From NCBI GenBank assembly GCA_030622135.1, contig JAUXGL010000022.1, positions 1-35,126 of the forward strand: 35,126 nucleotides of DNA. Direction: 5' to 3'. The translations under genes and the position numbers were made by a program. Of this stretch, positions 1-35,126 are shown piece by piece. A model generated the notes under the pieces. It saw only the letters and a program-made list of their open reading frames with translations. It had not been told where the DNA came from and did not search any database. Each line of letters begins with the position of its first letter. The first letter of the stretch is position 1. The DNA is from Deltaproteobacteria bacterium. GTDB lineage: Bacteria; Myxococcota; B64-G9.

Positions 1-1630
1 ACTGCGGGACCTTGTCGGCGCTCTTCCGGGTCTCGTCGTGAACCCGGCGCTCCTCATCCAGGTCGCCCTGGGTTTGCTCCAGGGTATCGTTGGAACTCTT
101 GAGCTCCGATTCGAGCTTACCGATCTCGTTCTTGTAACGCGTCCGCAGGCCGTATACTTCGTCGTTGTGCCGTTGATTCTCGTCCTCCATGGTACTCTTG
201 AGCTTGTTTGATTTATCTTCGATCGCCAAAACCCGATCGTTGGAATCCTCCTGGGCCTTCTGGCTCTCTTCCTTCTCCGCCTGGAGCTGGTGCTCCAGCT
301 TGGCGATATCGTTGGTATAACGCTCGTCCCACTCGGCCATCTTCTCCTGGTGCAGCTCGTCCAGCTCGTTCTTCTGCCGGAGCATCTCGTCGTGCTTGGC
401 CGACCAATCCTTGATCTCTCGATCGCGCTTGGCCACCATCTCCTGCAGACGCGAGATCTCCTCCTCGCGCTCGCCCATCTTCTCCTGCACGTCCAGGATC
501 TCCTGATCCTTACGGTTGATCTCCTCTTTCAGATCCAGGATCTCCCGATCCTTCACATTCATGGTCGCTTTCAGGGCCAGGGTCTCTTTGTCCCTCGATG
601 TCGTCTTGGTTCTCAGGCTGCCCAACTCGGAGCCCCGCTTCTCGGCGGACAGGTGCAATTCCTCCAGCTTGGATTCCAGCGTCTGTACCTTCTCGCGCAG
701 CAGCTTGCTCTCTTCCTCGGCGTTCTGCAGCTTGGTCGTCAGTACCGGATCCGGCTTGGCCGCGGCGACCGGCGGCGCCTTCGGGACAGGCTCCGGCTCC
801 CGCGGCGGGGGCTCTTCCTCGATGACCGGCTCCTCCGCGGTCAAATCGATCTCCTCCACCTGCTCCGGCTCGGCGGAGGATGAATCATCCGCCTCCGCCT
901 CTTTTAGGGAATCCAGCACGTCGTCGAAATCGGCCAACTCGTCGTCGGCCGAAATGTCGGACGACGCCGTCGGCTCTTCCTCGGACAAGACATCACCGGT
1001 GGAGCCTGCTTCCATCTGGATCTCGTCGAACACCTCGTCGAAATCCTCCAGATCGTCGTCGCCCGACTTGGCCAAGCCAAGCTCGCCCCCCTCCGGGCTG
1101 TTCATCTCCATGGTGGAACCATCCTCCAGATCGATGTTCTCGTCTTCCAGATCGGGCAGGTCCTCGATGGAGATGGACTCCTCGTCATCGATGGCGATGG
1201 TTTCATCGTCATCGATGCTAATGAGATCTTCCTCGTCCAGGGAGTCCAGGACCGGCAACTCCATCAGGGCGTTCACTTTTTGCAGCAGGTCGTCGTCGGG
1301 GAAGGGCTTGATGATGTAGTCCTCGGCCCGGGTCTTCAGCTTCTTGTGCTGCTCGAATGTCTCCTCGGTGGCCTCCGTCGACATGATGATCAGCGGAACC
1401 ATCTTTAGGCGCTTGTCTTTCTTGAGCTTGTTGCATATGGAGTATCCGCTCATCTTGGGCAACTCCACACACAACAGGATCATGTCGGGCGGATCTTCCT
1501 TGGCCGTCTGCAAGCCTTCTTTCCCGTCTCCTACGACGTGGATCTCCACATCATATTGTGAAAACAGGGAAACCAGAGAGTCGGAAAATTCCTCGTCGCT
1601 TTCGATCAACAGTATGCGCTTGCTCGCCAT
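1..1630 (-). CDS. AglZ/FrzS-like pseudo-receiver coiled-coil protein (partial)
   Basis: The reading frame starts at ATG 1630 and runs off the left edge of the window, giving 543 residues without a stop. Residues 1 to about 122 form a response-regulator receiver fold, including the C-terminal YIIKPF lysine motif. The phosphoacceptor position is Cys54 (ILLCVELPKMSGYS) instead of Asp, and the acidic pair is Glu10-Ser11. This therefore looks like a pseudo-receiver. Residues about 125-290 are a very acidic Asp/Glu linker, and from about 295 to the edge the protein is a continuous charged coiled coil. This order matches the AglZ and FrzS motility/polarity proteins of Myxococcus, which carry a receiver followed by a long coiled coil. 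A role in polar protein localisation or gliding is inferred from that family. A GAGGA ribosome site lies nine bases before the ATG. The C-terminus is outside the window. Confidence 0.8.
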   Translation of the reverse strand, partial: MASKRILLIESDEEFSDSLVSLFSQYDVEIHVVGDGKEGLQTAKEDPPDMILLCVELPKMSGYSICNKLKKDKRLKMVPLIIMSTEATEETFEQHKKLKTRAEDYIIKPFPDDDLLQKVNALMELPVLDSLDEEDLISIDDDETIAIDDEESISIEDLPDLEDENIDLEDGSTMEMNSPEGGELGLAKSGDDDLEDFDEVFDEIQMEAGSTGDVLSEEEPTASSDISADDELADFDDVLDSLKEAEADDSSSAEPEQVEEIDLTAEEPVIEEEPPPREPEPVPKAPPVAAAKPDPVLTTKLQNAEEESKLLREKVQTLESKLEELHLSAEKRGSELGSLRTKTTSRDKETLALKATMNVKDREILDLKEEINRKDQEILDVQEKMGEREEEISRLQEMVAKRDREIKDWSAKHDEMLRQKNELDELHQEKMAEWDERYTNDIAKLEHQLQAEKEESQKAQEDSNDRVLAIEDKSNKLKSTMEDENQRHNDEVYGLRTRYKNEIGKLESELKSSNDTLEQTQGDLDEERRVHDETRKSADKVPQ

Positions 1631-1685
1631 GTCCCAAATTCCTCGTCAATACACTAGGGATATAGTCCCGAAACCTCAGGAAGTT

Positions 1686-1715
1686 AGTGTATTCCATCGA
1701 CGAAGGAGCTGTCAA
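1686..1715 (-). promoter_or_regulatory. Sigma70-type promoter of the pseudo-receiver gene
   Basis: On the minus strand a perfect -35 box TTGACA (1715-1710) is followed after 18 bases by TACACT (1691-1686). It would start transcription about 50 bases before the ATG at 1630. This is the best promoter in the gap between the anti-sigma gene and the regulator, so the regulator is probably transcribed separately from the sigma operon. Confidence 0.55.
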
Positions 1716-1747
1716 TAAACTTGGCTGGAAAATCCTACCCGGAAGAA

Positions 1748-2500
1748 TCAGAAGGAATTGGCCATGTTGAGCACTTCCATGATCTCCTGCTCGGCCGAAT
1801 CCCCCACCAGAGAGTAGGCCAGGCCGCGGGAGCGCCACAGCACGACCGTATAGCCGCGCAACTGGGTCATGCAGAAGTCGGTTGTCTTGACCTTCAGGCA
1901 CTTATTGCCTTCCAGGGAACCCCCGGGGTCCGTAACCACGAACAGGCTGAAGCGGTGCTGACCCCGCCGGTAACGCACCAGGGCCGCCTGCCGCCGGGCC
2001 AGATGACTCAGCCGGGCTCCCTCCAGATTGACCTTCTTGGGGAAGCGGGGCAGGGCCACGTTGAAATCCAGCTTTTTGCGGAACCAGTTCTCCACCTGAT
2101 CGGAATCGGACGTGTTGATCTCCACCGGGGGCGCCGCACTGTGCTGTATGACCGCCGCGTCCATCAGGGGAGCGAATCCGGACGTCACCGTCCAGGTGAA
2201 GGTAATCACCAGGGTCAGCGCGGCCGTTGCCGGCACAAACCCCCAGGCCAGGCGCCTGAGCATGGGTCGGCGACGGGGAACTGTGCTCATGGCCTCGGTA
2301 AGCTGCTGCTTGAAATCCTCCGGGGCCGAAACCTTCGGGGCCCGGGCGCGTACGGCGTCCCGGAACCGGCGTTCGTATTCCACGCTCGCTCGGCAATCGG
2401 GACAGGCGACCAGATGTTCCTCAAGAACCCGGCGATCCTCCTCGTCCAACTCACAGTCGATGTAAACCTGAAGGAACTTCTTGACTTCCTGGCAATCCAC
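1748..2500 (-). CDS. Zinc anti-sigma factor, membrane-anchored
   Basis: This is a 250-residue protein immediately downstream of an ECF sigma factor. Its N-terminus has the zinc-finger anti-sigma signature His-x3-Cys-x2-Cys (EHLVACPDC) near residues 29-37. One transmembrane segment follows at about residues 88-110, and the remaining half would lie outside the cytoplasm. This layout is typical of anti-sigma factors that hold their cognate sigma at the inner membrane. The start is one of two adjacent GTG codons (2503 or 2500); the second lies seven bases after AGGAG and is preferred. The gap to the sigma stop codon is 13 bases, so the pair is probably translationally coupled. The periplasmic part has no motif I recognise, and the sensed signal is unknown. 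Confidence 0.82.
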   Translation of the reverse strand: MDCQEVKKFLQVYIDCELDEEDRRVLEEHLVACPDCRASVEYERRFRDAVRARAPKVSAPEDFKQQLTEAMSTVPRRRPMLRRLAWGFVPATAALTLVITFTWTVTSGFAPLMDAAVIQHSAAPPVEINTSDSDQVENWFRKKLDFNVALPRFPKKVNLEGARLSHLARRQAALVRYRRGQHRFSLFVVTDPGGSLEGNKCLKVKTTDFCMTQLRGYTVVLWRSRGLAYSLVGDSAEQEIMEVLNMANSF

Positions 2501-2513
2501 CACCGCGCTCCTG

Positions 2514-3194
2514 TTACGAGATCTGCTCGTTTTGTCCGTTTTTCTTCTTCCGGTAGCTCTCCAGATCCGTCGGCGCCACGACGGCATCCCTATCTCGCGA
2601 CTTGATGTACCCCTCCTCCACCGCGAAGGCATACAGGGCCGCCCGGAGCAGCTTGCGTCCCCGGTGCAGCCGGGACATCACCGTACCCACCGGGATGCCC
2701 AGAATCTCGGAGATCTGCGCATAGCTAAAGTCGTTCACGTCCGCCAAGAGCACCACCATCTTGAAGTCGTGGGGCAGCCCGTTAATGGCCAGGACCACGT
2801 CGTCGGAGAACAACCTCTCGAAGAAGTACTCCTCCGGATTGCCCGTCTTGGCCAGCTGCTCTGTCGGCACAATCCTTTCCACCACATCGTAGCGCTCGAT
2901 CCCCTCGTGGATCTCCCGGCCCCGCCGGGCCCGGCGGTACCGGTTGATAAACAGGTTGACCATCATCCTGAACAACCAGGCCTTCAGGTTCGTTCCGGGC
3001 TGGTACTTCTTATGGAACCGGAGAGCCCGCAGGTAGGTGTCCTGCACCAAGTCCTCGGCCTCGTCGACGTTGGTGGTCATCCGCAGCGCCGTCCCGTACA
3101 GAGCATCCAGATGCTCAAGAGCTTCTTTTTCAAAAACCGCCCGAGCTGTCTTTTCCGTCCCGAAAATCAAAAGAATTCTAACCTTTCTAGGCAC
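2514..3194 (-). CDS. ECF-type RNA polymerase sigma factor
   Basis: The 226-residue product carries sigma region 2 with the characteristic acidic DEAEDLVQDTYLRALR stretch and the NLKAWLFRMMVNLFINRYRR segment. Region 4 has the helix-turn-helix sequence FSYAQISEILGIPVGTVMSRLHRGRKLLR. This makes it an extracytoplasmic function sigma factor of the RpoE/SigW class. The listed start is GTG 3194, which has no good ribosome site. A TTG at 3170, about eleven bases after AAAGG, is an alternative that removes eight residues and leaves region 2 intact. The anti-sigma factor follows directly, so sequestration by that protein is the likely control. A typical -35 AAC element of an autoregulated ECF promoter was not evident upstream. 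Confidence 0.9.
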   Translation of the reverse strand: MPRKVRILLIFGTEKTARAVFEKEALEHLDALYGTALRMTTNVDEAEDLVQDTYLRALRFHKKYQPGTNLKAWLFRMMVNLFINRYRRARRGREIHEGIERYDVVERIVPTEQLAKTGNPEEYFFERLFSDDVVLAINGLPHDFKMVVLLADVNDFSYAQISEILGIPVGTVMSRLHRGRKLLRAALYAFAVEEGYIKSRDRDAVVAPTDLESYRKKKNGQNEQIS

Positions 3195-3285
3195 TTGCCG
3201 TGTGCCGCGCTTTCCGCGTCTCTCAGCGACCCCAGATAGGGGTTTGCGGTACTACCGTAGAACAACCAAGGCGGGCTGCGTATTC

Positions 3286-3301
3286 CCGTGCTCCGGCACG
3301 G
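3286..3301 (-). terminator. Hairpin directly after alanine dehydrogenase stop
   Basis: The minus-strand stop TGA of the alanine dehydrogenase gene is followed immediately by CCGTGC-CGGA-GCACGG, a six-base-pair GC-rich stem with a four-base loop. There is no U-tract after it, so it is either a weak terminator or a 3'-end stabilising hairpin. Confidence 0.35.
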
Positions 3302-4417
3302 TCAATCGATGAGCTCGTCGAGGGGCCGACACGGGAGAGACAGGGAAGACGCCACCGCCGCGCAGGTGATGTGACCCCTAAATACGTTCACGCCCAATGC
3401 CAGGGCCGGATCGGCTTTGGCGGCCTTTTCGGCCCCCAGATCGGCCAGCAGAGTGGCGTACCCAATGGTGGTGTTGGTCAAGGCGAAGGTGGAGGTCTGG
3501 GCCACCGCACCGGGCATGTTGGTAACGCCGTAGTGCACCACGCCGTGCTTTTTAAAGGTGGGATTGTCGTGGGTGGTGGGAGCGGAAGTCTCGATGCACC
3601 CGCCCTGATCCACGGCCACGTCCACGATGACCGATCCGTCTTCCATCTCCTTTACCATCGATTCCGGCACCAGGTTGGGGGCCTTGGCCCCGGGAATCAA
3701 CACCGCCCCCACCACCAGGTCGGCCTCCATCACCGACTGCCGGATGGTCTCCGCGTCGGAAAATAGCGTGGTCACCCTTCCCAGGAAGATGTCGTCGATG
3801 TAGTTGAGGGTGTCCAGGTTGACATCCAGGATGTCGACCTCCGCCCCCGTCCCCACCGCCATCTTGCAGGCGTTCATCCCCACCACCCCGGCGCCGATGA
3901 TGGTGACCCGCCCCTGGCGAACCCCGGGCACGCCGCCGAGAAGAATCCCCTTCCCGCCGTTCGATCTCTCCAGCACGGCCGCGCCCACCTGAATGGACAT
4001 GCGTCCGGCCACCTCGCTCATGGGCTTGAGCAGCGGCAACGATCCGTCCGGCTTCTGGATGGTTTCGTAGCCGATGGCGATGCACTTCCGCTCCATGAGT
4101 TTTTCGGTCAGGGTCCGGTCCGCGGCCAGGTGCAAGTAGGTGTAGACGATCTGGTTCTCGCGGATCCTTTCGTACTCGGGTTCAACCGGCTCCTTGACCT
4201 TGACGATCATGTCCGCATCGGCCCAGATGGCGTCGACCTGGTCCACGATGGTGGCGCCGACCGCCCGGTACCTGGCATCCGACAGGCCGCTGCCGATGCC
4301 CACCCCCTTTTCCACCAGCACCTTGTGCCCGGCCTCCACCAGCTTCTTTACACCCCCCGGGACCATTCCCGCGCGGTACTCCTCCGTTTTGATCTCTTTG
4401 GGAACGCCAACGATCAC
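3302..4417 (-). CDS. ald: Alanine dehydrogenase
   Basis: The 371-residue product has the usual length of NAD-dependent L-alanine dehydrogenase, which interconverts alanine with pyruvate and ammonia in the cytoplasm. The residues known to matter in the family are present at the canonical positions: Arg15 (EYRAGMVP), Lys75, His96 and Asp270 (VDVAVDQGG). The nucleotide-binding Rossmann motif GAGVVG lies at about 175-180. The start is GTG 4417 with an AAAGGAG ribosome site about seven bases upstream; no ATG fits better. The gene lies 14 bases behind a PhnP-like metallo-hydrolase on the same strand, so the two are probably cotranscribed. Nothing in the sequence is abnormal, and the assignment is firm. 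Confidence 0.96.
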   Translation of the reverse strand: MIVGVPKEIKTEEYRAGMVPGGVKKLVEAGHKVLVEKGVGIGSGLSDARYRAVGATIVDQVDAIWADADMIVKVKEPVEPEYERIRENQIVYTYLHLAADRTLTEKLMERKCIAIGYETIQKPDGSLPLLKPMSEVAGRMSIQVGAAVLERSNGGKGILLGGVPGVRQGRVTIIGAGVVGMNACKMAVGTGAEVDILDVNLDTLNYIDDIFLGRVTTLFSDAETIRQSVMEADLVVGAVLIPGAKAPNLVPESMVKEMEDGSVIVDVAVDQGGCIETSAPTTHDNPTFKKHGVVHYGVTNMPGAVAQTSTFALTNTTIGYATLLADLGAEKAAKADPALALGVNVFRGHITCAAVASSLSLPCRPLDELID

Positions 4418-4431
4418 GATCTGCTCCTTTC

Positions 4432-5199
4432 TCAGGGATCCGACAGATTGAAAGTCATGCCATCGTATGCCAGCTCCATCCCTTTTCCAAGCCCCTTGTT
4501 GGTCTCCTCGTGCTCCATCTTATGGGACACGTGGGTAAACACCGTCCGCTCCGGCTTGAGCCGCTCCGCCACCTCCACGGCCTCGGAAAGGCTGAAGTGA
4601 GTCGCGTGGGGACGCGGACGCAGGGCGTCTAAAACCAGCAGCTCCAGTCCCTCCAGCAGCTCCCAGGAAGCGGCGGGGATCCGGTTGGTATCGGTGAGGT
4701 AGGCGAAGTCTCCGATGCGATAGCCCAGGACGGGCATCTTCCCGTGTAAGAGCGGCACCGGGACCACTTCCACCTCACAAATGACGAAGGGTCCACCCAC
4801 CTCGTGGATGGTCAGAAACGGCCGGAAGGACTCGTGGTACTCCTCATCAAAGATGTACTGCAGGTAGTTTTTCAGCCGGCCCACCGTGTCCGCGTTACCG
4901 TAGCAGGGAATCTCGTGAAGGTGGCGGATGTTGAAGACCCGCAGCTCGTCGACGCCGTGGACGTGGTCGGCGTGCGCGTGGGTGTAGAGCACCGCGTCCA
5001 CGCGGGGAAGCTCGAAGCGCATGGCCTGCTCGCGGAGATCCGTGGAGGTGTCCAGCAGAAAAACCCGGTCCCGCACCTCGACCGCCGCCGAGGCACGCAT
5101 GCGCCGGTTCTTGGGATTGCCGGAGGTACACACCGGGCAGGTGCAGCCGATCATGGGCACGCCGCCGGAGGTTCCCGATCCAAGTATGGTCACCCTCAT
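4432..5199 (-). CDS. PhnP-like metallo-beta-lactamase-fold phosphodiesterase
   Basis: This 255-residue protein has the metallo-beta-lactamase signature THAHADH (His74, His76, Asp78, His79) and the N-terminal GSGTSGGVP motif. The cysteine set GCTCPVC at residues 18-24 resembles the extra zinc site of PhnP, a cyclic phosphate phosphodiesterase. Later histidines sit at LLHGK and FTHVSHKME. Without other phn genes here, a role in phosphonate use is not supported; a general cyclic phosphodiesterase role is more likely. The ATG at 5199 begins the conserved domain at once and has no Shine-Dalgarno sequence. A possible -10 box TATGGT lies only nine bases before it, which suggests a leaderless mRNA. 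The next gene, ald, follows after 14 bases. Confidence 0.85.
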   Translation of the reverse strand: MRVTILGSGTSGGVPMIGCTCPVCTSGNPKNRRMRASAAVEVRDRVFLLDTSTDLREQAMRFELPRVDAVLYTHAHADHVHGVDELRVFNIRHLHEIPCYGNADTVGRLKNYLQYIFDEEYHESFRPFLTIHEVGGPFVICEVEVVPVPLLHGKMPVLGYRIGDFAYLTDTNRIPAASWELLEGLELLVLDALRPRPHATHFSLSEAVEVAERLKPERTVFTHVSHKMEHEETNKGLGKGMELAYDGMTFNLSDP

Positions 5200-5207
5200 C
5201 GGCAGCA

Positions 5208-5237
5208 ACCATAGCACGCCCGGCCGCAGCCAGACAA
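5208..5237 (-). promoter_or_regulatory. Possible leaderless promoter of the phnP-like/ald operon
   Basis: On the minus strand TTGTCT (5237-5232) and TATGGT (5213-5208) are 18 bases apart. The start codon at 5199 begins nine bases after the -10 box, which is where transcription would start. The boxes are imperfect, so the call is tentative. Confidence 0.35.
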
Positions 5238-5471
5238 CGATTCCCGATATCTTCCCGCCCCGGGCTCAAACCTCACGCTCGTGGCCCCTCATCGCAGCCA
5301 CCCCGAAGTGCCAGCCGAACCGCCAGGTGTCCGATTTCAAATCGTGTGTCCGGTTTTCGGACACCCACTACACCACTCCGCTCCATGGTCGAACTTGTAA
5401 AAGCCTGATTTTGCAGACTTCTGGAAATGGACAGAAATGGTGGCACGTGCATTGCAGTCGCTTCTTGGCTA

Positions 5472-5498
5472 TTTAAGGCCGCAAATTGCGACCTTAAA
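5472..5498. promoter_or_regulatory. Palindrome upstream of the ORF6N gene, candidate operator
   Basis: The left arm TTTAAGGCCGCAA (5472-5484) and the right arm TTGCGACCTTAAA (5486-5498) form a 13-base inverted repeat around one central base, with a single mismatch. It ends 54 bases before the ORF6N start codon. A palindrome of the same length with the same outer arms lies inside the gene. Confidence 0.55.
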
Positions 5499-5552
5499 GA
5501 CTGAGCAGGCCACAGCACCGGAGAAAGCCTGCTTTTCTGAAAGGACATGCAA

Positions 5553-6077
5553 ATGCATCTGGCGCGGGTTGAGGGTCTGATATACGAGGTACGCGGGCGC
5601 CGCGTGATGTTGGATAGTGATCTGGCAGTTCTCTACGGTGTCGAAACCAGAGAGCTAAACCAGGCAATTCGCCGAAATCTGCAGCGATTTCCGGAAGATT
5701 TCATGTTCCAACTAACCGATGAGGAGTTCGAATCTTTAAGATCACAAAATGTGATCTTAAAGACCGGTCGTGGACAGCACCGAAAGTACCTGCCGAAGGT
5801 TTTCACCGAACAGGGTGTGGCCATGCTTTCAAGCGTACTCAAGAGCCCGCGTGCGGTCCGGGTCAATATCGAGATCATGCGAGCTTTTGTGCGGCTACGT
5901 AGGGCCCTGGCCCACAATAGAGAGCTTGCAGAAAAACTGTCCGAGCTAGAACACAAAGTGGCGATCCATGACGAAAGCATCCGTGCAATCTTCGACGCAA
6001 TCCGGCATCTCATTGAGGAGCCGGTCCCCGAGAAGCGGCGAATTGGGTTTGGAGTAGAGGATGTAACAAACGACTGA
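5553..6077 (+). CDS. ORF6N domain DNA-binding protein
   Basis: The 174-residue protein has an N-terminal ORF6N domain (residues about 5-90): GRRVMLDSDLAVLYGV, ELNQAIRRN, RFPEDFMFQLT, and then the HRKYLPKVFTEQGVAML segment. The C-terminal part (about 105-150) is a predicted coiled coil. ORF6N domains belong to the KilA-N group found in phages and in mobile bacterial loci, and they are thought to bind DNA. The start at ATG 5553 is preferred because AAAGGA lies seven bases upstream; an in-frame ATG at 5547 sits only one base after it. A perfect 13-bp inverted repeat is embedded at 5734-5762, within the codons for SLRSQNVILK. The gene stands alone and is followed by a strong terminator. It is probably an acquired, self-regulated gene; its target is unknown. 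Confidence 0.85.
   Translation: MHLARVEGLIYEVRGRRVMLDSDLAVLYGVETRELNQAIRRNLQRFPEDFMFQLTDEEFESLRSQNVILKTGRGQHRKYLPKVFTEQGVAMLSSVLKSPRAVRVNIEIMRAFVRLRRALAHNRELAEKLSELEHKVAIHDESIRAIFDAIRHLIEEPVPEKRRIGFGVEDVTND
5734..5762. repeat. Perfect inverted repeat inside the ORF6N gene
   Basis: CTTTAAGATCACA (5734-5746) and TGTGATCTTAAAG (5750-5762) are perfectly complementary around the central AAA. The repeat lies within coding sequence and matches the palindrome at 5472-5498 in length and outer arms, with base-pair changes that keep pairing. Confidence 0.85.
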
Positions 6078-6093
6078 AGGCATCGGATAAAAC

Positions 6094-6118
6094 GGGCTTT
6101 TCCGGAATGGAAAAGCCC
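6094..6118 (+). terminator. Rho-independent terminator after the ORF6N gene
   Basis: GGGCTTTTCC (6094-6103), loop GGAAT and GGAAAAGCCC (6109-6118) form a perfect ten-base-pair stem, followed by ATTGTTT. It lies 17 bases after the ORF6N stop codon. Confidence 0.8.
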
Positions 6119-6125
6119 ATTGTTT

Positions 6126-6174
6126 CTAGTCCTAAAACAAGCGTAGTTTTATAACAAAAATGACCCCATGACAA
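6126..6174 (+). repeat. 49-bp dispersed repeat, copy 1
   Basis: The 49 bases beginning CTAGTCCTAAAACAAGCG and ending with ACCCCATGACAA recur in inverted orientation at 34963-35011 with one mismatch. Copy 1 directly follows the ORF6N terminator. It has no coding potential and may be a mobile element end or a small non-autonomous repeat. Confidence 0.8.
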
Positions 6175-6252
6175 AGTAACGCTCGTGGGCAGAATCCCGA
6201 CGCCCGGAAGATCTCCGGCCAGTTGATTTTCAGAATGTCGTTTAATCAATCT

Positions 6253-6284
6253 GGATCTGGGGGACGGATCTGGGCGGATCTGGG
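6253..6284. repeat. Short GGATCTGGG direct repeats
   Basis: The nonamer GGATCTGGG occurs three times, at 6253, 6266 and 6276, in a G-rich tract between the ORF6N gene and the convergent lipoprotein gene. No function is apparent. Confidence 0.6.
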
Positions 6285-6320
6285 GGGCGGAGGTACATCA
6301 ACTCCTTGAAAAACAAGTAC

Positions 6321-8801
6321 TTAGCGCCCCCTCCGTCCCCTTTTTTGTCTTATTGTCCCGCCATCTTCTGCTCCCCAACTGCCCCAGGTAGGTTCCGGTG
6401 AGACATATTTACGACCGAACACCCAATTAATCATAAGATCATTTGCACCATATTTCACGAAGATAATTGGTAGATCCACATCTGGAACGTAAACGCTATC
6501 AGTGTTTTCCAAAGCATCGTCTAAATAATACTTTGCCTCGGAACCTCCGTTTTTCATAATTTCGAATATATGTTCGCCATTATACGCATCAATTGTAGTC
6601 TTTTCATTTCCAGCAGCAGTTCTCGAACGAACATCCCAATCGAAATAGGTTAAAAAACTGCATTCTTTATTTATATCATTATACAATCCTCCCATAGCAT
6701 AAACTGTAGATCCTGCTTCATTAGGATGTGTAGCTTTCCAGCGTATTGCAGTTCCCGTCCATATCTTTGATTTTATTCGCTCCGCATCGTCTAAATGCAA
6801 TACTTCACTGACAACCGTAGGAGAACCATTTAAAATAGTCCACTTAGCTGTAAGATCATCAATTTCGTCTTCGTCATGTGTGAAATTGGAATCTTTACCC
6901 CATGCCGCAGCTATACCACCATAGCCAGGCCATACGCCTGGACCAAAAAGAAATTCCAATTCACCATTTGCATTATAAACTGTCTGGTAGAAGGCACCAT
7001 CATTATATGCTTTCCCTACCATTTCCTCACCGACTATCTTGTCAAAAGCCCAATTCTCACCGCCATCAGTACTCTTATACAGCTTCGCGGTTTTATGATC
7101 GGAACTATCCATAACTATCCTCATATTTGAAGAGTCATCTACTTTTAAAACGCCAAAAGAGCAGTTTTGCACAAATGTATAGCTAACAGCATCATAAGTA
7201 TTCCATGCACTACCACTCCACTTTGCAAGCTTTACTTTATCATCTCCTGAATATGCAAAAAGGATATACGGGTTATTGCTTGAATCTATGTCCAAGCCCC
7301 ATATCCATGTCTTATTCCCTGTAAATGCTTTTTCAGCATTTGCTTCTGTGATCGGAAGTGTTAGGACGGTACCATCTCGCTTCTTCCATTGTCCCACCGA
7401 GATGTCATAATAGGCATAATAAAGATTATGCCAGTCTGGAGAACGATCAAGCCATAGCCACACCATATGAATATCCCCGTTTGATGCGACCATTGTTCTT
7501 GCATATACACAATTGAAGTTCGGCAATCCGCTGAAGTCCGTTACATCTGTTTCTGAACTCCAATTCGCCCCCCCGTCAGAAGTCGTTTTATACGACCACT
7601 CTCTGCCTGCGCCTCGATAGAATACCCATAATTTGCTATCCGTATAAAAAACCTGCGGATATGTAGCACTTGAAGCCAATGTCTGCTGATCACCCCATGA
7701 TGTTATATCGTATGTATTTGTGGATTTCTTATAATACTGCGTACTAATGTGGGAACCATAAAAAACATAAAGATAACCGTCATTATCAATCCCTAATGCA
7801 GGTGCTCCATGTCCATCAGAAGCTAGTTTGCTGCCTCCAATATCTGTAGTATTTTGAAATACATCAGTTGTATGATTATATTCAATAATTTTTCTTCCAC
7901 AATCATCTGTTTGCCATATTATGTATGTTTTGCTTTGGCTGGCAACGTAAATCGCAGAAGGATACTGCGGTGGATAAATTCCGTTGCCATATACATCATC
8001 TGAAATTTTCGCCCAAGAAACAGAAACAGTGCCATATGGACAAAAATCATCAAAAAAGGGGAAGGCATCGTGTCCATTGCTTTCTCCGCTATCATCGCTC
8101 TTTCCATAATACATATAAAAATAAATAGACCCCGAAGCAGGAATGGATGCAACTTCTATCTGTATTGTTGCCAATCTATTTGGTGTTGTACCTGTTATTG
8201 ATTCCACCCAATAATCATGTTTTGCCGTACCATCTTCATTCGTGAATCTGATATCATTTGGGAAATCCTGACAATGATTCCCACAATCTACATTTTCACC
8301 TGTTGCTCCTGATGACTCACCCACCAAAAGTTTCATTTGATAATCGGTTTGCGCACCTGCGGTGGTTGCGTTGACTGCGCCTTTTTTGCGATATGTGTAT
8401 CCTGGCAGCCAACCCACCATAACGGCGCTCACGCACTGGCCGTTCTGGCAGGCCTCGTCCTGCCCGCAGTCCCCGTCCTCCAGGCACTCCACACAGTTGC
8501 CCGTGGCCGTATCGCAGCGGGACCCGTTGCAATCCGAGTCGTCCTGACAGTCGGTAACGTCCGTGCAGGTTCCGTCCTCGCAGGTCTTGCCCGGGGCGCA
8601 GTCCGCATCCATGGAGCAAGACCGCGACTTGCACCGACCTCCCAGGCATTGCTCGTCAGACTCGCAGTCGGCGTCCGTCAGACAAGTATCGCCCGAGGGG
8701 CCGGAGGTCCCGCATCCGGCCAAGACCGCAACCGCCAAGCAACAAACCACGACAGTCCAAAAGCTCCGTCTCACATCCGTACTCAGGGATAGTAATTTCA
8801 A
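6321..8801 (-). CDS. DUF2341 surface lipoprotein with inserted BNR-type propeller
   Basis: The product is 826 residues. An N-terminal signal ends in the lipobox VLAGC, so it is probably lipid-anchored. A cysteine-rich stretch (about residues 35-120) repeats the pattern D-x-D-C-x-x-G/D-x-x-C-x-x-G-x-C, as in myxobacterial surface lipoproteins. A DUF2341 domain follows (about 125-240, YRKKGAVNAT to FPFFDDF). The next 350 or so residues hold BNR/sialidase-like repeats (STDGGENWAF, SDGGANWSS), indicating a beta-propeller. The C-terminus resumes a lectin-like DUF2341 partner domain and ends with the typical WVFGRKYVSPEPTWGSWG. The start is TTG 8801, eight bases after AGGA; GTG 8774 is the alternative. 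A further-upstream TTG at 8858 is excluded because it lies in the promoter -35 box. The cysteine part is GC-rich, whereas the remainder is AT-rich with different codon use, suggesting a recombined gene. A carbohydrate-binding or adhesive role is inferred. Confidence 0.82.
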   Translation of the reverse strand: MKLLSLSTDVRRSFWTVVVCCLAVAVLAGCGTSGPSGDTCLTDADCESDEQCLGGRCKSRSCSMDADCAPGKTCEDGTCTDVTDCQDDSDCNGSRCDTATGNCVECLEDGDCGQDEACQNGQCVSAVMVGWLPGYTYRKKGAVNATTAGAQTDYQMKLLVGESSGATGENVDCGNHCQDFPNDIRFTNEDGTAKHDYWVESITGTTPNRLATIQIEVASIPASGSIYFYMYYGKSDDSGESNGHDAFPFFDDFCPYGTVSVSWAKISDDVYGNGIYPPQYPSAIYVASQSKTYIIWQTDDCGRKIIEYNHTTDVFQNTTDIGGSKLASDGHGAPALGIDNDGYLYVFYGSHISTQYYKKSTNTYDITSWGDQQTLASSATYPQVFYTDSKLWVFYRGAGREWSYKTTSDGGANWSSETDVTDFSGLPNFNCVYARTMVASNGDIHMVWLWLDRSPDWHNLYYAYYDISVGQWKKRDGTVLTLPITEANAEKAFTGNKTWIWGLDIDSSNNPYILFAYSGDDKVKLAKWSGSAWNTYDAVSYTFVQNCSFGVLKVDDSSNMRIVMDSSDHKTAKLYKSTDGGENWAFDKIVGEEMVGKAYNDGAFYQTVYNANGELEFLFGPGVWPGYGGIAAAWGKDSNFTHDEDEIDDLTAKWTILNGSPTVVSEVLHLDDAERIKSKIWTGTAIRWKATHPNEAGSTVYAMGGLYNDINKECSFLTYFDWDVRSRTAAGNEKTTIDAYNGEHIFEIMKNGGSEAKYYLDDALENTDSVYVPDVDLPIIFVKYGANDLMINWVFGRKYVSPEPTWGSWGAEDGGTIRQKRGRRGR

Positions 8802-8829
8802 AGCACTCTTCCTGGGCCCTCTACGACTG

Positions 8830-8858
8830 AATATGCACAGAATCAGACCCAGTGTCAA
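8830..8858 (-). promoter_or_regulatory. Sigma70-type promoter of the DUF2341 lipoprotein
   Basis: On the minus strand the perfect -35 box TTGACA (8858-8853) is followed after 17 bases by CATATT (8835-8830). Transcription would start near 8823, leaving a 5' leader of about 22 bases with AGGAAGAG before TTG 8801. This supports the TTG start. Confidence 0.55.
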
Positions 8859-8924
8859 TTCTGATTTGCCCTCATAACTGGGATTACAGCCAGAGAAAAC
8901 GTGGATCTGGTACGAGAATGAGAA

Positions 8925-9062
8925 TGGGGTCGGGTCTGGTCATTTGACACTTGGGTGGGTTGAGCGTATCCCTCGTCCATGCCCTGCACGAAAGGTGAAG
9001 GGTTGGATCGAGCGCTTTCTTGCACAGGATAAGCGGCAAGTAAACAGACCCAACCCCGTTTT
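8925..9062. mobile_element. MITE/REP-like element with inverted termini
   Basis: The left end contains GGGGTCGGGTCTG and the right end, read on the other strand, contains GGGGTTGGGTCTG, one mismatch in 13 bases. They enclose about 138 bases without coding potential. Such GGGGTCGGGTCT termini resemble the repeats mobilised by REP-associated tyrosine transposases; that link is from memory of the family and no transposase is nearby. This element fills most of the gap between the lipoprotein and nitroreductase genes; nothing else is seen there. Confidence 0.45.
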
Positions 9063-9115
9063 CGCGCCGCAATGAATTGCGCCCCTACTTACGTAACCGG
9101 TAAGAAATCACCGGA

Positions 9116-9655
9116 TCAGAACCTCTCTTCGTGGACGAAATCGGAGAATTCGCGGCGCTTGGGGGGCTTGGGTTCCTTGGCCGGGCGGCCGATGGGGATC
9201 AACTCCAGGAGCACCACGTCGTCGGGCAAACCCAGAGCCTTGGCGGCGGCTTGGTGGTCCAGCCAGCCGACGTTGACGGTGCCGTAGCCCAGGGCCCAGG
9301 CGCTCAGGCACAGGTTCTGGGAGGCGATGCCAGCGTCGAACATGAACCAGTCGCCATACTCGGACATGTAGGACTCCGGCTTTCCGCCGGCGCGGCCCTT
9401 CCTCGCGCACAGGGCGACGACTACCGGCGCCTGGAGCAGGCCCTTGCGGGCCGGGTTGTTGTTGGGAACGGTCTCCTGCAGCTTCTGCTTCTGCTCCGCG
9501 TCGCGCACCACCACCAGCTCCCAGCACTGGGTGTTCTCCCAGCTGGGCGAGTAGCGAACCGCCTCGATGATCTTTTCAAGATCCTCCCGGGGCAACGGAT
9601 CTTCGGTGAACTTACGAACGCTGCGGCGGGTCAGCATGCATTGAATGGCATCCAT
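9116..9655 (-). CDS. Nitroreductase family protein
   Basis: The 179-residue product is a compact member of the FMN-dependent nitroreductase family. It has the N-terminal TRRSVRKF flavin-phosphate motif (about residues 9-16), the SPSWENTQCWELVVV segment (36-50), and the central helix DAGIASQNLCLSAWALGYGT that packs against FMN. The C-terminal RPAKEPKPPKRREF is typical. The protein should reduce nitro, quinone or similar substrates with NAD(P)H; the substrate cannot be read from the sequence. The ATG at 9655 follows AGGAGGAACGCA, a strong ribosome site. A large gene with a nitroreductase-like segment diverges 74 bases upstream. Confidence 0.92.
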   Translation of the reverse strand: MDAIQCMLTRRSVRKFTEDPLPREDLEKIIEAVRYSPSWENTQCWELVVVRDAEQKQKLQETVPNNNPARKGLLQAPVVVALCARKGRAGGKPESYMSEYGDWFMFDAGIASQNLCLSAWALGYGTVNVGWLDHQAAAKALGLPDDVVLLELIPIGRPAKEPKPPKRREFSDFVHEERF

Positions 9656-9694
9656 TGCGTTCCTCCTTTGAAAACGGGGGCAGTCTACCAGGGC

Positions 9695-9723
9695 TTGATG
9701 AGCGCCCGCAAGCCTGGTAAATA
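9695..9723 (+). promoter_or_regulatory. Possible promoter of the 578-residue protein
   Basis: TTGATG (9695-9700) and TAAATA (9718-9723) are 17 bases apart. The GTG start at 9730 lies six bases after the -10 box, which would give a leaderless transcript. The -10 match is poor. Confidence 0.3.
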
Positions 9724-9729
9724 AGAGGC

Positions 9730-11466
9730 GTGGACGCCTTCAAGCTGCTGCAGAGCTATGATCGCAACGGAGTGCTGGGAGAACTTACCGGGGCCTCGGT
9801 ACAAAAGGTGGAGGATTTTTTCCGTCTGGCGCACCGGCAGGCCGTGTCCGCCCTGGAGGAGGCCCGCAACCGGGCGCGCGCGGAGAGGCGGGAGATTCCC
9901 GTGGATGCATCGCGGCTCTCCGGGGTCAACGGGGGCGACACCTGGATCGTTGGGCCGGACGGCACGAGCCGGCGCGAGCTGGAGATGTTTCCCGGAGTGG
10001 AGGCGCAGCTTCTCGACCCCGGCCGGCGCTTCGAAGATCTGCGACCGTGCTCCACCCTGACCCGGGCCCGGCCGCTCTTCGCCCGCTGCGCATACAACGG
10101 CCTGTGGTCGCCCTCGGGAACCAACTGGCAACCCATCCGCTCGGTGGAGCTTTCCGGCTCCGAGGTGGCCCGGCTGACCGGCGCGCCATCCAACTCCTGC
10201 GGCCTTCTGGTGCTTTCGCGCCGGCGCTACCAATCCATCCTCTCGGACATCGCCGAGCTGTGCGGCTTCGAGCAGACCTCCCACGCGGAGCACATCGACC
10301 TGGGCATCTGGCTGCTCTGCGCCGAGCAAACCGCCCGCAGCCATGGCTGGGAGCTGACCGCCACGAGGATCGCCGACCTGGAACAGAAAGAATGCGCCCG
10401 CACGCTGATCTCCATCCTGGGCGAACGGGTGAGAAACCTGCCCGGCCCCGATTGTAAAGCCGCGGAGGAACTGCTCCGGTCCGTCCAGTCGGGGGACCAC
10501 CACCCGGCCTACATTCTGCTGCCGTCGGAGGGCCACCCGTTGGTGCTGAACGAACGTTTTTCCGGCGGGCTGCGGCCCTCCCACTTCGATCGCCTGGTCC
10601 AGGCTCGCTCCACCCAGCGGGTGGCTAGCCCCGCGGAGGAGTTGGAAGCCAAGACTCTCGAGTGGCTCTTTGAAAAAGCGCAGGACTTCCTGCCGAACGA
10701 AATCCGCTCGGCGCTGGCCTGCCCGGTCTTCACCCACACAGACGAGTTCCCCGCCGAAATGGGTCACGCCATGCACGCGGGGATCGAAGGCTCCGGCGGC
10801 TTGATGCAGAAAGCCAGCCTGGTGCGATTGAAATCGCATCTGTGCCTCCGGGGCAAGCTCCCCAAAGAACTGCTGGAATGGACCCGGCTGGACGACCCGG
10901 ATCTGGAGTTCAGGGGCAAGGGAGTACCCCTGCCGGCGCGCCTGGTGCCAGCCCACATCCGCGCGAAGCTGCAGGAGGGCGGTCACTTCAAAAGGAAGGG
11001 CGAGTACCTGGTGGATCACCGGGATCGGCCGCTGAACCCGGTACGCCTGATGAAGCTTACGCGAATGATGGCCCGGTCGTTCGGCAAGTTCTTTTTGACT
11101 TTCCAAAACACCCATCCGCTTCTGGGCGTGATCCTCGGCCCCCCAAACGACGCTGGAGCCTACCGGGCGGTGGGCCGGCTGGTCGCGCACATGACCTTCC
11201 TCTCCCGAGCCCGCGGCCGGGTGTCCATCATCAAGAGCGGCCCCCTGGAGATCGCCGGGAAGGCAATACACCGGCAACTAAAGAAGCGCATCCGCATGAC
11301 CGATAAGCTGGAGCCGGTGGTCACCTTCCAGCTGGGCCTACCCCTGGGGCCGGATGAGACGGTGACTGTAGGCAAGCCCGACGAACACGACGGAGCCAAG
11401 GAGCGCCTGTTGGACCGGCGGGCGCCACGGGCGCCGATCTCGGCGCACTATATTCCGATGGGGTAG
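9730..11466 (+). CDS. Large protein with nitroreductase-like region, function unknown
   Basis: This is a 578-residue soluble protein without signal peptide or membrane segment. Residues about 95-240 recall the nitroreductase fold. ARCAYNGLWSPSGTNWQP resembles the APSxxNxQPW flavin segment, and HAEHIDLGIWLLCAEQ resembles the central helix. The C-terminal part (about 440-560) has GAYRAVGRLVAHMTFLSRA and FQLGLPLGPDE, which might be a second, degenerate half. I do not recognise the family with certainty. The frame has a stop codon just upstream of GTG 9730, so this is the first possible start. AAGAGG lies too close (one base) to act as an ordinary ribosome site. The gene diverges from a true nitroreductase, which suggests a functional link. 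It ends shortly before a repeat and a transposase remnant. Confidence 0.75.
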   Translation: MDAFKLLQSYDRNGVLGELTGASVQKVEDFFRLAHRQAVSALEEARNRARAERREIPVDASRLSGVNGGDTWIVGPDGTSRRELEMFPGVEAQLLDPGRRFEDLRPCSTLTRARPLFARCAYNGLWSPSGTNWQPIRSVELSGSEVARLTGAPSNSCGLLVLSRRRYQSILSDIAELCGFEQTSHAEHIDLGIWLLCAEQTARSHGWELTATRIADLEQKECARTLISILGERVRNLPGPDCKAAEELLRSVQSGDHHPAYILLPSEGHPLVLNERFSGGLRPSHFDRLVQARSTQRVASPAEELEAKTLEWLFEKAQDFLPNEIRSALACPVFTHTDEFPAEMGHAMHAGIEGSGGLMQKASLVRLKSHLCLRGKLPKELLEWTRLDDPDLEFRGKGVPLPARLVPAHIRAKLQEGGHFKRKGEYLVDHRDRPLNPVRLMKLTRMMARSFGKFFLTFQNTHPLLGVILGPPNDAGAYRAVGRLVAHMTFLSRARGRVSIIKSGPLEIAGKAIHRQLKKRIRMTDKLEPVVTFQLGLPLGPDETVTVGKPDEHDGAKERLLDRRAPRAPISAHYIPMG

Positions 11467-11475
11467 AGAACTATT

Positions 11476-11493
11476 TATTTAACAATTAAACCC
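11476..11493 (+). repeat. 18-bp repeat, left copy
   Basis: The 18 bases TATTTAACAATTAAACCC are identical and in the same orientation at 16511-16528, where they overlap the last codons of the stomatin gene. Identity stops sharply on both sides. Confidence 0.75.
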
Positions 11494-11497
11494 CAAC

Positions 11498-11599
11498 ATG
11501 CCGTCGGAACCGGCCGTCGGCAACTATGCCCGGCGCTGGCGGGTGGAGAACGGCATCGCCGAGGCGGTGAAGCTCTCCAATCGCCATTTTCGGTCATAG
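11498..11599 (+). pseudogene. Transposase C-terminal remnant
   Basis: A 33-residue open stretch reads YARRWRVENGIAEAVKLSN before a stop. This resembles the conserved Y-x-x-R/W-x-x-E-N-x-I motif near the C-terminus of DDE transposases of IS4/IS1380-like elements. Nothing before or after continues the domain, so it is a decayed fragment. The exact IS family is uncertain. Confidence 0.5.
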
Positions 11600-11716
11600 C
11601 GCTATCTCCACGTTCTCTACCGTCTTCGACACCTCTTTCCTGACGGGAAGCGACTGTCCGTGATCCGGACACGGTGTACGGATTCCGGACACCTCCGGAT
11701 GGTCCGGCCGGCCCGG

Positions 11717-11775
11717 CCTGACATTTTCAACAAATCCCTTTACATTTCGAGCGTGTAGAAAATCACTATATGGTT
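11717..11775 (+). repeat. 59-bp direct repeat, left copy
   Basis: The 59 bases starting CCTGACATTTTCAAC and ending with CACTATATGGTT recur in the same orientation at 16453-16511 with one mismatch. They are AT-rich compared with the surroundings and noncoding. They probably represent ends of an insertion element or the boundaries of an inserted segment. Confidence 0.85.
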
Positions 11776-11953
11776 CGAAAGGATCCTGTTCGAAGACTCC
11801 GTGCGCAGGCACTTCAACCGGCTGAGGCCACTTTTGTCTCGGGCGCCTCCCTGGGCTGAACCGAATCGAGACGCTTCATTGTCGCGTGAAAAAGTCCCCG
11901 GCGAAGCCGGGTTAACTTCAAATCTTTGAAACATGGAGATCTTCTTTGTTTTG

Positions 11954-13795
11954 TCAAGACCCGGTGCTCTTAAACTGCTGAGAGGATGTTGTAACGCCAA
12001 TCGACGTGATACAGGCATTTGTGAATAAGAACTCCCTTGTAGCCAATTTCTTATCGACAATCCGCTCGCGGGTGGCATCCAAAGTCTGTACGATAGTCGA
12101 AAAAGGAACATCCCTCTCAGCTCTAATGATCACGGTGTCGCTTTTTGGATGCTTATCGTGGATCTCTTTTATTCTCTTTGCCAACGCTTGAAAATTGAAA
12201 TCATGGTTTTCCTTGGGTATTTCGAAATGCAATCTCTCTAGCTCGTCACCTTGTTGAACTCCATTAGCGGATAAGGTAAATCCGTTATTGGCAATCTGAA
12301 CATAAAGGGTAAAACGGAGAGATTCAGTTTCATCATCTTCGGGGTTTTCCAACCGAACATCTTCAATATTCACTTTAGCGAATCGATCCAAGGGGACTCC
12401 ATCAGAGGGTGATATCCTCTTCGCAAGAAGCTTTTGGGGATCCAATCCCGGAGTGTCTTCACCATCAGATGGTTCGTCATTGGTATCGATAGACTTACGA
12501 TAAAAACCGAAAACAGCATCTTCAGATTCTTCAAGACAAAAGGTAGGAGCAGATACATTGATCACGGCCACTCTTTGTCTTGATAGTGGCCTCTGATCTT
12601 TCCGCAAGACAACCAAGCGAAAATTTGGATATCCTGCCTGGGAAGTAGATTTCACAATTTGGTCCAAGGTCTCAAAAGGGACACTCTTATCGGCTTGCAG
12701 GCAAATGACCGTTTCATCTCCTGTTGGGTTTATAGACTCTTTGGCCTCGATTTCTTTGAACATTCGCAACAGTCTGTGAAGTGGCCTGATTCGTTGTTTC
12801 TGCAGATCAAAATATTTGGATTCAACAATGCCGTTGTTGAGTTTGGCGATCGTATTGCCTTCTACTTTTAGTTCGGTTTGACTAATGTTTACATTGATCG
12901 CCCATTTGTAATCGAGCATTGAAGATGATTCGGGAAGTTCTATCGATGGATCGAGCTTGAAATTCCCGTCTATCCAGTCCATGGCCCACATCTCGCCAAA
13001 TACGGCGGATTCGATTTTATCTGGCACTGAATAATTGCCAAATTCATCGATTTTACCCACGAGTTGGTTCATCGTAGTGTTTGAATCTTGAACATGGTTA
13101 CGAGTAATGATGAACGCTACAACACCCATTGCACATACAAAGATGCCGCAAACCAATGCATTTCGACTATGTCTTAGTTGATCCTTCCTGCTACGAACAA
13201 CAGCAATGATGATAGAACAACATAAAAGGACACATATCCAGATTGCTGCATCGAGAACAAACGAATGATCAAATGCCTTCAGTTTTGCAATAAGCTGCCT
13301 CGGAACCTCCTCTCGTCCGAACAACTGTCGAATTGTTCCAGCCTTGAGATCCTGCTGATATACTCCCAATCCGATTATTACCCCTGCCAAATTGATGCCT
13401 AGCCCAACGATATTTCCGCAAATGCCAAAGTTGGTCTTGTGACGATTCTTCCACCAATTGGTTGCCAGGCTGAAGATACCGATGAATGACAATGCAATTA
13501 GTGAGACACCCGCGAATAATCGAAGCGATCCAATTTGACAGAGTATGCCACATTCCGGGACAGATTGTTTGAAAGCGTCTAAGATGCTGATGGGTTCGAA
13601 CGGAGCGATTCTTTTCAAATGAATACCGATCAGTAGCAGTATGACAAATATGATTGGCGACAGAATGGCTGTTGCTGTACCTGCCTGAACTATCTTCAAA
13701 GTGGATTCTTTCGACTTCCTGAAAACAGCGATTACTATGAAGGCAACTTGTAATAACAGCAAAATGCCTGCGACAACCGTAATGATCATTCTCAT
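11954..13795 (-). CDS. Polytopic membrane protein with two ExbD-like domains
   Basis: The 613-residue product has about six transmembrane segments in residues 1-235 (near 3-24, 42-60, 93-111, 127-146, 183-201, 215-232). Two ExbD/TolR-type periplasmic domains follow. Domain 1 is about residues 298-400, with the signature CLQADKSVPFETLDQIVKS. Domain 2 is about 493-600, with IIRAERDVPFSTIVQTLDA. ExbD normally has one membrane helix and one such domain and works with the proton channel ExbB. Here two domains are fused behind a multi-helix region. The first two helices and the charged loop (FRKSKESTLK) resemble the N-terminus of the upstream gene product (FKKKRQETALK), indicating duplication. ATG 13795 is two bases after the upstream stop codon, so translation is probably coupled. 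Base composition is AT-richer than the flanking genes. Energised transport or cell-envelope force transmission is inferred. Confidence 0.75.
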   Translation of the reverse strand: MRMIITVVAGILLLLQVAFIVIAVFRKSKESTLKIVQAGTATAILSPIIFVILLLIGIHLKRIAPFEPISILDAFKQSVPECGILCQIGSLRLFAGVSLIALSFIGIFSLATNWWKNRHKTNFGICGNIVGLGINLAGVIIGLGVYQQDLKAGTIRQLFGREEVPRQLIAKLKAFDHSFVLDAAIWICVLLCCSIIIAVVRSRKDQLRHSRNALVCGIFVCAMGVVAFIITRNHVQDSNTTMNQLVGKIDEFGNYSVPDKIESAVFGEMWAMDWIDGNFKLDPSIELPESSSMLDYKWAINVNISQTELKVEGNTIAKLNNGIVESKYFDLQKQRIRPLHRLLRMFKEIEAKESINPTGDETVICLQADKSVPFETLDQIVKSTSQAGYPNFRLVVLRKDQRPLSRQRVAVINVSAPTFCLEESEDAVFGFYRKSIDTNDEPSDGEDTPGLDPQKLLAKRISPSDGVPLDRFAKVNIEDVRLENPEDDETESLRFTLYVQIANNGFTLSANGVQQGDELERLHFEIPKENHDFNFQALAKRIKEIHDKHPKSDTVIIRAERDVPFSTIVQTLDATRERIVDKKLATREFLFTNACITSIGVTTSSQQFKSTGS

Positions 13796-13797
13796 GG

Positions 13798-14298
13798 TCA
13801 CACCATCCAACTGAAAACAGCAAATAGAAAGGAATCAAAATCCAGGTACGACAACAAAGAGATGCACAGAAGGCCGATTCCGACGCCCATGCACAGGATT
13901 GTCAGAATTGAAGATGCGGCTGTGCTGGCTGCTTGTTCAGCTTTGGTTGGTAATGTAAGCCCACGAAAAAGTAAAAATACGTTCAATAGAATTGGAATAA
14001 CTACTGCGAATACAGCATAGGTAAGCGGCTTGGCTGCCAAATGAATCCCCACTTGCTGGACTTCGAATTTTTTTGACGCTGACGCCGAAGAAACTCCGTC
14101 ATGCACCATAGACAAGCCAATTCGATAGGCAATCCATGCAGTCAGAGCCACGATCAGAATAGTCCCAAATCCAGCCCAGCAAAACTTCAAAGCGGTTTCT
14201 TGTCGCTTTTTCTTGAAGGAGAAAATGATACCAACGATGGCTAAGACATGAATCAAGACTCCAAGCACAATTATCCCGATTTCAAAAACCAAGCTCAT
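13798..14298 (-). CDS. Small four-helix membrane protein paired with ExbD-like gene
   Basis: The 166-residue protein has four predicted transmembrane segments (about residues 5-27, 40-62, 92-113, 128-152) and no extended soluble domain. It is encoded just before the tandem-ExbD protein with a gap of two bases, the position normally held by ExbB/TolQ/MotA-type proton channel genes. However, I do not see the glycine-rich GLLGTVxGM motif of that family. Its first helix pair and the basic loop FKKKRQETALKFCWAG align well with the N-terminus of its partner. It may be the channel subunit of a divergent proton-driven complex. ATG 14298 follows GGAGGATTTCC, a good ribosome site. Composition is AT-rich like its partner. 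Confidence 0.7.
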   Translation of the reverse strand: MSLVFEIGIIVLGVLIHVLAIVGIIFSFKKKRQETALKFCWAGFGTILIVALTAWIAYRIGLSMVHDGVSSASASKKFEVQQVGIHLAAKPLTYAVFAVVIPILLNVFLLFRGLTLPTKAEQAASTAASSILTILCMGVGIGLLCISLLSYLDFDSFLFAVFSWMV

Positions 14299-14409
14299 GG
14301 AAATCCTCCAAATTCATAATCAAAGGAAATCGTCTATCACCTCTCGCCGGAACGGCAGAGCCTATTTGAGTCGCGCCACCAGAGGCGGCGGTTTACCGAA
14401 CTGCCAATT

Positions 14410-14430
14410 AGTCACGTGTGTAACATGACT
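14410..14430. promoter_or_regulatory. Inverted repeat upstream of the ExbD-like module
   Basis: AGTCACGT (14410-14417) and ACATGACT (14423-14430) form an inverted repeat with one mismatch and a five-base spacer, about 110 bases before the first gene of the module. It may be a repressor or activator site. Confidence 0.35.
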
Positions 14431-14735
14431 TTTGGATATTTACGAGTAAATTAGCGTTTATCTAATACAAACTGAAACGGACAGGTTTGTTGTCTCAATC
14501 CGCTGAATCCGCTAGAATCTACCCGACCCACTGGGAGCACTCGGGGTTGGATTCTCCCTGGACACCTCCCGAAGGGTGCCGGCGGGACAGAGAGATCGGC
14601 TGGAAGATCTGCTGCTGTACATCTCCCGTCATCCTTTTCGTTTCCGGGGGCATTCACTACGACCCGGTCTCCGAGACCGCGAGGGATTGAGGGACGTAGT
14701 TGCATTAATTGCGTTAGCTGATTAGCACCGACAAC

Positions 14736-14840
14736 TCAGTTTTGCAGGGCGAAGACTCCCTCGGTTGCCACCACATGGTAGTGGAGATGCGGATTGAGCG
14801 ATGAGCCGGCCCTTTGCTGGAAGGAGACCGCTCCGAACCT
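14736..14840 (-). pseudogene. IS91-family transposase remnant
   Basis: The minus strand encodes about 34 residues reading FGAVSFQQRAGSSLNPHLHY followed by HVVATEGVFALQN and a stop. This matches the conserved core of IS91-type Y2 transposases (GAVTF-x-QRFG-x-x-LN-x-H-x-H-x-H). The zinc-finger N-terminus and the catalytic tyrosine region are missing, so it is a relic. Confidence 0.65.
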
Positions 14841-15031
14841 GGAACTGGGCGGAGCGTCGGGTGGCGCGACCTGGGAGACCGCTATTCCCTGTTCCATTTC
14901 GCCGATCACCTCCGCGTTTTCCAGGTGTGAGCCTGGCAACTCAAACGGAGGTGACCGATGGGCTCGTGAGTCTGCTATCGGAACTGCAGGCCAAGGGGGT
15001 CGGGCTTCTCAGTGGAAGAGAAGCGCGCGTC

Positions 15032-16195
15032 TCACAGCACCTCGCTGATGTCGCGCCAGGGCACGACCTCGGCCACCTCGCGCGACTGCCGATCCTGCCC
15101 GCCGTAAATGAGCACCGGCCGCGACGCACGCGAGCCAGCCAGGGCACACCACTTCTCCAGGCCGCGTAGCCAATCGGAGGTAATCGTCATCCCCGACTTG
15201 ACCTCGATTGGCCGCAGCTTCCCGGCGTGGTCCTCAATGATGTCGATCTCGTGCCCGGTGTTGTTGCGCCAGAAGAACAGGTTGTCATCCTTCGCACGAT
15301 TGAACCGCCCCTTGAGCAGCTCGGTCAGGACCCAATTCTCGAACAGGGGGCCGCGCATGCGGTGGGTGCTCAGTTGCTCCGCGGTCTCGATCCCAAGCAG
15401 CCGTGCCACCAGGCCGGTGTCGTGGAAATAGAGCTTGGGCGCCTTGACCAGGCGCTTGCGGAAATTCGCGTGATGCGGGAGCAACCGGTAGCAAACGAAC
15501 GCGGTCTCCAAGACCTGGAGCCAGGCCCGGGCGGTCTTCTGGTCGACGCTGCAATCCGCGCCGAGCCTGGTCAGGTTGACCAGCTGGCCTATGTTGGCAG
15601 CGCATAGGCGCATGAACCGCTGAAAGGTCCCGATGTTGGTGACAGCCAGCAACTGCCGCATGTCCCGCTCGAGGTAGGTGTTGATGTAGGCGTTGTACCA
15701 GCGCTCCGGGGTGGCCGGCGAGGCATGGAGCGGGGGGTAGCCACCGCGCAGCAGCAGCACCTCGATCTCGTCCGGGCAGATGCCACTGGCAACCAGCTCT
15801 GGCAGGGACAGAGGAAGCAGGTGTAAGATGCCGACACGGCCAGCGAGGGTTTGCGACACCTGCTCCATCAGACCGAAGTGCTGCGATCCAGTGAGCACGA
15901 AGCGGCCAAACTCGGGTGATTGATCGATGACCCCCTGCAGATAGGACAGGATTTCGGGGCAACGCTGGGCCTCGTCGAAGATGGCGCCGGCCTCGTGCTT
16001 GCGCATGAAACGGCGCGGGTCGGTGGCAGCGAACTCGCGCGTGTCCGGGTCTTCAAAGGTCACGTACGGCTTGTCCGGGAATGTGTGCTGTACGAGGGTC
16101 GTCTTGCCCGATTGCCGGGGCCCGGTGACAGTGATTGCGCGGAACTCAGTAGCGAGAGAGGAGAGGGTGGCTTCGGCAGCTCGCGGAATATACAT
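15032..16195 (-). CDS. AAA-type ATPase with DUF4143 domain
   Basis: The 387-residue product has the P-loop GPRQSGKTT at residues 25-33 and a Walker B region GAIFDEAQ near 90-97. The sensor-like stretch FVLTGSQ lies near 119-125. The C-terminal DUF4143 half includes YINTYLERDMRQL, LYFHDTGLVARLLG, a conserved ENWVLTELLK segment, and the restriction-endonuclease-like HEIDII...RPIEVKSG. This two-domain architecture is very common in bacteria and often lies in mobile or accessory DNA; its cellular role is not settled. The ATG at 16195 has GGGG seven bases upstream. An elaborate inverted repeat just ahead of the start is a likely operator. The gene sits inside the segment bounded by 59-bp direct repeats. 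Confidence 0.9.
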   Translation of the reverse strand: MYIPRAAEATLSSLATEFRAITVTGPRQSGKTTLVQHTFPDKPYVTFEDPDTREFAATDPRRFMRKHEAGAIFDEAQRCPEILSYLQGVIDQSPEFGRFVLTGSQHFGLMEQVSQTLAGRVGILHLLPLSLPELVASGICPDEIEVLLLRGGYPPLHASPATPERWYNAYINTYLERDMRQLLAVTNIGTFQRFMRLCAANIGQLVNLTRLGADCSVDQKTARAWLQVLETAFVCYRLLPHHANFRKRLVKAPKLYFHDTGLVARLLGIETAEQLSTHRMRGPLFENWVLTELLKGRFNRAKDDNLFFWRNNTGHEIDIIEDHAGKLRPIEVKSGMTITSDWLRGLEKWCALAGSRASRPVLIYGGQDRQSREVAEVVPWRDISEVL

Positions 16196-16509
16196 GGCAG
16201 CCCCTTACAGATTCGGAATCTGTTTCCGTATCTGTAATCCTACCACACCAGCCCAGGATTGCAACCCCTGTGAAGAAGATCGAGTGGCGTCCAACCGCCC
16301 CATAGGAATTTACGACTGGACTCCTTTTTACTGAATTATCAGGGCATTGTGGCTGGTAGATTTGAAGATTCCGGGCCACCTCCACGTGGCAATCCGCTAC
16401 TCATCTGCCCAGAATCCGCAGCATCCCGACTCGTCAAGATCCCACTTTCCCGCCTGACATTTCCAACAAATCCCTTTACATTTCGAGCGTGTAGAAAATC
16501 ACTATATGG
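16196..16509. other. Intergenic region between ATPase and stomatin genes
   Basis: No gene is visible. Apart from the operator-like repeats at 16205-16237 and the right 59-bp direct repeat at 16453-16511, I see no recognisable structure. Confidence 0.5.
16205..16237. promoter_or_regulatory. Nested inverted repeats ahead of the DUF4143 ATPase
   Basis: TTACAGAT (16205-16212) and ATCTGTAA (16230-16237) form a perfect eight-base inverted repeat. Within it CAGATTC-G-GAATCTG (16208-16222) is a perfect seven-base palindrome. On the gene strand the same region reads as tandem ACAGAtaCGGAA and ACAGAttCCGAA. It lies ten bases before the start codon, where a repressor would block transcription or translation. 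Confidence 0.5.
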
Positions 16510-16511
16510 TT
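16453..16511 (+). repeat. 59-bp direct repeat, right copy
   Basis: This is the same sequence as 11717-11775 with one substitution (TTTCC here, TTTTC there). It is followed at once by the 18-bp repeat also found at 11476, and its last two bases touch the stop codon region of the stomatin gene. Confidence 0.85.
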
Positions 16512-17250
16512 ATTTAACAATTAAACCCTTCAGCAAGTCGATCGGCACCGGGAAGATCACCGTGGAGGAGTTTTCGGTGGAGATCTCGCTCAGGGTCTGC
16601 AGGTAGCGTAGCTGCAGGGCGGCGGGCTCCTTCTGGATGATCTCGGCCGCCGCGGCCAGCTTCTTCGAAGCCTGGAACTCGCCCTCGGCGTGGATAACCT
16701 TGGCCCGGCGCTCGCGCTCGGCCTCGGCCTGCTTGGCCATGGCCCGCTGCATTTCCTGGGGCAGGTCCACGTGCTTGATCTCCATCTTGGTCACCTTGAC
16801 TCCCCAGGGATCGGTGTCGGCGTCCAGGATGGACTGCATCTTCTCGTTGAGCTCCTCGCGCTTGGTGAGCAGGTCGTCGAGCTCCACCTGGCCGAGCACC
16901 GAGCGCAGGGTGGTCTGGGACAACTGGCTGGTGTTGTACAGGTAGTTGTCCACCTCGAGGATGGCCTTGTCCGGGTTCATCACCCGCATGAACACCACCG
17001 CGTTTACCTGGACGGTGACGTTGTCCCTGGTGATGATGTCCTGCGGGGGCACGTCCCGAGCGATGGTGCGCAGATCCACCTTGATCAGCTGGTCGATGAA
17101 CGGCCAGATCCAGCGCAGGCCCGGGCTCTTCATGCCCGCGTACCTGCCCAGGCGGAACACCACGCCACGCTGGTACTCGTACAACGTGCGCAGGCCCATG
17201 AGAACGAACAGCACGACGACGACAACCGGAATTCCTATAGCGTATTGCAT
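16510..17250 (-). CDS. Stomatin/SPFH-domain membrane protein
   Basis: This 246-residue protein has one N-terminal membrane helix (residues about 3-20), followed by the [14 protein letters not shown] opening of prokaryotic stomatins. The SPFH/Band 7 domain follows ([44 protein letters not shown]). A coiled-coil [22 protein letters not shown] region leads to the [13 protein letters not shown]-terminus. Stomatins organise membrane microdomains and associate with NfeD proteases, and the NfeD gene lies eleven bases upstream in the same operon. ATG 17250 follows AAAGGAGGATTAC, a strong ribosome site. The last five codons (GLIVK) and the stop lie inside an 18-bp repeat that also occurs at 11476, so the C-terminal tail may have been rewritten by an inserted element. 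Confidence 0.93.
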
Positions 17251-17261
17251 GTAATCCTCCT

Positions 17262-18662
17262 TTACCCTTTCTTTTTCACGTGCAACAAAAGCCCTTCCAC
17301 CCGAACCACCTCGATTTTCGAGCCGGCCGGAATACTCTCTGTAGAAACCGCCTTCCAATGCTCCCCGCGGACAAACACCCGGCCCTCCTCCGCGGAGATA
17401 TCCGATCGAGCCGCCCCCACCATCCCCTGCATTCCCTCCACTCCCGTCTCGATCTTGCTGCGCTGGGAGCGAACCACGAAGTAGCCGATCAAGATGCAGA
17501 TCGCCGCCATGACCACCACCAGCGGGATCAGCAGGCTCAAGTCCACCGACAGAGTGGGATCGAGGTAGTGCGGCTCCGCAGACGGATCCACCAGGATGAT
17601 CCCACCCACCAGGAAACAGACGGCTCCACCCAATCCCAACAGTCCGTAGCTCGTCACGTAGACCTCCGCGGTAAACAAACCGATCCCCACCAGTAGCAAC
17701 AACAAGCCACCCCAGTTGACCGGCAGGATCTGCATTGAAGTAAAGGCCAGCAGCAGGCAAATGGCCCCCACCACACCGGGAAAGATGCCCCCGGGATGGT
17801 AAAACTCGATCATGACCCCCAGGGCACCGAGGGCCATCAGGATCATAAGGATGTTGGGGTTGGCCAAGAAGTTGAGCAGACGCTGCTTGAGGGACATCTT
17901 CTGGCGAACGACGGCCGCGCCTTTGGTCTTGAGCGTGACCGTGGTCTTCTCGCTGATCTTCACCTCGCGCCCGTCGATCTTCTCGAGCAAATCGGCCAGA
18001 TCCTCCGCCTCCAGGTCCACCACGTTCTCCTCGACCGCCACGTCGGAGGTGATGGACACCGACTCGCGCACGGACTTCTCCGCCCACTCCTGGTTGCGCC
18101 CGCGCTCCTTGGCGACGGCGACGACGAACGACACCGTGTCGTTGGTCACCTTCTCCATCATGTAGTCGCGCTGCTTGGCGGCGTCTTGGTCCTTGTCCTT
18201 GCCCTTGCCCTTGTCGCCCCCGCCTCCCGGAATCATCGACATCATCACCGGGTGGGCGGCTCCGATCCGCGATCCGGGCGCCATGACCGCCACGTGCGCC
18301 GCCATGGTTATAAAGGTGCCCGCCGAGGCGGCCTGGGCCCCCTTGGGCGTGACGAAGACCACCAGGGGCACCTTGGCGGAGAGCATTTTCTTCACGAGCT
18401 CCTGGGTGTCTTTCAGCGTCCCGCCGGGAGTGTCCAGCTCGATTATCAGGATACGCTCGGTCTTCTGGGCCTTTTCGACCGCGTCCATAAGGTAATCGGC
18501 GCTGCCGGTGTTGATGTCGCCGGAAAGGGAGGCCACCAGCACCTCGCCGGAGTATTCCGTCTTTTGCTCCTGGGCCAGCAAGGCGGAACCAGCAGCCAGT
18601 ATTAACACCAGCGGGAACCATCTACGAATGGTGCATCGGGTCCGGATCATTGGTCTTCCCAT
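17262..18662 (-). CDS. NfeD-family membrane serine protease
   Basis: The 466-residue product begins with a signal peptide ([15 protein letters not shown]). A ClpP-class protease domain follows. It contains the substrate-binding ELDTPGGT segment (75-82), the catalytic Ser113 in AASAGTF, and the probable Lys171 of the Ser-Lys dyad in MMEKVTND. An insert rich in Gly and Lys at 146-158 interrupts this domain. A membrane domain of about five helices (residues about 258-400) and a C-terminal OB-fold NfeD domain (about 405-466, [10 protein letters not shown]) complete the long form. Such proteases are known to cleave stomatin C-termini in archaea. Its stomatin partner follows after eleven bases. ATG 18662 is three bases after AGGAG, a rather short spacing; ATG 18650 is the alternative. 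Confidence 0.93.
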
Positions 18663-18816
18663 AATCTCCTACCCCCTTATCACGGCAATCCCAATACGCC
18701 GAGTAAAATGGGCACCTTACCAGAGGCCAAAGAGTTTCCTTCACTCACCGTATCTACAGCGAAGCAGTCCTCGTTTCTTGAGGATGACACCGAGCACCAG
18801 TGATTCCCTTGCGCAG

Positions 18817-19797
18817 TCAACTGGTTAACCCGGATCTCAAGGGCACCGGTGGCGGATTGGGGTCTTCCTCCACCGGTTGTTTGATTTCCCCCATGACCTT
18901 CTGCAGGTCCTCCCACACCAACTTCTTGGCCTTGGCATTGCGCAGCAGGTAGGCCGGGTGGTAGGTGGGCAGGATCCTGGCGCCGGACGAATGTTCGAAG
19001 AAGCGTCCGCGGATCTTGCCCATGGCCTGGTTGATTTGCAGCAGGTACTTGGCCGCGGTGCTGCCCAGGCAGACGATGTGGCGGGGACGGATGATCTCGA
19101 TCTGCCGCGCCAGGAAGATCCCGCAGGTGCGCATCTCGTCGTCCTGGGGAGTGCGGTTCTCGGGCGGGCGGCACTTGATCACGTTGCAGATGTAAGTATC
19201 CTCCCGTTTCAAGCCCATGGCCTCGATGATCTTATCGAGTAGATGGCCCGCCCGGCCGACGAACGGCTTGCCGGTGCGGTCTTCATCCCGCCCCGGACCT
19301 TCCCCGGCAAACAGCAGCGTGGCCTTGGGGCTGCCCGCCCCGAAGACCAGGTTGTTGCGCCCGGTGTGCAGCCGGCAGCGGGTGCAGTCGCCGATCTCCT
19401 GCCGCAGCTCGTCCAGCTTGGCCTGCACCTCCTCCGCGGAGAGCGGGTTGGGCTGCCAGACCGGCTTCGAGGGAGCCTGAGCCAGTGATTCTTCGGCCCG
19501 GGCTCCCTGACCGAACAGCTGCGCCTGCCGACCCTTGGGGGCCTTTGTAGGCTTCGCCTCGCGCTCCTGCATGACCATCTCCCACCTCGCCTGGCGACCG
19601 TCCCCGAACTGATAGGTCGTCTTTCTTCCGCCGATCTTCGGGGCGGCGTTCTCCGGCTTTTTCACGGAAGGTTCTCCGGGTTGCGACTCCGGCTGCGCCT
19701 GGCGCTTAACCACGCGCACTCCCAACCCCCGCAGGACCCTCAATTCGGTTTGCAGATCCCTAACCAAAAGCAAAACGTCTTCGCGAACATCGCTCAC
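18817..19797 (-). CDS. Family 4 uracil-DNA glycosylase
   Basis: The 326-residue product removes uracil from DNA at the start of base excision repair. The catalytic domain occupies residues about 125-310. Motif A is GEGPGRDED (165-173) and motif B contains HPAYLLRN (from His280). The four iron-sulfur cysteines are Cys138 and Cys141 (DCTRC), Cys209 (IKCRPPENR) and Cys225 (MRTCG), as in thermophile-type family 4 enzymes. The first 110 residues are a low-complexity extension absent from minimal family members, a common feature in deltaproteobacteria. The start is GTG 19797 with GGGGG seven bases upstream. The promoter TTGTCT/TATATC lies just ahead and overlaps that of the divergent gene. Confidence 0.93.
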
Positions 19798-19799
19798 GA

Positions 19800-19848
19800 T
19801 TGACCCCCGAACACCGCCTGATATAGCATCTTAGCAGAGTGGAGACAA
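19800..19848. promoter_or_regulatory. Overlapping divergent promoters
   Basis: On the minus strand TTGTCT (19848-19843), 17 bases, and TATATC (19825-19820) face the glycosylase gene. On the plus strand TTGACC (19800-19805), 16 bases, and TATAGC (19822-19827) face the phospholipase-like gene. The two -10 boxes share four bases, so polymerase binding should be mutually exclusive. Confidence 0.4.
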
Positions 19849-19853
19849 GCGCA

Positions 19854-20852
19854 ATGCGACTTCTGAAATGGCTTCTGCTCGCCGGGCTGTTTGTGCTCCT
19901 GCCCGCCCCCGCCAAGGCCTGGGGCCCGGCGGCCCACCTGGACTTCAGCCTGATGGTTTTGTCGGATCTGGCCCTGCTGGCGCCGGCGATAGCGGTGCTT
20001 TTGAAAAAATTCCCCGACGACTTCCTCTACGGAAGCATCGCCGCCGACATCACCGTGGGCAAGAACCTCTCCCCTTACCACCTGCACTGCCACAACTGGC
20101 AGGTGGGTTTCTCGGTTCTGGATCTGGCCGAGGAGGAAAACATCCAGGCCTTCGCCTGGGGCTACCTGTCACACCTGGCGGCGGACGTGGTGGCCCACAA
20201 CTACTTCATCCCCTACAAGATCGTGCAACACTACACGCGCCGCCTGGCTCCCCACGCGTACTGGGAGGTGCGCTTCGACACCCGGGTGAAACGGCAAACC
20301 TGGAAAGTAATCAAGACGCTTTCCGCCCACCCCTTCAAGGCCCATGATCGGCACCTGCGCAGGATCCTGACCGCCCCCCTGTTTCCTTTCCGGATCAACA
20401 AACAACTATTCAACGGCATGGTGCTTTTCAACCGCTTGATCCGGTGGAAGCGGATGGTCGACGCCCACGCCCGCCGCTCCAAGCTGCTGCTGACCGAGGA
20501 GGAGGTCGAAGAAATGCACCGGCTCTCGGTGGAGAAGGTCGTGGATATTCTCTCCCGCCGCCAGAAGGCCCACTGCCTGGCCGCCGATCCCACCGGCCAC
20601 CGCAACATCCTCATCGCCCGCGACATACGAAAAAGGCTCCGCCGGCTGAACCGGCAAGGCCGACTCCTCGATCCCCAGGACATCGGCGACCGCTACCGGC
20701 CCCTGTTCCGCGACGCCATCGAGAGCAAGCTAACCCTGCCATCCATGGCGGAGATGGCCGCTCCCGCTCCGTCCCCGAAGAAAAAGACTTCCAGAATCAA
20801 GAAACTCCGCACCCAAAACAGCACAGCGCGGATCCACCGCAGGAAAAAGTGA
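19854..20852 (+). CDS. Zinc-dependent phospholipase C-like secreted protein
   Basis: The 332-residue product has a signal peptide (residues 1-22, cleavage after AKA). The predicted mature protein begins with Trp23, and bacterial zinc phospholipases C use an N-terminal Trp as a zinc ligand. His28 (PAAHLDF), Asp44-like acidic residues, the HLHCHNW cluster, and HLAADVVAHNYF (about residues 110-122) fit the helical zinc-binding fold. The C-terminal third (after about 250) is basic and lacks a known domain. Phospholipid hydrolysis at the cell surface or periplasm is inferred. The start is ATG 19854, nine bases after GGAG; GTG 19839 is less likely since it would put five residues before the signal. 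A GC-rich hairpin follows the stop codon. Confidence 0.85.
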   Translation: MRLLKWLLLAGLFVLLPAPAKAWGPAAHLDFSLMVLSDLALLAPAIAVLLKKFPDDFLYGSIAADITVGKNLSPYHLHCHNWQVGFSVLDLAEEENIQAFAWGYLSHLAADVVAHNYFIPYKIVQHYTRRLAPHAYWEVRFDTRVKRQTWKVIKTLSAHPFKAHDRHLRRILTAPLFPFRINKQLFNGMVLFNRLIRWKRMVDAHARRSKLLLTEEEVEEMHRLSVEKVVDILSRRQKAHCLAADPTGHRNILIARDIRKRLRRLNRQGRLLDPQDIGDRYRPLFRDAIESKLTLPSMAEMAAPAPSPKKKTSRIKKLRTQNSTARIHRRKK

Positions 20853-20856
20853 AGCT

Positions 20857-20876
20857 CCCCGCGGCAAGCCGCGGGG
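20857..20876. terminator. Hairpin between convergent genes
   Basis: CCCCGCGG (20857-20864), loop CAAG and CCGCGGGG (20869-20876) form a perfect eight-base-pair stem between the phospholipase-like gene and coaBC. It is a plausible bidirectional terminator, although a clear U-tract is missing on the plus strand. Confidence 0.55.
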
Positions 20877-20893
20877 CATCCTTAAAAAAGGGC

Positions 20894-22102
20894 CTACCCG
20901 CGCTTGCGAGCAAGCATGCGCACGACGCGGTCGAGGATCCGCTCGGCTACTTCTTCTTTCGAAAGCAGGGGAAGCTCCCGATTGTCCTTCCCGTCCACCA
21001 GGTGCACCCGGTTGGTGTCCACATCGAATCCGGCGTCGGGCAACGATACGTCGTTGGCCACTACCAGGTCGAGCTTCTTGGCTTTCAGCTTCCTCTGGGC
21101 TTCGGGTACCGGGTTGCCGGTTTCGGCGGCAAAGCCGACCAGCAGGCACTTGGGTTTCTGCTGGCCCACCCGCAAGAGGATGTCGGGTGTGGGCTTCAAC
21201 GATATGGAAAGACCGGCCTGACTCTTCTTGATCTTCTTCCGGGCGATCTTCCGCAGCTCGAAATCGGCCACCGCCGCCGCCATGAGCAACACGTCGCACT
21301 TGGCAAGGTGTTTCAATACCGCCCGGGCCATCCCAGCCGCCGTCTCTACCGGCACCACCCGCGCGCCCCAGGGAGCTTCGAGACCGGTTGGCCCGGAGAC
21401 CAGGGTCACCTTGGCCCCGCGCCGGACGGCGGCCGCGACCAGCGCGTAGCCCATCTTGCCGCTGGAGCGGTTGGAGAGATAGCGCACCGGATCCAGGGGC
21501 TCGCGGGTGGGCCCGGCGCTGACCAGCACGTGCCGGCCCTTCAGATCCTTTACAGAAAGCACCGTCCGGACCGCCTCGAAGATCGCCCCGGGTTCCTCCA
21601 TGCGGCCCGCCCCCTCCTCGCCGCAGGCCAGCGATCCCACGGCCGGCCCCACCAGGATCATCCTCTCCAGCCGTTGCAACCGCTCCAGGTTCTCCCGGGT
21701 CAGCGGGTTGTTCCACATGCGCGTGTTCATGGCCGGGGCCAGGATCACCGGGCAGGTGGACGACAACACCGCGGTGGTCAGCAAGTTGTCCGCCATTCCC
21801 CAGGAGATCTTGGCCAGCGTGTTGGCCGTGGCCGGAGCGATGACGATCAGATCGGCCCGCTGCGAAAGATCGATGTGCGCCATCCCCGACGCCGCCAGGT
21901 TCCCGCCCCGCCCGACCTCGGCCGGACGCCCGGTCAGGGCCTGAAAGGTCACCGGCCCCACCATCTCCGCGGCCGCCCCGGTCAACACCGCCTGCACCCC
22001 AGCCCCGTCCTTCACCAGCATCCGGGCCAGCTCGCAGGTCCGATAGGCGGCGATGCCCCCGGTCACTCCCAGCACGATGAACTTTTTATCGAGCAAGCCC
22101 AT
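20894..22102 (-). CDS. coaBC: Phosphopantothenoylcysteine decarboxylase / phosphopantothenate-cysteine ligase
   Basis: The 402-residue bifunctional enzyme performs the ligation and decarboxylation steps of coenzyme A synthesis. The N-terminal CoaC flavoprotein domain shows GVTGGIAAYR (13-22), the catalytic His in MAHIDLS (about 75), the PAMNTRMW substrate motif (about 123-130) and the cysteine segment ACGEEGAGRM. The CoaB domain begins with VLVSAGPTREPLDPVR and continues with SNRSSGKMG, AAAVADF, GFAAET and a VANDVS motif. ATG 22102 follows GAGGAAACC. A small secreted protein gene lies 33 bases upstream on the same strand and probably shares the transcript. Length and motifs are normal. Confidence 0.96.
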   Translation of the reverse strand: MGLLDKKFIVLGVTGGIAAYRTCELARMLVKDGAGVQAVLTGAAAEMVGPVTFQALTGRPAEVGRGGNLAASGMAHIDLSQRADLIVIAPATANTLAKISWGMADNLLTTAVLSSTCPVILAPAMNTRMWNNPLTRENLERLQRLERMILVGPAVGSLACGEEGAGRMEEPGAIFEAVRTVLSVKDLKGRHVLVSAGPTREPLDPVRYLSNRSSGKMGYALVAAAVRRGAKVTLVSGPTGLEAPWGARVVPVETAAGMARAVLKHLAKCDVLLMAAAVADFELRKIARKKIKKSQAGLSISLKPTPDILLRVGQQKPKCLLVGFAAETGNPVPEAQRKLKAKKLDLVVANDVSLPDAGFDVDTNRVHLVDGKDNRELPLLSKEEVAERILDRVVRMLARKRG

Positions 22103-22135
22103 GGTTTCCTCACCCCAAAGGTTACCAGGCAGCGC

Positions 22136-22585
22136 CTACTTGCGCAAAAAGAACTTCCACTTCCCCCCGTGGGAGATAAACAGGAAGGTGATGGGATCAC
22201 TCTCTCTTTGCTTGCCCTTCAGTCGGAAGACGGCATGAACAACCGCCATGACTATCTCGCGCCGGGTCTTCTCCCCGGCCGGCAGGATCAACGCATCGAT
22301 ATGCCCGATCCTCTCAAGCTTCGTCCCGGCCTTGAGCTCCCTGGAGATCATCTTCAAAAACCCCTCCAGGTTTCCCTGATAGTCCTTTTTTTCTATCTTA
22401 CGCCTGGAGATCGAGGCGAACTCCTCGTAACTCAGCGCGTGCCGCCGGGCCCCCACCACGTCCCCGGTCGACAACCGGTCCATCATCTTGTTCATGGTCT
22501 GCAGGACCGACACCGGCGACTCCGCGCGTACATTTCCCGCAAACAGCATCAAGAACGCAACAACCAATAGTGATGTTCTTCGCAT
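22136..22585 (-). CDS. Small secreted protein of unknown function
   Basis: The 149-residue product has a signal peptide (MRRTSLLVVAFLMLFAGNVRA) and should be exported. The mature part is predicted to be mostly alpha-helical at first (VLQTMNKMMDRLSTGD, ALSYEEFASISRRK). It ends with strands (TFLFISHGGKWKFFLRK) that recall small SnoaL/DUF4440-like or lumazine-type folds, but I cannot assign a family. ATG 22585 follows GGAGGAGAG, a good ribosome site. The gene lies 33 bases before coaBC and diverges from a membrane RING-type protein gene 84 bases away. A longer reading frame extends upstream but lacks signal-like features and overlaps the divergent gene. Confidence 0.8.
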   Translation of the reverse strand: MRRTSLLVVAFLMLFAGNVRAESPVSVLQTMNKMMDRLSTGDVVGARRHALSYEEFASISRRKIEKKDYQGNLEGFLKMISRELKAGTKLERIGHIDALILPAGEKTRREIVMAVVHAVFRLKGKQRESDPITFLFISHGGKWKFFLRK

Positions 22586-22669
22586 CTCTCTCCTCCCGTG
22601 ACCCGAACATACCATTTCCACGGGGGTCTGGTTGACTTTCTGATTCGGAGAAACAACAATAGTCCCAAC

Positions 22670-23467
22670 ATGCGCGGCGGAACACAGTTCGGCGTTCTGG
22701 TCATCTTCTTCATTGCCATCGCCGTAATCATCATAGTGGTGGCCGTACGGCACCAGGCGCGCCGGCGCCGCCGGCGGGAGGAGTCCCTGGCCATCGTGGC
22801 CCAGCACCTGAGCGGAACCCTGACGGCGGGCAGCTTCTGGCAACAACCCAAGATCACATTCGAGTACAAGAGCTACGCCGCCAGTATCGAGTACTACTCC
22901 ACCGGCGGCAAGCACCCCACCCTGTACACACGCCTATTCTTCCATTTCCAGAAAACTCCCCCACTCAACGTCCACATCTACCCCGAGCGCCTCTTCTCCA
23001 AGATCGGCAAGTTTCTCGGCGGCCAGGACATCCAACTCGGCGACCCGAGCTTCGACGACAAGTTCATGATCAAGGGCCACGACGAAGCTCGGGTGAAGAA
23101 TTTCCTGTCTCCGGACGTGCGCCAGACCATCTTCGAGCTGTGCGCCTTGACCATGAACAACCACATCGACATCTCCACCGAGTCAACCGCCTTGAGAATC
23201 CAGAAGCTCTCCTGGCTGCACGCCCCCGATCTGCTGATGAGCCTGGCCACCATGGGCCAGCAGGTCTTCGACGGCTACCTCTTAGCCATCACCGGAGCCC
23301 CCGCCGAGGCCCCCGCGCCCCCCGAAGAAGACGAGGAGCAGACCGAAATCTTCTGCACGGTATGCAAGGACACGATCGAGGGCTCCATGCACAGCTGCCC
23401 GATATGTGGCGCCCCTCACCACCCCGAGTGCTACCAGCTCAACGACGGCTGCGGAAGCTGCTCCTGA
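22670..23467 (+). CDS. Membrane protein with C-terminal RING-type zinc finger
   Basis: The 265-residue product has one N-terminal membrane helix (residues 7-26) followed by the strongly basic RHQARRRRRR, placing the rest in the cytoplasm. Residues about 40-200 form a soluble domain that I do not recognise. After an Ala/Pro/Glu linker, residues 228-265 carry FCTVCKDTIEG, HSCPICGAPHHPECY and GCGSCS. The pattern C-x2-C, C-x2-C, H-x2-C, C-x2-C resembles prokaryotic RING-type fingers. Such fingers are proposed to act in ubiquitin-like or regulatory protein complexes. The next gene, a TPR-zincin metallopeptidase, starts two bases after the stop codon. The start at ATG 22670 is chosen because the membrane helix follows directly; its ribosome site is poor, and GTG 22598 is possible. 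Confidence 0.78.
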   Translation: MRGGTQFGVLVIFFIAIAVIIIVVAVRHQARRRRRREESLAIVAQHLSGTLTAGSFWQQPKITFEYKSYAASIEYYSTGGKHPTLYTRLFFHFQKTPPLNVHIYPERLFSKIGKFLGGQDIQLGDPSFDDKFMIKGHDEARVKNFLSPDVRQTIFELCALTMNNHIDISTESTALRIQKLSWLHAPDLLMSLATMGQQVFDGYLLAITGAPAEAPAPPEEDEEQTEIFCTVCKDTIEGSMHSCPICGAPHHPECYQLNDGCGSCS

Positions 23468-23469
23468 GA

Positions 23470-24273
23470 ATGCCCAGCCTCGAAACCCTCTTGGACGAAA
23501 GCGGCCAGGCCCTCGAAGCAGGCGATCTCGAACAAGCCCTGGATTTGGCCCAACAAGCCGTTTCGAAAGACCCCGATTGCCCCGACGCCTATTTTCTAAA
23601 GGCCGAGGCCTTGCTGGATCTCTTCCTCTCCGAAGAAGCCGTGAAAACCTACCAAAAGGCCGACAACCTGCTGCCCCACAACCCCGACATCCTCTCCGGC
23701 CTGGGCATGGCCCTCTTCGAATGCATCCGCCTGGACGAAGCCGAAGCCGTGCTTCTAGAAGCCCTGGACCAGGATCCCCGAATGCCCGAAACCCACCAGA
23801 CCCTGGCATTAATCCTGGAGCGTAAAAACGATCCCCGCGCCGACTTTCACTTCCAAAGCGCCCACGAGCTGCTTCCCGACGCCTATCCGCTCCCGTACAA
23901 GATCCCCGCCGAGGAGTTCGACGCCTGCATCCAAAAAGCCCTGGCCGAGCTACCCGACCCCGTCCAGAAAACCATGAAAAACACCCCGGTCTCGGTAGAG
24001 CCCTTCCCACAGGAAGACGATCTGATCGCCGTAAAGCCTCCCCTGAGCCCCCACCTCCTGGGCCTCTACCGCGGCCCCTCACTGAAAGAAAAAACCGTCT
24101 TCGACCCCTGGACCGAGCTCCCCGGAGAAATCCTCCTCTACCAGAACAACCTCCAACGCCAATGCCAAACCCGCGAAGAACTGGTCGAACAGATCCGCAT
24201 AACCGTCCTCCACGAAGTCGGCCACCTACTGGGCCTGACCGAAGAAGATCTGGACAAACGCGGCCTGAGCTAG
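23470..24273 (+). CDS. TPR protein fused to a zincin-type metallopeptidase
   Basis: The 267-residue cytoplasmic product starts with about three to four tetratricopeptide repeats (residues about 3-140, for example ALEAGDLEQALDLAQQAVSK and DAYFLKAEALLDL). The C-terminal part matches the Zincin_1 metallopeptidase family: LLGLYRGPSL, GEILLYQNNLQ and the zinc motif HEVGHLLGLTEEDL at residues 248-261, close to the C-terminus as usual. The fusion to TPRs suggests that the protease is directed to protein partners. The ATG at 23470 is two bases after the stop of the RING-type gene, which indicates translational coupling. The stop overlaps that of the convergent TonB receptor by sharing CTAG. Substrate unknown. 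Confidence 0.86.
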   Translation: MPSLETLLDESGQALEAGDLEQALDLAQQAVSKDPDCPDAYFLKAEALLDLFLSEEAVKTYQKADNLLPHNPDILSGLGMALFECIRLDEAEAVLLEALDQDPRMPETHQTLALILERKNDPRADFHFQSAHELLPDAYPLPYKIPAEEFDACIQKALAELPDPVQKTMKNTPVSVEPFPQEDDLIAVKPPLSPHLLGLYRGPSLKEKTVFDPWTELPGEILLYQNNLQRQCQTREELVEQIRITVLHEVGHLLGLTEEDLDKRGLS

Positions 24274-26072
24274 ATTAGCGACATTCCTGCCATTACGGAG
24301 AATCCCGGCAAAGGGGCGCCGGGGATTTCTTCTTCGTGGGCGTCGAGGATGTTTGCAGCCTCCAAAAAGACATGCAACGGGCCGAAGCGGCGGCGGAGGC
24401 GGGCATCTATCAATATCGCACCGTCGGTTTCGGGGCGGCGGCGGAAGCGAGCGGACAGAGTTCCTTCGATGCCGAAGAGCAGCGGGCCGGAGACGCGCAG
24501 GAGAACGTCGTCGATGGCCTGGCGAAAGACATACTTGGAGAAGGTGGCCGGCTTGTTCTTGCTCAATTCCAGGCGGGTATAGCCGAGCTCCAGGCGGGTA
24601 TCGTGGCTGGGGCGGACCTGGATGCGGAGCTCGGCGCCGCCGGAGGTTATCGAGCCTACGTTGGTGGCTTTCCAGGGGGCGGTTTCGGTTACCTTGATCC
24701 AGTCGACCAAGCTGGTGTCGGATTTTACGAAGCCGGATGCGGTCAGGGTAATGCCCTGCGCGGCTGCGAAGACCACCGTGAGATCGGCGGCGGAGCTCGC
24801 TTCGGGGGACAGTGCGGGCTCGCCCTGGTTGGCGGGGCTTTGGTAGTAGAGCTCGGTGAACGACGGGAGACGGAAGCCGCGGGCGGCGGAGAGGAGTATT
24901 TTCCAGCCTTTGGCGGGGTGGGCGCGCAGGCTCAAGGAGGGGGATACGAAGGCGAAAGTACGGTTTTCGGCGCCGACGCCCCAGTCGGCGCGGACGGCCC
25001 AGTTGAGATGGAAATAGCGGGAAAGTTTAATTCCGTGTTCGAAGAAAACGCCGAAGCGGCGGCGGTCGTGGTTGCCCAGTGTGGAGCTTTCTACTTCCTG
25101 CTCGCTGTGCTCGAGGCCAAAAACCACCGAGCCTATCGCGGTTCGGTCGAGGCGGAAGGCCAGCTCGGCGCCCATTGTGTTGGTTTCGTGATCCGAGCGG
25201 TAGCCGGCTGGGTTATTGCGGTCGAGGAGGAAATCGTCGGTGTGGCGGCGGAAAGAGAGCCTGGGGAGAACCTCCAGGCGATCGGAATGGCCCAGTCGGG
25301 AGGACAGGAACATCAAAAGCGTGCCGGTGGATTCTTTCGAGGGCCAGGGACCGTAGAAGTCTTCGGCGCCAAAATCGCGGTCCTGGTAGCCCAGGCGAAA
25401 GCGGGTTACGCCGCCGGGGTGGAAAATCATTGCTCCGTGGGAAAGGACCAGGGAGGTAGCCTCGGTGCCTTTCCGATGGCCGGTGGTACGTTCGAGGCCG
25501 GCGGATGCGCGGGCGGAGTAGGCCAGGGTGCGGTTGGGTTGCAGGTTATTGGCAGCCAGTGAGACCGAGGAAGCATGAGTCGAGAAGCTGCCCACAGAAG
25601 CGCGGAAGACCGTCTCCTCGGAAATGCCGGTCTTGGTGACGATGTTGACCACGCCGGCGAAGGCGCCGGGGCCATGGATGGAGGAGGCTACGCCGGGAAG
25701 GATCTCGATGCGAGCAATGTCGTCGATGGTGATGGGTAGATCCAGGTTGTGGTGTCCGGTCTGGGGGTCGTTGACCGGGACGCCGTCTAGCAGCACCAGG
25801 ACCTGTTCGAAGCCGGAGCCGCGCAGCGACAGGTCGGCCTGGGCGGGACCGCGGCGGCGGACGTCCAGGACCGAGGCACGAGACAGCAGGTCGGCCAGGG
25901 TAGCGCCGGACCATGAGTCGATCTCGTCTCTTGAGATAACCCGGACGCGGTCCTTCCAGACGCCCGCGGTGGAGCCCAGGCGGGTGGCGGTGACGATCAC
26001 TTCCTCCTGGGCACGGGCAAACCATGAAAACAGCAAGATCAGGATCCCGGCGACAGCAAAACGCGCGAACAT
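24270..26072 (-). CDS. TonB-dependent outer membrane receptor
   Basis: The 600-residue product has a signal peptide (cleaved after WFARA) and a TonB-box-like EEVIVTATR at the mature N-terminus. The plug domain follows (about residues 40-150: TLADLLSRASVLDVRRRG, SLRGSGFEQVLVLLDGVPVN, IARIEILPGVASSIHGPGA, GVVNIVTKTG). A 22-strand barrel occupies the rest, ending in a hydrophobic strand GFSVMAGMSLI. The size and plug sequence resemble BtuB/vitamin B12-type receptors, but no transporter, riboswitch or TonB gene is nearby, so the ligand is unknown. ATG 26072 has no Shine-Dalgarno sequence. A -10 box TATGAT lies eight bases before it, consistent with a leaderless transcript. Confidence 0.92.
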   Translation of the reverse strand: MFARFAVAGILILLFSWFARAQEEVIVTATRLGSTAGVWKDRVRVISRDEIDSWSGATLADLLSRASVLDVRRRGPAQADLSLRGSGFEQVLVLLDGVPVNDPQTGHHNLDLPITIDDIARIEILPGVASSIHGPGAFAGVVNIVTKTGISEETVFRASVGSFSTHASSVSLAANNLQPNRTLAYSARASAGLERTTGHRKGTEATSLVLSHGAMIFHPGGVTRFRLGYQDRDFGAEDFYGPWPSKESTGTLLMFLSSRLGHSDRLEVLPRLSFRRHTDDFLLDRNNPAGYRSDHETNTMGAELAFRLDRTAIGSVVFGLEHSEQEVESSTLGNHDRRRFGVFFEHGIKLSRYFHLNWAVRADWGVGAENRTFAFVSPSLSLRAHPAKGWKILLSAARGFRLPSFTELYYQSPANQGEPALSPEASSAADLTVVFAAAQGITLTASGFVKSDTSLVDWIKVTETAPWKATNVGSITSGGAELRIQVRPSHDTRLELGYTRLELSKNKPATFSKYVFRQAIDDVLLRVSGPLLFGIEGTLSARFRRRPETDGAILIDARLRRRFGPLHVFLEAANILDAHEEEIPGAPLPGFSVMAGMSLI

Positions 26073-26080
26073 GGCCGGCC

Positions 26081-26086
26081 ATCATA
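26081..26086 (-). promoter_or_regulatory. -10 box of the TonB receptor gene
   Basis: The minus strand reads GGTATGAT, a five-of-six match to TATAAT, ending eight bases before the ATG at 26072. No good -35 box is seen. Transcription would begin within a few bases of the start codon. Confidence 0.4.
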
Positions 26087-26138
26087 CCCCAATTCTCTTG
26101 ATAATCCAGAGGTGATCTGCTAGGCACTTCACACAGAC

Positions 26139-28538
26139 ATGACAATGCACTCCAGCACCGAGTTGAGGCAGGTCGTCGCCGAAGCCAAGGATATCTCCGC
26201 TCAGGTGAGCCAACGTCTGACGTCGGCCCACCTACTCCTGGCCCTCTTCACCGTCCACAACCGCGCCGAGATTCTCCTAAAGGAGAAGGGCATCGACGAG
26301 GACGCCATCCTGGCCCTGATCCACACCGTCGAGGGGGAACCGCCGGGCACGGTCAAAAGGGTCCAGGAAAAGGCGCGGGAGATCGCCGTGGGCTGCGGGG
26401 CCGTGAACACCGACTGCCTGCATTTGCTCATCGCCCTGTGCGGCATGCGCAGCACCCTGGCCCACGATCTGCTGCGCCGCACCAACCTGAACGTCCCCAA
26501 GCTCCGAAACACAGCGCTGTCCTACGTCACCGGCCGCATGCCCCGCCGACTGACGGTGAAAAAAAAACGGGCACAGGAAGAACCTCAGTCCACGCGGGTC
26601 CAGGCGGTCGAGATCCCCTCGTTTCCACCCGTGCGCGAAGAAGAACACATCCAGAAACCCATCGAGGCGGAAGAGTACGAAGCGGAGGAAGAAAACTACC
26701 CGGCCCCGGCGGCACCCGCCGCTCCGCAGACCCCCTGGGACCTGGAGCCCACCCGCTTCCCGCTCCTATCCAAGCTGGGGCGGAACATCACCGCGCTGGC
26801 CGCGCTCGACCGGGTGGATCCATTGGTGGGCCGCGACAAGGAGGTCTCCGAGGTCATCGACACGCTCTTGAAACGACGCTCCAACAACCCGTTGCTGGTG
26901 GGAGAGCCGGGCACGGGCAAGACCGCCATCGTCGAAGGCCTGGCGCTACGCATCGTCTCGGACACCCCCGACGCCAGCGCCCTGAAGAACCGCCGCATCA
27001 TCGAGTTGGACGTGGCCTCCCTGCTGGCCGGCACCCAACTCCGCGGAGCGTTCTCGGAAAAGCTCCGGCAGATCCGCGACGAGGTAAAAAACGCCGCGGG
27101 CTCGGTGGTGATCTTCTTCGACGAGATGCACACGCTCATCGGCGCCGGATCCACCGGCGAGGGCGCCCAGGACGCCGCCAACGAGCTCAAGGCCGCGCTG
27201 GCCCGCGGGGAGTTCCCCTGCATCGGCGCCACCACTCACGACGAATACCGCCGCTTTATCGAGCAAGACACCGCGCTGGCGCGGCGCTTCCAACCCATCC
27301 AAGTCTCCGAGGCGTCCACCGAAGAAACCCTGACCATCCTCAAGGGAATCGCCGACGAGTACGCCAGCCATCACGGGGTCTCTTACGACCAGGCCGCCCT
27401 GGAAGCCGCGGTGTATCTCTCCTCGCGTTACATCACCGACCGTTGCCTGCCGGACAAGGCCATCTCGCTACTGGACCTGGCCGGATCCCGCGCTCGCCGC
27501 TCGGGCAAGGTCCGGGTGGACCGCGAGGCCATCGCCCGGGTGGTTAGCTCGGCGGCCAAGATCCCGGTCGAGCGCCTGCTGATGACCGACGCCGAGCGGC
27601 TCTTGAACATGGAGCAGATCATCGGGCTGCGGCTAATCGGCCACACCCAGGTCATCCGGGCCATCTCCAAGGTCATCCGCCGCAACTACGCCGGCTTCAG
27701 CCACCGCCGGCCCATCGGCTCTTTCCTCTTTTTGGGCCCCACCGGAGTGGGCAAGACCGAATGCGCCCGCGCCCTGTCCCGGTTCATGTTTTCCAACAAA
27801 GATGCCCTGGTGAAGCTGGACATGAGCGAGTACATCGAGTCCCACTCGGTTTCCCGACTGATCGGATCGCCGCCCGGCTACGTGGGCCACCATGAGGGAG
27901 GCCAGCTAACCGAGGCAGTGCGTCGGCGGCCCTACGCCATCGTCCTGTTCGATGAGGTTGAAAAGGCCCACCCGGAAGTCCAGCTGCTGCTGCTGCAGAT
28001 CCTCGAAGAGGGCCGCCTGACCGACGGCCGCGGGCGCGCGGTGGACTTCACCAATGTAATCGTCATACTCACATCCAACCTGGGCACCGACAAGCTCTCC
28101 AAGCCGGGCCCGGCCAGGATCGGCTTCGGTTCGGGAGGCCCGGCGAACGCCCAGGACGACCAGACCGCGCAGGAGGTCGTAACCGCGGCCCGCCAGCACT
28201 TCCCTCCCGAGCTATGGGGCCGGATGGATGAGCACCTCTTCTTCCACCTGCTGGGCGACGACGATCTGGCCGCCATCGCCGCCTTGATGATCAAGGAGTC
28301 TTCCGATCGTCTCCAGGCCGAGCGAAACATGACCCTGCAGCCAGACCCGGAGGTGACGCGCCACCTGGTCCAACGGGGCTGCCTGGATCCCAAGCTGGGC
28401 GCCCGCCCCCTGCGCGGAGCGGTGCGCCGGATGGTGGAAGAACCCCTGGCCGAAGCCATCCTGCAGGGGCACTTCCAACCCAACGACTGCATCCGAATCA
28501 AGGTCGAAGACGAGAAGATCCGCTTCGAGAAAATCTAA
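26139..28538 (+). CDS. ClpA-like AAA+ unfoldase
   Basis: The 799-residue product has a Clp N-domain (residues about 5-135, SAHLLLALF, NTDCLHLLIALC), an acidic and proline-rich linker (about 145-215), and two AAA+ modules. The first has Walker A GEPGTGKT (255-262), FFDEMHT and the ClpA-type segment GAGSTGEGAQDAAN. The second has Walker A GPTGVGKT (533-540), LFDEVEKAHPEV and the GSPPGYVGH pore loop. The C-terminal small domain ends the protein. No coiled-coil M-domain is present between or within the modules, which fits ClpA rather than ClpB or ClpC. Ile661-Gly662-Phe663 lies where ClpP-binding loops occur, so it probably feeds ClpP. The ATG at 26139 lacks a ribosome site; ATG 26145 is close by. 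No clpS or clpP is in the window. Confidence 0.92.
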   Translation: MTMHSSTELRQVVAEAKDISAQVSQRLTSAHLLLALFTVHNRAEILLKEKGIDEDAILALIHTVEGEPPGTVKRVQEKAREIAVGCGAVNTDCLHLLIALCGMRSTLAHDLLRRTNLNVPKLRNTALSYVTGRMPRRLTVKKKRAQEEPQSTRVQAVEIPSFPPVREEEHIQKPIEAEEYEAEEENYPAPAAPAAPQTPWDLEPTRFPLLSKLGRNITALAALDRVDPLVGRDKEVSEVIDTLLKRRSNNPLLVGEPGTGKTAIVEGLALRIVSDTPDASALKNRRIIELDVASLLAGTQLRGAFSEKLRQIRDEVKNAAGSVVIFFDEMHTLIGAGSTGEGAQDAANELKAALARGEFPCIGATTHDEYRRFIEQDTALARRFQPIQVSEASTEETLTILKGIADEYASHHGVSYDQAALEAAVYLSSRYITDRCLPDKAISLLDLAGSRARRSGKVRVDREAIARVVSSAAKIPVERLLMTDAERLLNMEQIIGLRLIGHTQVIRAISKVIRRNYAGFSHRRPIGSFLFLGPTGVGKTECARALSRFMFSNKDALVKLDMSEYIESHSVSRLIGSPPGYVGHHEGGQLTEAVRRRPYAIVLFDEVEKAHPEVQLLLLQILEEGRLTDGRGRAVDFTNVIVILTSNLGTDKLSKPGPARIGFGSGGPANAQDDQTAQEVVTAARQHFPPELWGRMDEHLFFHLLGDDDLAAIAALMIKESSDRLQAERNMTLQPDPEVTRHLVQRGCLDPKLGARPLRGAVRRMVEEPLAEAILQGHFQPNDCIRIKVEDEKIRFEKI

Positions 28539-29332
28539 AACTCGTATTGCCGCAGTTTCTTGTCGCGGGATTTCAGCAGCGGGCGGAGCCGGCGGCGGTC
28601 TTTGGAGGGATCCAGGCGCTCCGCCCGCCGGAAGGCGGCCTTGGCCTTGCTCTTCCATCCCACCCGCTTGTAGAAACGCCCCAGGGTAGAGAGGTGATAC
28701 GCGTTGTAGGGATGTACCTTGGCAATGGCTTTCAAGTGTTCCTCGGCCTCCTCCAGCTGCCCCGATTGTTCATAGAGCACGGCCAGGTTCCGGTGAGCGC
28801 CCAGGTGGTTGAGGCGTTGCTTTATGACCAACTGGTACTGGTGGATCCCCTCGGTCTGCCTCCCCGCCTCCACATACATGGTGGCCAGGCGAAATCTGGC
28901 GTCCACCAGGCTGGGTCTCAGTTGCAAAGATCGGGTGAATGCTCCGATGGCCTCGTTCCTGCGCCCACCATCCTGAAGGAAGATGCCCCACAGGTAGTGC
29001 CCCCGGGGAATACTCTTGCCAAGCTTCACCACCTTTTTTAAGTTTTTGCCGATCTCTTCCCGGTTGTTGTCCGTCTTCATGTGAGCCACGGCGATTTCCA
29101 GATAGGGAAGGGCCCAGTTGGGGGCCAGCGAGCTGGCCTTCCGGAAGCGGGTCAGGGCCGCCGTGAACTCGCCTTTCCGGGAGAACTCCACGCCCTGCTT
29201 GAACCAGGCCAGCGCCCCGGTCGGATCCCCCCGATCCACCTCCACTCCTTCCACCGGCAAAGAAGCAGCGCCGGTCAGAACCGCAAGCGTCAGGACAAAC
29301 AGAGGCAATATGATAAACCACTTGCCAATCAT
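28535..29332 (-). CDS. Exported tetratricopeptide repeat protein
   Basis: The 265-residue product starts with a signal peptide or membrane anchor (MIGKWFIILPLFVLTLAVLT, to about residue 22). Then about six TPR units follow: AWFKQGVEFSRKGEFTAALT, LPYLEIAVAHMK, GHYLWGIFLQDGGRRNEAIG, DARFRLATMYVEAGRQTEG, GAHRNLAVLYEQSGQLEEAE, and YHLSTLGRFYKRVGWKSKAK. The basic tail has no known motif. It is probably a periplasmic scaffold that binds other proteins. ATG 29332 follows GGAGAAGAATC. The stop codon shares bases with that of the convergent Clp gene. The partner cannot be deduced; the divergent neighbour encodes a large calcium-binding-type lipoprotein. Confidence 0.88.
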   Translation of the reverse strand: MIGKWFIILPLFVLTLAVLTGAASLPVEGVEVDRGDPTGALAWFKQGVEFSRKGEFTAALTRFRKASSLAPNWALPYLEIAVAHMKTDNNREEIGKNLKKVVKLGKSIPRGHYLWGIFLQDGGRRNEAIGAFTRSLQLRPSLVDARFRLATMYVEAGRQTEGIHQYQLVIKQRLNHLGAHRNLAVLYEQSGQLEEAEEHLKAIAKVHPYNAYHLSTLGRFYKRVGWKSKAKAAFRRAERLDPSKDRRRLRPLLKSRDKKLRQYEF

Positions 29333-29403
29333 GATTCTTCTCCATGTACCAGAAAGACCCCCATTCCACAAGGACGACCCGCCATCGCAGCGGGAAATTG
29401 TTG

Positions 29404-29432
29404 TTGACATTAAAACTCGCGAATGCTACCCA
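29404..29432 (+). promoter_or_regulatory. Possible promoter of the MopE-like lipoprotein
   Basis: A perfect -35 TTGACA (29404-29409) is followed after 17 bases by TGC and TACCCA (29427-29432). The -10 box is weak but has the extended TG element. It would leave a leader of about 50 bases before TTG 29490. Confidence 0.35.
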
Positions 29433-29489
29433 CGGTACGGTTTTCTTTGTACAAACTCCCCGCATGGGGCACAAAAATTGGAGTTCGCC

Positions 29490-32033
29490 TTGAAGCCATA
29501 TGCATCAGCCGCGTTGGTGATTTTACTCGCTGCCGCCGTCACACTCCCGGGTTGCAAGAACCCCTGCAAGGACGAGTTGGACGCCTTGAAATCTCGCGTC
29601 ATGCAGTTCGTCGAGGACACCGATCCCTTGAGAGCGGGCGCTCAACCCTGCGGCACCCATGCAGGCAGCGGCAATTACGACCAGATCTGCGATTATGCCG
29701 TCAGGGCCCTGTCCACCAACTGGCCCTACTTCGACTGCAACTCGTGCGACGCGACCGAGATCAAGCTGTGCGGCTGCTTCGGAGAAAACGTGTGGGTAGT
29801 GGACGGCAACCAGAACCCCATCTACCCCGGCGTGGTTTACTGCCTAGCCAACTACTACCGCACCCGCGACCTGTGCGAATGCCACCCGGATTTCCCCGGC
29901 GATCAGGGCAATCCCAAGGACTGTTACGTCACCGGCGGTATGATCCGGCCCGACGCCCAGGAAATCGCCGGGGACGGAGTGGATGAGAACTGTGACGGCA
30001 CCGACCTCGCCAAGGATTGCAAAGACGAAGACCAGGACGAGCACTTCGACATCGCCTGCGGCGGGGACGACTGCAACGACACGGACAAAAACGTACACCC
30101 CCAGGCGAACGAAATCTGCGGAGACGGAGTCGACCAGGACTGCAACGGCAAAGATCTGACCTGCGCCTGTTCGGACGGCGACGAGGACGGGTTCATCGAC
30201 AAAACCTGCGGCGGGAACGACTGCGACGACGCCAACGACAAGATTTATCCGCGCGCCCGGGAGATCTGCGGCGACGGCATCGATCAGAACTGCAACGGCC
30301 TGGACCTGGTTTGCTGCCCCGACCTGGACGGGGATTTCCACAAGGACGCCGCCTGCGGCGGGGATGACTGCGACGACACCGACGAAACCGTCCACCCCGA
30401 TGCCATGGAGATCCGCGGCGACGGCATCGACCAGGACTGCAACGGGAAAGACCTGCTGGATCCGTGCCCGGACGTGGACGCAGACGACTTCCTGGACGCG
30501 AACTGCGGGGGCAACGACTGCGACGACACGGACCACAAAGCCTATCCCGGCGCCCGGGAGGTTCTCAGCGACGGTATCGACCAGGACTGCAACGGGTCCG
30601 ATCTTCTTGAGGGATGCGCCGACGAGGACGGGGACGGACATTACGCCGCTTACTGCGGCGGTGACGACTGCAACGACGTCCATCCCGGCATCCATCCCGG
30701 GGCGGACGAAATCTGTGGAAACGGGATCGACGACGACTGCAGCGGCTCCGACCTGGCACCCTGCGACTGTCCGGACAGCGACGGCGACGGCTACCACCGG
30801 GCCGACTGCGGCGGCTCCGACTGCGACGACGCGGCGATCATCCGCATCTGCGCCCAGCCGGAAAAGCCCCAGCTCAAGCATCACACCATGCAGCAGACCG
30901 ACGTCTGCGACGCCTTGATCGAATCCTTCGGCTGCAAGTTCTACGACGCCGATTTCGATCAAATTCCCGATCAGTACGACGGCGGCGCCCAGCGGATGAC
31001 GCAGTACCTGGCGGAAGACGCCCAGTGTCTGAACGGCCCCCCGGGCGAAACCGCCTGGAACGAGTGGTTCACCGCGCCCCTGTCCCTGTACGACGGCGGT
31101 GGAATCTTCATCGACTGGGACGATGGCTATCCGGAAGACCAGGACGATGACGGCGTATCCGACAGCTGCGACAACTGCCCGGACACCCCCAACGGGTTCC
31201 ACTGCGCCCAGAAAATCGGTGGCGCGCAGCCCTTCCTGAGCTACTGCGACGCCGACCGCGACGGCGTCGTCACCGGCAAGGAGCTGGCCTACGGCAACCA
31301 GAAAGACACCGACTACGAGCGTTCCCTGGCACTCGCCGACCCGCTCCTCGGAGACGCCTGCGACCGCGACATGGACGCGGTATCCACCGCGGGCGACAAT
31401 TGCCCAGACCACGCCAATGGCCTGGATTGCCTCGGAGCCTGCGAGCCGGTGGGCAACCTGGAACCCTGCGACGTAACCGAGGACGGCTACATATTCGCCA
31501 ATGACCTCATCGCCCTGAAGAGCGACGATCCCCAGACATTCCTACAATGCATGGATCTGCTGAACGAGTGCTTGTCTGTCTCTAAGTGCGACGTTGATCT
31601 CAACGGGCGGGTCGCCCTCGACGAGCTCCTGGTAGGCGATCAGTTCGATGGCGACTTGGACACCATCGGTAATGCCTGCGACACCTGCCCGACCATCGAC
31701 AATCCCGACCAGGAGGACATCGACGGTGACGGAGTCGGCGATGACTGTGACAACTGCCCGAGCAACCCCAATGGCTACTGCCTCGAGGGGTGTCCGTATC
31801 CGCAAGCCTACATGAAAAAATGCGATCCGGATCATGACAAAGACATCACCATCGACGACCTGCAGCAATTGGGGCCGATCGATCAGATAGAATGTATCGA
31901 ATTCCTAAAAGCGCATTGCCCCCTCACCGGAAGATGCGACGCCGACAATAATGGAGATGTCGAAGTCCACGAGATTCTGTTGGGTGGTCAGCAAGACAGC
32001 GACGGCAACAGTGTGGGAGACGCTTGCCAGTAG
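29490..32033 (+). CDS. MopE-like repeat lipoprotein with calcium-type motifs
   Basis: The 847-residue product has a lipoprotein signal (ALVILLAAAVTLPGC) followed by a unique cysteine-rich domain of about 120 residues. About six repeats of 48-50 residues follow (29956-30860). Each has the pattern D-x-D-x-D-x3-D-x2-CGG-x-DC-x-D, then P-x-A-x-EICGDGIDQDCNG-x-DL, the putative metal-binding motif of MopE-like proteins. The C-terminal third has thrombospondin type 3-like units (DQDDDGVSDSCDNCPDTPNG, DIDGDGVGDDCDNCPSNPNG) and dockerin/EF-hand-like loops (DADRDGVVTGKEL, DVDLNGRVALDEL, DADNNGDVEVHEI). It should bind many calcium ions at the cell surface. The start is TTG 29490, six bases after GGAG, chosen because it places the signal at the N-terminus. 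The gene ends 14 bases before mutS2. Confidence 0.85.
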   Translation: MKPYASAALVILLAAAVTLPGCKNPCKDELDALKSRVMQFVEDTDPLRAGAQPCGTHAGSGNYDQICDYAVRALSTNWPYFDCNSCDATEIKLCGCFGENVWVVDGNQNPIYPGVVYCLANYYRTRDLCECHPDFPGDQGNPKDCYVTGGMIRPDAQEIAGDGVDENCDGTDLAKDCKDEDQDEHFDIACGGDDCNDTDKNVHPQANEICGDGVDQDCNGKDLTCACSDGDEDGFIDKTCGGNDCDDANDKIYPRAREICGDGIDQNCNGLDLVCCPDLDGDFHKDAACGGDDCDDTDETVHPDAMEIRGDGIDQDCNGKDLLDPCPDVDADDFLDANCGGNDCDDTDHKAYPGAREVLSDGIDQDCNGSDLLEGCADEDGDGHYAAYCGGDDCNDVHPGIHPGADEICGNGIDDDCSGSDLAPCDCPDSDGDGYHRADCGGSDCDDAAIIRICAQPEKPQLKHHTMQQTDVCDALIESFGCKFYDADFDQIPDQYDGGAQRMTQYLAEDAQCLNGPPGETAWNEWFTAPLSLYDGGGIFIDWDDGYPEDQDDDGVSDSCDNCPDTPNGFHCAQKIGGAQPFLSYCDADRDGVVTGKELAYGNQKDTDYERSLALADPLLGDACDRDMDAVSTAGDNCPDHANGLDCLGACEPVGNLEPCDVTEDGYIFANDLIALKSDDPQTFLQCMDLLNECLSVSKCDVDLNGRVALDELLVGDQFDGDLDTIGNACDTCPTIDNPDQEDIDGDGVGDDCDNCPSNPNGYCLEGCPYPQAYMKKCDPDHDKDITIDDLQQLGPIDQIECIEFLKAHCPLTGRCDADNNGDVEVHEILLGGQQDSDGNSVGDACQ
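29956..30860 (+). repeat. Six tandem coding repeats of the MopE-like protein
   Basis: Six units of about 145-150 bases encode the CGGxDCxD and EICGDGIDQDCNGxDL motifs. Units differ at many synonymous sites, so they are old, not freshly amplified. Their GAC/TGC-rich codons create long antisense open frames that are not genes. Confidence 0.8.
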
Positions 32034-32047
32034 TTCCTTTTCCGGGG

Positions 32048-34504
32048 ATGTTCCTCGACGAAACCACAGCAATACTATTAGGATGGCACGAGGTTCTAGA
32101 ACTGCTTTCCCGGCAAGCCGTCACGCCTCAGGGGCGGGCGTTCTGCCGAAGCGTTAACCCGTCCACGCAACTGGAAGAAATCCATCGGGCCCAGGAGCGC
32201 TGCCGGCAACTCGCCTTACTGCTCGACCAGGGGATCTCCCCGCCCATCGAATCCATCGACAAGGTGGCCGACGAGCTCGCCCGAGCAAAAAAACAGGGGG
32301 TGCTGACTCCCGAGGAGGTGCAAAGCATCGGCCGGGCCATGTTGGTGTCTTCCCGGGTTCGCCATTTCCTCCTCAACCAGGACCACCGAACCGCACCAAA
32401 GGGCACACCAAACGGTGGCGGTGCATTGACCGATCTGGCCCGCGACACCCATGACCTCTCGTCCGCCGGTCGGGACTTCGTCGACGCCTTCGATGAAACC
32501 GGGGAACTGCGGGACACCGCCAGCCCCGACCTGGGGCCCCTGCGGCGGGAGGCCCGCGCCCTGGCCGACAAGATCCGCACCCGGCTGGAGCGCATGATGC
32601 GCTCCTCCAAGGTGGCCGCCTGCCTGCACGAACCCTACATCACCCAGCGGGGCAACCGATATGTTCTGCCCGTGCGCGCCGACGCCCACGATCCGCTGCC
32701 GGGGATCGTCCACGACACACCCCAGAGCGGAGCCACCCTCTTCATCGAACCGGCGGACCTGGTGGAGAACGGGAACCGGCTGAAGATCGCCCAGGCGGCC
32801 GCGGCCAAGGAGGAGCGGCGGATCCTTTCTGAATACACCCAGGAGATCGCAGAGCAAGCCGACCGGCTGGAGGACAACCTGACCGCATTGGCGAAGTTCG
32901 ACTTCGTGCTGGCCTCCGTGCGGCTGGGAAGGAAGCTGCGGGCCCGACTGATCGAGGTGGGTGGCGACGGCTTCCACCTGCTCCAGGCCCGGCATCCCCT
33001 GATGTGCCTGAAATCCGAGGAGGTAGTGCCCAACGACATCCGGCTGGCCGACCGACAGCATTGCCTGGTGGTCACCGGACCCAACGCCGGCGGGAAAACA
33101 GTGGCCCTAAAAACGGTGGGGCTGATCGCCATCATGGCCCACGCGGGGCTTTTCGTGCCCGCCCAGGAGGGATCGAGAATCGGGCTGTTTTCAAACCTGC
33201 ACGCCGTCATCGGAGACGCCCAGGACATCAACCGCGGGCTTTCCACGTTCTCGGCCCACGTCGAACGGATCGGTAAAATCCTCCGGCACGCGCGCCGGTC
33301 CACGCTGGTGCTGCTCGACGAGTTGACCGCCGACACCGATCCCGGCCACGGAGCCGCCCTAGCCCGATCCATCCTCGAAAGCTTGGCGGAGAACGGCGTA
33401 ACCACCATGGTCACCACCCACCTGGAGGAGCTCAAACACCTGGCCTACCAGGACGAACAATTCGCCAATACCAGCGTGGGATTCGATCTGGAAACCCTCA
33501 AGCCCACCTATATTCTCCACCCCGACGTACCGGGCCGGAGTCTTACCCTGGACATCGCGCGCAATCTAGGAATCGACCGGAAGGTCATCGCCCGGGCCAA
33601 ACGGTACCTGGACGGCAGCGAGCGTCAGATCGACAGCCTGCTGGAAAGCCTGGAGGAAGAACGGCAGCACATGGTCGAACTGCGCGCACAGTTCGAGCGG
33701 CGCTCCCGGGAGATGGAAACTCAGGCTCAAAAACATGCCCGAGCCTTCGCGGAGCTGAGCGACAGCAAGAAAGAGCTGCTGGACCTGGAACGCAGCGCCG
33801 TTTTCGAAGAGATCAAGAAAATGCGCCAGGAGGTGGCTGGGATCATCGAGAACCTCAAAGGGAATCCCTCGATGAAGGCGGCCGTGGAAGCCAGCCAACG
33901 CCTGAAGGGACTGCAATGCCGGCTGGAAGAACAGAAGAAAACCCACCCGCAAAACGTAGACGAGCAGCGCGGAAAAGCGGTCAAGCCCCAGGATTTGCGG
34001 GAGGGAGATCGCGTCCTGGTGACCATCCTGGGCCAGGAGGGAGAGATCACGTCGGTGGATCGGCACTCGGGGATGGTCAGCGTGAACCTGGGCGCCTTGC
34101 GAACGCGGGTGGCGGTGGAGCAGGTTCGCCGGCTTGACGCGCCCGGAGGCGCGAAGAAGCGCCGGCGGAAAAAGGGGCCCTACCGCACGCCATCCGCCGC
34201 CGTGCCCACGGCGCGGTCTGCCGCCCTCGAAGTGTTGAGGGAACCCGCCGAGGTGCGCACCTCGGCCAACACCCTGGACCTCAGGGGATTACGCGTGGAC
34301 GAGGCGCTCGACGAGGTGGACAAGTTTTTGGACCAGGTGTTCGGCTCAAGCGAGGCGGCCGCTTTTTTGATTCACGGTCACGGCACCGGGGCTCTGAAAG
34401 CCGCGGTGCGCGATTACCTGAAGAAATCCCCCTACCCCCAACATTTCCGCACGGGCACGCCCGAAGAGGGCGGCGATGGGATCACCGTTGTAAGACTAAA
34501 ATAA
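32048..34504 (+). CDS. mutS2: MutS2 family ATPase/endonuclease
   Basis: The 818-residue product has the MutS core without the mismatch-reading domains. It has Walker A GPNAGGKT at 344-351, the STFSAHVERI segment, and Walker B LVLLDELTADTDP with Asp424-Glu425. A long coiled coil lies at about 530-640, with the KOW-like DLREGDRVLVTILGQEGEI at about 655-675. A C-terminal Smr domain (about 741-818) has LDLRG and HGHGTGALKAAV, the usual nuclease motifs. MutS2 is known to suppress recombination or rescue collided ribosomes, depending on species. The family sequence after Walker B is usually DELGAGTDP; here Thr-Ala-Asp replaces Gly-Ala-Gly. ATG 32048 is 14 bases after the previous stop, with only CCGGGG ahead; TTG 32024 overlaps the previous gene. 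Confidence 0.94.
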   Translation: MFLDETTAILLGWHEVLELLSRQAVTPQGRAFCRSVNPSTQLEEIHRAQERCRQLALLLDQGISPPIESIDKVADELARAKKQGVLTPEEVQSIGRAMLVSSRVRHFLLNQDHRTAPKGTPNGGGALTDLARDTHDLSSAGRDFVDAFDETGELRDTASPDLGPLRREARALADKIRTRLERMMRSSKVAACLHEPYITQRGNRYVLPVRADAHDPLPGIVHDTPQSGATLFIEPADLVENGNRLKIAQAAAAKEERRILSEYTQEIAEQADRLEDNLTALAKFDFVLASVRLGRKLRARLIEVGGDGFHLLQARHPLMCLKSEEVVPNDIRLADRQHCLVVTGPNAGGKTVALKTVGLIAIMAHAGLFVPAQEGSRIGLFSNLHAVIGDAQDINRGLSTFSAHVERIGKILRHARRSTLVLLDELTADTDPGHGAALARSILESLAENGVTTMVTTHLEELKHLAYQDEQFANTSVGFDLETLKPTYILHPDVPGRSLTLDIARNLGIDRKVIARAKRYLDGSERQIDSLLESLEEERQHMVELRAQFERRSREMETQAQKHARAFAELSDSKKELLDLERSAVFEEIKKMRQEVAGIIENLKGNPSMKAAVEASQRLKGLQCRLEEQKKTHPQNVDEQRGKAVKPQDLREGDRVLVTILGQEGEITSVDRHSGMVSVNLGALRTRVAVEQVRRLDAPGGAKKRRRKKGPYRTPSAAVPTARSAALEVLREPAEVRTSANTLDLRGLRVDEALDEVDKFLDQVFGSSEAAAFLIHGHGTGALKAAVRDYLKKSPYPQHFRTGTPEEGGDGITVVRLK

Positions 34505-34515
34505 TACAGTAACGG

Positions 34516-34725
34516 TCACTCGGCCTTCACGATGCACTCGGGAACCGGACACTCCTCGCGGCACTGGGGACCGCCCTCGTCCTCGCACTCGGTGCACTTG
34601 CTCTCGTCGACGATGTAGACTACGTCGCCACCGTCGTCGGTCTCCTCGGAGATGCACTCGCGGGGACAGACCATCACGCAGGCGCCGCACTTGAGACACT
34701 CATCCAATATGATTTTCATGGCCAT
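34516..34725 (-). CDS. Dicluster 4Fe-4S ferredoxin
   Basis: The 69-residue protein carries two cysteine sets. The first is C-x2-C-x2-C-x3-C-P (CLKCGACVMVCP). The second is C-x2-C-x7-C-x3-C-P (CTECEDEGGPQCREECP), with the longer loop found in the Allochromatium/YfhL type of ferredoxin. It is a small soluble electron carrier, and no redox partner gene is adjacent. ATG 34725 lies ten bases after GGAGG; the second ATG, two codons later, is an alternative. A near-consensus promoter with a hairpin-bearing leader is upstream. The gene converges on mutS2 with an eleven-base gap. Confidence 0.93.
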   Translation of the reverse strand: MAMKIILDECLKCGACVMVCPRECISEETDDGGDVVYIVDESKCTECEDEGGPQCREECPVPECIVKAE

Positions 34726-34760
34726 GTCGTTTTTTCCTCCAGGTGATTGGTTACCTAACC

Positions 34761-34778
34761 TCCGGCGCACCCGCCGGA
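34761..34778 (-). promoter_or_regulatory. Hairpin in the ferredoxin 5' leader
   Basis: TCCGGCG-4-CGCCGGA is a perfect seven-base-pair stem in the predicted leader, between the promoter and the ribosome site. It could stabilise the mRNA or serve as a protein-binding element. Confidence 0.4.
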
Positions 34779-34791
34779 ACAAACTGCCGAA

Positions 34792-34820
34792 TGTATAAAA
34801 CCGGTTGTTTCGGCTGTCAA
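34792..34820 (-). promoter_or_regulatory. Strong sigma70-type promoter of the ferredoxin gene
   Basis: The minus strand has TTGACA (34820-34815), a 17-base spacer, and TATACA (34797-34792). Transcription would start near 34785, giving a leader of about 60 bases. Confidence 0.7.
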
Positions 34821-35126
34821 CATAAATCTGAGCCCTTGCCGGGGCAACACGTACTCGTTTTAAATCAATGAGTTACACACGACGGCTCGTGGTTTCGCTC
34901 AGCCAATTTGGTTGAAGCCGACACCGGGACACATGGGAAGTCGATATACTACTGACCCCGAATTGTCATGGGGTCATTTTTGTTATAAAACTGCGCTTGT
35001 TTTAGGACTAGTATAGTGGCACCGCGTATATTGAGTTACCCTGGGCAGCGCTTTTTGCAGTACCCGTTTTCTGGGTGAAGTCAATATGTTATGTTGAAAT
35101 GTAGGGGCACCAATGGGAGATTGGGG
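34821..35126. other. Noncoding right end of the window
   Basis: No gene is visible upstream of the ferredoxin promoter. The stretch holds an inverted pair TGACCCC...GGGGTCA (34953-34976) and copy 2 of the 49-bp repeat. The AT-rich sequence after 35040 may be the beginning of an insertion element that continues outside the window, but nothing coding can be read. Confidence 0.4.
34963..35011 (-). repeat. 49-bp dispersed repeat, copy 2
   Basis: This is the inverted copy of 6126-6174 with one substitution in 49 bases. Sequence similarity ends sharply at both edges. It overlaps a TGACCCC/GGGGTCA inverted pair. Confidence 0.8.

Follow-up and report, generated by a model that had tools for sequence, protein, structure and literature searches.

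The window analysed here, a 35,126-nucleotide stretch on contig C119 of a 4.8-Mb deltaproteobacterial draft genome (G000), carries two adjacent genes, g1 and g2, which are presented with their features in Table 1. An earlier reading of this DNA, made from the sequence only, had placed the two genes two bases from each other, and the open reading frames, both of which run on the minus strand, bear this out: the ATG at 13795 lies two bases past the g1 stop and gives a g2 product of 613 residues, and a 618-residue version of this frame begins at an upstream TTG. Hydropathy predicts four transmembrane (TM) helices in g1 and six in g2, which together with Pfam agrees with the description in that reading of a four-helix protein followed by one with about six helices and two ExbD/TolR-like domains.

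Table 1 Features of the g1-g2 gene pair, in window positions
Feature	Position	Strand	Description or basis
g1	13798..14298	-	166-aa, 4-TM divergent ExbB/TolQ-like protein; ORF and profile chain to ExbB
g1 residues 61-88, periplasmic ExbB-like loop GLSMVHDGVSSASASKKFEVQQVGIHLA	14035..14118	-	16/28 identical to C169 ExbB
g1 TM4, extra helix past the ExbB-like three	13852..13908	-	Hydropathy; comparison with fusions
g2	11954..13795	-	613-aa: two ExbB-like hairpins, one ExbD-type helix, ExbD1 and ExbD2 periplasmic domains
g2 TM2-loop-TM3, first ExbB-like hairpin	13457..13684	-	A3 profile; pooled unit profile P=5.5e-5
g2 TM4-loop-TM5, second ExbB-like hairpin	13187..13423	-	Pooled unit profile P=6.9e-7
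g2 TM6 and TRxHAxD motif	13085..13159	-	ExbD-type helix without proton-carrying Asp
g2 periplasmic domain 1, D1-type (AglS-like) ExbD	12599..12943	-	55% identity to C169 ExbD1; z=56; tree
g2 periplasmic domain 2, D2-type (AglQ-like) ExbD	11996..12343	-	52% identity to C169 ExbD2; z=56; tree

The pair is AT-richer than its surroundings, as had been noted, with a GC content of 43-44% versus 59% for the window; its GC3 is 44-46%, whereas the motor operon of contig C169 in the same genome has about 80%. The orthologue in genome G003 likewise has a higher AT content than the DNA around it, and the pair may therefore have been acquired or have a relaxed composition. The further claim that the genes lie between direct repeats does not hold in the form of transposon-like repeats. 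The sole direct-repeat pair spanning g1-g2 is 16 nt long at 88% identity, and because shuffled flanks equal its score in 3 of 200 trials it is a weak match that leaves a mobile element bounded by repeats unsupported; that candidate was rejected. The window neighbours (AAA_14/DUF4143, BNR, Clp, MutS2 and TonB receptor genes) are unrelated to g1-g2. Upstream of g1, the AAA_14/DUF4143 ATPase at 15032-16195 (-) matches the PADLOC candidate PDC-S01 (6e-101). A 578-aa frame convergent with g2 (9730-11466, +) has no Pfam, NCBIfam or PADLOC match, and a second AT-rich island of about 40% GC (6321-8858, -) encodes an 845-aa BNR_4/DUF2341 protein.

Relatives of the pair fall into three groups. Group A, with two ExbD domains, comprises the window, G003 C95, G007 C144 (which continues on C468) and G007 C273, so that its four copies represent three genomes of one family. 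Group B, with one ExbD domain, is found at G003 C487 and at G007 C323, where the frame appears to be broken, and group C at G006 C188 and G007 C90; an unpaired, distant g2 carrying one ExbD-like domain lies at a contig end in G031, a genome of another family. Wherever both genes are readable g1 is directly upstream of g2, and the pair occurs as a conserved unit in other genomes, against the absence elsewhere that would have refuted the sequence-only reading. The G003 g1 crosses a contig break from C95 to C15, and a break falls inside the pair in both other group A genomes (in g1 of G003, L062/L063, and in g2 of G007, L064/L070). A related-locus search of genome contigs returned one relative, that of G003 (JAUVBB010000520.1, a Deltaproteobacteria MAG), and a plasmid search returned none.

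Periplasmic domains and a cognate motor operon

The g2 protein matches the Pfam ExbD/TolR profile PF02472 with an E value of 3.6e-11 over two stretches (43.7 bits, cut-off 25.4), confirming the ExbD similarity of its C-terminal domains. In the ExbD tree, which has some long branches and weak support at many of its other nodes, every second domain groups with ExbD2 of canonical operons and every first domain falls outside, a split supported at 100/99. The tandem is therefore a fused D1-D2 heteropair, and its origin by internal duplication is ruled out.

How do these two domain types relate to known motors? In the Myxococcus Agl-Glt gliding machinery, AglR is ExbB-like and AglQ and AglS are ExbDs of 162 and 194 aa, with AglR at 245 aa (PMC3169522). 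At seven ExbB-ExbD-ExbD loci of f8 genomes, and in the operons on C131 and C203, the D2-type ExbD adjoins the ExbB and the other ExbD is D1-type; gene sizes at most f8 loci resemble those of AglR, AglQ and AglS. AglQ was assigned as D2 and AglS as D1 because of this gene order and size, rather than from a named sequence. With that assignment g1-g2 shares both ExbD types with AglRQS and differs in having no separate ExbDs, its domains following one another in D1-D2 order in one chain where the operons run D2 then D1. The D1-D2 order is also found fused to one ExbB-like unit and an AgmX/PglI TonB-like tail in G168 and G118. The presence of D1 and D2 in one chain in the window family and in these others supports a Rosetta-stone argument, which suggests that AglQ-type and AglS-type ExbDs pair. 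A 2022 review gives it as not known whether AglQ and AglS form hetero- or homodimers (PMC9389320), and the argument for pairing stands independently of what g1-g2 does.

Comparison with 13 ExbDs and 8 ExbB hairpins of the window's own genome points to particular motor operons. Group A is closest to the C169 operon in both periplasmic domains (D1 z 55.9, D2 z 55.6) and in the g1 loop and hairpin (z 8.9), and the g1 hairpin reaches no more than z 1.6 against seven other ExbBs of that genome. Group B is closest to the C131 operon (D1 z 28.8, hairpin z 9.3), as is the g1 of group C (z 7.4), and some members, such as G007 C144 g1, are too diverged for any preference. That each group resembles one cognate operon in both ExbD and ExbB loop suggests shared partners. 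The C169 cluster (L009, 7159-18001) encodes TolQ-like, ExbD2, ExbD1, GltG-like, GltC-like and TPR proteins and is a cluster of the kind that Luciano et al. (PMC3169522) describe as ancestral ('GltD, E, G, C and AglR, Q, S'); its ExbD2 has Asn where ExbDs have Asp. Contig C169 also encodes a MYXO-CTERM cohesion protein, which together with the Glt-like genes makes Myxococcota the very probable phylum. C169-type operons occur in seven genomes, including all three that hold group A. The other four lack group A, which is therefore accessory.

Membrane parts of g1 and g2

The sequence-only reading had found no canonical ExbB here. This stands insofar as neither g1 nor g2 matches the Pfam MotA/TolQ/ExbB profile (PF01618) at E<=1, g1 giving no meaningful Pfam match at all, and needs correcting insofar as an ExbB equivalent is present in both proteins as divergent ExbB-like units. 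The periplasmic loop of g1, GLSMVHDGVSSASASKKFEVQQVGIHLA, aligns without gaps with GLIMAFEGVEMASAAKKQEVLARGISLA of the C169 ExbB, and in seven genomes g1 weakly matches the ExbB that a C169-type operon encodes, each time at the same place. Searches with g1 drew in small three-TM proteins from elsewhere in the phylum, which match g1 at 3.3e-12 and ExbB at P=3.2e-5 in profile comparisons (reversed control of the latter, 0.13). The combined g1/small-protein profile (A8) finds matches in 185 of the 195 genomes of the phylum; those at six inspected loci (L165-L169, L171) are full canonical ExbBs, which align colinearly over TM1 and TM2-TM3 (E about 1e-15). Aligned straight against ExbB by hhalign, without the bridging small proteins, g1 and g2 match weakly. 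The TM1-TM2 cytoplasmic loop of g1 spans ~12 residues, the large ExbB cytoplasmic domain being missing, and its TM4 sits where one-unit fusions have the ExbD-type helix.

The profile of pooled g1 and small proteins matches g2 at two successive places, the hairpins of Table 1. The A3 profile matches canonical ExbBs in five genomes at the region of the first hairpin (profile 42-111), which is weak in the window protein alone, and the second hairpin is significant individually in the group B and C orthologues. In hmmsearch repeat-unit searches with reversed controls, the group B, group C and G031 relatives of g2, taken singly, show two successive ExbB-like units (best E 3e-9). Taken alone, both window g2 hairpins lie below significance and were assigned through orthology, since this protein is too diverged; it scores 342 bits against the group profile, a profile that includes it. 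AlphaFold models built from two-row alignments reached a pLDDT of 58 for g1 and 34 for g2, a PDB fold search with the g1 model gave no match, and a profile made from the small-protein alignment found nothing related in the PDB. From the profile comparisons and the two successive units in relatives, it is very probable that g1 is a highly divergent ExbB/TolQ and that TM2-TM3 and TM4-TM5 of g2 are two further ExbB-like hairpins.

The likeness of the basic loops in g1 and g2, taken earlier as a sign of duplication, follows from both being ExbB-like repeats (g1 versus g2 by hhalign, P=1.4e-4); duplication does not extend to the tandem ExbD domains, which are not duplicates of each other. With ExbB-like hairpins and ExbD domains together in g2, the suggested partial fusion of channel and force-transmitting parts is upheld.

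Ion path and possible function

A fundamental question is whether such a complex could run on protons, as the sequence-only reading had supposed. All 33 alignable canonical ExbBs have Thr at the positions equivalent to E. coli ExbB Thr148 and Thr181. Among 33 divergent units, five have Thr at the T148 position, one at the T181 position and none at both; g1 has Tyr and Leu. The core of the ExbD-type helix, taken as the one before the ExbD domains (or before the tail in four proteins), contains no Asp or Glu in any of 20 fused proteins, apart from one Glu at a boundary, whereas canonical ExbD1s carry Asp in their TM helix. The transmembrane aspartate sought in g2 accordingly has no equivalent in TM6, which is free of acidic residues and is the last of six helices preceding the ExbD domains, unlike the single N-terminal helix of ExbD. 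Loss of this Asp and of the two pore threonines, judged from alignment and hydropathy, speaks against the proton-driven machine proposed earlier and against a PMF drive, and g1-g2 is probably not driven through the canonical ion path.

The favoured hypothesis is that g1 and g2 derive, as a free-standing gene pair, from an AglRQS/TolQR-type motor. In sequence, the ExbB-like pore hairpins are redistributed, one in g1 and two in g2, and are followed in g2 by an ExbD-type helix and the joined periplasmic domains of the D1 and D2 ExbDs of an Agl-Glt-like operon. The complex would reside in the inner membrane without running on protons, and selection would act on its periplasmic face, which would bind the same partner as the cognate motor, be it a GltG-like transducer, peptidoglycan or the motor's own ExbDs. 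By keeping this cognate face, the unpowered pseudo-motor would anchor, brake or compete with the powered one. We consider the chances of this reading evenly balanced, and the specific proposal that g1-g2 acts on the cognate motor is tentative and somewhat doubtful. If true, dead copies of proton motors would be kept as parts of envelope machines, much as pseudo-kinases regulate kinases. It is conceivable, if improbable, that Myxococcota hold a whole class of unpowered pseudo-motors, each derived from and matched to one ExbB-D2-D1 motor and regulating it by occupying its periplasmic partners; one g1 and two g2 would bring the ExbB hairpins to exactly five and the ExbD-type helices to two, a 5:2 plan rebuilt with no more than three chains.

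An alternative hypothesis is that the pair anchors to or senses the cell wall by itself, with no connection to a running motor, its ExbD domains binding peptidoglycan and its membrane part serving only as scaffold. TolR-like domains can bind peptidoglycan (PMC9389320), and the compared loci have no genes in common around g1-g2 beyond the pair itself; the specific likeness to one cognate operon that every group shows suggests shared partners instead and makes this alternative unlikely. We also regard it as rather improbable that g1-g2 is a functional motor driven by ions through other residues, such as D182 in TM5 or T231, H234 and D237 at the end of TM6. The TRxHAxD motif after TM6 is conserved across the g2 relatives, T231 and H234 being invariant in those of family f1 and D237 nearly invariant, and three of the four group A copies have D182 or Glu at its position. 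However, this acidic residue is absent from groups B and C and from G007 C273, H234 and D237 sit at the periplasmic face of the membrane or beyond it, and the class as a whole has lost the canonical Asp and Thr.

That the ExbB likeness is one of shared hydrophobicity, the TM parts being unrelated helices fused to ExbD domains, would fit the weak scores of the window proteins alone and the missing Pfam MotA_ExbB match, but is very unlikely given the reversed controls, the colinear matches to canonical ExbBs and the way in which particular own-genome ExbBs stand out as best matches. That the pair is what remains of a motor operon in decay, as AT-richness, degenerate TM parts and the apparent frame breaks of relatives such as G007 C323 might suggest, is scarcely credible when the window and G003 C95 pairs keep intact frames at about 63% identity, codon position 2 differs least between them (0.25/0.16/0.34), a pattern in favour of selection, and several gene pairs stayed together.

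Known motors and related fusions

The unpowered pseudo-motor proposed here would depart from described systems in several respects. With the 5:2 motors ExbBD and TolQR (PDB 5sv0, 8odt) g1-g2 shares the ExbD/TolR periplasmic domains and the ExbB TM2-loop-TM3 hairpin, but it lacks the large cytoplasmic domain and a Pfam MotA_ExbB match, has lost the ion path and carries its ExbD domains fused to six helices. Its repeated ExbB hairpins, missing Asp and altered pore Thr residues likewise set it apart from AglRQS. Zorya ZorAB is another MotAB/ExbBD relative (PMC12505986), and a Zorya defence system was ruled out, as neither g1 nor g2 has a PADLOC match to ZorA or ZorB. The literature describes ExbBD, TolQR, MotAB, AglRQS, GldLM and ZorAB (PMC12505986, PMC9389320, PMC12204202, PMC3169522); fusions of the g1-g2 type were not found mentioned in the sources searched on these systems, many subscription papers lying outside that search, which within this range agrees with the earlier suggestion of an undescribed module.

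The pair belongs to a wider undescribed set across the phylum that includes shortened ExbB-like proteins and one-chain ExbB-ExbD-ExbD-TonB-like fusions. The shortened ExbB-like unit is common to g1-g2 and to the small three-TM proteins and one-chain fusions at L099-L106, L174, L181, L182 and L186. Those at L174 and L181 have D1-D2 ExbD domains as in g2, but with one ExbB-like unit and an AgmX/PglI TonB-like tail, whereas recognisable ExbD is missing at L099-L106, L182 and L186, unlike in g2. At L174 (1077-2567, -) and L181 (1179-3242, +) an ExbB-like unit, D1, D2 and a TonB-like tail make up a whole Ton-like set in one polypeptide, the tail being identified by profile for L174 and by eye with a weak TonB_C match for L181. 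Fusions at L175, L176, L177 and L179 join an ExbB-like unit and a helix to an apparent AgmX/PglI-type tail (profile-confirmed for L175 only) without ExbD domains. Adjacent pairs of small three-TM ExbB-like proteins, which belong to no Pfam family, occur in several genomes of the phylum, for example at L100 (1000-1803 and 1389-1787, -) and L101 (929-1474 and 1090-1872, +).
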